Part shown: in pieces, positions 1-64,000 of the stretch | Numbering within the stretch: position 1 is the first letter of the stretch | How the letters are laid out: each line of letters begins with the position of its first letter | NCBI GenBank assembly: GCA_029204225.1 | Contig: CM055106.1 | Span: 34,074,361 to 34,138,360, forward strand | DNA from: Diphasiastrum complanatum | Lineage: Eukaryota; Streptophyta; Lycopodiopsida; Lycopodiales; Lycopodiaceae | Direction of reading: 5' to 3' | Length of the DNA: 64,000 nt | Made by a program: the position numbers and the translations under genes | Notes under the pieces: generated by a model | The model's input: only the letters and a program-made list of their open reading frames with translations | The model's database searches: none | Told to the model about the DNA's origin: nothing

Positions 1-513
1 TTACTTACATGCTCAACAAAGTACACCAAAATTTATGCCAAAATTGATGACAATCTTTACAATATGCTCTTCACAATGGAGCTTACAATATGTTCACCCA
101 AAAAAGGGGATCTTTCATCCAAATGGGAGCTTTGCTCAGCCTTTAGGAGAATTACAACTCACTTAAAAGAGCATTTGTCATCCACTTAAGGAGAAGTTTC
201 ATCCACTTAAGGAGAGTGTTCATCCAAGAATGGAGATTGTCAACAATAGGATTGAAAAGAACATTGTTAGTATTGAATATGCACAAGCCTCACAATCACA
301 AATGATTAGGTGTTATGATCTGATCCAAAATAGTTTCTTTTCAGCCTCTGATCTTCAATAGACCTGAAATATGCTTTTGATCCACAAGTTCAACTCACAA
401 AACAAAGGTTAGTAAGATTTGATCAACAAAGCAATGCAAAATCATGCTAGAACTTGATCAAACATCCAAATATCACCAAAAATGGAATACTTACTGTAAA
501 TAGAAGCCAACCA
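1..513 (-). mobile_element. Leader region of a minus-strand LTR retrotransposon (continues left of the window)
   Basis: This lies immediately downstream (on the minus strand) of a primer-binding site and LTR, so it is the untranslated leader and start of the internal region of an element that runs off the left edge. It holds short degenerate repeats of a CTTAAGGAGA-like unit at about 120-230. I see no gag coding here. Confidence 0.6.
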
Positions 514-525
514 GCTCTGATACCA
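514..525 (-). other. tRNA-Met primer-binding site of an LTR retrotransposon
   Basis: On the minus strand this reads TGGTATCAGAGC, the standard plant copia primer site complementary to initiator tRNA-Met. It abuts the LTR end at 526 with no gap, which fixes both the element's orientation and the LTR boundary. Confidence 0.85.
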
Positions 526-1180
526 TGTGAAAAATACAGATCCTAAGTGGATCTAAACTCCAAGATCATTGGCTTGAATGCTTGCACTCCAAACTACATA
601 AGCTAGGAATTGGCAACACATTCTATGCTACCTAGAATGCAAAGAACTTGATCAAAAAGCATTTATCACAAATGGAAACTTCCATAAACATCAAGTGCGG
701 CCCAAAATAGCATTATACAGTCCATAATACATCAGCCTATCACTTTTGGAAAGCACCTAAGATCATACACAATAGCTTGAAGACAATACACACAACAATG
801 CTCTCAATGGAGGAAGAAACAATGACAATGATCTATTGATCTCAATGAAGCATACAAAAGGTTTCTCCAACCTGTTCTCCACGACTTCCCTACTATTTAT
901 GGATGAGGAAGATGACTCTCTCTCCTCTCTCTAGAAGGTACTTGACCCTAGATATTCCCTATATAGGAAAAATAGCTAAAAATGGCTTATATGACCAAAA
1001 TACATCAAAATGGTCTCATTTTGAAGGGTATGAAGTTTGACACTTCATCATACTGAAAAAATACAGTAAATAAAAACATTGTGGCCTGGTTCACACGTGT
1101 GAAACTCCAGAACCAAAACTATTTACAATTTTAGCCAATTTAGGCCTCAAACTAGCTAGGAAATGTTGACAATTTTCACA
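526..1180 (-). mobile_element. 5' LTR of a minus-strand copia-type element
   Basis: The segment starts TGTGAAAA and ends TTTTCACA, a perfect 8-bp terminal inverted repeat, and is flanked by a primer site on one side. Length is 655 bp. It contains the 14-bp palindrome TTCACACGTGTGAA at 1090-1103. The next five bases (CAAAG, 1181-1185) would be the target duplication; its partner is outside the window. The LTR sits exactly at the edge of the dispersed repeat 1181-1860, so it appears to have inserted into that repeat. Confidence 0.75.
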
Positions 1181-1860
1181 CAAAGCTCCTCTTGACAAGT
1201 CAAGACCAAAACCTTTTAAAACCCTTTAACCAACAAGAAAAGACATAGTTGAAAAGTATACAATATTAATAAAGCACCGTAAAGCAAAACATATTTTAAG
1301 ACATCCAGCTGGTACCTGCCACCATCCCACCACACAAAACCGTGCAAGTTAGCACAGTGAGGAAGACATGTGTCAACGCTGAATGTCAGTTGTTATCCAT
1401 ATACAAAATATGTTTAACTTAACTAATCAACTTGCAGTGTAAATAAAATTTTATAGTCCAATCTTCCCTTATTGCAAGTTGGTTACAACGATAGGCATAA
1501 CCATATCAATACCGTATCAGGACGAATGCCATGCTGATCAGTTTGATGGTTTTGGTCCATATCTTAAATATAAATACAACACTATGCATTATACAGTAAG
1601 TTGTATAAGAAATGTGGCAATTTGCAAACGAATAAGTAGCTTGGACCAGTGAAGTTTGGGACAAATCCATGCCATATCGACCTTCCTATCTGTAAATAGA
1701 TAAAGTATGGTTCACGTAACTTCTTGAGCAAATCCATGCTATACAAGAGTCCGTAAGCTATTTTACCATTTTTTAAAAAGTTGATCATGTCGTAGAAAGT
1801 AGAAAACACCGCAATATCCATATGTGAAACGACTTTGTACAAGTCTATGTACTTTAAAGC
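1181..1860. repeat. Dispersed repeat, copy 1 (second copy at 29578-30250)
   Basis: Long stretches match 29578-30250 in direct orientation: CTCTTGACAAGTCAAG near 1188, the ACC-rich stretch CCTGCCACCATCCCACCACA near 1316, and AAATCCATGC motifs near 1665 and 1731. In copy 2 the repeat lies just upstream, on the minus strand, of a decayed unknown frame, so copy 1 may be the upstream region of another copy of that gene whose body is left of the window. No coding frame is convincing inside the repeat. Confidence 0.6.
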
Positions 1861-2329
1861 ATGTAAATCGGTTTAACAATTATGACTAAAGAGGGTTACC
1901 ATTTACCCTATGATAAGCATTGAATTTTTATGCTGCGATACCGCATGATGGAGATGGGATGTATTCATAAAGAGACCTTTAGGAATCATTCTGCTTATTT
2001 ATAGCAGTCTCTCATGCTATCATCATACTCTTTATGCTTTATTTTAAAGAAATAAAGTTGGAAGGATTGAAGTACATGTAAAGTACCAACTTGAATAGTA
2101 GACGCAAATGATTCTTGTGAGGCGATCATGTTTGCATTTGATTGTACTTGAGAAACATTTACTTCCATATCTATTTCTAGGTATAGAATTTGCAAAGTCA
2201 TACGCACGAAAGGAGTGTTATCTTTACAGTTTGTTATCCAAACTACTATAGTTGTACGACAAATCATAGCTCTTGCATGGTGAAGAGCGGGAAGATTAAG
2301 AGCAATATACGTACTTATTCTTGATGTCT
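1861..2329. other. No recognisable feature
   Basis: Short frames on the minus strand (1995-2267) have no recognisable motif. The stretch lies between the dispersed repeat and the 5'-truncated copia element. Confidence 0.4.
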
Positions 2330-4850
2330 ATGCAGTGATCAAGAGAAGCTCTCTTCACAAAAGGAAAGAAGAAGAACAAGAACAAACCCAGATTCGACAA
2401 GAAAAAGTCCTTGAATCAACAATCTCTTCTTGTGATCATTGTGACAAACCAGGCCATACAACCAACAAATGCTAGTTCAATCTAGCAATACCTTGCATGC
2501 ACTACAAGAAGAAGGGCCACTCTGCATACAATTATAGATTCAACCCAAAAAGAAAGAACAAGGCTAAGAAAACAAATGTTGCAAAGTCATCCAAGGATGC
2601 AGACAGAGGTGATGAAGACTTCACAATACTTGATGAAGCTTCGACGAGCTACACTGAACAAGATTACAATGTAGTCATTGATTCAGGAACAACATCACAC
2701 ATCACCTGCAACAAGAAAATCTTGATCGACTTCAAAGAACTCGAAAATAACAGAACAATGATTTTAGTTGATGGGAGCAGACACGAAGTCAAAGGCATCG
2801 GGACTCTACAATTGCGAACACTGTCAGGTCAAGCAAAGCTGGCGAGAGCACTCTATGTGCCTGCACTGAGAAAAGATTTGCTATGTCTCCAAGATGGCAG
2901 ATCTTAGAATTTGAGTTTTGTTCGATGGCAATACATGCTGCATTATCGAGAAAACTACAAACAAATTGCTGACGATTGGATACAGAGAAGAAAATCTCTA
3001 CCAAGCCAAGATAATCAGCAACTCTAATAGCATATTAAATGCATCAAAGAATGAAGATCAGCTCTAGCATAGGATAATGTATCATCTGAATATGAGGAGC
3101 CTATATGACATGTGTAAGAAAGACATAGTCATAGGTCTAAAGATATCAAGACACAATACTGAGTTTTGCGAAGCTTGTCAGAAAGGCAAACAACATCAAA
3201 ATCCATTCACACATGAGGGAAGAAGAGCCAAGGAAGTTCTTGAGCTCATCCACTTAGATGTTTGTGGATCGATGAAAATGGATTTGCTCTCAAGATCGAG
3301 GTATTTCTTGACGTTCATAGATGACTACAGCCGTGACTACAATCTACTACATAAAGAATAAATCTGAAGTGTTTGATTCCTTCAAGAAGTTCGTGGCATT
3401 TGAAAAGCAACACACCTCAAAGAAGATTCAGATCATCATATCAGACAATGGAGGTGAGTGCAAGAGCAAAGAGTTTTCAAAATTCTGCCAAGAACAAGGG
3501 ATCGAGCATCAGTTCACTCCTGCGTACACACTGTAATACAATGGTGTCGCGGAAAGAAGAAACAAGATGCTAGTCGAAGGAGCCAGATGCATGATGGCAC
3601 ATGCTCAATTGCCAAATCAACTCTAAGTTGAGACAATAGTTGCAGTTGTACACCTGCAGAATAGATTAACAATGACAACGATGGAAAATAAGACATCGTA
3701 TGAGGTGTGGACAGGTAGAAAGCCTGATCTATCATACGTACGTGTGTTTGGATGTGCAGCATACAAGCACATTCCAAAAGAAAAGAAAAGCAAGCTCGAT
3801 GATAAATCAGAACAAACGATTATGGTCAGGTACTCGAACGGATCACAAGTGTACAAGATCTACAACCCAACCATGAAAAAGGTTGTTTCGAGTAGAGATG
3901 TGAAGTTCGATCAGTCGACATTCCTTGGACTAAAAGATGAAAGATGCGATGATATCTTCACACTACTGCCAATTCAAGAGGGAGATCAAGGACAGACGTC
4001 AAATCAAAATGTTGAGCCACAAACTCGAGAGCAGCAGGAGGCAGAAGATCAATCCCACGAACAAAAGACATTCGAACAATGACAAAACGATCCCAGAAGG
4101 TCAACAAGACAAAGAAGACCTCCAAAGCGTTACGTTGACAATCTTCAGTGGAGCAAAGACACGCAATTCGAGTACTGTAGTTTCACTGAAGAGCCAACAC
4201 CATATCAAGAAGCTATCCAGAGTCTAGAGGGAAAATTCTAGAAGCAGACAATGTCAGAGGAGATCGAGTCGATGAGGCGAAATGAGGCATCATGGACACT
4301 AGATCCACTACCAGAAAACAAAAAAATTATCGATTGCAAGTGGGTGTACAAGAAGAAATGAAATCAGATGGCACTATTGTCCATTACAAGGCAAGACTTG
4401 TCGAGAAGGGCTACACACAAAGATATGGTATTGATTATTTCAACACATATTTGTCGATGGTCAAGATGACAAGCATACGACTACTCCTTGCATACGCCAC
4501 ACAACATAATTTGAAATTTCACTAGATTGATGTGAAGACAGCCTTTCTCCACGGAGATCTAGAGGAAGAAATCTTCATGAAGCAGCCTGAAGGATTAAAA
4601 GACCCAACAATCGACAATATGTCTGTCAGTTGTAGAGATGCATTTATGGTCTAAAACATGCATCACGGGCTTGGTACAAGAAGCTCAATATTCTTCTGAA
4701 GTCTCTAGACTTCAATTCTACACAACCGGACTATAATGTCTACATAAAAAGAGTAGAAAAAGATTTTGTGATACTAACTATTTTTTTGGATGATTTCCTA
4801 ATGATAGAAAATTCCTTGATGCTGATAAAAGACATGAAGAGATAATGGAC
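2330..4850 (+). pseudogene. Ty1/copia gag-pol remnant, truncated at both ends
   Basis: Translation in shifting frames gives, in order: a gag zinc knuckle CDHCDKPGHTTNKC (about 2430-2472), a decayed second knuckle, the protease motif VIDSGTTSHIT (about 2677), a GAG-pre-integrase block with EFCEACQKGKQH (about 3160), integrase core pieces ending FTFIDDYSR, DNGGE and NGVAERRNK (3240-3570), the FGCAAYKHIP integrase tail, and reverse transcriptase with KARLVEKGYTQ and a degenerate catalytic FLDDFLM (about 4783). Defects include stops at 2473 and 3535, a frameshift near 3330 and several in the polymerase. Coding similarity ends about 30 residues past the catalytic motif; RNase H, most of gag and both LTRs are absent. 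It cannot be functional. Confidence 0.85.
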
Positions 4851-5136
4851 CAGTGAATTCTATGCTCAGATCATCTCATTTTGCATTGTATGCTACCTAC
4901 GTTGATCTGAGTAAGCATGAAAACTATGAGCTCTTGGATCCATACGAAGGAACAAAATTGTTGCATGATTCAAAGTTGCAACTTTCATTAGAGAAAGTAT
5001 CGAAAGTAGAGTAGATTTTGCTCAATTGTACTTTGTAAAAAAATTTATTTAATATACAAAGTCTTATTTTGTGTCTATTGCCTTTTGGCTTGTATAAATT
5101 TGCATGCTTTTTGAAATTTTTTATAATCTATCGATT
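4851..5136. other. No recognisable feature
   Basis: Spacer between the truncated copia and the 3' end of the minus-strand broken gene. It is AT-rich toward 5040-5130 and may include the 3' untranslated region of that gene. Confidence 0.35.
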
Positions 5137-7774
5137 TTATATTATGACAAATTTGGGTTCTTCTGTAAAACCATTGGAAAAGTTGCTGTTCTTTGTGCTA
5201 GTCCCACCATGTTGTGTACTTTTATGAAATGCCACTCTTGCTTGCCAATGAGATTTTTCCATTCCTTGCAATGACCATATGCTAAGACTTCCGCTATTTC
5301 TTGCGAAGAATGTCTCATGATGTCGTAATATGTGTTGCATGTCATAAAAACATAATCTAAATCAGTACCAAAAGTATGTAAATTAATTGCACATATTTGT
5401 CTATAGTAGTCTAACATTGAAATCTTACCATATAATGTGTTATATGATCTCCACCCCTGCACTTCGAACTACATCCACAAATTCACTCGTTTTTTTCTAT
5501 ATCATTTATACATTATTATTTGAAAATTTATCTTTTCACAAGTATTTCACCATGCTGTCTATTTTTTTTTCAAACTTCTTCTTTGAAATCTTGAGTTGCA
5601 GCTATAATTTCTTTCCAAACAGAGTATTGAATCTTGGATTGTTTGCCAGAATAATTTGATAAAAGTCTTTGAGCTTTGGATTCTCCAATGCTCGGCTTGA
5701 ATGGAATATTTCCTATTTTAACTGATAGCTTGTCATCTTTTTTTATTTTAATGTGGCCTTTATGTAAGCCTATTTCAGACAACGCATCCTCTAATCTAGA
5801 AATAGCTTCTTTCGCATCTGCCTCTGGCTCGAAATTCCAAACAAACAAGATGTGAAGATATATTATTTTTTCTATTATATGCACCTCTGCATGCAATATA
5901 TAGATATGAACATTCTGAAGAAGAATCGGTAGTACGGGTTTCCAATTAGGATCTTCTCGATCTCTTGATATTCCTGTACTCCTTGTCATGTTTTTTGATG
6001 TCTTCATGCAATACAAACAAGGGTGTTTAGAGTTAGCACCATGGGACACATTGAACATACATTTTAATGTCTTTTGATCTCCTGCTAAATGCCATTCTAT
6101 GTTGAAAGTGCCAATTTCAGGAATATTGAGTGGAACTCCCTCCATGTAATTTTTTATGGTGGCAGGATATGACGTTCTATTAAATATCCATGAGAGAATG
6201 TCATGGTCTTCTTTCATCACCTATAAGAGAAAACAAAAACATGATGTAGTCTCATAATATTAAAATGATTATCCCTATTGATTATGTGAAGTAACTTCTA
6301 TACCTGAAATGCTGCCAACCACCATATATCATTTTTTGATTGAACACTGAAGTTGAGGCCTTTTGAGTCTTCTGAATTTGAAAGTGTTCCATTCATGATC
6401 GTAAGGCTGACTCTCTCCATTTTTTGTCCTTTTATAGTTCTAGATCATCTAATTTGAAAACAACTATCAACTTGTTATTGACATTCTCATTTGTAATACC
6501 ATAAAAATTTATGGTGAATGTTAGTAGCTGATTAATATCAATAAATAAATTGTTGAAATTGTTATATGATACACATTCTCCTTTCGATCAATACACTTCA
6601 TTGATATGAGATGGATTACCAACTATTGTCTGCATACCTTGATTTAATATGTCTCTTTTTTTTAAGATGAAATGGTCATGGGATTGGAAACGTTTTAATA
6701 CTTACCTGTGCAAATGCCTCCTGTATCATCTTAAACATTGTTGCATATGCTTTTCTATTGTTGCTAGAAAAATCACATGCCTCCTAAACCAATGTAGTGT
6801 CTAATATTTTTCCAACTTCATTCATAAGGTTATCAATAACTGAAGCCTTTATCTTTTTCATTTTGTTATTGTTTAACATTGATTTCATAGATTTAGAAGT
6901 CAAGATAGAACCTCGTGAGTTCGGAATGGAAATCTCATCAGCCAAATGGTCTTCAGCAACCAACGCTGATCTACATTGCAAACATAATGTTCATGAAAAT
7001 GTCAGTAGAAATTAGGACACTCATAGTATTCACAGCACCATAATAAGAAAATCAACAGAAAGTTGAAATGAATAAATAACAAAACTAGTGATTATGAATG
7101 AATCAAAAAGTTCAAGCAATATTCAATACCAAATAAGCTATAGCTTACTTGAATGCATGGATTCGTCTTTTTCTATAACCTCCTCTGGATGATAGATCAC
7201 ATATATCCTTGGTTACCAGTCTTTTCCTCTTGTTGCTTCGGACTTTTCTGTTGAGCATATCCATATCTTTAGCAAGAGATAAATATGAGATACGCATGGA
7301 TTGGAATGCAATTTTTATCTCATCATTACTAGTTGTAAAATGATGCAAAGAAGATTTCAACCTTTGGATCTCCTTCTTGAACATCTCATTTTCTTCCAAA
7401 CAAGTTTTCAACTTTGTAGACTTGTCTTTGCACTCCTTTGATATTTTTCTTGATTCTTCTTCCAAATAATGTATTCTTTGCATTGAATGTGCATTTCCAT
7501 AGAGCATCAAATTCTCACAATAACCCAAAAGGCCATTTTTGGCATGACACATATAGATTATTAATTGACTCACCGAATGAAAATCCGGATGTTGCAATGA
7601 ACATGAATCAATAGGATACAATGTTCCTGATGACCATAACTCTACATGCTTTAGTTTTTCCTCCTTGTATCGGATCATATCAGAAGTTGACAATTTGGGT
7701 TGCTTTGAATTTCTTGTCCTGAACGGAGCATATTTTGGTGACAGATCCACATGAAGATGATAAAGCTTTGTCAT
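5137..7774 (-). pseudogene. Broken multi-exon gene, probable transposase-like protein of unnamed family
   Basis: Five exons can be read on the minus strand. Exon 1 runs 7774-7149 from an ATG to a GTAAGC donor and is rich in heptad-like coiled coil (about residues 110-190). Exon 2 is 6970-6706 (TAG acceptor, GTAAGT donor). Exon 3 is about 6629-6304. Exon 4 is 6220 to about 5570 (TTATAG acceptor). Exon 5 is about 5360-5140. Phases join correctly across exons 1-4 if one missing base at 6432-6434 is allowed for. Exon 3 holds the motif NDIWWLAAFQ. Exon 4 holds LAGDQKTLKCMF and a C-x2-C pair (HPCLYC). Exon 5 holds SIWSLQGMEKSHWQAR. Breaks: TAG at 6784-6786, TGA at 6588-6590, the 1-base loss, TGA near 5571 and frame changes beyond. 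The layout suggests a DDE-transposase-derived gene, but I cannot name the family; a decayed host gene is the alternative. Confidence 0.6.
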
Positions 7775-8109
7775 CAGTACAGTAGTATAGTAACAAACAA
7801 TACAATGACAATAACAAAGCTGGAGATGGCGCTAACGACATTGGAGATAGAGATGGCACTAAATACTTTGACCCTGGAGATAGAGATGGCGTAGACTTTG
7901 TTTCTGAAATGTCACTCCTAATTCAAATTTTTGAGTGTTTCCAACTATTGGGAGGGAATATTTCAGCATTTTGAAAAATTATACTTTATCTATGGTTAAA
8001 CACCAGTGAAGCTTGATGTGACTAAATTAAAGTGCATTCATTTACATGCAAAGTAGTGCGGGCAGATGCCTAAAGAAGTTAGAGAATAATGTTTCAATTA
8101 CTTTATAGT
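7775..8109. other. Spacer with short repeats upstream of the broken minus-strand gene
   Basis: Positions 7820-7900 contain GGAGATAGAGATGGC two to three times in degenerate form. No gene is seen. This would be the promoter side of the minus-strand gene starting at 7774. Confidence 0.4.
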
Positions 8110-9440
8110 TTTTTTTTCTCTCTCCTACATGGCCTTTCTTATAGGTCCCTCTTTTGGCCCGTATTTTCTCTAATGCGGTGGTGTCCTTCCTGGAACTACT
8201 ATCGGATAAAAGGCCGTATACTGTCCCTTATAAGGTCATTCCACAATTCGGTGGCCTTTGTTGCATCCATAGCAGCCAATGATCCTACCTCCCTGACGTT
8301 GAGGCTGTGCAGCATAGGTCGCATAGTATTAATTGATTGCTGGATCGACAAATGCCTCTTTCGGACCCTACCACTACCGCCGCTGGGGTTGGGGTGGTGG
8401 TTCTTGTTCTGCGACTAGATTTAGATGAGCCACTTGATTGTTAGTTGGCCCTGGTGGCGCAGGTAAGGCCATGCGCTATTGGTTATTTGGTGCACCGTAC
8501 TGCGGTGCCGCATTTGGTGCTCCTTGATGGTAAGGATAAGAGGTCTGATACTAATTCCACTTTTGCTATATGATTCAAGGGTTGTATGGGCAAAATGTCG
8601 TTTGGTACGACAATGCGTTGCACATGTGGCAAAACCTTTATGTCAGTTTGAGATTTTGCTTCAAAAATGGACACTCATTCATTGTATGGTTTTGGGTACA
8701 GATTGAACACCATACATTCTCTCGTCGTGAATATTGTAGTTGGTTCTGTTCTAGTGGATTTGGAGTTGGTGCTATAGCTCCCTGCAAGGCTTTTAGTTTC
8801 TGATCAAACTGTCCCGTTAGTTATTCCATTTGCAACTTGTGTAGCTTTGTCATTTGTTCCATCAGCAGCTCTGTTGATATATTGGAGGCGTTGTATGATG
8901 ATGATACCGAGGGAGTCGGACTATGGATGGTTGGATATGATTAATTGAACCACGTAATAGCCGCATGATCGGGAGTTAGGGCTGCATTGCATTCGCATCT
9001 TAAGTGCTTGACCCGTTCTATGTAGTCCCTGACCCTTTCTCTTTTTCTCATTTTTACCTTGCTTAGCAAGAGAAACGGATCTTCCAAGAACTCCCTTGGC
9101 TTGAAGCACATGATGAGAGCCATTTTAACCCCTTCCCAATTGGTCTTTTCTTCTTCCAATAGGTTGAAGAACCAATCTTGTGCTATAGCTACCAAAGACA
9201 TGGGAACAACATCAGTTTCTTCACCGATGTCCGATCTCCATAAATTTCACACGCTTGCTCGTAGATCTGGATGAATCTTATAGGATCTGATGAGCCATCA
9301 TATTTAGGTATTTCTATGCAAGGTGCTCTCCGGACTTCTTGCAAGAGTGCCACAGGTACGGGTTGACCCATAGGATCCATTGGTGCTGGTTCTACTTCTG
9401 CCTCGATTTGCATAGCTATAACTCTAGGAAGATTTGGTGC
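8110..9440 (-). pseudogene. Ty3/gypsy retrotransposon gag remnant with three zinc-knuckle-like motifs
   Basis: On the minus strand, frame one encodes PKYDGSSDPIRFIQIYEQA (about 9310-9255); after a frameshift near 9200 the frame continues with AQDWFFNLLEEEKTNWEG and REFLEDPFLL, the retrotransposon gag fold typical of Ty3 elements. One continuous register then runs to about 8110 with a few stops. It contains WCSICTQNHTMNEC (about 8710), FCHMCNALSYQTTFC (about 8632, histidine replaced by tyrosine) and CYGCNKGHRIVE followed by a stop (about 8275), three degenerate CCHC knuckles separated by proline/asparagine-rich linkers. No protease or polymerase follows. It is a dead gag fragment next to an unrelated minus-strand gene. 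Confidence 0.75.
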
Positions 9441-10737
9441 TTGATTTGCTATTCTTCTGGCTACTGATCATCCAGATCTTAGATTCATTTGGCAGTAGAG
9501 TCCGAGGATGTTGGATCATGCTGATTCAGTAGAATTCAATCTGCATCTTAAGGGATCTGATCAGTTTGGTTGGATGACAGTGTGGTTTTAGGCCTCTTAC
9601 GATGGTTTTTCCTTGATAACTTTTGATCCTTGCTCGAATTAGCCTGATATTTTCACATATTGGATCTGGCGCAAATCTAATTATTGATCCTATCTGCGAA
9701 GGTTACTCGTGCAAGGGTTGGTTGTGCAAGGATTATTTCACCATTTTTCAGTAAAAGAAACCTTGATTTTCTCAAAAATACTGGGAAGTAGCTCTTGCAA
9801 GCTTCACTGGAGTTGGATCTGGTATGGATGTAACTTTAAAAGAGTTTGTGAAGGCTAAATCTCACTAAAAATGAAAATTTCACTCTATGTGAGAGTTTAG
9901 AGACATTTTTTTTCTCCAATTTTCACCAATATCTTATACTAACTCTCGTAGACTTTATCACTGATGTAAAATGACATTTTGAAGACAATGAGATGGTCTA
10001 TGAAGATTAGTTATGCAAGGATTCTTTGGATCTTCTAATTTTGTTGAATTTTAGACACTTAAATCTACTTTTTGGCCCACTGGGATCAAACTAACTCTCG
10101 CAGACTCCTATGTGTCCTTGTCTCACTGAGATGGAACTTCAGTGCTCTTTGCAAGGTTACCTGCCACTAGAACTTAAAAATTTGTTGTATGCGAGGGTTC
10201 ACAGCTCTTTTCCTATCTTTTTTTCACTAGGGAACCTTTGCATGGGCACTTTCTTTGGGAATGAACCTTTGCAACCTTCTCTATGTCCTCATCTCACTGA
10301 GATGGAACTTCAAAGGGCTCTGCAAGGGTTCTTATGAAGATTTGAATTTTTTTTTATTTTTCAAGGGTTTTTTGAAATTTTTATGGTTTGTCTCTATTTT
10401 TTTTTAAATTTGCTGGGAAGCAACCCTCGCAGGCTTCTATGCAAATTTGGCAATGTACCTTGGAGCTGCTACCATTCATGCGAAGGTTAGTTTCAAAGGA
10501 ATTTTGAAAAATAAGGACTAGAGTTTTTGGCTACTCTTTTCCTCCAAAAATAGATTTGAACAGTTTTTATAGTTTTTCAAGATTTTTGGTTAGATGCCAA
10601 GCCCTTAGATGTTATTTTGGGTCTTGACTAGCTGTGAACAGTCCAAGCACAATAAAGGACAAAAAACTAGCTAAATCTACTCCAAAATCCACTCAAAACA
10701 AGCTAGAAAAACAAATGCAACTATAACTAGTTAGTGA
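9441..10737. repeat. Non-coding region with degenerate repeats (possible gypsy leader/LTR)
   Basis: No gene is seen. A segment containing TCTCACTGAGATGGAACTTC occurs at about 10121 and again about 171 bases later at 10292, each followed by a GCAAGG-containing stretch. Related phrases built on CTCGCAGACTCCTA or CTCTTGCAAGCTTC recur through 9620-10510. On the minus strand near 9668 TTTGCGCCAGATCC resembles a gypsy primer site, which would make this the LTR side of the gag remnant; that is weak. Confidence 0.4.
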
Positions 10738-11080
10738 TTGATCCTAAACCTCTTGATCCTAATGGATCCTTGATTCTATTGGATCATTGATCCATGACCT
10801 CTTAATTCTATTGGACTATATTCAAGCACACCTCTATTTCCTATTGGACCTCACAAGGTTCCAACTCTAAATCCTATTGGACCTCTTGGAATTCATCAAA
10901 CAAAAGCTTTACACTTGTCTACACTCTAATTGGCACGAGTTTAGCCTCTTACTCTATTTTGGCTCAATAGTCGCATTACAAGTGGAAATGCATAATTTGC
11001 CATCTATGCCAAATTTATTCCTATCAACATCCTACACCTAGATGCTTGATGTAAAAAACATAAGACCCCTATATCTAACA
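10738..11080 (-). mobile_element. LTR start of a minus-strand copia (inverted copy at 19763-20105)
   Basis: Read on the minus strand it begins TGTTAGATATAGGGGTC at 11080, a typical copia LTR start, and matches 19763-20105 read on the plus strand over about 340 bases. It is preceded on the minus strand by purine-rich GAATTGAAAAAGA and the C-terminus of RNase H, as expected for a 3' LTR. The far end of the LTR is not clear. Confidence 0.65.
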
Positions 11081-11124
11081 TAGATAATCTTTTTCAATTC
11101 TTTACACTCCTTCTAAAAAATTAT

Positions 11125-11222
11125 CTATGAAGATTTGAGCATTGATCTTGATATAACTCCAAGATTAGATCTATGCTTGATGAAAGCACTTTTGCTGAAA
11201 GACTTGGTGAGTAGATCGTTCT
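11125..11222 (-). pseudogene. C-terminal RNase H tail of a minus-strand copia
   Basis: The minus strand encodes DLLTKSFSKSAFIKHRSNLG, the conserved end of copia pol (usually DxxTKPL...F...R..LG). Coding stops abruptly at about 11222, where the plus-strand integrase of another copia begins within a few bases. The rest of this minus-strand element is missing. Confidence 0.65.
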
Positions 11223-11224
11223 AA

Positions 11225-13765
11225 TGTGTGACCATTTGGAGTATTGTCTTTAGGTGATGCAAAATATTTCATAATGTTTATTGATGACTTCAGCAAGTTC
11301 ATTGTAGTAAACTTTATTCATACAAAATCAGAAGCTTTCGAGAAATTCGTTGAGTATACGAATTGGGCTGAGAAGCAGACATGCAACAAGTTGAAGCAAA
11401 TTTACACAGATTGTGGAGGTGAGTACATTTCCAACAAATTCAAAACTTTCTGTACTGATCGAGGTATTATGCATACGAAGACTGCATCATACACAACTCA
11501 GCACAATGGAATTGTTGAACGAAGAAATCGTACACTAATGGAACCTGCCAGGTGTATGATGGCCCATGCAAAAGCACCAAAGCACTTGTGGGCGGAAGTA
11601 GTGGCTATGTCGAACTATCTTCATAATCGAATTTTGAAATCTCGAATACCGAATAAAACTCCTCACGAATTATGGTGGAGGTCGAAGCCAAATCTGGCTC
11701 ATGTTCGGACATTTGGATGTGTAGTTTATATGCTCATAAGAGACAAATTGAGAAAGAAACTCGATGAAAAGATAGAACAAGATTTTCTGGTAAGATTCTA
11801 GTTACATTATTCATATTATCGAGTCTACATACCCGAAACTGGCAGAATAAAAGTTGTTTGAGATGTCAAATTCGATGAGTCAAAGTACACAGTAGACAGT
11901 GGCTTAGTCGACTATGAAATTCTCAAGACTTATTATGAGTTACCAATGATAGAAGCAAAGCAAGCAAATTATAAACAGGAATTACCATCTGGACATAGTG
12001 ATGATTTAGAGGGAGTTCAAGATCGAGTACCTAAAAGAATCGAATCACCATTTCGAATTCAAGCAAACCAGGTCGAACCCAAAAATGTAGAATTGAATTC
12101 GAGACCTATGCAAACTGTGAGAAGATCTTATAGACAAAGAAAACCACCAGTAAGGTTTGGTCAGGATGTTTCAATAAATATAGCCATCGAATTTTGTGGC
12201 TTCACAAACGAACCTCAAACATTCGAGACAACTATTGATGGACCAAATAAAGACCATTGGATTCAAACAATGGAGGATGAAATGTCATCAATGTATAAGA
12301 ACAATGTATGGACACTTGCACCTATACCTGATGGAAGAAAACCAGTAAAATGCAAGCGAATCTACAAGATCAAAACAGGTCTTGATGGAGATAACATCAG
12401 ATACAAAGCAAGGTTGTTTGCAAAAGGCTTTTCACAGAAATATGGGATCGACTACACTGATATTTTTTCACCAGTAGTCAAACAAACATCAATTCACTTG
12501 TTATTCGCTTATGCAGTGGCTCATGGTCTCAGAATTTATATTGTGGATGAGAAAAGTGCATTCTTGCATGTAGAATTAGAAGAAGATTTATTCATGGACC
12601 AACCGCTTGGTTTTATAACCCAAGAATATCCAGAATTCGGATGTCACATGAATAAAAACATCTATGGTCTGAAACAAGCAACTAGACAATGGTATAGAAA
12701 GAAGGACGAAGCACTACGATTTTTAGTCTTCGAACCTTTATTCGCTAAGTCGAATGTCTATATCAAACATGTCAAAGATGAAATTATCATTCTAGATGTT
12801 TATGTTGACGACACTCTTATCTTCTCAAGAAAAGATAAATTGATTTCAGATGTCAAAAGAGACATTTCTGGAATATTTGAGATCACTGAACTAGGAGAAG
12901 CAAAAATCTATCTAGGCTTATAGATCGAAAGAGACTTTGAAGTTGGCAAGTTGTATCTTCACCAACAAAAGTATACGCGGAAATTCATTGAAGACTTCAA
13001 CATGCTCGAATGCAAAGGTGTGCATACTCCCATGATACCTGAAACAATAATGAGGCAGATTGTCCGCAGACTCTCGAAGAAGAGAAACGAATGGCCAATA
13101 CACCCTATTGAAGGCTGATTGGATCATTGTTGTATCTTGCAGACAACACCAGAACTGATATAGCATTTACAGTATACAGGCTAAGCCAATTTAATCAAAA
13201 TCCAGGATCGTTGCATTTGAAGTTAGCAAAAAGAGTAGTACAATATCTCCAAGAAACGAAAGACTATGGACTGTGTTATTCGAAGGAAGCTGGATTTCGG
13301 ATCGAATCTTACAGTGACGCAAGCTGGGCATCCATGAAGGATGATAGCAAAAGTATTTCAGGAGGTTGTACTCTAGCATCTGGCGTAGCCATACTTTGGA
13401 TAAGCAAGAAGCAAACAGCAGTAGCTCAATCTTCGTGTGAGGCCAAATATGTAGTAGCAGCTAAGATGGCAAACGAGCTGATATGGATCAAACAAATGTT
13501 GGAAGGATTTGATGAAACTATTTCTGAACCTTATGTCTTACTAATGCATAACACTTCAGCAATCTATCTTAGATCATGTGTTTCATTCGGAAACAAAGCA
13601 TATAGCTATCAAGTATCATGTTATTTGGGACTTAGCCAAAAAGAAGATATTGAAGATAGTCTTCATACCTACAGAGAAAATGACAGCTGATATCTTTACA
13701 AAGCCACTTAGTAAAGCTTTGTTCAAGAAACAGCGAAGACGATTGGGGTTAATCCAACTGCCCAC
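11225..13765 (+). pseudogene. Ty1/copia pol (integrase to RNase H), 5'-truncated
   Basis: The frame begins inside integrase (SLGDAKYFIMFIDDFSK, about 11240) and continues with the catalytic aspartate in TDCGGEY (about 11410) and the glutamate in NGIVERRNRT (about 11507). Integrase tail FGCVVYML, linker, and reverse transcriptase follow, with KARLFAKGFSQKYGIDY and an intact catalytic YVDDTLIF (about 12800). RNase H motifs include SDASWA, SSCEAKYVVAA and ADIFTKPLSKALFKK (about 13690). Breaks: TAG 11799, TGA near 11860, TAG 12921, frameshifts near 13120 and 13640. Gag and protease are absent. Compared with the other copies the polymerase is well kept, implying later decay. Confidence 0.88.
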
Positions 13766-13778
13766 TTTGAGAGAGAGC
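13766..13778 (+). other. Polypurine tract of the copia element
   Basis: TTTGAGAGAGAGC directly precedes the LTR start TGTAGAACACC at 13779 and lies just past the RNase H end, the standard position of the plus-strand primer. Confidence 0.6.
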
Positions 13779-14270
13779 TGTAGAACACCTCAACAGACAA
13801 ATCTTGGTTCTACCAACAAAGTGCACTTTCTAATTGACAAAGGCTGAAAACTGTCGCGAAACTTGAAAGTATCATGAAACTCAAAACTGCCACGAAACTT
13901 GAACTCGAAATTGTCGCGAACAACAAACTGTGTGAACTCAAAACTGTCGTGAACAATAAATTGTTGCAAACAACAAACTGTCGTGAACAGATAAACTATT
14001 GCGAACAAAAATCTTTTGAGTCTGAAAACAGAACGTTTTTTGAATATCGATCGTCTTAACGGTTAGATTGACTGTTACAGAAGGAAGAAGGCCAAAAGAC
14101 CTATCTTGTGATAATATAAATACATGTACACTTACTCATTGTAAACCAACAAGGCAGCAAGAGATGTAAACAGATGAATCAGAATCAAAATTATAAAATT
14201 TCGACTGATCAAAGTTTCTCAATAGATGATTTTTCTTTGTTGTTCTGATTGTCTAAAATTGTCTATCACA
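13779..14270 (+). mobile_element. 3' LTR of the copia element, with internal TCGCGAA-type repeats
   Basis: It runs from TGTAGAACACC after the polypurine tract to GTCTATCACA (492 bp). A TATA-like GATAATATAAATAC lies near 14110. Between 13846 and 13995 there is a run of degenerate short repeats built on AAACTGTCGCGAAC. The 5' LTR is lost with the 5' half of the element, so target duplication cannot be tested. Confidence 0.6.
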
Positions 14271-14639
14271 CTCACGAATATATCTCTTAAATCCCCATGT
14301 TTTATTCAATCAAAGTAGAAACTGCTCTATTAGCATATAGACCAGAATTAGACACAATTGAAGACACTGATATTAGTTTGATTAATTCAAACTTTCATCG
14401 TGTTCTCTGAATGAGAATTCTTAGTATTTTTCTATAGTCAAGAAGCCATAATACCCACTGAATTTGTTGTTCCAAGTCTGAGGGTCACCATCGCTGAGAA
14501 TTTCATAACACATGGCATGCTAGCAAATGTAGGTCGTTGGGACTTCTGGGAGGACCAAGTCCGAGGCTAGGGCCTGGTGCATTAGCTAGGTTCACGTCTA
14601 GGAATCTCATGGCCAGGTAAAGCCCAAGAGGGCTATGAA
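14271..14639. other. No recognisable feature
   Basis: Spacer between the copia LTR and the inverted-repeat region. Short frames here have no motif. Confidence 0.35.
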
Positions 14640-15010
14640 CACAAGAAATCAGAAGAAGGCTCCTTGTGGTTCCATGCAGTCCAATCACCGCAAGAAACCG
14701 CAAGGATCATTCTTGCGGTCCCCTGCGGTGGGCTGGACTGCAAGGAGCCTCCTTGCCATCCAGACCATCGTAAGGAACCACAAGAAGGCTCCTTGTGGTC
14801 CCTCATGGTTTAGGATTTAGGGTTTAGGGTACCCAATCCAACGGACCATAAGGAGCCCACCCCAAGGGCCCACAAGGAGCCTTCTTGCAGTCCAGACCAT
14901 TGCCAGAGATTGTAAGAAGGCTCATTGTGGTCCTTTGCGGTGGGCTGGACCGCAACAAGGCCTCTTGTGGTGCGTTTGGCCACCACAAGGGACCACAAGG
15001 AGTCCAAGTG
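14640..15010. repeat. Interspersed direct/inverted repeats of a GGCTCCTTGTGGTCC unit
   Basis: The words GGCTCCTTGTGGT and its complement (ACCACAAGGAGCC) alternate with CAGTCCAGACCAT and GGGCTGGACCGCAA about every 40-60 bases, so both strands can fold locally. Open frames on both strands through this block are by-products of the repeats. Confidence 0.6.
14809..14830 (+). repeat. Short interstitial telomere-like run
   Basis: Two perfect TTTAGGG units preceded by an imperfect one, the plant telomere repeat, embedded in the inverted-repeat block. Confidence 0.6.
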
Positions 15011-15027
15011 TAAAAAAAAAACAAATT

Positions 15028-15200
15028 GACTGAATCACTTGGCATGCCGGTGTGCCAAGTGATTCAGAATTTTTTGTTTGTTTTTTTGCCCTAGTAGCCC
15101 ACCTCCATTGCACGCCAACATGCTATGGAGGTGGGTTGCCAGGGCAAATTTTTTTTTTTTTGAATCACTTGGCACACCGGCGTGCCAAGTGATTCAGTCA
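15028..15200. repeat. Cluster of three nested palindromes, MITE-like
   Basis: Palindrome 1 (15030-15067) has 15-base arms CTGAATCACTTGGCA and TGCCAAGTGATTCAG around an 8-base centre. Palindrome 2 (about 15084-15146) pairs TTGCCCT and CCCACCTCCAT with ATGGAGGTGGG and AGGGCAA around a loop. Palindrome 3 (15161-15197) repeats the arms of palindrome 1. The outer two are near-identical and flank the middle one, with A/T homopolymers between. The whole block could form a three-stem cruciform or a small-RNA hairpin transcript. Confidence 0.75.
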
Positions 15201-15446
15201 CAAAAAAAAAAAAAAAAATTGTAGCACAAGGCTAAAAATGTTTTTTAATTTCAATTTTTTTTTATTTTGGGATTTCATTATGAAATTTTTAACTACTTGC
15301 CAAACCACAATTCTTATTGATAAACATCAAGTAGTGGCATAAAAAAGATAGCACGCCATGTGCTATCTTTGTATTGACTGCAAGAAAGAAACTCACAAAA
15401 CTTGCAAAAATTTTACTCGCAAAATGCCAAGCCCCCACAAGTCCCT

Positions 15447-15451
<5 letters not shown>

Positions 15452-15527
<76 letters not shown>

Positions 15528-15547
15528 CACACACACACACACACACA
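15452..15547. repeat. (CT)n-(CA)n compound microsatellite
   Basis: About 75 bases of CT dinucleotides followed by about 20 of CA. Reading frames across it are low-complexity artefacts. Confidence 0.95.
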
Positions 15548-16081
15548 TTCGCATAAGACTCAATAGGAGGGAATTTCAACTCTGCTATTTGGAGAACACA
15601 AAATACAAATAGTTGATCCCTTATATAGTTGGGCCCAAATTTTACATAAGACTATTGGTCCAAACTAAACCACATTAAGTCTAAGTTGGCTTGGCTTTTA
15701 TATTTTTTGTCAAACAACTCGACTTTTATAAAGTTTTATGGTGTTTCTTTTAATTGGACTCCACATCGTCGTGTACATTTTGGATGATCTCTCCAACTAC
15801 AATTTATATCAAAGTTGGGGTGATCAAGTATCTTATTCTACTCACAAATAGTTAAAGTTTTGAACAAAGTTTATTCACAAAGTGCTAGTCTCGCTCACAT
15901 GAAGTAGTCAAAACACCATATGTAATGGAATGAGCTTCAAGACTCACCTTCCTTGGCTAGTGCATTATTGTGAGCTCTATGGTTGCTCGCTATTGGCCCT
16001 TGAGTCAAGTCAAGTTTGTCATGCTTAAACCTTGAAATAGATATAATATTGATAGTTGATTTGTGGCTCCAAAAGGTACCC
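15548..16081. other. Non-coding spacer
   Basis: No coding, LTR or RNA feature that I can support; unique-looking AT-rich sequence. Confidence 0.35.
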
Positions 16082-16156
16082 AACGGGGTTGGCTCAATTG
16101 GTTAGCTTGGCATCCAAAGTTTCTTTGGTCCCAGGTTCGAACCTCCCCTTGGAAAC
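16082..16156 (+). mobile_element. tRNA-derived SINE head
   Basis: An RNA polymerase III A box TGGCTCAATTGG (16090-16101) and B box GGTTCGAACCTC (16134-16145) lie 44 bases apart, the normal tRNA spacing. Flanks CCAACGGGG and CCCCTTGG can still pair as an acceptor-like stem with one bulge. The anticodon arm is replaced by a tight CCAAAG-TTT-CTTTGG hairpin, so it is not a working tRNA. The SINE body 3' of 16156 has no clear end. Confidence 0.65.
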
Positions 16157-17265
16157 CAAGAAGCAAAAGGGTAGCTTTTCTTTTATAGATACAATTTTAT
16201 CTTTTGTAGCCAACTTTTGGTCTAGCAAATTTATCATATTCATTATATGATTTACCATTGGGTGAATGGGCTTTTAAATCTCATCTCCCACATAATATTG
16301 TTGGGTAGCTTATTGATGTGGTTTTGCTTTAGTTATTCTATAAGTTTTTATGTTCAAGGAATATTGTAACTACTTCTATCCATGGAATACATATTTACCT
16401 CTGACAAAAATTGTGGTAAGCATTAAATAAAATAACTATTTGGATGACAGGAGGAGACTATGAGAATTTTGTAGAGCCAATGGCTTGTGAAGTCCTATAA
16501 CTTGGTACATGATCTTTTTATGAAAACAAAAAAAGCTTCAATATTATATATTATAAAGCTAATTTGTCTACTTTCACATGTGACAATTTGCCTCTTTATC
16601 ACGACTTTACCACACCCTTCTTCCAATACTCAATGCAATGTGCTACCTATGGGGTGTGAAGCTAACTATTTTTATTTTTTTACAATCAAAGTTGATGTAG
16701 CCAAAAATAAGTAACAATAAAATAGATTTTGGAAAAAGGTATGGTATGTTATGAACCATACTTGTTTTTCATCATTTTCAAAATAAACACCATGTGTGTC
16801 CTTTACAATGCAATAAAACTTCATGATGTGTACAATGAGACAATAATTGGTTTATTCCTTGGGATACGTCTATGCATATTTGATGGAATCATATTGAATG
16901 CATAGCATATAAACAAATGTGAAAAGTACAATCACAATTTTTGGACAGAAGATAATTGTTGATAAAAAGAATGTGGTGTTCACTAGGGATTCTTCTAAAT
17001 GATGTAAATATACAAAGATGAATATATAGAGTACACGAAAGTGGTACAATTTTGTGGAATCAATGATTTCTCTAGATTATTACTAAGTGCTACCAAAGGC
17101 AATTAATGTGCACTTCATTTATATTCTCTATTAAGTGCCCAACATGTTATGCATATGTGTAGATGTACAATAAGTGAACCTACCTTTCCTACAACTTGTT
17201 TTTAAGTATTTAGTACCACTTTGATGACATTTTGAGCACATTAAAAAATTCTCTATGATAATCGA
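16157..17265. other. Non-coding spacer
   Basis: Nothing recognised. Short frames are not supported by any motif. Confidence 0.35.
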
Positions 17266-17335
17266 GGATTCATAGTGCAATGGATAAGTTTTGGGCCCAT
17301 AGGCTTGCCCACTCAAGTTTGAGTCATTGTATGTG
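17266..17335 (+). mobile_element. Degenerate tRNA-like (SINE) head
   Basis: TAGTGCAATGGATAAG resembles an A box and AGTTTGAGTC, 43 bases later, a B box. Spacing fits a tRNA but several box bases are changed and no clean acceptor stem forms. Confidence 0.35.
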
Positions 17336-18699
17336 TGGGTGAAGACATTGTTAAAGGTGTGAAGGCTACCTTTCAAGAGTACTGTTAACATTAAAATCTT
17401 CATTTTGGGGTTGACAAGAGTTGTTACTTGCTCATAAAGATTGGTGTTATTTACCGTTCGTAGTCAAAGCCAATAATTTGTCTACCCTTTGGGGCCATAG
17501 TACCAATTAAAAATTGTAAAGAATATATATATAATTTGTTAGTCAAATTAGTTTAGGTCAGTATCACCAATGCAATTAAGAGAAATTTTGCTATGATACC
17601 TCTAGGTACACAATGCTATGTTTTGGTGAGATGATGGATAAGAAGAGATAGTCATAAATCAAGGAAAGATATTACTAGCAAGACTAACATCCAATTAGTG
17701 TAAAAGATTATAATTTAGTTATTAAATTATTTAAGCCTAGCTATACCTTACTACAAAAAATAGTGTTGTTCCCAAGACATTTGATTATCTGGTTGGAAGG
17801 ACAAACTTCATAACTGGCCATGAGTCTTGAGATGTTTGGGTGTAGGAAACTTTATTGTGCACACATACCACAAGACCAAATGGTATGATGTATATAGAAT
17901 GAGATCAACTACAAAGTTAAAGAAAAACTATTTATCAATATTCGAAAATTGAAAGAAGTTGTTTTATGGAATAGGTGAGATTGTTGGTTCCACATTTTAT
18001 GTACTGATTGGTGAGCTTGTTTCTTTTGTCGATGTCATTATTGGCATCATCTTTTGGGTTCTACAAGCATGTAAGACATAACAAGATTTTACTATAGAGT
18101 TCATATAATTTAGTGATAATGAGAACATGCTTTTTTTCAATATTCTAGGATTTGTTTTTTACTTTGTAAAATCATATAAAATGCAAAGAATGAATCCTTT
18201 TTCTAAGTTGATAATTTTCCCGATTCCCATTTCTTGCTTCTATAGAAAACATAAATTTTTCACCTCAAATGGCCTTTTACAATGGAAAGGATGCTTGGAC
18301 AAATCAACGCTATAGTTGCAGGTTTTAGATATTTATACAGACTTTTAGTTAACCAAGCAAAATGAAGAAGAATTTTGAGCTTTGAGCCTAAACAAGGTCT
18401 TCTTATCTATTAATTGGATCTTTGGCTAGATTTTATGAAGGCCCTTGTACCTTTATTTGAATATTGTAAGTGGATTTATTGCAAAAAAAGAAAAGATATA
18501 GTAGCTTATGCATTGGGGGATATAAGATATTGTCACCTAATAGAGCTAGATACTTTCAAGGCTACACTATTTGAAGTTATTTTTGAGACTACATGATATA
18601 TCCTTCTAACTAATGTTACATTTTCATGTGTAAAAGCTCCAAGGAGTCCTAAAATACCAATATGTCTTTCACATTGTAACCATAAAGTGAAATATATAG
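17336..18699. other. Non-coding spacer
   Basis: No supported gene. The frame at 18414-18596 (60 residues, no ATG context, no known motif) is not convincing. Confidence 0.35.
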
Positions 18700-19207
18700 A
18701 TGTAGAATAATATGTATAGATAAACAAAGATAACTAAATCTGTAAAGTGCAAGAGAGAACGTACAAAATATAGAGACATTCACATAACGATTTATCCTTC
18801 TACCCTTTTGGGAGAAAACCCAACAACCTAAAACTTGTAGTATCTTAGATTATTAGAGCAATACATGCATAAAACTCTTGGTACCACAAAATGGTAAGTA
18901 AAAAATGTAAGATCCACACTAAGCTCTTTTATCTATTGAGATAGCAACGAAACACATTCTAAATACTAAAGCAACTATTTTTACAACTTTGAAAAAGGCT
19001 TAGAATCTGGCTAATGCTTTGGGCTAGCCATAATGGATACATTGATGTATGTAGTTGTTGGACCCTTTCCGTGCCTCCCTAATCAGATGGATCTAGAAGG
19101 CAAAGATGGGGTTTTATGGATCTATTCCATATGAGTAGTCATTTGTGTTGAAAATAAAAAAGCCATCCCACTTTTTCCCATATGTGTGAACTTCTGGAAA
19201 TTTCACA
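18700..19207 (+). mobile_element. Probable 5' LTR end of a plus-strand copia-type element
   Basis: It ends AATTTCACA and is followed at once by a primer-site-like TGGTATCAAAGTT (19208-19220), the same junction (TTTCACA|TGGTATC) as the LTR at 526. The 5' end of the LTR is not defined. No gag frame follows, so the element is gutted. Confidence 0.5.
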
Positions 19208-19219
19208 TGGTATCAAAGT
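19208..19219 (+). other. Degenerate tRNA-Met primer-binding site
   Basis: TGGTATCAAAGT differs at two positions from the canonical TGGTATCAGAGC and directly follows the LTR end CA. Confidence 0.5.
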
Positions 19220-19762
19220 TGAACTAAGCTTACCATGCTATAATCATTTCATGTATGAGAAATTTTGAATTCTATTCAAGCTAGAAAGTAGTTTTTCACA
19301 ATTTTCTATCATTTCTTGAGAAGTTTGTGAGTCAAAGAGACCAAAATAGAAGTTTTCGGATATGAAAAAATATTGTACGGATTTCTGTGATTTCATTTCA
19401 CTCGTGTGAAAATTAGACAACTTCAATCCTCTTGTTCTCTTTGATGCTTAATCCAAAGATAGTGACTATATAGCTTGTTAGAAAACTAGAAAAGTCTAGT
19501 TTCCATTATAGTTTCAAATCAATTTGATGAGCCAATCAAAAGTTATAAGCTTCTGATTAAGGGTAGGTAGGACACCTAGACCTATGTGGACACTTTTTTT
19601 ATTTGATCAAAAATTGCTTGTTTGATCCAGAATCCCCATATCTGTGCATACCAATCACACAAACTCGAGATCTAGACATTGTTTAGAGTTGTTTGTCACA
19701 TTGTTTCATACAAAGCCATTGTATTTGAGTCAATTGTGTGAAGAATTGAAAAAGATCATCTA
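19220..19762. other. Gutted internal region of an LTR element
   Basis: No coding frame is left between the primer-like site and the LTR start at 19763. The last bases (GAAGAATTGAAAAAGA) resemble a polypurine tract like the one next to the inverted copy at 11090. Confidence 0.4.
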
Positions 19763-20430
19763 TGTTAGATATAGGGGTCTTATGTTTTTTATATCAAGCA
19801 TCTAGGTGTAGGATGTTGATAGGAACAAATTTGGCATAGATGGCAAATTATGCATTTCCACTTGTAATGCCACTATCGAGCCAAAATAGAGTAAGAGACT
19901 AAACTCGTGCCAATTAGAGTGTAGACAAGTGTAATGCTTTTGGTTGATGAATTCTAAGAGGTCCAATAGGATTTAGAGGTGGAACCATGTGAGGTCCAAT
20001 AGGAATTTGAGTTGTCCTTGAATATAGTCCAATAGAATTAAGAGGTGCATGGATCAATGGTCCAATAGGATTAAGAGGTGACAAAGTGTGGTCCAATCAT
20101 AGTTAAGCATAGTGGTAGCTCGTGGATCTACTAGTATCATTGTACTCCTCATTGTGGATCTAATTGATTTGGTGATTGAGTGGATTTTGAGTGTCATTGG
20201 ATTTCTAGCTTTCTCTCTCTACCCAAGAGCTCATGATGGTTTTTCTCTCTCTACTCGAGGAGAGCAGCTTGTTTTTACTTAGAATAATTTTTTAATACTT
20301 CCCACACGTGTGAGTGAGAGTTGAAAGTGATTGAAAACATGTAGTAGTGTGTTTTTGCCATAGAATCAAAGATAGAGGATCTCAATCTAGTCTTGATCTT
20401 GGTGCATCTACACACCTTAGGAGATCACAA
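19763..20430 (+). mobile_element. LTR of a TGTTAGATATAGGGG-type copia
   Basis: It starts TGTTAGATATAGGGGTC and about 340 bases match the inverted copy at 10738-11080. It contains a repeated word CCAATAGGATTTAGAGG / CCAATAGGATTAAGAGG and the palindrome core CACACGTGTG at 20303-20312. The 3' end (about 20430) is a guess. Confidence 0.55.
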
Positions 20431-20745
20431 CGTTGGCATTCAATCCAAATAAACCAATGGCATCTGCCAACGTTAAAGATCAGTTGCCCTTAGCTAGATT
20501 TTACTTTTGTGCTGTGATGATGGGTGGCTCCTGGAAATCAAGATTTACAGCCTGGACAACGTCAAAGTGGATCGCCGGTGCGCATAAGTACTTTTTACCG
20601 CACAATTTGGATTTCAACACTGTTTGACTCGACTTTGAGAAGGTGCAACATGATTTGATCAAAGTTCAACATGAGATTAATCAGAGTCCAAAATAATAAT
20701 CTTGTGAGGTGTCATGAGAGCGTCACCAATTTTGGTAGGGGATAA
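20431..20745. other. Unassigned; short frame of unknown origin
   Basis: A 64-residue frame (20433-20627) starts at a non-ATG codon; its sequence (KDQLPLARFYFCAVMMGG) does not match anything I recognise. The end of the stretch, TTTTGGTAGGGGATAA, looks like a polypurine tract before the TGTTGG start at 20746. Confidence 0.3.
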
Positions 20746-21419
20746 TGTTGGAGGGTTTGCGGATCTCGAGGCAATTTTTAACCCTAGTTAATAAGCGAGA
20801 GGGATTTGGCACCCTGTGTGTGTAAGTCCAACCCAATGATCACATATTTATTTGATAATTAGAAAGTCAATAAAAGGACTTTAGGCCTTTTTGTGGGACT
20901 TTTAATGTCGTAGGGCCTAAATGTCAAGTTAGTGAATAAAATAGGGGTTCCCACCAAATTTCAATTTTAAATTGGTTCCCTCCAATTATTGATGGGTTCT
21001 CACTCTTTCTTAAATATGAATAGGTAGGGAGGTAGAAATGGGACAATAGGATTTTGAGGCCAAGGCCCTCCTCTCCACTATAAATAGGGGCAAACTCGAG
21101 TTGCTCCTCATGTTCAAATCTTCATTTCAATACAAGCAGATTGGTTCTCTTATGGAATGAACTTGTGAATGTCCTTGCTCTCTAGCTCTATTCATCCATC
21201 TCTCATGCTTTTGTTGTATTTGCTGATTGTTGGATTTGAATATTATTGGGATTTATATTTCTTATGTTTTTTTGAGAGAGAAAGGGAGAGAGAGAAAGAG
21301 TAAGTTATTATCATGGTGAATCTTAGGGTTAATGGACGTAGTGTTAATGCTTAGTGCTAATGGATGTTAGAGTTAGATGTAGATCTTTCATACATGCTGA
21401 ATTCTGAGATATGCTATCA
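20746..21419 (+). mobile_element. LTR-like segment with a strong TATA box
   Basis: Begins TGTTGGAGGG immediately after a purine-rich tract and contains TATAAATAG at 21079-21087 followed about 30 bases later by a pyrimidine-rich start region. The proposed end (GCTATCA) is uncertain. Looks like a 3' LTR of an element with no surviving coding region. Confidence 0.4.
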
Positions 21420-22943
<1,524 letters not shown>

Positions 22944-25900
22944 ATGGCTACATCAAGTGGAGTCACGTTGGAAGCCAATGATAGGCTTACCTCAAGTAAC
23001 TATTCATTGTGGAAAGTGAGGATGGACTCACTTCTTGAGAGGAATGATGTTTTGGATATTGTTGTAGGCTTGGGGGAGAGACCAACAACACAACAAGATC
23101 AATTGAGGTATGACAAGAGGGCCAAAAGGGCTCTACACATGATAAAGATGAATGTTACCAATGAGCTTCTCAAGGAATTTGGTAAGAGTATTTCATCTAA
23201 GGATACTTGGGATTCATTGAAGAAGCTTTATGAATCCAAGTCTACTTCTAGAGTGTTGACTCTAAGAAGTCAATTTTTTTCTTGTTTGCAAAATAATGAA
23301 AAAAGTCCAAATACCTTTATTTTGAGAGTGAAAGCATTGAATGTTGGGTTGGCTTGCATTGATGAGAGCATTAAAGAAGGAGAGCTTGTCAAGTTATTCT
23401 TAATGGATTGTTGGATGCTCATGCTAACATTTTTCAAAGTCATGCTATTCAAAGAACTTTGTCAAATTTGATTGATCTTCAATAGATCTTGATCAATGAA
23501 GAATATAGGCTTCAAGCAAGATGTGGATCTTCATCAACATCTCAAGTTGGAGAGGAGACTATGTTCATCAAAGGCAAATTCAAGGGAAAAAGCAAAAGTA
23601 AGTGGTCTAAAGGGCAATATCAAGTGGATGCTTCTTCAAATGGCAAAAATAAGGATAGATCAAAGCTCAAGTGCTTCTATTGTGGCATAAAATTACACTT
23701 TGCAAGTGAGTGCTACAAGAAGAAGAGAGACCAAGAAGACAAGCAAGGTAATCTTACTCTTGATGGTTTGGATGTTCAAGATGCATATGATAATGCTTTT
23801 GTGATGTCTTCATGTATGCTTGCTAATGATGGAGATCTAGATCCATGGTGGATTGATAGTGGAGCAAGTTCACACATGACTTTTTTGTTGGCATATGGAG
23901 GTGACAAGAGGGTGACCTACATGATGGGCCAATGATGGTGAGTGTGCAATCAAAGGGATTGGTACAATTCCTATTTCTCTCTATACAAATAGGAATGTCC
24001 ATTTGGAGGATGGCTTGTTTATTCCATCTATTACCAAGAATTTGCTTAGTGTGAGTCAATTGCTAAGTAAAGGCCTCAAAGTTGAGCTTGATGGAGATCC
24101 TTGTATGATCAAAAGGAAGGATATCTTGACTGGAAAAGGAAAAAGGCAAGGGAAGTTGTTCAAATTAGATGCTTGTGTTATTGCTAACCAAGTTGGATGT
24201 GTTGCAAGAGAGCAAATAGCTATTCAAGAGGTTTGGCATAAAAGGATGGGACACCTCAATTTCAAGTCATTGGAGGCAATGGCTAGAAAGAAGGTTGTGA
24301 TAGGTCTTCCAAGTTCCTTAATTGGCATCAATCATGTATGTGAGTCTTGTGCTTTGTCTAAGTCACATAGACTACCTTATACTAGATCTACATCTAGATC
24401 GACAAATCCTTTTCAAATTGTATATTCGGGTATTCATGGAATTACTAAATTAGAGGAGCTAAGATGTATGTAGTTTCATTGATGATTCTAGTAGATTTTG
24501 TTGGATCTATCTACTAAAGAGAAAAGATGAAGCGTATGATGTCTTTGTTAAGTTCAAGAATGCCAAAAGGGGTGACAATGGTGGTGAGTACATATCTACC
24601 AAGTTCAAGGCCTTTTGTGATGATCATGGGATCAAGAGGGATTATACAACAACAACCCCACAACAAAATGGAGTGGCTGAAAGGAAGAATAGGACTTTAT
24701 GTGAAAGTTCTAAAGCCATGAGATTAAGTGCTAATCTTGATAAACCATCTTGCGATCAAGCTTTGTTGTGTGCCAATTTCTTGTGCAATACATGGCCGAG
24801 TGCTATTTTGGATGGAAGGACACCTTTTGAGATGCTATTCAAGAGGAGGCCAAGTGTCAACTTCCTAAGAACTTTTGGATGCACATGCTATGTCAACATT
24901 ACTCTTGATTGTGCAAAAAGTACAAAAAGGACCAAGAGTGGATCCTAATCTGATCCTCAAGAGGGTTGTCATATTACTTGATCTATCAATCTACTTGAGA
25001 TTAAGATCAATCTAGATCAATTCTAGACACAAAATCCTAACAAAAACAATCATTGATTGAAGGTAGGTGTACTTTCTAGTTTCACACGTGTGAAACACTG
25101 TCTGAGTACGGAATCCAACCTGAAAATCAAGTACACATTGATAGAACCTCAAAACAATCAAAACAAATGTAGACAAATGGAGAGAATCACTCAAAATTGC
25201 TTCCAAAACCAAGATTGGTGTCTCACAATGATTATGGCCAAATGTGGCTCTATATATACAATAAGTGGGAGCTCGTGGTACTGATCATCCCTTTGATCCC
25301 ACATGTGTGAAGGTGCTTTGTCATATGATGATTCATCATGCAAAACTGACACTTGGACAAAAGCTTCTGTTTTGAGCACTTTTGGTCCATTTTCCTTCTA
25401 TATGGAGATCTACTTGAAAATCTTCTAGAAGTCAAAATTCATCTACTTCAGCTTATTCCACACATGTGAGTTGTCCTCTACACATGGGATGTGACACCTA
25501 ACCAAAGGATGGGGCTCATGCAATCAATAGATTGATGCCATGTGTCATATGTCTAGAAAACTAGTTTTTGGCCTTTTTAGCCACTAGAACTTGAATTAAA
25601 TCATATGTACAACCTATATGATTATGGTACATGACAAATACACTATTTTCACACGTGGGAACAGGTTCCACACATGTGTAATCATCCTATATACAAGATT
25701 TTTGTCCTCTACCAAGCTTATTTTTGCATTTTTCACATTGATGATAGGACCAAGTTGGATCCATCTTCAAGGAAAGGTATATTTGTTGGATATAGTGAGG
25801 TGAGTAAAGCTACAAGGTTTACATTCCTTCTACTAACAAATTGATTGTTTGTAGAGATGTCATTTTTGATGAGGGGAACATTCCAAAAGTGTCTTCAAGT

Positions 25901-26238
25901 ACTACTGATGGTGATGTGGATGGATCTAACATTCTTGATGTTGATGTAAAGGATCCTACTTTAGATGGTGATGATGGACCTTCATCAATTCAAAAGACAA
26001 GGAGAACATCAAGGGAAAGACAAATGCCTTCAAGGCTTACATATGATAAAAAGGGAAAGCAAGTAGTTTCTAGAGATTACGTTGTTTTCCTAACCTCTTT
26101 TGATGAACCTACAAGTGTAGATGAAGCAAGGAAAGAAGAGGAGTGGATCCAAGCAATGGATCTTGAGTATCAAGCTCTTATGAAGAATGGAACATGGAGA
26201 TTGGTGGAGCTACCTAAGGACAAGAAATCTATTGGAAG
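22944..26238 (+). pseudogene. Ty1/copia gag-pol, split by a solo LTR and lacking most of reverse transcriptase
   Basis: Gag starts at an ATG (MATSSGVTLEANDRL) and has the UBN2-type fold with WDSLKKLYESKS. A frameshift near 23398 leads to the zinc knuckle CFYCGIKLHFASEC (about 23672). Protease WWIDSGASSHMT (about 23849), GAG-pre-integrase WHKRMGHLNFKSLEAMARK (about 24236) and integrase with NGGEYISTKF and NGVAERKNRT (24570-24700) follow. The frame stops inside FGCTCYVNITL where an 828-bp LTR is inserted (24910-25737), and resumes as DRTKLDPSSRKGIFVGYSE. After the linker, reverse transcriptase begins (WIQAMDLEYQALMKNGTWRL) but similarity ends at KKSIG (about 26238), where a different frame is fused. 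Confidence 0.85.
24905..25742. mobile_element. Solo LTR with 5-bp target duplication inside copia integrase
   Basis: TTGAT (24905-24909) and TTGAT (25738-25742) bracket an 828-bp segment that begins TGTGCAAAAA and ends TTTTTCACA. Removing the segment and one duplicate restores a normal integrase/linker reading frame, which proves the insertion. It contains the 18-bp palindrome GTTTCACACGTGTGAAAC (25079-25096) and related CACATGTGTG words at about 25303, 25462 and 25672. No internal region is present, so it arose by LTR-LTR recombination or is a lone LTR. Confidence 0.88.
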
Positions 26239-26896
26239 TTTTCATGTTTTTATAGCAATTAATGGATCTGAAAAACAAATATTTTTCAATGACTTTGATG
26301 ATCAAGAGGTTGATCTAAAAGGGCTTCAACAACATGAAAGGAGAGATGGAAATTTGGAGCTAGTCAAGAGCATCAAAGGAGAGTCAATTGGAAAAGATGT
26401 TATGAATATGTTTTTGCAGGTTATTGAAGACTCAAGTAAGGTCAAAGGAGTAGCAAGTAAGTGCTATTCAAATTTACTTTACTTGTTCTACCTTATGTTT
26501 GAGCATTTTCATGTGGATGTGTGCAAATTGTCAAGATATGGTAAAACTAGCTACATTCGTGAGCATCATTTTGATGTCGGATTTGTACTAGCATTCTTGG
26601 ATGGTTTTGTTGATGGAAATGAAGCTATTGGAGATTCATTATGTCACTCATTCATGTTCAAGTCACCAAGTAATGATGGCATCTTATTGAAGATGGGGAT
26701 GGAGGCTCACTCATGGAGTCTCGTGGTGGATACATGGCAAGAAAGGACAAAGATGGAGGAGGCAAGCAAGCATTGGTTGATCAATCACATTTATTGTTTG
26801 GTTGCTGTCATTTTCCAGAGAGTTCAGAGTTGGAAGCATGGTGCAATCATTTCATTTACATTTTATTTGATTCTTCATGTACTAGTTACTTCTTGA
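26239..26896 (+). CDS. Unknown reading frame fused in frame to copia pol
   Basis: From about 26239 the copia frame continues without a stop for about 218 codons, but the encoded sequence no longer resembles reverse transcriptase. Recognisable features are an acidic start (FNDFDDQEVDLKG), a charged middle (LELVKSIKGESIGKDVMN), and two hydrophobic stretches (CYSNLLYLFYLMFEHFHVD and ISFTFYLILHVLV). I do not recognise a family. A stop-free run this long in AT-rich DNA is unlikely by chance, so it is probably a fragment of another gene captured by the element or joined by deletion. Its stop is 26894-26896, 80 bases before the next LTR. Confidence 0.4.
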
Positions 26897-26976
26897 CATG
26901 TAAAATTGATGTAAGAATTAGTGAAGCATCCCAAGTGGACACTATTCTTGTCAGAAATGGTGAACTCCTGCCACTT

Positions 26977-27767
26977 TGTCGCAGCACAAACAAGACATGA
27001 AGGTCGAACAATTCGCAACAGTCAACATGACTTTGACTCGGAGCACGAACGAGAACAATTCGTGATAGTCAACATGTCTTTGACTCAAAGCATGAACGAT
27101 TCACGAATCGCAAACACACCTCCAGGACCGCAAACCGCAAAAGGGACGCGAAACGAAAACTACGAAAATAACGAAAGCAAACAGGAGATTACGAAACAGA
27201 CGAAAAAAAATCTTTCGCGCTGCCAGTTGGCAGCTCAATGGGCTTCACGCCCAGCTGAAACGAGTAGCAACGACAGAGACTAACTAACTAGCTGATTAGC
27301 GTTAACTAGTCATGTGATTCGATGTTTAGCCATCTTGTAAACTCCACATAGTGGAGGTATAAACGATCCTCTTTGGATCATAATAGAATATGTGAATACA
27401 AAGATCTGTAAGAGACATAGAGAGACGTAGCGAATAGAGTAAGAAAGTAAAGACAACAAAGTTGTGTATGAAAGTCTGCCAATGAGTGGAACACAACAAA
27501 AGAGTAGAATGTCACTCCGCCAACGAGCGAGACACTGACCAATTCACTCTAAACTAAAACTGATAATTCAGTTACTCTATTTTCGTGCATCTTGTCTTGT
27601 GCTGTGTATCATGATTGTTAGAATAGATGTTCTGTGATGCGTAGTCAAGTGTCTGGGATCCTGTAAGGGCTTCCGCACAAAAGAAAATTGAAAGATAGAA
27701 AATTGTTCGCGATAAAGAAGACGAAGTGAGACGAACACGAATCAGTCCCACACGCGATCTCGCGACA
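26977..27767 (+). mobile_element. 5' LTR of a plus-strand copia-type element
   Basis: It starts TGTCGC and ends GCGACA (perfect 6-bp inverted termini), is 791 bp long and is followed directly by a primer site. TATAAAC at 27358-27364 is the likely promoter. Near its start, a unit of about 48 bases (GAACAATTCG...GTCAACATG) is tandemly duplicated (27006-27050, 27053-27098). Confidence 0.7.
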
Positions 27768-27781
27768 TGGTATCTAGCGCC
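27768..27781 (+). other. Variant primer-binding site
   Basis: TGGTATCTAGCGCC follows the LTR end immediately. It shares TGGTATC with the standard tRNA-Met site and then diverges, a variant also found in some copia lineages. Confidence 0.6.
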
Positions 27782-28083
27782 AACCAAAACTCAATTTTTG
27801 GTAGAAAAAATACCTGTAAAGGTGTCCACTATTGCTCCTTGAGGTAGCGTTTGCTTGTAAGAATGCAAATCACAGTTTTGCAAGTCACAACTTGCTACTA
27901 CACAACGGTAATCACATCAAGTTGTAAGCATCCATTCATAATCATAAAGCACAGTACACAACCTTTAGTATCAGCGAGCTAGCATTCCTCATACCGTTCT
28001 CACCTTAGGTTGCAGTATCGTTCACACGATTGCACATCCCGTAGCATTCACAAGTATTCCTCTTCAATTGCAATCACCGTACA
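27782..28083 (+). repeat. Leader repeat, left arm of an 8-kb inverted pair
   Basis: About 300 bases match 35842-36152 in reverse orientation, including ACCAAAACTCAATTTTTGG at the outer edge and TTGCAATCACCGTACA at the inner edge. Here it is the leader following a primer site, so the pair most likely marks two oppositely oriented copies of the same retroelement leader. Confidence 0.65.
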
Positions 28084-28149
28084 CCCTTTCCACCACTACT
28101 TTGTCCTTCTTTGCCTTTGTTTGGAAAGTATTTCCTCTTCCTGTTATTT

Positions 28150-29460
28150 CCACTGCCTGATATGACTGAGCTTGGATTGTTCAGATTGAAGGAACCCATT
28201 TTTTTTGCTAGTATTCTAGAAGTATTTGTCTTGCAAGGTAGAAAAGCTGGGTTTTTTCAAAAGGCGTTCAATTTCTTGAACGATTTCAGCACCGCCAAGG
28301 TGAGCAAGAAGCTTAGCAGTAGGGTTTATGGAAAGTTCAATGGCAGCATCAATCATGTATTGTCGGATAAACATAAAGACAAGGTGAGACTTGACAACCT
28401 CTCTAGCAGGTTTATACAACCAAAGGAAGAAGGCATTAAGCTGGTTTTGCAGAGACGCACCAGGAACGAAAATGAAAAGATTATTCATTATATACCAGAT
28501 AGAGTGATCAAACCATATGATAGAAGAATTGTTTTTGCATTTATAACCACATCTGCACTTAAAGAAGGGTCTTTTCTAGTTCTAGATTCTAGCTTGATGA
28601 AGGTTCATTCTATTAAAGCCAGTGTCAAAATGGCCTCTAGTTCTAGCCCAGGTCTGCTCAGAAGGACATCTTGAAGGTTCAAATCTGCTCATCTTGATAA
28701 CAATATCAAAGGCAATAGGAGTATCAAAGGAATCACTCTTATGCAAAGAAGCAAGCTTGCAAGCTTGGACCTCTTCGTTAATAAGGTAAGCAAGAGCAAT
28801 CTAGAGTTCAATAGAGATAGGTGCAAGGAAGTTGACAGAGGGAAGGCTCCAAAGTTTATAAGCAGATTTTGCAGATTTAAACTCAATGATACGACTAGGT
28901 ACCAATGGTACTTGGCAACTATTGGCTTGACAAAATTCAAAGGCAGATTGATTTTTCACATCACAGATTTCTTGTGAGAAAGACTCTAACTGGGAAGCGC
29001 TATTTTCATCAAGGTCCTCGGTAAAAATCAGAGGGTGCGGTGAAGTAGGAGCTGTAGAAGGGACAATGGTATCAATAGAGGAGTCACCATTTTATTTTTC
29101 CAGGCAAGCAAATACTTTCCGAATATGCGTATTACAAAATTTTTCCTTAGCATCAATTCGTTCAGCATAATTGGAAAGGTCCATATAAATTTTTTCAATC
29201 ATACTAAGGGATTCCTTCTTTTTAATAAAATTCGTATAAATATTGATCCAATCCATGATGTTCATCAAATCAATAAGACAAAGAATTTTATCATCCGGGC
29301 CAGCAACATTACAAGTAGTCATATCATAAGCAGTAATCAAATTGTGAACTTCAACAGCTTTCTTCATGCAACATATAATGGTCTGAACAAAAGGACTAGG
29401 AGGAGGAAGGGGCTCCCCATAGCCAAGAGTCACCACATCATGAAACCATCCTGTGGACTA
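28150..29460 (-). pseudogene. Long decayed minus-strand frame of unknown function
   Basis: One uninterrupted reading register covers about 435 codons from a TAG at 29458 to about 28150 with only five or six stops (29089, 28801, two near 28583, 28216). N-terminal part: WFHDVVTLGYGEPLPPPSP then helical sequence with DDKILCLIDLMNIMDWINIY. The middle has a Ser/Pro-rich segment and QTWARTRGHFDTGFNRM. The C-terminal part is AKLLAHLGGAEIVQEIERLL. I do not recognise the family. The plus strand is also open over 187 codons in the complementary register, but only the minus translation reads as a plausible amphipathic protein. Its upstream side (29578-30250) is a repeat with another copy at 1181-1860, so the gene probably belongs to a mobile or multi-copy unit. 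Confidence 0.45.
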
Positions 29461-29577
29461 CATCATACAACAGACCTTGTTAGCCATAAAATACAAGTAA
29501 AGGTAAAGGTTTGGTGCTACCTCGACCAAAGGGTAGCCGGGGTGACATCAAAGATGCTAGAGAGAGAGTAACAAGAT

Positions 29578-30250
29578 TTCACATAGTCCCTCTTGACAAG
29601 TCAAGGCCAAACTCTTTGAACCCTTCAATTTATAGCATAACAGGTTAAAAATATAGTTGTATAAAGTATAACAGTACAGAGAGTACCATAAAGCGAAGCA
29701 AGTTCTCAGACACCTATCTGTTACCTACCACCATCCCACACAACAAAACCGCACAAGTTAGTCGCGTGAGAAAGACAAGTGTCATAGTTGAGCATCAGTT
29801 GTTATCCATGTCCGAAACAAGATTCACTACTTTATCAGCTAAATTGCATTTATAAAAAGTACGTCCAATCTTCCCAAATTTTACTTCATTACTAAGCAAT
29901 ACATTCTGCTTTGTTATGAAGCCGTATCAGGGCACAAGCCATACCGATCAGTACAGGAGCAAAAGAAATGTATTAGGTTCACATTTACATTTTACATGTA
30001 AGCAACTATCCTTCATTATACTGATGGCCAGAGGTATGACTATGGTCACAACGTTAGGTACTAGAGCACTTCCATGCTATGCTAGCCCCCATGGATATCC
30101 CATAATTGTTTCCGGGAGTCAAAAAACCGAACAACTTAGGCAAATCCATGCCATTCAAGTGTACCATTGTCAAGCTCTATATGAGTACGTGACCTTACAA
30201 ACAACACTGGGACACATGATGCAAGCGAACTTAGTTAAAAATACAAGCTC
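29578..30250. repeat. Dispersed repeat, copy 2 (first copy at 1181-1860)
   Basis: Shares CTCTTGACAAGTCAAGG, CACCATCCCAC, AGTTGTTATCCAT and CCGTATCAGG blocks in the same order as copy 1. It lies upstream of the unknown minus-strand frame. Confidence 0.6.
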
Positions 30251-31489
30251 ATGTCTATTTTAACGTACATAAGATTAGACTTCTGTAACTTCATTAGTTA
30301 CTACTTTTAAAAGAAGAAATTTTAGAATTATCATGCATGGATAAGGCTTCCTGTAGTAACGAGTAAGGCTACCCACCATATTGGTGTAGTTTTGTATAGC
30401 ATCGTACCTGAATGATAGACGAAGTCATCTCTTGCGAATTATCCATCTTCAGCTGTTTTAACAAATCACCTATGTGCTAGAAGATTCCAACCGGAAGTAT
30501 TGTGTTAAGCGTATAGTACTTCTATCACCCTCATAGTCTTTAGCAATAGTTAATCCATCATTTAGCCGTAGATTACTAGCTTATCATTCAACTTTATTCG
30601 AGAGCAATTCCTTCCCCACAATACCCACATCATACAGATATTCATGTTCTGTGCATACGTCTTCTCAAGAAGAAACAATCACACCAAGCTTCCTTTATGT
30701 TAACACTTCTTAGAAGTCATTCTACTCTTTATCAGAGACAACAATCTATCATACAACCATAGCAATCATCCAGAGCAATCTGTTGGAGAAAGGGGGAGAA
30801 TAAATGACGAACACGAACGAGAAACGAACTTGAATAAGAAACGAACGAGAAGCGAACTTGAACAAAAAATGTTCGTGCATAGCGGAATGAATTATTTGAC
30901 TCTCTCCGTAAGCATGACTACGCCTATCAGAATGAAGAGAACTTTAGTGATAGAAATCACAGTCATTCTAGATTACGTAGCCAAACATTTAATGGATGAA
31001 GTGCTAGATGAATAATTTGTCGCGAATTGCAGGACAAATTATCTATCGTGAATGATTCGTGAAGAGCTAGACTGTGTTCCACTGATAATTAGTCGCAAAT
31101 TGTTCGCAAAAGACAAGACTAAAAATTGATCGTCTATTACAAGAAAGAGCAGCTAGAAAGATCAGACAAAATGAAGAACATGCATAGCAATATTAACACA
31201 GATCTGAATGCAGAACAAAGAGCTGTATCAGATTAAGTATATCATGTATACAAGTTAATAATGCGGCAGAGCACAATACAATAGCGGACGAAACTACGTG
31301 CTCTACGAAGCTTATTTTGTCTGTAATGAGGAATGAAACCTCTTCTCTTAGTCTCTTCTTCACTCACTCGATCATCTGATCATCATCATCGTCTGAATGG
31401 TGTCCGAAATATGTGTATATACATAATATTACAAGTGTGAAGATCTGAAAGTACAAAGCGGAGGTGTGAAAATAATAACTGTTAATTAG
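30251..31489. other. Non-coding, LTR-like in part
   Basis: A purine tract GGAGAAAGGGGGAGAA at 30785-30800 is followed by TGACGAACACGAACG, which could be a 3' LTR start. The stretch to about 31150 is rich in TCGCGAA and GTTCGCAAA words like those in the LTRs at 13779 and 26977. No LTR end is defined and no coding frame is supported. Confidence 0.35.
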
Positions 31490-32130
31490 TTTATTTTTTA
31501 ATATGTTTTGTACTTTTTTATTCTCACTAATTTTTTTATTTTATTATATTTGTTTATATCTTCTTTTGTGATTTTATTTTTAAATTATATTATTGATACA
31601 TTTATTTTGAGAGTTTATTTTGTTGTATTCCATTTTTATATATCTAATTAATTGTGTTATTTTATATTTTATTTATTTAGAGTTTTATTATTTTAGTAAA
31701 TAATCAATTAATTAAATTTTTATGATCTATTAGTAGATATATTTGAGTTTTTTTATGATTTGTTATAAGTTATATTATTTTTTCTATTGATATATTTTTC
31801 TAGTTATTTTACAATTATTTTGATTATATTCAAATTTTTTTGTATTATTAAAGTTATTTTATATTTTAATTTTGTCACTTTTTTGAATATTTAATCTATT
31901 AATGTTATGATTATGTGATACTATTTGTATATTCTTTTAATTTCTTTCAATTTGTTTATTCTTGTAATTTGTTTATTCTTTTATTTATTTTTGGATTTGA
32001 TAAATTTATTATTTTTGTTTAGTAGACGTTTAGTGTTATTCATCATTTAATTCTACTAATTTTCACTTTTCTGTTTTTAAAAGTTATTTATGTCTTTATG
32101 TTTTGTGTTCAATTTTTAATTATATATGTC
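31490..32130. other. Extremely AT-rich block
   Basis: About 640 bases dominated by T and A (runs such as TTTTATTTTATTATATTTG), with a strong T bias on the plus strand and almost no C or G. No gene, tandem unit or terminal repeat is visible. Confidence 0.7.
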
Positions 32131-33239
32131 TTTCAAAAAACAAGGAGATGAGAGCACAAGAAAACGACAACAATTATCCCATAAGTATTTCTAGAAGCAT
32201 GACAGAATTCATGAGTATATATAGATTCTGAAATCGTCCATTTCCAAGAACTGTAGCTCTTTAGCCACAGTTACAACAAGCCAAAAAAGCCAAAATCAAT
32301 TACATATCTAAAAGTAACTTACTCTAGTAATAGAGTATGAGCGACCAAACTGAGCTTACTTCTCACTAATTATAGAGACCTGACTTTGAAACACTTGAAT
32401 GTCTCTTGAAAGAACCTCTTTATATATATTATCGTCGAGCTTTGTCCATGTCATCAATCCGCGTCAAAATGTTTATTTTCTCCTTTTTAAAGACACCTCA
32501 GCAATCCGCGTTTTCTCACATATTTGTTTAGGCCAGTTACTGTCCCAAATGTACTATCCAAACATGCTTCGTTTTTAAAAGTCGTATTTGCCATGTCACT
32601 GATCCAAACCTTGTTATTATTTGAAACTCGATTTCTAACAACATATTCGCGAATTGATGACCTGACATGGTTCTATATATATTTACTCCAATCCTTTGTC
32701 TCTTTCTTTGAGAGCATCGCAGAACTATAGAAAGGAAATAATGAATCTTACTAGCTTCCTTATGAACTTGAACTACGGTTGTGATATTCTGCGGTCCAAT
32801 CACCTGTGGGTCGTCGCAGGTTTGAACTGATGGTTTTGTAGGTTGCGGATTGCGGTTGCGGTTGCGGTTGCGGTGCGGTGTGGTTGCGGTTGTGGCCCAA
32901 AAACCCAGAACGGGCCTTCCCCGTCCAATTATCTATTATATAAAAATGAATGTTTTCGAAATATATGAGATGCTGAAATAGCTCTGCGTGATAAGTGGCA
33001 AATGGTATATCCCATAAGTACTGTATACATCTATCCATCAAAAAATGGTATAAGTAAAATCCTTACCCTCCATAGACTTCACGTTCTTGTTTTAATTTTA
33101 AGTATTCTAAGCATATCGATTTACTTGCAAGCAAAAGTCCAAATCAATGGTATTTTTCGTTCAATTTTGAAAAGACATAAGTTATAAATTTATACTGAAG
33201 ACCATTTTTATGAATTGGATTTTTTTTCATGAAAAAAAA
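32131..33239. other. Non-coding spacer with a TTGCGG hexamer run
   Basis: Mostly featureless. Positions 32841-32896 hold about seven degenerate GGTTGCGG repeats; reading it in the minus strand gives a short PQPQPQ run, which is an artefact. Confidence 0.4.
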
Positions 33240-33800
33240 ACTCAGGACCTCCCACATTAGGACCAGAGAGGGACCGTAGAGGTTTGAGAGGACAACGGAG
33301 GACCGTAGAGGTCGTAGAAGATTGTAGAGGTTGCAGAGGTTCATTGAGGACCGTAGAGGCTGAAGAGGGACCGTAGAGGTCGCAGTGGACCGCAGAGGTC
33401 GTAGAGGGTTCGTTGAGAACCACAGAGGTCGAAGAGCGACCGTAGAGGTCGTAGATGGACCGTAGAGGGACGGTAGAGGACCGTAGGACTCAGAAACCGC
33501 AAAGGGACCGTAGGACTCAGAACCTCCCGCCGCAGCGGGAGGACCGCACAGGACCGTAGAGGAACTGCACTAGAGATCGCATTAGGACCAGAGAGGGACC
33601 ACAGAGGTCCGAGAGGAAAATAGAGGACCGTAGAGGTCGCAGAGGACAACAAAGGTCGCAAAGGGACTATAGAGGTCGCAGATGGACCGCAGAGGACCAC
33701 AGAGAGACCGTAGAGGACCGTAGGACTCAAAAACCACAGAGGGACCGAAGAGGACCATAGGACTCAGAACCTCCCGCCGCGACGGGAGGACCGCACAAGA
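33240..33800. repeat. Minisatellite of GACCGTAGAGG units
   Basis: About 560 bases of degenerate 9-12-base units (GACCGTAGAGG, GTCGCAGAGG). Two longer segments are duplicated within it: each ends with AGGACTCAGAACCTCCCGCC and a hairpin CTCCCGC-CGCA-GCGGGAG (about 33522-33540 and 33769-33787). The long minus-strand frames here (33341-33730 and neighbours) are products of the repeat. Confidence 0.85.
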
Positions 33801-33995
33801 TTCATCTCCTCTTAGATGATTTTCATCATCACTCTCACTTTTAAAAATTATTTCATCATCCTGACTATTAGAATTTCTATTCTCAACATCCATGGAAGTG
33901 GGTGCTTCAAGTATGGTTTGAAGATTTACTACATCTCTAGGTAGCTCAATCTCATAGTTAAAAATCAAGGTTTTCCATTTCATTCTCAACATCAT
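33801..33995 (-). other. Short acidic frame, possible copia linker fragment
   Basis: The minus strand encodes IELPRDVVNLQTILEAPTS followed by an acidic SESDDENH segment before running into the minisatellite. Composition resembles the integrase-reverse transcriptase linker of copia elements, but no diagnostic motif is present. Confidence 0.25.
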
Positions 33996-34031
33996 GAACG
34001 TGGTTCAACTTGAGCTACAGACCACCATATC

Positions 34032-35612
34032 TTGTTTAGCCGATCTGGTTGCAAAAACACTATTGAAAAATCACATAGAAAGCCATATCAAAAGTCTTTT
34101 ATTAAAACTTCTCATCCTTTGGAATTAATTCACTCGGATGTTCATTTTTCTTCTTCTAAAAGTATTGGTGGTGCAACTTGTTTTGTCACCTTCATTGATG
34201 ATTTTACAAGATATACTTGGTTGTACTTATTCAAAAGCTATGGTATTTGATCACTTACTAGTCTTCAAAGCTTATGTTGAGAAACAATTTTCTTTCAAAG
34301 TTAAAGCCTTAAGATGTGTTGGAGGAGGTGAATACATCTCCAACAAGTTCTATGATTATTGTGAGATTGAAGGCATTAAGAGAGAGTTTTCTTTTGCTTA
34401 TTCTCCATCTCAAAATGGAGTTGCTGAAAGAAAAAATTGATCTTTATGTGAATGTGCTAAAGCAATCCGAGTTGAAGTTTTTTTGCCTATTGAATATTGG
34501 GGAGAAGCAATCAATTGTGCAAATTATGTGTGCAATAGATTACCTCACAATGCACTTGCAAGAAGATCACCATATGAAGTCTTGTTTAAGAAGAAACCTA
34601 AGGTTGATCACCTTAGAGTTTTTGGATGTGCTTGCTTTGTTCATGTACCCTTGGAAACAAGGAAAAGAGATGATCCTAATTCAGTCAAAGGGATCATGGT
34701 TGGATACTCATCCAACAAGAAGGCTTATAGAATTTATGTTTCCTCTACCTCAGTTACAATTGAGAGTAGGGATGTTATTTTCCATGAGAATCAAAAATAC
34801 ATCTTTGAGGAGGCCGTGATCAAAGATTCTCAAAAGGATTCTCCTATCATCACCCTTAAAGATTATCATGGAGAGATGGGGCCGAGAATTGAGGAGGAGC
34901 CACCTCGAATCTTTTCACCAAGAAGATCACAAAGAGAAAGATCTGAGCCTAAGAGGCTTACATATGGAGATAAAGGCAAGCAAGTGGAACTCAACTCCAA
35001 TAATTATACTTATTTTGTTTCACATGAGGAGCCAAAGGATGTATATGATGCACTCAACTCAAGAGAATGGTTTCTAGCCATGAAGGAGGAATATGATGCA
35101 TTGATTGCCAACAAGACATGGGAGCTTGTGGATCTTCTATCCAACAAGTACACCATTGGTTGCAAATGGGTTTTTCGAATCAAATATAATCAAGATGGCA
35201 CAATCAACAAGTACAAGGCAAGACTTTGTGCAAAGGGTTTTGCTCAAGTTTATGGACTTGATTATGAGGAGACTTTTGCTCTAGTTGCAAAGATGGTATC
35301 AATTAGAATCATGATTTCTATTGCTTATTTTTTCAAATGACAAGTTTTTCAACTAGATGTCTCTAATGCATTCTTAAATGGATATCTAGAAGAAGAAATT
35401 TATATGGATCAACCTCTTGGGTTCATCCAAGACAAGACCAAAGTTTGCTTGCTCTTCAAAAGTCTATATGGACTAAATCAATCTCCAAGATCATGGTATT
35501 CTTGACTTAACACCTTTCTTGATTCACTAGGATTTAATCTTAGTAACTATGATGCTTCCTTGTATGTCAAGTTTTATGATAGAGATATTGTCATTCTTCT
35601 CATTTATGTTAA
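34032..35612 (+). pseudogene. Ty1/copia integrase-reverse transcriptase remnant
   Basis: Starts in the GAG-pre-integrase/integrase boundary (YQKSFIKTSHPLELIHSDVH). The integrase core has TFIDDFTRYTW (about 34190), a decayed second aspartate (VGGGEYISNKF) and NGVAERKN (about 34411). Tail FGCACFVHVP and linker are open from 34483 to 35337, the longest clean pol segment here. Reverse transcriptase has WVFRIKYNQDGTINKYKARL and [20 protein letters not shown]. Similarity ends precisely where the catalytic YVDD should be: the sequence reads LLIYVKKLFL then stop (about 35600-35626). Stops at 34438, 35338 and about 35504; frameshift near 34240. Gag, protease and RNase H are missing. Confidence 0.85.
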
Positions 35613-35841
35613 AAAGCTTTTTTTATAAAAGTGGTGGGAAAGTTGGTAGTCTTTCCAAGGGCCAAAATCTGTGCACATTTTGAACGGTCAATCTAATGTT
35701 GAGCAGCAATTTGCACTTAGTACACCTAAGTGTCCTCTGGTGCTATAAAGAGGGAAGTCACAAAACCCTCTTCACTTTCCCTTCTACTTTCTTGCTCTTT
35801 TTTTTTCTCTCTCCTTTAGCCCTGCTCTACTGGTGCTTTTC
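35613..35841. promoter_or_regulatory. TATA-containing segment, probable LTR promoter
   Basis: TATAAAG at 35744-35750 is followed by a pyrimidine-rich stretch typical of retroelement transcription starts. LTR boundaries are not clear. Confidence 0.35.
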
Positions 35842-36152
35842 TGTACGGTGATTGCAATTGAAGAGGAATAGTCGTGAATGCTATGGGATGTGCAATCGTG
35901 TGAACGATATTGCAACCTAAGGTGAGAATGGTATGAGGAATGCTAGCGCGCTGATACTAAAGGTTGTGTACTGTGCTTTATGATTATGAATGGATGCTTA
36001 CAACTTTTTGTGATTACCGTTGTGTAGTAGCAAGTTGTGACTTGCAAAACTGTGATTCGGCATTCTTACAAGCAAATGCTACCTCAAGGAGCAATAGTGG
36101 GCACCTTTACAGGTATTTTTTCTACCAAAAATTGAGTTTTGGTAGGCACTGG
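35842..36152 (-). repeat. Leader repeat, right arm of the inverted pair
   Basis: Reverse-complement match to 27782-28083. The outer edge contains a perfect 9-base hairpin CTACCAAAA-ATTGAG-TTTTGGTAG (36122-36145). On the minus strand the next bases (TTGTCCAGTGCC) look like a decayed primer site. Confidence 0.65.
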
Positions 36153-36468
36153 ACAACGATTGAATGTATACCATAAATAACACTGATTTTTGTTGATAAG
36201 TAGTCACTGGCCAGCACTATCTGTATAGTGGAATGGGCCACTGACCAGCGCTCCTTTTTTAGTGTGAAATCCATGTTACTATAGCGATGAAGCATGGCCT
36301 TGCATGCATGCATATTTCCACGCATTTTACAGTATGTAAGGATTGAGAAAGTGTGATGGACCGTTGGCCTTGCTTATGGTTTCCACAGATAATAATGATG
36401 GATACATATATATTATTGATAAGAGCATTCCTGCTACTCCATTGGTTGTAGCTTGCTATGATTGGGTG
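36153..36468. other. Non-coding spacer
   Basis: Nothing recognised, apart from the 13-base word TGGACAACGATTG near 36150 that recurs at 41176 on the far side of the next copia element. Confidence 0.3.
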
Positions 36469-36709
36469 CGTTGGATTTACTCCTTCTACTCTCCTAAATC
36501 CCATTTTTAATCTGCCTCCATTCTTGTTACATATTTACTAACGTTGTCACGTAGCCTACATATTTACACGCAAATTCGCACAGACGAATAAAGGGCAAAA
36601 GAGTCGCGAACACTGTGTTTTTACACAGGTTATGGTTACAGGCGAAAAGAGGACACTATCCTACATAATGTCGAAGGTGTCCTAAAAGCTAAGGCACCCT
36701 GTAAATCTT
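36469..36709 (+). mobile_element. 5' LTR (241 bp) of the near-complete copia
   Basis: Matches 40819-41059 along its whole 241-base length with scattered substitutions. The start reads GCGTTGGATTTAC where the 3' copy has TGTTGGATTTAC. No canonical primer site follows, which is unusual. Confidence 0.8.
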
Positions 36710-36789
36710 CTTTTCTTGTTCTGTAATTGTCAAATTTTCATACTTAAGTCACTGATAGTTTCTCCTATCACTTAGACTAATTCTTCCAC

Positions 36790-39700
36790 ATGGATTCCCA
36801 AGGAAAAGCTAGTCCTATCATGGACAAGCTTGATGGAGCCAATTACCATCTGTGGAAATTTAATATGAAAATTGTACTAGTGGCAAAAGAATTGTACGAC
36901 GTTGTTACAGGTGCAGAAGGGAAACCCGAAGTGGACGACATGGCAATCGCCAAATGGAAGTTGAAGGATGGAAAGGCTTTTGTGCTGATCATCATCAACA
37001 TCACGGATACCCAGATCGGTCATGTATCCGAGGCTCAAACATCGAAAGAAGTCTGGGACATCTTGAGAACACTATACGAAGTGCGAGATATAGCTTCCAA
37101 GCTACATCTCAGGAAGAAATTCTACTCCCTCAAGATGACGAATGGTGATTCTCTGCAGAATCACATTAATCAATTCAAGAACCTGCTAAGACAAATGGGC
37201 GCTGTCGGATCTGTCATGGACGATCAAGACGTAGTGATGCAACTTCTTACAAGCCTGCCAAGTTCTTACGACAGTTGGGTGATGATCATCACGACTCATC
37301 CAGAATTGACTCTTTCAAAAGTCATTATTATGTTGTTGCAGGAAGACACGCGAAGGAACGAAGCCTCGAGTTCTTCAGCTGATTCTCATGCCTTGTACAC
37401 CAACAAGAGCATGACAAAGCAAAAGAAGAAGAAAGGCCTGAAGCAATCAAAGCCAGACCAGAAACCAGCTCAGCACAAGGAACAGTCGAATCCGTAGACA
37501 AAGAAGAAGCTATTATGCAAATACTACAAACGAAACAACCACAAAATTCAAGACTGCCGAATACTTCAAGCGAAGAACAATAGCAAGGGACAGTCCAATC
37601 AAGTGGCAAATGTAGCTGCAGAAGCTCCACAGCCTATTCAAGAAGCAGATCATGATGCCTTCATGACCAACCATCAAGAAGCATCTAGCGACAGTTCTTG
37701 GTTCTTGGATTCCGGAGCCACTGAGCACATGAGTACCCTCATTGGCTGTTTCGAGTCCTATACACCTTACAGTACCCAGAAATTCGTTCACCTTGGCGAC
37801 AATAGCACACAAGCTATTAAAGGTGAAGGCACTATAAGATTATGCTTTGCGAATGATCAGTCTAAGCTACTCTCTAAAGTCCTGTATGTACCAAAGTTAT
37901 CTACGAATCTGCTCTCTGTAAGCAAAATCACAGATCTAGGACACAGAGTAGAATTCGAATGTGATCAATGTAAAGTAGTTGATAGGACATGCAAGATCCT
38001 AGCACTCGGAAAGAGGCATGGATACTTGTATAGATTAAGTCATTGCTTTTCTGCCTCTAGTCAGGCTCTCAGTACTTCAATTCATACAAATAAAGGTTTA
38101 CTTTGGCATTATAGACTTGGTCATTTAAATCATGTTGTTGTACAACGAATGTCTAGACAATCTATTGTTCTTGATCTTGACTATCCTTGCAAAAAAGTCG
38201 AGTTACTTGTCTGTCAAATCTGTCTAGTTGGTAAACAGACTAGGAAACCATTTAAGTCAAGCCATCAGCATATTGCTAGAGGATTGCTAGATGTTGTACA
38301 TTCAGATATATGTGGCTCGATGAAAAATCCTTTGTTGAAGGATGCCAAGTATTTTATAACCTTTATGGACAAATTCTCCAGAAGGACGATGGTGTATTTC
38401 ATGAAGAAGAAATCAGAAGCTTTCAACTGCTTCAGAATCTTCAAAGAGCGTGCAGAAAAGGAGACTGGAAGGATGATCAAGGCCCTAAGGTCAGACAACG
38501 GTGCAAAATACATCTCTGTCTAGTTTAAAGAGTACTGTCAAAGCCAAGACATTGAGCAGCAATTCATCACTCCTTACAATCCTCAAACTAATGGCTTAGA
38601 TGAGAGGAGGAACCGTACTCTGGTCAGATCTGCTAAATGTATGCTATCACATGCATCGTTGTCCAAGAGATTCTGGGCTGAAGTTGTCTCCACTGCAGCT
38701 TACGTCCAGAACAAATGTTTGACCAAGGCCCTCTCAGACAAGACACCCCACGAGGTGTGGACAAGCTCTAAGCCTTCTTTGAAAAATCTAAGAGTGTTCG
38801 GGTGCATTGCCTACGCGCAGATCCCAAAAGACACAAGGAAGAAATTGGACTTCCAAGGTCTCAAGACCATCCTGATTGGATATACTTCATCTGATAATAC
38901 CTACAAGCTATACGATCTTGACACCCATCAAATCTTATATAGCTGGGATACAGTCTTTATCGAGGATCAATTTGTCGACCTCAAAGACAAGGATATTGCT
39001 CAAGAAGAACCTACATCTCCTGCCATTGACACGACAGTCCGAGCTTCTGGCTCAGGCGTGTCTATTGTTGACCCACTTCGAGATAGCGAATCAGATAAAG
39101 ATGTTGCTTCTACCCAGCAACAAGTCCCAGGAGTGGTTCATCAGTCGAATCCTCCCAGAAGATCAAGCCGAGTGTGCACACAGCCCACAAGGTATACTCT
39201 TGAGTCTGCTTGTCTCTTAATGCAGGAACCGACGACAGTCAAAGAGGCACTTAGCCAACCAGACTCTGATCTCTGGAGAGAAGCCATGGACAGAGAGTAT
39301 TCCTCTCTGATCAAGAATCAGACATGGTCATTAGTCAAAGCTCCTATTGGCTACAATATTATTGATTGCAAGTGGATCTTTAAGATCAAATATAATGCCA
39401 ACGGAGCAATTGATCAAAGGAAGGCTAGACTAGTAGCATGAGGATTCACCCAGATCCCGAATGTTGACCACAGTGAGACTTTTAGTCCAGTCGTCAAACA
39501 TTCGTCGATCCGAATGCTCTTGTCTTATGCTGCAGCTGTCGACCTCAAAGTACATCAAATTGATGTACAAACAGCCTATCTGAACGGAGTAATACAAAAA
39601 GATATCTACATGATCCAGCCCGAAGGATACATTCTGGAAGGCATGAAGAATCATGTCTGTAAACTCCACAAAGCACTGTACGGCTTGAAACAATCTGCCA

Positions 39701-40811
39701 GAGCTTGGTTTCAGAGGATCAACCCATTTCTCATTGAACAAGGATTCAAACCAAGCACTGCTAATTGCAATGTTTATTCAATGTCAATGCAGCAATCCTT
39801 CAATATCATCACCTTGTACGTTGATGATATGTTGCTCTTCAGCAACAATACCAAAATGTCAAGGATGCAAAATAGATGTTGTTCTCAGAATTCGACATGA
39901 CTAATCTGGACGAATCTCACTTCTGTCTTGGAATTCAAATCCACAAAGACAAAGCACGACTGATTTACATCATTCAACAAAGGTATCTTCACAATGTTCT
40001 TAACAAATACAATTTGATGACTTGTAAATTAGCTCACTCACCAATGGATCCAGTCCTGCATCTGTCAAAGGACCAATGTCCCCAGACCAAGTAGGAAGAG
40101 GAGCAGATGAGAGAATATCCATATCGATCGATACTTGGATCTCTCATGTACGCAATGGTCTGTATAAGACCAGACATCTCTTTTGTTGTAAGCTCGCTCA
40201 GCCAATATATGGCTAATCCTGGCATTACCCATTGGAAGGCTCTTATTCGAGTCATGAGATATATTTGAGCTACCATGGACCAATGCATCTGCTATAAAGA
40301 TGTTAGCAACGACAATTTTCATCAGCTCAGTGGCTATTCTGATGCAAACTAGGGAGGAGATGCAGACAATCGTAAATCCACATCTGGATTTACATTCTTC
40401 TTCAACAGTGGTCCTATACCATGGAACAGTCGTAAACAAAACTCTATCACACTTTCTTCTATTGAAGAAGAATACATTGCTGCTTCTCAATCTATTAAGG
40501 AAGTGTTTTGGTTGAGAAATTTGTTATCAGACATCAATCTGTATCAATACAGGCCCCCAATTTTGTTTTGTGATAACCAAAGTGCTATTGCCTTATTGGC
40601 CAACCCTAGATTTCATTCTAGGAGTAGGCACATTGAGATCAGATATCACTACATCAAGGACAAGATTCTTGACAAGGAGATAAGCTCAACGTACTGCAAA
40701 ACGCAGGACATGGTAGCAGACATTTTCATGAAAGCACTCAGTATTAATGCACACAACAAATTTTGTGCATTGCTCAATCTGAAGATCAAGGCATTCACGG
40801 ATCCAGATTAA
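36790..40811 (+). pseudogene. Near-complete Ty1/copia gag-pol polyprotein gene, inactivated
   Basis: ATG at 36790 opens a 235-codon gag (MDSQGKASPIMDKLDGANYH, with WDILRTLYE and LPSSYDSW). A TAG (37495) precedes a decayed zinc knuckle CKYYKRNNHKIQDC. Protease SWFLDSGATEHMS (37697), GAG-pre-integrase LWHYRLGHLNH (38101) and CQICLVGKQTRKPF, and integrase with TFMDKFSRRT, RSDNGAKYIS and NPQTNGLDERRNRT follow. Integrase tail FGCIAYAQIP, linker, then reverse transcriptase WIFKIKYNANGAIDQRKARL with intact YVDDMLLF (about 39818). RNase H has YSDAN, SSIEEEYIAASQS, CDNQSAIALL and HIEIRYHYIKDKI. Stops at 37495, 38521, 39439, 40093, about 40267 and 40348; frameshift near 39870. All domains are in normal order, so this is the best reference copy in the window. 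Confidence 0.92.
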
Positions 40812-40818
40812 GGGGGGG
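40809..40818 (+). other. Polypurine tract
   Basis: TAAGGGGGGG directly precedes the 3' LTR start TGTTGGATTTAC. Confidence 0.75.
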
Positions 40819-41059
40819 TGTTGGATTTACTCCTTCTACTCTCCTAAATCCCATCTTTAATCTGCCTCCATTCTTGCTACATATTTACTAACGTTGTCAC
40901 GCAGCCTGCATATTTACATGCAAATTTGCACAAACGAATAAAGGGCGAAAGAATCGCGAACACTGTGGGTTTACACAGGTTATGGTGACAGGCGAAAAGG
41001 AGACACTATTCTATAAAATGCCGAAGGTGCCCTAAAAGCTAAGGCACCATGTAAATCTT
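40819..41059 (+). mobile_element. 3' LTR (241 bp) of the near-complete copia
   Basis: Begins TGTTGG after the polypurine tract; TATAAAA lies near 41012. It matches the 5' LTR to GTAAATCTT and then diverges at once. The LTR lacks the usual terminal CA, and no target duplication is evident in the flanks. Confidence 0.8.
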
Positions 41060-41298
41060 ATCCTAAGGCCATTCGTAAGAGTGACCCACTTTTCGCATCA
41101 TCACCAACGTTCACTTCAGCACTGGCTAACGTCGCACCCTTTTTATGCTCACTCCATGCAGTTGCGCTAACAGATTGGACAACGATTGCAGCCACCCACG
41201 ATCTCCTACAAATAGCACACAATCAAAAATAAAATCTTTAAAGGCTTAGCTAAGAAAAACACAAAAACTTTAAAAGAATAATGAAAAATATTAATGCA
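41060..41298. other. Non-coding spacer
   Basis: No feature other than the word TTGGACAACGATTG at about 41176, shared with the opposite flank of the copia element. Confidence 0.3.
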
Positions 41299-42323
41299 AG
41301 TTACAAGAAAAAAAAATCTTTAAGGTCAAGGACTAAGGGCCTTGGGCTAAGGACTAATCGCCTACGGTCATGGCATTGGTCCAAGGGCAAAGAGTCAAGG
41401 GCTGTGGAAATTTCCGCAATTTTTGTCATTTTTTGCCAAAAAATTTGCGGAAACGGTTTCTACAATTTTTGCGAAAACCCACCCACAATTTTTTGGCATA
41501 ATAATTGCGGATCTATTTCCACAATCTGTTTTCGCAATCTGTTTGGCTGATATTTTTTGCCAGATTTGTTAAGCAAATATTGTCAAAAAAAATTGAGGAA
41601 ATTCATTTTCGCAATTGTTGGGGCAAAAATTGCGGATATTTTTCTACAATTTTTTGTGCAAAAATTGCGAAAAATTATTTTCGTAATTTTTTTTCAAAAT
41701 AGTGTAAAAAATTTGCGGAAAATAAATTCGCAATAGAATATAGATTACAAATATATTTTTCGCAATTTTTATGCACTATTTTAAAAAAAAATTGCGGAAA
41801 TGAATTTTCGCAATTGTTTTGGCAATTTTTGCCAAAAAAATTGTGAATAAATACCTGCAATTTGTTGGCTAAAATTGCAAAAAATATCGCCAACCCTAAA
41901 CCCTAAACCTTGATAGCAAGTTCTTTACCTCAGATAACGGCTGAGCTAAACATGATTGTCGTGGCGTCAGATCTTTCTCTATAGTTGCACGCTACATGAC
42001 ATACGAAAAACATTATGAAATCGTTAGAAAACTTATCTCTTAGAAAGAAGTGAGGTTAAATCTCTTTAACTGTAGATAACAGTTGAGTTGAACCCAACTG
42101 TTGTAGCATTGGATCTTCCTCTACAACAACATGATGCATGATCAAAATTGAAATAAGGAATAGACAAAAATTGCAAAAGTTTTTTGCAATTTTTTTTGCA
42201 ATTTCTACCATGACAGTATAAATTGCGGCATTTTTTCCGCAATTTTTTGGCTTTCTGCAATTTCGACCAAAAAAAATTGCGACATTTTTTTTTTCGCAAT
42301 TTTTGCCACCTTTTCTTGTAGTG
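41299..42323. mobile_element. CACTA-like non-autonomous element with subterminal AATTGCGG repeats
   Basis: The right end reads, on the minus strand, CACTACAAGAAAAG (42323-42310), the terminus of plant CACTA (En/Spm) transposons. Behind it, and through 41405-41885, the words AAAATTGCGGAAA and TTTTCGCAATTTTT recur more than fifteen times in both orientations, as expected of subterminal transposase-binding repeats. A candidate left end TTACAAGAAAAAA sits at about 41300 but lacks the leading CAC. No transposase is encoded. The middle (41921-42150) is a 139-base tandem duplication starting TTTACCTCAGATAACGG / TTTAACTGTAGATAACAG. Confidence 0.6.
41894..41909 (-). repeat. Short interstitial telomere-like run
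   Basis: Two perfect CCCTAAA units inside the CACTA-like element. Confidence 0.55.
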
Positions 42324-42329
42324 AATTGC

Positions 42330-43045
42330 TGACTATCGAGGGCTAAGTGTCAGCGGCTAAGAACTTAGGGCCACCAGCTAAGGGTAAAGGTCTTAAGACT
42401 AAGGGCTAACTAACTAAGGATTGAGGGCCAGCTAGCTAAAGACTGACTCGGGCCAACTAGCTAAGGACTGAGGGCCAACTAGCTAAGGACCAAGGGTCAA
42501 GGGCCAACATCTAAGGGCTAAGACTAAGGACCAATTGGTTGAGGGCTAAGGGCTAAGGGCCTAGATATTAGGGCCAACAACTAACGATCAAGGTCTAAGG
42601 ACTGAGGGCCAACTAGTTAAGGATTGAGGGCCAAGGTCTAAGGACTGAGGGCCAACTAGCTAAGGATTGAGGGCCAAGGTGTAAGGACTGAGGGGCAACT
42701 AGCTAAGGACTGAGGGCCAACTAGCCAAGGGTCGAGGGCCAATGTCTACGGGCTAAGACTAAGGGCCAACTGGCTAAGGGCCGAGATATAAGGGCTTAGG
42801 TCCAATTGCTAAGGGCTAAGTGCTAAGATCTAAGGAATAAGGGCTAACGGCCAAGGACTATAGTCCAATGGTTGAGGACCAAGTGGGAAGGGGTAAGGGC
42901 CAAACTTTAAGACCAACCAATGCTGCGTAAGGGCTACGTGCCAAGATCTAAGGAGTAAGGGCTAACGGCCAAGGACTATAGTCCAATGGTTGAGGACCAA
43001 GTGGCAAGGGGTAAGGGCCAAACTTTAAGGACCAATGGCGAAAGG
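42330..43045. repeat. CTAAGG minisatellite
   Basis: About 700 bases of degenerate units such as GACTGAGGGCCAACTAGCTAAG (about 22 bases) and GGGCTAAGG. Within it, a longer block starting AAGATCTAAGGA and ending GCCAAACTTTAAG is duplicated about 111 bases apart (from about 42829 and 42940). A short piece of the same satellite also lies at 41325-41400, on the other side of the AATTGCGG-rich element. Confidence 0.8.
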
Positions 43046-43414
43046 CTAAGGAAGATCCACTAATATTTTATAAAGATATTTAAATTACATAAAACTATTT
43101 CGAGATACAAACAATTTCAAAACCTAGGTATATTTATCCAGCTATTTACATTGTGTGTTATAAATTTACATCTACATTGTATGTATGTATGTTTCAACGT
43201 ATGTTGGCATCATAATTTCTCTTTGTGTGTGTAGGGCTTGCAATGGAAAATGATCGTGAGAAAAATGTCCGCGTAAGGCACGAGATAAGTCGAACATTGC
43301 ATGCAATATGTGGGAAGAACCATGTTTAAGACTTAAACCTGTACTTTTAGGTAAAACCATATGTTCAAAGGCATTTCAAGATCTATTGGGAGTTTCCCAT
43401 GATTGTTTTGGCAG
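43046..43414. other. Probable intron or spacer before the transposase-like exon
   Basis: No gene. It ends with TTGTTTTGGCAG, a good 3' splice-acceptor context just before the open frame at 43415. Confidence 0.35.
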
Positions 43415-44314
43415 ATAATCTCAGAGGCACGCAACAATATTGTCTATAAATTTCATGGGAATACAAGTACATTAAAACAGTGCGCACATTTCAGACGGGG
43501 ACTTGCTATTATGCGTGGAATCTTAGAAAAGCATGCTCTACCCCAATCGCATCTTCAACATAAATCAAAAGATGGAGTAGCTCATTGTGAACATCTCCCT
43601 CTTGGCATGTCTAAAGGTGATGTCTTCAATTCCATCAACAAAGAACTTCAAGAAACTAGCATGTCCACAATCTCCAGAAATACATTGTATCGGTTGTGGA
43701 GACATGAGTTTCGATATGTCAAGACTCCAACAAAACAAATAATGTCCAAATGCAAGATTTGTGATGAGCTAAAAAATGCGATCGAAACTTCTACTGATAT
43801 CAAGGTGCGAGATCGCCATATTGCAAAGAGAAATCGGCACTTATTGCATGTTTTTGACTCGAGAAAGCTATACACATATTGGAAAGAAGAATCAAGATCA
43901 CATCCAGAGCAATCGTTGTGCCTTATTATTGATGTCATGGATCAAAATACAACAGCATTGCCCCATTTCAAAAACACTCCTCCAAGATTGGAGGGTAACC
44001 ATTTTTTGAAAACACATGTTTGTGGAGTGCTAGTTCACGGATTCAAATTGCTCTGTGATGTGTGGATAAACACCTTGCATCTGCATGATAGCAATCAGGT
44101 GGTCACATCCATTATGCGAGCAATACGAAAGGTGCAACTTGCACGCGACAATCTCCGTCCCATCTTACGTACAAATTGGTTAATGCATGTGCAGCTGATG
44201 TTGATGCGTACTAGGTTGAGTTGTAAACTTTTTGTTATTCTAATAGTGCATAGTCTATTAGCTAAATTTGGATGCAAGACTTATGAGAATCTGGATGATG
44301 TTGCAACATATTGA
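43415..44314 (+). pseudogene. Transposase-like protein exon with IIDVMDQ motif
   Basis: The frame has no ATG near its start and opens right after a splice-acceptor-like CAG, so it is best read as an internal exon. Visible motifs: a C-x2-C pair in SKCKICDELK (about residues 115-124), KLYTYWKEESRSHPEQSLC, then LIIDVMDQNTTALPHFKN and HVCGVLVHGFKLLCD. The order (zinc pair, acidic IID.MDQ, LPHF, H-x-x-G-x-x-x-HG) matches large uncharacterised transposase-like proteins I know from several eukaryote groups, possibly a DDE enzyme with the aspartates in IIDVMD. After about 44130 the frame appears shifted: the expected next block is lost. A full protein would need more exons; the rest is not found. Confidence 0.45.
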
Positions 44315-44730
<416 letters not shown>

Positions 44731-44934
44731 ATAATTTTACAAGCATCTCAAACAATGCATCATAATACTCACTTTTTATTGCATCAAATCACTCTTTTGT
44801 TGCTAAAGTTTCATTCACACTTGAAGGAACATCATCAAACTTAAGGTAGTAATGAGGGCAATAAAAATTAAACAATCATCAACTTGTAATTGCTTCTCTC
44901 TTCCTTGTATTTGAGCCTTGATGGTTGCATTTGG

Positions 44935-44946
44935 GCTCTGATACCA
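44935..44946 (-). other. tRNA-Met primer-binding site, minus-strand LTR element
   Basis: Minus strand reads TGGTATCAGAGC, with an LTR-like ATTTTAACA end adjoining at 44947. The LTR itself (plus-strand start TGTTAAAATCAGAGG) could not be bounded on its other side, and no coding remains. Confidence 0.6.
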
Positions 44947-45109
44947 TGTTAAAATCAGAGGTTATGAACCTCATTGGGATACTAAAACATTGAAAAGGCA
45001 TCAAAGGTTTCACGTTTATCTAATAGATAGAAAATTAGCACACAATTCAACCTATTTTGCATCTAATTGGCAAGAAAGTTTTGAGCACCACAATAAAACT
45101 AGAAATAAT

Positions 45110-45456
45110 TGATCATCACATCTTGTCACACACGTGGAAAGTATAGTACTTTGTTGGAAGGTCCACAAAAAAAGCTTGAATGTCTCTTATAGATACATAT
45201 AGGCCATGGATGTAGGTAGATGCCAATGTGAGAATGTGGCCAAGTGGTAACTTGATTATCATGTATGTAATCTTTACCATGTACTAAACTCACATTATCA
45301 ATTTTGTGTGGATTCAATGTGATTTTAAAAGATATATCTTGATGCATTGTTGATTGGTAATTTATCCCTTAGTTACTTTGCATCAACAAGTCTTATGGTT
45401 AGAGATGAATTGGATAATGGCACCTAGGATTTCTCCTCGTGTATGAAAATTTCACA
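45110..45456 (+). mobile_element. 5' LTR remnant of an old copia element
   Basis: Ends AAATTTCACA and is followed by TGGTATAAAATC, a decayed primer site. Blocks ACCATGTACTAAACTCA, GATGCATTGTTGATTGG and CTCGTGTATGAAAA match the second copy ending at 50978 in the same order. Its start is approximate. Confidence 0.6.
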
Positions 45457-46175
45457 TGGTATAAAATCTTTGGTTACTAACCTTTCAAGATTATCTTGAA
45501 TGATCCATTTGGTTTATGCACAAGGTTGAAGACAAGCTTAAAATCGGGAGGCAAGGAAGGCAATTTTGGTGCATATATATCAAGCAAGGCCATAAAATCT
45601 TTTCCATAGTATGATAAAACTTACATGTGGCCCAACCCTTTTTCTTTATGAAGTTCTTGAGCTACATATCAATATTTGGTAGTGATGTCAATCAAAATTG
45701 CTACATCGCTTTGTTGACAATTTTCATAGAAGTGTCAAATGTCAAATGAGTAGAAGGATTGTACATTCAAAATTTTTATCAACTAATTTTATCTCTTATA
45801 AGTTTTTAAGATCTACTACATAGCACTTATATAGTGATTTTAATAGCAAAATTAATAAGGATTTGTCCATGTCATCATGGTTTAATAAAGTTTAATCTGG
45901 ATCTACTCATCTAGGTTTGGATGTTGTTATTACTTGGATCATTATGTTTTTAAGAGGATACAAGGACCTCGTTTGGATTCTTGAGGTTTGGATTTTTAGT
46001 TTTTCACCCCCCCCGGCTCCCATTGGGGCAAATTTTTTTTCTTTTCCATTCAATGACTAATCATGTCAATCATGTATTCAAGTCAAGTAACAGATTGAAA
46101 TATTCTAACTAATGAAATTGGAAGATTATAATGGAATGGTTATTGTTTGTTTAGGATATGATGGATGGTGAGGAA
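45457..46175. other. Leader/internal remnant of the old copia element
   Basis: Begins with the decayed primer site; no intact coding. It is interrupted at 46176 by the younger minus-strand element. Confidence 0.4.
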
Positions 46176-46929
46176 AGGCCTGAAGCAAACTGATAGTTTC
46201 AATTTCAGTTGCAGCTAGCAGGGTCAAGGATGCGGAAGTGTGCCTTTTCCTGTGCCTGTTGCATTTTCTAAAAAAATGCGAAGGTCGACGAATTTACATA
46301 TACCTGCACATTCCAAATCTATGAGAAAATCCGACAAATGCGAAAAACCCAAAGGTTGGTGAAAAAATGTGCTAAGTCATATTTTGGCTCAATGCGAGTT
46401 TTCCCGAAAATGCGAAAAGTGCGAAAAATCCGACAGTGTGTTTGGTATTAAGTTTTTCAGCCTGCGAACCTGCATCTTAATTTTGATTGCAAGAACAATC
46501 TCATTAACCTATCACAACTGCAGTACATACATATAATGGCACTCACATTTACATGCACAACAGAAAAACCTGACAAGAATGATCTATCAACTCAAAATAT
46601 TTTTTTTCTAGGACGAGAGTACAAAGCTTGCCGCATATCAACGTACAAGTCCTTTTCTTTTCTATCTTTCTCACTTACTCTCTCTCTATATTGTGCTCCT
46701 CGTGGGCACATATATATATATCCTCTAAAACACTTTCTTCTAAGACATTCTTTTAAACTAATGATTATGCTAAAAATTAGCTAGTTGCGGTTGTCATCTT
46801 CCGTGGGAACGGACTATACTTGTTGTTGTCTTTATGTTCGGAAACAGGTTGTGCCACGTTGAGGCCGTTAGGGATGAAGGAAAGCGAAGTTTAGTTTTCA
46901 ACATTCCCTAACTGAAGATTCATTTAGCC

Positions 46930-47095
46930 AATTCCCATATTCTTCCTGTGCTTTTCAAACAGGTATTGTCCAAGGGATTTTGTGAGAACATCAGATGTCA
47001 TCTCTGTAGTCTTCACATATTCAATTCAAATTTTCTGTTTCTGCACAAGATCTCTGATATGATGATACATGAGTGGTATATGCTTAGTCCTGGAA
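46930..47095 (-). pseudogene. C-terminal RNase H of the deleted copia element
   Basis: Minus strand encodes FHSRTKHIPLMYHHIRDLVQ, then after a stop IEYVKTTEMTSDVLTKSLGQ and KHRKNMGIG. This is the standard copia pol terminus, fused directly to the middle of integrase by the internal deletion. The LTR starts about 27 bases beyond. Confidence 0.8.
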
Positions 47096-48755
47096 TGGAA
47101 GACTTGATCTTAGAATTTTAATCTTTCTTCCTATTTGTGTTTCAACTGAACTCTTGAACTGCTTGAAAACAATAAACACGTCAGAATTTTTCTTCAAGAA
47201 GTAGATGAAGGTCATGTGTGTGTTTATGAAAGTAGCAAAATAATGTGATCTAGATATAAATGGAACCTTCATAGGCCCACACATATTGCTATGAATCAGT
47301 CCAAGAACTTCTTTGGCTCGTGCTCCTTCGAACCTGAATGGTTCACGATGTTGTTTGCCCTTCAAACACGATTCACACAGTCTGATTTTTTTGTCAGTGA
47401 CGTCCATCCCTTCTAGCATTTTGCTTCTTGACATTTTATAGAGTGTGCTCATACTACAGTGGAACATCCTCTTATGCCATAATTTGTTCTTGTCTTCTTT
47501 TTTTGAAGTCACAAGAGCTTGATCAACAGGATTCAGGATACTTGTATGACACAAGTTTCCTCTTCTTTCAGCTGTCACTAGAATCTGGTTAGATTCACAA
47601 TCTTCTATTTGACATCGGCCACTATTAAGAGTGACATTCAGTCCCATGTCTGTCATCTCGACAACTAACAGGAGACCACTCTTCATTGTCAAAACGTATA
47701 GGACTCCCTCTAGATCCTTGTGACTAGAAGCAGTCTTCAGAAGTAGAGTTCTAGTCCCCATGACGTGGTGTTTGCTGTTATCACCAAGAATGACTTCTCT
47801 TTCTCCATTGGAGGTCTTATAGTCCTTTAGGACCTTCTTCTTGCACGTGTTGTGCGATGTGGCTCCAGAGTCTATGACAATCTTCAGATCTGGACGTGCA
47901 TTAGGCACATCTTTCGCTGCCATAACTTGCTCCTGCTCTTTCTCTTGATGGGAAGATTCTGCAATATGGGCCTTGTGTTTGTTCTTGTTTTTGGCATTGT
48001 ACTAGCAGTCAAATGCCGAGTGTCCCTTCTTCTTGTAATGAATGCAGACATTGTCGGGATTTCCCCAATAATCATTCTCTAAGTGTCCTTTCCTTTGCAG
48101 TAATTGCATACCGCAAGTGGATTTGAGGTGCGTTCATTATCTTTGTTCTTTTTTCTGACAAAAGATGTTGTTCTTGGCTATCTTCAAAATCAGTACGATC
48201 TCTCATGATGACTTCATCTGCCACAACTTTAATAGCATCGCTGGATGTGATATTAGGCATCCTCATGAGTATTGACCTCAGACTATAGTAGGATGATGGT
48301 AGAGTCCTTATAAAATGTAAGAACTGTTGCTCTGGCGTAATAGCATGATTCTGATTTGTAGCCGCTAGTTGATTGAAAATGGCCTTCATCTTCCCAGCAT
48401 GCTTGTCCAGATCATTGTCATCCCACTTCATGCTCAAAAGTTGGTTGTTGAGATGCAAGATCTCTGCACTTGTCATATGCTCATGTTTGGCTTGTAGCCT
48501 TTCCCACATTTCGCGGCTGGTTTCATAGTTCACTATGGTCATCATGATGTCTTCTCTGCAAGTGACAATGTGTGCAATTGCTCTACCATTCTTCCTTTTC
48601 CATTTAGCTGGATTTTGTTGCGGCCTTACTTCAGTCCCATCTACTACACTCCATAAGCCTTCTCCTCTGAGTAGCATCTTCATTTTGTATTTCCAGACAA
48701 CATAGTTGTTGCCATCGAACACGCTCACAACTTTTTGTTGCAAGTTTGCTACCAT
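47084..48755 (-). pseudogene. Copia gag-protease-partial integrase of the deleted element
   Basis: First ATG of the frame is at 48755 (MVANLQQKVVSVFDGNNYVV). Gag carries WKYKMKMLLRGEGLW and WERLQAKHEH. After a stop at 48072 the frame resumes with a single CCHC-like knuckle CIHYKKKGHSAFDC, protease IVIDSGATSHNTC (about 47875), GAG-pre-integrase LWHKRMFHCSMSTLYKMSR (about 47490) with CESCLKGKQHREPF, and the start of integrase HSNMCGPM. Integrase ends at KILRSS, where the first catalytic region should be followed by DRGGE; the deletion junction is here. Confidence 0.85.
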
Positions 48756-49530
48756 TTGATAATCTGTGTTCTTGTTACTAGTCTGCAGCACTACCACGAA
48801 AGTGAACTGATAGTTTTGGCTTCAGCTATAGCTAGCAGGGTCAAAGATGCGAAAGCATGCCTTTTCTGCGCCTGTCGCATTTTTTGAACAATACGAAAAA
48901 TGTGAAGATCGACGAATTTACATATACCTGCACATTCCAACTCTATGAGAAAAACTGACAAATGTGAAAAACTCAAAGGTTGGTGAAAACATGTGCTAAG
49001 TCATATTTTGGCTCAATGTCCAGTTTTTTTGAAAATGTGAAAAGTGCAAAATATCTGACAATGTGCTCGGTATTCAATTTTTCAGCTTGCAAACCTTCTG
49101 ATTGCAAGAACAATCTCATTAACCTATTAGAACTGTAGTACATACATAAAATGGCATTCACATTTCCATGCACAACAGAAAAACCTGACAAGAATGATCT
49201 ATTGGGAAGAGAGTACAAAGCTTGCCGCGTATCAGCGTACAAGTCCTTCAGTTTTCTTTTCTATCTTTCTCACTTACTCTCTCTGTATATTTGCTCCTCG
49301 TGGGCACATATATATATCCTCTAAAATACTTTCTTCTAAGACATTCTTGTAAACTAATGATTACGCTAAAAACTAGTTAGTTGCGGCTATCATCTTCCAT
49401 GGGAAGAGACTGTACTTGTTGTTGTCTTTCTCTACGGAAATAGGTTGCGCCATGTTGAGGCCATTAGGGATGAAGAAAAGCGAAGTTCAGTTTTCAGCAA
49501 GGCCTCATTCATGGATTTGGAGGGAGATCA

Positions 49531-49646
49531 CTATAGAAAAGGATGATTGGGACACATTACAAGGACTTTATGAATCAAGGGGTATTTATCTTGAAGCATC
49601 TACCTTGAAGCAATTTCATAGTAAGTTGGTGAGTGAGGATTGTTGA
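49531..49646 (+). pseudogene. Copia gag fragment of the older host element
   Basis: Encodes DDWDTLQGLYESRGIYLEAS followed by LKQFHSKLVSEDC, the central gag (UBN2-type) motif. It abuts the right target duplication of the inserted element, so it belongs to the older plus-strand copia whose LTRs are at 45110-45456 and 50410-50978. Confidence 0.6.
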
Positions 49647-50409
49647 CATTCCAACATGTCAAGCAAGGGAGAAGCTTTAACCAATCTACTCAAAGTACAA
49701 TGAAAAAACATTCTGTCAAAGAGAGAGAAAAGATAGAGCCAAAAGGGACAAAAAAGAAAGATATATAGGAAGATTCACTAATGTTAAAATGGGCTTATCT
49801 CTAATATTTTTGCATAAAAGAAAGGATTGATAAACTCTAGGTTCTTCATTGTGTCATGATACTAGAGGGGATGTATTCTTAGCATGTTCTTATGAAAAGA
49901 AAGATGTATTTGGTTGTGGAAAAATGTAAAAGACTAAATATGATGTACAAAGAGCTACTCAAGAGGATGTAGGCTTTAGTAAGTGGCTGTTGCAAAGAAA
50001 ATAACAAGTTGATTCTTAGCATGCTAGATTGTGATTTGGCCATAAAATCTTGTACTAGATCTTGACATTCAAGAGTAAAAGCAACACAAAGGTAAAAACT
50101 CCACATAAGGATGATTATCTTTGCAACAAATTTTTAAACATTTATAGTGCAAAGGGTAACCAATTTTCACACTCAATGATACTTCTAAATGGGGCAGATT
50201 AGTAAAAATGTAGGACATTTTGTGAGTTTATTCATTTGTCTTATGTTGGTGACAACATGAAAGAAATTGGGTATTGAGTTTTTGAGAGACTTTGTTAGTA
50301 CTTGTTATGTAGACATCTTTTTGGAGGATGTATCTAGGGATGATGTGACAATTGCAAAAAAGTTTGTGATGAAAAAAATAATCAGTACACATACCCCCTG
50401 AAAAATTGA
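49647..50409. other. Decayed internal region of the old copia element
   Basis: No pol motif can be recognised; consistent with a gutted or heavily decayed element body. Confidence 0.35.
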
Positions 50410-50978
50410 GTGACTCACATGTGTGAATTTTCACAAATAATGAGATGGAATTATCTCACCAATATTATTCATTTACTTAACATAGAAGTTAAGCGATTCT
50501 ATTGGCTAGTTTTAAATGCATCTAGACCATTGATGTATATAGATGGCTAAGATGAGCATATAGCCAAGTGGTAACCTGATCTAGAAGTTTCCAAACATAA
50601 TCTCCATGGAATATAGGACTTAGTCTCCTCATTTGTTATCTTGATGTTTATTGATCAAAGCTAAGAGAAGGAAATCTTCTACACATAGACTAGATTGTCC
50701 AGTTTCTCTCTCTAGCTAGAATTGTCATTTCTATTTCTATAGTTGAGTTCTAGTACATGAATGAAGTGTATGTCTTATCATGGTTGTGGTCTTCACCATG
50801 TACTAAACTCAAGTTGTCAATCTTGTGTGAATCCATTCTTTCTTGGAAGATAGGTTTCGATGCATTGTTAATTGGTAGCTAGTTTATTTTTTAGTTACCT
50901 TGCATGAACAAGTTTCATGGTTAGAGATCCATTTGATCTTGGCATTTAGGACTTCTCTTGGTGTATGAAACTTTCACA
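50410..50978 (+). mobile_element. 3' LTR of the old copia element
   Basis: Ends ACTTTCACA at 50978. Shares ordered blocks with 45110-45456 but is longer, with insertions around 50590-50770. CACATGTGTGAA lies near its start. Confidence 0.55.
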
Positions 50979-52374
50979 CTGAATTGTGGTTAAGTTACGG
51001 AGGCTTGCTCTGCCATGCACATGAAAGATCTCTGATGAGTTAACACATTATACTACAATTTTTTGCTTTTCGAGAGCTCCACTCTCCTTCCTTGGGTCTA
51101 TTGGTGCTTCTCTCCTTGCTTGCACAAAGTTTCCTTTCATGATCATAGATGTCTGTTGGAGGGATGCACTCTTGTGCAATTGCAAACTCGCAATTTGGTT
51201 GGCAGCTTGTTTTCATGCCTCTCCACTCCCAAGCTTGTTGCCATGTTCATTAATGCGTCCCCAATATTCTTTGTGCTATGTAATTCAAAGTTCCATAACA
51301 AAACCTTTTCAATGGATGACTTGGTTAATGGATAAGAATGTTACTCATCATTGGAGGTTCTAGGAGAGAGTCCTATCTCAAACTTGTACTTGTAAAAAGT
51401 TTCGCCGTTGTCTCTTCTATAATAACAATTGTATAGAGTTATTTCACCCATTAATCCAAGAAAATTTAAAGAATAATTTGTAAATAATTTGTGGTAATTT
51501 TTCACAATGTAAAAAAAAAACACCTTTCGATGGACCAAACTTTTTGGTGCTTTTTAGATAGAGAGTGCTAGAAAACCCATTTTAATGACAAAGAAAATGT
51601 GCTCATGTTTTTAACTACATAGTGCATACATGAGTTGACATAAGACCTTTTATTAGAACTACTTAAATATGTATCATATTAGAGATTTAAGGATTCCCAA
51701 AGTGTCAATATGCACTCTAAATGCAAATCCCAAGCTCCTTCAAATATTGTGCCTTCAAACATAATATAAAAGTGTGGTTAAGAATTCCTTATTCAAAATA
51801 TGTACTCTCCAATGAAAAATGATGACCTCATGTGGGTGGATGACGAGTTGGGTCCACAAAGTTCAAAGTTATGGATTTTAGTCCAGAAAAGATAGAATTA
51901 ATTGTGGCAATAAAATGATGGAGATAATTAAATTCCTACAAGAAGTCCCAATGGCGAGTCATTTGAACATTTTTTGAGATTGTGAAGAGCTCAAATATTA
52001 GTTTGTGCATTGAAAATGGATATGCTTGAGCTTATCCTCCAAAATTGTTCAAATACGTGGTTAATGGCTTCAAATTGATTATGTGTTAGCTGCTTCGGGT
52101 AGATTATTTGGTTATGTAGTCATCATCTTTCATTGTATGGTGCTTCCTCGAGTTATTGTCGGGATTTAGGTTCCAAATTGCAAGCAATAATTTTTCTTTT
52201 CTCTTATGAAAGTTCCTATATATACCGTCAAAAGGAATTGAATGATGATATTCCTATGACATAATTGTCGTTTGCCCAATTTTAAGGCATTTTTGGGCCC
52301 TATGTTACTTTGCCTAATATAGGGCCCTAGTTTTTTTTCTTTGTTGATCCACGGAGCGAGCGTACAATGAGCCT

Positions 52375-52378
<4 letters not shown>
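50979..52378. other. Non-coding spacer
   Basis: No gene, LTR or RNA recognised. The frames at 51063-51363 lack known motifs and overlap each other. Confidence 0.35.

Positions 52379-52469
<91 letters not shown>
52379..52469. repeat. (AG)n microsatellite
   Basis: About 90 bases of perfect AG dinucleotides. Confidence 0.97.
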
Positions 52470-52472
<3 letters not shown>

Positions 52473-52761
52473 TGGGTGAACGCCAATTACGTGTGGTAAT
52501 GACCAATTGGTCGGGCCATTACCACTCATAATCCAATCCCCAAATAGCTCGTGGCCTCCGCCACTCTCTTTTCGGGTCTCGGATTATTTGTTGTAATGGC
52601 CCTCCCAAAGTACATTATTCTATTTAATAATGTCAAATCTTGAGCAACGTATGTCAAGTCTTGATCATTGTTTGTGAAACCATATACCTATAAAACTAGT
52701 CATTCCTACAAAACTTGACATAGTTTGTGATGTCTCAAAATGTAGCTATGAACAGTCTTTG

Positions 52762-52915
52762 GACATACATAGTTGGTACTAATGTCCCTCCATGTTGTGC
52801 CTAATATAATTTATGAAAAAAAAGGCAACAAATTATATCTTTGGGAATACATAGTTCGTACTAATGTCCCTCCATGTTATACCTAATATAAGATAGAAAA
52901 AAGTTGCAACATAAA
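52762..52915. repeat. Tandem duplication, two units of about 78 bases
   Basis: ACATAGTTGGTACTAATGTC and ACATAGTTCGTACTAATGTC begin the two copies; both continue with CCTCCATGTTGTGCCTAATA-like sequence and a GCAAC end. Confidence 0.75.
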
Positions 52916-53399
52916 TTCTTGACACCTTGTGTCTTTTAGATCGTTCAACTTTCAGGAGCATTATTGGTAGGATGCCTTGAAGTTGGTTCAAACATCTCGT
53001 TATCCTGTGTAATTGCGTGGGTTATAGATGGCAGGGCAAGGTATGAGAGACATAGTTGCTTGAGCATCTGTTACAAAATGCTAAAAAGAATTCAATAGTT
53101 TATGTCGAGTAAAGCACCCATGTCAGACCCCAGAGCCGAGAATGCCCCCACGGGAGACTTAAACCTCCTTGGAAGTTGGAACCCCAAAATTTACAAGTCT
53201 TTTTTAAAATTCCCTAATTTTGTTTAATATGATGGAAGTCTTAAGCCTATACGTATTGGGGTACTTTTATTTCTGTCTATCGAATTTCGAAATATATATA
53301 ATAATAGTTATTGGTTGGTTTATCTATGGTCGAATCAAGTTAAGCTGTCGGCGAAATAATTGGCACTTTTAATCTTTTGTTTTATTACTGATATTCTGC

Positions 53400-53583
53400 T
53401 ACGGCGGCCTATACCGTATCATACGGTATTGCATCGTATCCAGGGATAGAATGATAGAAACTGGAGGAAGCGCTGCTTCCAATGCCAGGAGCGCTTCCTG
53501 TCTGAGGCACTCTACGGCCCACTGCCGCTGCTGGGGGCAACTCTCTCGCACCCTCTCAGAAAGACCGCGCGTGTGAGAGCGAT

Positions 53584-53624
<41 letters not shown>

Positions 53625-55188
53625 GGTGGGGGGATCGCAAATCGATGGAGAGAGCTGCCAAAGAAGTCTGCCAAATAGTGAGAGAGAGAGAAAGGCGGGG
53701 ACAGAAAGGAGAGAGTGGCTCACTGGAACTGTGTGTGTGTATGTATATATGTATGTATATAAATACATATTATGCTCTGGAGTGTTTTGTGGGCAGGTGG
53801 TTACTGCAGATCTGCATGGGCGAGCTCGTATTGTCTTGCGCCTTGAAAGAACTACACGAGCTGACGATAAGTAGCAGGCTGCAGTGGATCAAGGGTAAGA
53901 GCACATCAAACTGTTTCATGTCAGCGTGTTCTGAGGTATAATTTCAGGTGCTAAGAGGGGAAGGCCGGGCGATCGCGAACGAGTTTGAGGGCTTGAGATG
54001 AGGTGGTAAAAGGGAAAGGAGAGTGAGAACCTGGAGATGAGGCAGTAGGGGAGAAGGAGTGGAACTAGAGGGTGAGAAGCTGGAGAAGTGGTGTTGTTGA
54101 TCTTGCGTAGGTGCTTACTGTTGGCAAGCATTGTAATTTGTTACACTTTGAGGGAGTAGGTCGTGCTCGTGGAGATCACTCTTTTGTGCCTCTACTTTCT
54201 GCTGAAGAAGTACGTGTTGTTGGAGTTTTATTTTAACATCGACTCAGTTGTGCTATATTGGGCGGGTAGGGCTCTGATATATCATGGAATCGGACATGAA
54301 CGTCTCATTCTCATCATCAATCATTGCTATTTAATGTTTCTCTTCTGCAATTCTGTAAAAGTTGCTCTTGCAAACTAGTCACTTTGCAGTGTTTATCTAT
54401 CATCCAGAGGAAACTCGCTTGATGTCCATGCTTAAAGGAACAACGAACTTAGAATCAAGAACTGAAAAAACACGACGGTACAGCCAAGTTACAGATTGCA
54501 GTTTCAAAGAGTAAACATGAAAGAATGTTAAGAGCCTAATTACTTTAAAAAAAAAAAGATACGCTCATCAGCTATGGCTGCGGCCTTCGGGTCCAATAAA
54601 ATTAGCTTGTAGATGTCACATGCTCGTTAGCCATGAGCAACTAGCAATCAAATACCCAATGAGCTTACCAAGAGTCCTGCACCAGAGTTGTTTTAGAGCT
54701 TTTTACATCATGTCTGCAGTCTGTAGTTCTTAGAACCAGAAAGATTGTCCCCCAATTTGCAACAGAAAATAAATCACAGATCAACTGCCTTGTGTGTATT
54801 TGTTAAGGATCAAAGCTGCTTAAACGATTTGAGGCGTTATATATTCTATTGCGTCTCATCTATTGCATGTGCAGATATTTATTATTAGTTTAGAATGAAA
54901 AAAATACTATTAGAACAGCTACTCCACTGCAAAACCAAACCCAAATCTTGCGTTCGCTTTGAGTGTACCAAGAAGGCAGATACTTAACGAATGACTCAAA
55001 ACAATCTGAGACCCAAAACAATCTGAGACGACAAGATCAAGACATCCACAAGGCTGACATTCCTTTCTGTTGAATTCTGCAGATTCCAAGTTCAACTGGA
55101 GCATCTGAGACACTCTATCAAATTCATCTCAATAAATTAGACCGTTTTTCTCAATTCTTGGCTGTTTAAAACAACCGATTTGATTTCA
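53400..55188 (+). promoter_or_regulatory. Putative promoter and 5' leader of the KNOX gene
   Basis: Base composition becomes markedly GC-richer at 53400-53900 than in the transposon-filled DNA to the left, with a (GA)17 tract at 53587-53621 typical of plant 5' leaders. GGGTAAGAGC at 53892 is a good splice donor and TTCTGCAG ending at 55082 a good acceptor, so a 5'-leader intron of about 1.2 kb is plausible. A start site and TATA box cannot be fixed (TATATAAATA near 53755 is a candidate). All inference from sequence signals. Confidence 0.4.
53587..53621 (+). repeat. (GA)17 microsatellite in the KNOX leader region
   Basis: Short perfect GA run in GC-rich sequence upstream of the KNOX coding start. 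Confidence 0.9.
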
Positions 55189-56799
55189 ATGGAAATGCAA
55201 CAGTTCCAGTCCATGCATTCCTACACGGAAGGAAGACTCTCACAAAGCTCCGAAGATCTCATTCCACCCACGCAAGGTACCTTTGTTTGCTCAGAGGACG
55301 ATCATGGACAGGCTCTATACTACGATGGTGTTGGTATGGTGCACGATCGCCTTCACGAAAGCGACGAGCAACAGATCGTAGGCCATACGCTAAGTTACGA
55401 TCTGGAGGAGTATTTATCAATGCCTCATTATCAAGCAGAGCTGATGAACTCCTTGTCTCCAGAATCGGCGAATCTTTGCTACAATTCTGCTAATCAGCTG
55501 GATCATCTTACAGCTTGCTATTCAGATGCTTCCCTGGTCTCAAATACTTCAGAGTTTGCTGAGCAGAGACTTATTCCATCGCAGTTGGCCGACGCTTTGG
55601 CTGGAGATCACATGGAGAGCGAAATCAGGGCAGCCATCCTTGCCCATCCTCACTATCCTCGGTTGGTTGCAGCCCACATGAGCTGCCACAAGGTTGATTA
55701 TACGTCCATCCCTACATCGTGGATGTACACATCATCCAACCCAGTAGAAAGAAGTATTTTAACGATGAAACTTTACAAACATCATTGTGTAGAAAGATTT
55801 GTTTGCTCTCTTACCACTGCTACTTTACCAGCGACTGGAATTATTGCATGTTATTAAGTCTCTGATACACTCTAGGGAAGAATATCTCAGAGGCCTGTTA
55901 AGTCTACTTTTAGTAAGATGATCAGCTTAGAAAAGCCCCGCGAAATTTTCTTAAAACACGTACTAACTGATCTTGGAAAACATTAACGTTTAGTAGTATA
56001 TCAGCAGTTGTGTACTTGCACCATTTGCTTTTGATCTCTAGAACTGACGTGATGCACAAATGGTCCGACCCATGAAACTTCTCAACAACTATCTACCGAT
56101 GATGCATAATAGAATCGGTTAGTGTCACCTGGCATATCCTTCTTTTGAAGGAATCGTCTACTGAAGGTATTACTTTTTAATTTCTTTTCAATGTTCATGC
56201 ACTGGCAAGCATGTCAGTGTTTCTCATTATGTAAAGCTGCACGATGAGGATAAGCTTGATGATGGTTTGCCTGACAGGTAGCAGCTTCTCCGGAAGTCGT
56301 TTCTCAGATTGACGACCTCATTCGGGAATTCCATGAGAGGCAATTTATACCAAGCAGCAGTCTCGGAGCAAATCCAGAACTCGATCACTTCATGGTGAGA
56401 ATGTGCCCCTCTCTTAAATGCTTAGGCAATAAGCATTTCACTTATGAGGGTGTACAAGCAGGTTGTCTGTTTTCTTTGCAGAATAATAGTAGGCGGGACG
56501 ATGGAACATGACACGTTCTGTATAGTTTTAATCTTAGCACTGCTGTCTGTATACACATGAAGTAATCTAATTTAAGCTTATATAATTGGCATCTGATTTA
56601 TCTTCATTTAGCTTTGCTTGGGCCAACTTATAGCAGATCATACCGATAATATATTTCTCTTGTTTTTGACAGGTTTCCTACTGCAATATGCTGATGAACT
56701 ACGAGCAAGAGGTTAGCAGGACATACAAAGATGCGATGTCTTTCTGCAGGAAATTGGAACAGCAGCTGAGCGTTTTTTCAACTGGAAGTATCGTGTCAG
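55189..56799 (+). CDS. KNOX: Class I KNOX homeobox-family protein, N-terminal (MEINOX) exons
   Basis: A homeodomain-family transcription regulator of shoot meristem and leaf development, acting in the nucleus with BELL partners through the MEINOX domain. Exon 1 is 55189-55692 (168 codons), exon 2 56278-56394, exon 3 56673-56799. The start is the ATG at 55189 (MEMQQFQSMHSY); an in-frame TAG lies at 55138. Exon 1 is a poorly conserved leader, then KNOX1 (AILAHPHYPRLVAAHMSCHK), continued in exon 2 (VAASPEVVSQIDDLIREF). ANPELDHFM and exon 3 (VSYCNMLMNYEQEVSRTYKD) form KNOX2. The AHPHYPRL form marks class I rather than class II. Junctions are phase 0 and match the standard class I intron positions. 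The exon 1 donor GTTGAT is weak. Exon 3 ends at SG|GTTTGA. The GSE, ELK and homeodomain exons are not found before 64000, where the family usually has a long intron. Confidence 0.88.
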
Positions 56800-59700
56800 G
56801 TTTGAATTTGAAACTGCTTATTCCTTATATTTGTCGTGACAAACCAGAAATTCAATTTAATATATTTATCCTGGCATCAGATCCATTTCTTTCTTCATGT
56901 GGGTTAAAACTTAGCCAGCAGCATTGCATAGATTTCCTCTCTCCTTCTAGTGAGTGCCATTCTGAAATTATAAAAAACAAGCTGCTCATATTGACAATAT
57001 CATACACAAATCCTAATTAGACTCTCAAAGAAGTTCTGGTCAAAGAAGTGACATGGAATCTTTGCTACTAATAAAAAAGAAACTCAAGCTGAGACAACTC
57101 TTTTGAAAAAACTTCTTAGGCAAATAAGTGAAAGAAAGTCATCTTCCGAGAGTTTTTTCTTTGCTATGACAGGTTTTGCATGGTACATGAGTTTTGTTTG
57201 CTTTTCAACAAGATTTTCTTGCCAAAATATCATATTTCTCTATCATCGACTCCAATTTTCATTCTGTAGTACAACAACTAGACCCAGAACTTAATAGCAC
57301 CTATTTTCACAGGCCTCGTTATGACCAAGATCTACATAGAGGATCCACTTACCTTCCAGTGGGACTATGAAATTCCGGAGCTGATGAACAAATACTCCTA
57401 TGTGGAGACCTGGATATCAATCTAAATGAAGACAAATATGCCATCTAGGGAAAACTGGGAATTTTCCCAGATATTGTGCTTATAAATCCCCAGCTACTGT
57501 AAGGCCCATTTTTTTAAAAAGCGAGGATGCAATGAAATTTTCCAACAAAATAATAAAGAGAGAGGGCTCAGAGTTTTCTACTTTTTTGTGATCCATTTGC
57601 TAGCATCCAAATCCCTAACTTCTAAGTGATTCATTTATCATCAATAATAGGGTTCAATGTAATTAATCTACTCCTTGTGAGGTTGCATTTGGATGAGGTC
57701 ATCCATAATTTTCTAGAGTTGAGGTAGGATGTGTGTTCCTTGTATGGTCTTTGTGGTTGAAGTCTTTCAAATTTTGGAGCTGTGGGCTTGGAGAATTGAG
57801 ATTGCAGTAGTTATAATGCACTCATATTTGGGCGTTAATCAGATTCATAACTTCCTGAATTTATGTATGTCCTAAACAATGTGCAGCACAATAAGTAGGG
57901 AGAAAGAAAAAGCCCATGAAAAGTTGTTGCGGAAAAATCAGTGTAGTGGAGTGCTTGTGCAAGGGTGATAAGGGGAACAGATAAGAATGATCAACTTGAT
58001 TTTGCTCCTTCTGCGCGAATATTTGAAAGACAAGTAAATCGTTTTTCATGCTGCTTTTAGGTGGACATTTATCCCTTGAAGAGAGACATCATTGTGCATA
58101 GATGAGTAGAATCCTCTACATTGATCAATTTACAAATCAAACCGTGTAGCATTGACCTCAAAAGCTATAGTTTGAGCTCCATGCCCATGCAACATATCAA
58201 CATTGTCTTTGCTTGTTGATTATGTGGAGCTCGTATTCATCTTTTGAGCACTCATCCACCATAAATCACAATTGCACAAGTAAGATGATGAACCATATGA
58301 AGTAACACTATTAGACAAGTGCAATTAACATCTAAGAAATGATGAGCATACCTAAAAATATAGCACATTGAGGGAGCACACTTTTGCAATGTACTTAGTA
58401 AAAAGCACATACAATGACTTAAAGGTGGTTGATGTGGACCTTTCAATGAAGCTAGAAGAGAACATTGAGGATCTGGATAATAAATGGGCTAAAGACGTGA
58501 TCAAGTAGCAATAGCAATAAAAAGTTCATGTTTAGGCTCCTAAGACATGGCATTCAAAACTCGTTTAGAATGACATTTTCAACAACACTAGAGAATCTAT
58601 GGTGATTATGCTACTGCATTGACTCTAAAAACTTGCAACACTTTATAAGACCTAATCCAATAACCAGGGGATGAAAAGTCTATGTAGTATGAAGAAAATA
58701 TATCTTTGATATTTTACCCGTTTTGTTGGAATACCATACAAAGAATAATTCGCTTAAACGATTTGGAACTTTAAGATGCCATTGTTCTAGATCTAAAAAT
58801 TGTCCACGTAAATTTTAAGTATATTGAGTCTAGTTCTCATCATAGTTTCAAATTTTTTTTTGATGTTAAGTTCAACAGAGAAATGAGGTTATTTTGTAAT
58901 GAGTATTCACTTTTTCCCCTTGATTTCATTTCTCATTTTCTTATAAACAGACAAAATATAGGATTCATTGATTATGCTTGAATCATAAACTGAGGGTGAT
59001 GAAATTGTAGCATCATTTAGTCTCCTTTGATGCTTAACAAGTGTTTGAAAGAAAATTAGATAGAATGACATGCCACAAAAATTGCGTGTTCACCTGCAAT
59101 ACAACATCTACTCCTAATATTACATTGTTGTGCTCCAAATCATCACATTTAATAATTAGCACCCTTCTTTTGAGAGGAAAAGCTTTTTGTAGACTATTTT
59201 TAGGATGACAATAGCCGAAGTGGAGAGGACAATATGATTGAACATTTCTTGAAAACAAGATTTGCATGAAGATAGATGCAATAGAGAACAAAAGGATGTT
59301 GATGCTAGAGATGAGGTCTATGAAATCACACAAAAGATTGTGGTCATGCATAGAATTATGTGATGCGAGACAAGTACTATTTAGCATAGTCATCCTCTTT
59401 ATCACCTACATTACTACTGTATGACATAAATGTTGTATTTAGAAACTCCTAAAGCTATCAAAAGGACTATTTAAACATGCAAAATCCTTCTAGATGGATA
59501 TTAGACATTTGAGGTCGCCTAGAGTTTGGGTGGAACCAATATTGTTTCAGCCATCATGCTCAAAATGGTACTCTTTATCACGGGCCAGCTATCTACTCAC
59601 AATTTTATAACTATTTGTGCATCTATACAATGTTATAATTGCTTGCATATGCTGTATTATTTCCAAGATCCAAAATAGAAAGATAAATTATTTTGGTCCT

Positions 59701-62700
59701 TTTGAAGTTATTTTCTTGATTGAACTAGAATATTTACATTATTTCAACATAAACTAGACACTTAAAGTGTCATTTACATTGCTACAAGGATGTTATGTGA
59801 ATTACAACATCTCAACAAACATTGGTGAAAAAGAATCTTTAGTGGTCTATGCTATACATATGAGATAATAAGTCTTAATGATTTATGTTCTTCACTTTGA
59901 GAACTATGTGAACAAACATACTAAGGTAAAATAGCAAAGCACTCACTCGACCATTTTAAATTTTATTTTGACCTTGGCAGTGTCATCATAGAATTTCTTT
60001 GTGAGACTTGTGGTTGAACCACATTAGAGATTGCAAGTGTAACATGATGTAGAGAAGTGTTAGAAGATCTAGTGGCCCCCAAAAGAAATAGACCTTGTTT
60101 TGTATGTTGGATCTATGGATATGTCCAAGTAAGTAAGGTTTCATGGTCTTGTGGATTTTTCCATATTCCTAGTTCAAAATCATTTTCAGATGATCTTTTG
60201 AAATCTTTGAGTGTGGTTATCCAACACTTTTTTAAACTATGTTATTTGGAATACTATGTTCCAAGCATTCTTGGGCTAGCTTTGTTGCTCTGTATGTAAG
60301 GAATGCAAAGCTTGTGCCATATGTACTAAATAAGCTCTTTTAATTTTCGAAAATGTGGAGATAATATGAAATTACATTGTGTCATTGTCAAAGATCATTA
60401 TCCTTTTCCAATTGTTGAAGTCATCGTTGAAGAAGGTCTGATGGATTTAGTAGATATTATTGCATTTCTATTGTTGAAGATTATTAAAAAAAATGATCCT
60501 TATATCCCTCAATGGGTCCTTGTGAATATGAGTTTGACATTTCGATTGTCTAGTGCACATTGCTTGTGAGATAGAGAACGATTTGCATATTGAATTTCTA
60601 GGTTGCATCAAAATCTTGTTTTGGACCAAGAGTGATTTGGAACTTATGTTCCAAAAGCCACTAGCACCTTGGAACTGTGGAACAAGGCAAGATTTTCAGT
60701 GAAAAAGATCTGAGTATGTGTACCCCTCTATGGTCCTAAATTTATGGATATGTACAGATTTTACAAAAAAAAGTACAAATTGTTATGAGATCTTGACATT
60801 TGTAAAGTCAATGATGTCTGCTATTATTGACATAGAAACATATGTAAGTAGCAAAGAATAGTATATATATTTATATGAACTAAGACATAGACTATGGTGT
60901 ATTTTGTACTGTATAAATGTATATGATATTGAATATGTAGTACGAAGTTTGAACTACAGCTGCATTGTGTTCCAAAACAATGTCATACGAGAAAAACAAT
61001 GATCGTGTCTCAGAGAGCTAAGAGTGTATCAAGAATCGCAAGGGATACAATCTGGTGATAGAAGTAATTAAAACCAATTAGCTTAGAACAACACATGTAT
61101 ATGGTAGAAAATTGGAAGGCCACAAAGCATGATACATTAGCATTGAACTTGTTATGAGGAATTGCAACAGAGTTGTCAATGGCTCTAACAATGTGAGAAA
61201 ATGTATCCCATGTAGATTCATGTACTGTGTAACCTAAATAGTGCCATAAAAACGAAGGAAAACTCTTGTAAATGTGAAGGACAGCTATACCACTTGTTTG
61301 GAAGGAAGTTTAACGTTGTGAAATTCAATAGAGTGTATTACCTAGTGAAGTGCAATATTGGAGAGGCCATGTAAAGGCAATAGGAAATGGTATGAAACAC
61401 ATAAACATATGTGAGTTCAAAGATAGAAGACAAGTCATCCATATAAGTCAATGATTTATGCCTTCAAACTTCTCGCTGCAAGGAAAAGATTCATTTGGAG
61501 TGCTTGACTGCAAATCAATATGTTCTAGCTCTTGTCATAGCTTAAGGTTCCAACTTGTAATCAACTTGCATTAATCTCAATCTCGGGTGTTGATAAGTCG
61601 TTGTTATAGTATTGAGGAAATTGGAAAAATAGAAAGAGAAGCCCTTTTTGACCGGAATGTGGGAGGTTTTCCTGGAGTCCCATGCAAAACCCCTCCAGAA
61701 TGGCATCTGAAATTAATATTGAGATAGATTTATGGTGAAATTATTACCCTTGGCATATATTTGCTCTGATAAATGTCTTCTTCACACTTCTTTTAAAGTC
61801 CAGTAGCACATGTTCTAACTCTGATGAAATTTTTTTGTCTTTTCAGTCTTGTAGTGCCTTAATCTCTTTCAAAGTTTGTAGTGAATATCTGATGCTAGAT
61901 GACCATTTGTAAATTTTCTTTAGGAATGATTTTGGGCTGATATTAATAGGTAAACTTCCAAGATGTAAGCATTCAAGGATTACTGTTCCTTCTGATTTCT
62001 TTGCACTTACTACTGCATGGATGTACTCAACTTTTCATTGGATGTTTTGGCATCAATTATCAGACAGGCTTTGCCATTGCCACATGGTTTGTCGCATGCT
62101 CAAATGAACCTGCAGCACCCTTGTGCTACTCAAGAGACCCGTTTCTAATGTTCTTCATTCAATTCTGTATGTACAGCTAGGCTACTTGAATTGGAGCTAC
62201 GTAGTTTGAAAACGTGCTAAGCCAGATTGTAGTGCTCTTCAGTTTTGACTGAAGTTTCATGACCAAAACACGCTCCTTAATAGGTTCATGACTTCATGTG
62301 TACCCAAAACGTCTATTCGACGGGTTTATTCAAAAAATTAGATTGCTCTGGTTCTGGTAGCTGCCTACCGTTGCATCACAGTCAACTATATAGCAGATTT
62401 CTGGCTCTTTATGATTGATTGAAATTTGGTCTTTGGCCAGACCTCCAGAAATGTTTTTCCCGCTCTCTGTGCCAATTCAATCAACGTACACAATTTCCAG
62501 AAATCCGTCGGAATCCCCACGATATGTTATTCTCTACAGAATAGACTACCTACACTGATTCCATTTCACCGAAGGAGATTAGCAAGGTTATGGAGGGAAC
62601 TAAGTATGAAAACTTGCACGTAACAAAAAAATTTCTTGCAGAAATTCCCTGTTGTCCCTTGAGTTGCAAGGCCCAGACTTGTTTTGTATTACAGTGCATA

Positions 62701-64000
62701 GTATTTGCACCCTTTAAATTTCATTTTCAAGTTCTTAGAGAAAGAATTTGTGCTGAGTTTTGCTTTTACTCTTGACAATGGTGCATGGTTGAGAACCAAA
62801 TTTTTTTTCTAAAAATAAGGCTCAACACGACGACTTAAAAAGTCAAAGAGCAAGCAATCTGCAATCTGTCGTCCAAGGCTTGAGATTCGTCACACATTGA
62901 GATTGACATCCCCAAATATTTACAGTTCGTTCTTGAGCCTCTAGTATTTGATTCAATGCTGAGTTTTCATTTTTTGTCACTGGCGTCTATCAAAAGCATC
63001 CCAGCTGGCTTGTACAAGCTTGCGAGTGGTTCCATCTCCAATGCCTTGCCAATTACTTGCTTGAACATGAATTGAAAATAATTGTCATTTACTTCTTGAA
63101 AGATCTATCTAGCTATATTTACGTTTGGGATTTCTTGAAAAATGCGTCATACCAGTTCAGATTTTCAATGCATTTTTTATATTTGCTGAATTTTGACGTG
63201 GAAAGTATTCTTATCTTGCCTTGGATCATTGCAGACTTCATCTGATTCATTTCTTAGGCTTTTGTTAGAGCACAAATACCTACGATGAAATTTAAAAAAG
63301 AAGCGTCATAAATCCTAATGAAGAATGAAGAGAAACTTGGCATTGAGAATTGATGCTTATGGCTAACTTGTAGTACATCTTCCTTTCAGCATGATCCTTT
63401 ATCTGAATAACCTGCAAACATTTAAGCTTCCAACTCTAGAATGCCGACGGGGAGTACACAATCCACATAAATAGACCCTATGCTCAACTAGATGCTGTGC
63501 CCCGCCACTGCCGGCCCAGGAAAATAATAAGCAGCTTTCATGAATGGTTTTATCTGCAGATATGAAATAGAGGCCTTAGCAGCATTTATCAGTGCGTTTT
63601 GCAACTTGAAGCCCTAATTGATTTTTTCTATAGTACTTTTTAACCACAAGATATGACTTGATGGAGTGCTCTCAATGGCAGTCTCTCCTAAACTGGGCAT
63701 TGATGAAGGCTCCTACTGTCGTTCTTGTAAATGTCGCCGCAATCATTACTTTCCAAATGCAGAACATTCTATTACACATCTGAAAGTAGGTGTTGTACAT
63801 TTGAATTATGCCTTCCGACTTCTAGAATGCTTCCTCCCAGAGAAGATCCTTGTTTGGATCTTCTGTAGATGTGATTGACTGCAAATCTGAACAGTGAAAG
63901 AAGTACCGTCAACTCTTACTTCGAACTCTTCCCTTCAAGCTAAGTCTACGAACTATAGCGTATCAAACTACATTTCGCTGTTCTCCGGCAATATAAGTGG
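56800..64000 (+). other. Presumed long KNOX intron 3 (or downstream DNA)
   Basis: I found no ELK or homeodomain coding (no WFINQRKRHW-like sequence in any frame I read). Class I KNOX genes often have their longest intron here, so the missing exons may lie beyond the window. The AT-rich sequence contains many short frames without motifs. Faint retroelement-like words occur (CGDLDINLNED near 57397, KDHYPFPIVEV near 60390) but are too weak to annotate. A truncated gene is the alternative. Confidence 0.4.

Follow-up and report, generated by a model that had tools for sequence, protein, structure and literature searches.

A broken, intron-containing gene in Diphasiastrum complanatum that probably encoded a RAG1-like zinc DDE transposase

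The window analysed here is a stretch of 64,000 nucleotides of the Diphasiastrum complanatum genome (contig CM055106.1 of assembly GCA_029204225.1, positions 34,074,361–34,138,360, forward strand). On its minus strand, between 7774 and 5137, lies a multi-exon gene that is now broken. From its splice signals and reading frames it can be modelled with three introns, each bounded by splice sites and all agreeing in phase. Exon 1 (7149–7774, minus) starts with an ATG at 7774 and runs for 626 nt, free of internal stops, up to the donor GTAAGC. Intron 1 (6971–7148, minus; GTAAGC to TGTAG) is followed by exon 2 (6706–6970, minus), whose 265 nt bring the phase back to 0 and which has one in-frame TAG at 6786–6784. 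Intron 2 (6630–6705, minus; GTAAGT to TATGCAG) combines a strong donor with a weak acceptor, and exon 3 beyond it (6304–6629, minus; 326 nt) has a TGA at 6590–6588 and a shift of frame near 6434. Intron 3 (6221–6303, minus; GTATAG to CTTATAG) leads into exon 4 (5570–6220, minus), which opens in phase 0 and stays open for 216 codons until a TGA at 5572–5570. A preliminary description of this DNA had placed the same splice boundaries, claimed the agreement of phases that the three exon lengths bear out, listed the same three stops and taken exon 3 to be one base short of 109 codons – all of this holds.

The three donors used in the model score 9, 7 and 6 of 9 against the consensus; apart from the exon 2 donor, just one GT site on the minus strand of the whole window reaches the full score. 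The acceptor of exon 3 has pyrimidines at 4 of 11 positions. On the same strand, the two long stop-to-stop open reading frames have 228 codons (208 counted from the ATG) and 216 codons, while 200 simulations of the local 3 kb with an order-2 Markov model never produced one of at least 200 codons (mean longest 102.5, maximum 186).

Past exon 4 the gene is eroded. The decayed continuation of exon 4 (5362–5569, minus) has stops in every frame from 5570 to 5361, and over 5569–5140 the three frames contain 12, 8 and 5 stops. Beyond it, the C-terminal block (5137–5361, minus) is open again and terminates with TAA. The five-exon structure proposed in the preliminary description stands for exons 1 to 4 and is not supported for the fifth, since the best of the five GT sites in 5720–5501 scores 5 of 9, below all the donors in use, though an intron between 5720 and 5501 could be masked by decay. 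Without a fifth-exon intron the model runs to 766 codons instead of the roughly 690 residues described earlier, and the distance from the proposed second catalytic Asp to the final Glu, read intron-free, is about 273 codons of DNA. The earlier count of "only a few breaks" also understates the damage to the 3' third, and the eroded 3' part makes a recent death of the gene doubtful.

The translation contains NDIWWLAAFQ, HPCLYC and SIWSLQGMEKSHWQAR, as previously described, and a set of residues that can be read as the active site of a DDE transposase with a split zinc site. By motif, the first catalytic Asp is proposed in VVFKLDD (6447–6449, minus; also by its distance), the second in WHLAGDQK (6077–6079, minus) and the Glu in GSLSIWSLQGMEKSH (QGMEKSH, 5257–5259, minus), whose counterpart in RAG1 is GSIGAWASEGNESGN. 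The three candidates, at 6449, 6079 and 5259, lie at fitting distances from each other within this single sequence, for which no relative was found. In the CMCT clade, which comprises EnSpm/CACTA, Mirage, Chapaev, Transib and RAG1, the signature given in PMC12730594 is a C(2)C and an H(3-4)H between the second D and the last E; the conserved residues named in the legend of Figure 4 there are three H and two C. Here, a C-x2-C is present in HPCLYC (6008–6019, minus), 20 residues past the second Asp and ahead of the Glu. An H-x4-H is present between it and the Glu in QHILRHH (5317–5334, minus; His at 5334 and 5319), 25 and 20 residues ahead of the proposed Glu; it is read in the same frame as the Glu, but two frames overlap here close to a shift of frame, which calls for caution. 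A candidate for the third conserved His of the clade is the middle His in NVHIYILHAEV (5891–5893, minus), which we tentatively pair with that in DALHCDIG of mouse RAG1. The C-x2-C that the preliminary description took for a zinc-type pair fits as one half of a RAG1-type split zinc site.

The spacing of these residues resembles that of RAG1, in which D600, D708, C727/C730, H937/H942 and E962 are the corresponding residues named in PMC4914335. From the second Asp to the first Cys there are 19 residues in RAG1 (D708–C727) and 20 here, and the two His precede the Glu by 25 and 20 residues (H937/H942/E962) in both. The first and second Asp are 108 residues apart in RAG1 and about 96 apart here, the second Asp and the Glu 254 and about 273. 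A test for a RAG1-type layout – an H-x4-H at −25 and −20 from the Glu with a C-x2-C about 19 residues past the second Asp – was positive.

How often such a layout arises by chance was estimated in several ways, all of them post hoc, the motif having been noticed before the tests were run. Over both strands of the window taken together, there is a single D..CxxC motif paired with an HxxxxH..E motif at 600–1000 nt, and it lies at this locus. Simulated 64-kb sequences have a mean of 0.17 pairs with the same spacing, with at least one in 10 of 60 sequences, and by our own arithmetic from these simulations about 0.003–0.004 pairs are expected per stretch and strand of the size of the gene. Taken separately, with 20,000 shuffles each, the D..CxxC motif appeared in 0.31% of those of exon 4 and the H..H..E motif in 10.5% of those of the C-terminal piece. 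In the fixed catalytic register, a 37-residue C-terminal block (QHILRHH to ARVAF, compared with FHKTLAH to RRFR of mouse RAG1) has 8 identities with mouse RAG1, three of which are the anchors themselves. This was equalled by 0.025% of 20,000 shuffles, or 0.87% with the anchors excluded. Around the second Asp the likeness to RAG1 does not exceed chance: 14% of 5,000 shuffles of this block with the anchors kept did as well.

With neither matrix did the two exon 3 pieces or exon 4 align significantly to mouse RAG1 in free local alignment. With BLOSUM62, 290 and 56 of 500 shuffles did as well as the two exon 3 pieces and 143 as well as exon 4; with BLOSUM45, the numbers were 435, 169 and 225 of 500. 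The C-terminal piece was equalled by 9 of 500 shuffles (BLOSUM62) and 21 of 500 (BLOSUM45), in a best register that is not the catalytic one. The second piece of exon 3 aligns QKMERVSLTIM with EKAVRFSFTVM (RAG1 617–637) at the expected place just past D600, again not significantly. With no significant free alignment to RAG1, the assignment rests on the layout.

Searches against family models returned little. The Pfam search was run on seven pieces of the gene and one overlapping frame; it covered exon 3 from codon 14 onwards and only a minor part of 5362–5569. Exon 1 had nine weak matches, all below the cutoffs, the best to Filament (E 0.0017) and several to coiled-coil families; its N-terminal region appears coiled-coil-like, and no RING domain was matched there. 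Exon 2 and exon 3 had one below-cutoff match each (E 0.048 and 0.12), and exon 4 and the C-terminal piece had none. Neither RAG1, EnSpm nor any other transposase model was among the Pfam matches listed for these pieces at E up to 10, a negative that is limited by the HMMER filters, which discard most weak matches. PHROGs gave six weak matches for the three pieces searched, all in exon 1 (best E 0.022), while NCBIfam (two pieces and the overlapping frame) and the PDB by sequence (two pieces) gave none. An AlphaFold2 model of exon 4 alone, from the single sequence, had a mean pLDDT of 35.2 and was too poor for use.

Relatives were not found in prokaryote contigs (14 pattern matches for the exon 4 query, none confirmed), in viral contigs (seven for exon 4 and three for the C-terminal piece, none confirmed) or, for the exon 4 query, in phage genomes. 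The DNA pattern for GMEKSHW occurs at eight loci in viral contigs, in all eight of which nearby stops break the frame and no relative is encoded. For a eukaryotic element such absence from prokaryote, viral and phage DNA is expected and says little. Within the 64-kb window there are no further copies beyond chance, the best other match having an E of 0.92. Among the literature matches listed, the titles and abstract openings contain no report of a plant gene for a transposase like RAG1 or Transib; plant relatives may already be present in Repbase. The preliminary description had placed the gene in a transposase-like family, perhaps one that animals have as well and that is not typical of seed plants. 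The first part of this is supported, and made more specific, by the D-D-C(2)C-H-H(4)H-E layout with its RAG1-like spacing. With the second the missing Pfam match is compatible, but it is no proof.

The ends of a mobile element, for which the preliminary description had proposed a search, were sought around the gene between 4600–5139 and 7775–9199, and none of the 22 candidate pairs is a convincing terminal inverted repeat or is joined to a convincing target duplication. The best pair is 11 bp long (CATTAGAGAAA at 4986, with its complement ending at 8175) and has no target duplication; a pair of 11 bp arose by chance in 26% of 300 simulations, or in 5.7% if a CA start was required. None of the 22 candidates is a CACTA-type terminal pair, and the ends of the element may be lost or lie outside the flanks searched.

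The gene is flanked by a copia reverse transcriptase remnant ending at 4842 and by gag remains at 8941–9246 (minus), and at several places the window contains domains of gag or reverse transcriptase of the copia type. Insertion of the gene into the neighbouring copia element was considered: the remnant stops at 4842, and a search with six copia sequences of the window as queries found no continuation up to 11000, so that no empty-site argument is possible. For about 165 nt past the copia remnant (4846–5010, plus), a different open frame (LRSSHFALYATYVDLSKHENYELLDPYEG...) can be read by eye.

The rest of the window contains several other features. No tRNA gene was found in it by ARAGORN, nor any Rfam match at the gathering thresholds. 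The ORF at 55141–55854 (plus) matches Pfam KNOX1 (E 1.4e-9) over 24 of 43 profile positions and represents the beginning of a KNOX1 homeobox gene, which marks the window as plant DNA. It reads AAILAHPHYPRLVAAHMSCHK up to where the match stops, as at the end of an exon. A 303-codon open stretch at 43403–44311 (plus) matches Pfam DUF7869 slightly above the cutoff (E 1.7e-6) and carries a C-x2-C (SKCKICDE); it is possibly another transposase-like gene, though this is a guess. Upstream of it, at 42397–43035, are degenerate CTAAGG-rich tandem arrays with periods of 22, 43, 65 and 118. Perfect CT/GA runs are found at 21928–22047 (60 copies), 44552–44725 (87 copies) and 52379–52469 (45.5 copies).

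The locus is probably what remains of an autonomous cut-and-paste DNA transposon, or of a host gene that arose from such an element, that encoded a zinc DDE transposase of the CMCT type. It is unlikely, but conceivable, that the encoded DDE transposase belonged to a different superfamily (hAT, P, Kolobok, KDZ or one not yet described) and that the RAG1-like spacing is a coincidence: D, H and E occur often in proteins, 10 of 60 simulated 64-kb sequences contain a chance motif pair, and there is no significant sequence similarity to RAG1. Such a coincidence would have to put the C-x2-C nearly at the RAG1 distance from the second Asp and the H-x4-H exactly at the RAG1 distance from the Glu, and Pfam listed no transposase family of any kind for the pieces tested. 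In hAT transposases a C/D-x2-H follows the second Asp; here there is a C-x2-C in its place, and no hAT match was listed by Pfam.

Somewhat less probable still is the pseudogene of a single-copy host gene that had been domesticated from a transposase and was not itself mobile. The three introns, the lack of a convincing terminal inverted repeat or target duplication and the absence of a second copy from the window would all suit such a gene, but it sits amid decayed copia and gag fragments, as mobile elements do. An old plant gene unrelated to transposases, for a coiled-coil protein with a zinc finger and since broken by mutation, would account for the weak matches of exon 1 to coiled-coil families and for the remainder of the gene having no family match. 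It would leave the D/D/CxxC/H/H/E layout and the likeness of the GS..W...GxE block to RAG1 as accidents, and is very improbable. The most economical reading, and the best, is a dead RAG1-like zinc DDE transposase that the plant EnSpm model of Pfam does not recognise.

RAG1 and Transib act as a dimer on terminal repeats, cleave with two metal ions and carry out strand transfer. If the layout is read correctly, the intact protein of this locus would have had an RNase-H-like core with D, D and E at 6449, 6079 and 5259, and a zinc site split around a long insertion, with the C-x2-C just past the second Asp and the H-x4-H just before the Glu. The putative N-terminal coiled coil could have helped the protein to dimerize. 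If it worked as RAG1 and Transib do, the dimer would have bound the terminal repeats of the element, used two metal ions to cleave at its ends and then joined the excised DNA to a target. The present copy can hardly transpose, since its reading frame is broken in several places.

RAG1 and Transib are among the known systems closest to this gene. They have in common with this gene the long insertion between the C-x2-C and the H-x4-H and comparable D–D and D–E distances; they differ from it in that the N-terminus here is coiled-coil-like, with no RING match, and the host is a plant. Comparison by alignment to mouse RAG1 and by Pfam gave no significant similarity. The RAG1 core was itself derived from a Transib transposase, according to PMC4411706. 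ESTA, Plavaka, Lanisha, Chapaev and Mirage have the zinc-DDE signature in common with this gene, by the description in PMC12730594. The same source places plant EnSpm/CACTA in the clade sharing C(2)C and H(3-4)H, but Transposase_21 (PF02992) is not among the Pfam matches listed here at E up to 10. In plants, the CMCT clade is known for EnSpm/CACTA, whose transposase model in Pfam we take to be that same Transposase_21, and whose elements have CACTA-type terminal inverted repeats and a 3-bp target duplication.

It is a tentative proposal, and rather doubtful, that a RAG1-like lineage of CMCT zinc DDE transposases distinct from EnSpm/CACTA lives or once lived in land plants, with a transposase that contains introns, is headed by a coiled coil and is matched by no Pfam model. 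Such a plant lineage could be a counterpart of animal Transib/RAG1 or of fungal ESTA, either by descent or by transfer between kingdoms. If true, it would point to a type of transposase that the Pfam models tested have missed, and would extend this class of enzymes by a second, RAG1-like branch in plants, with a bearing on the age of the RAG1-type catalytic core.
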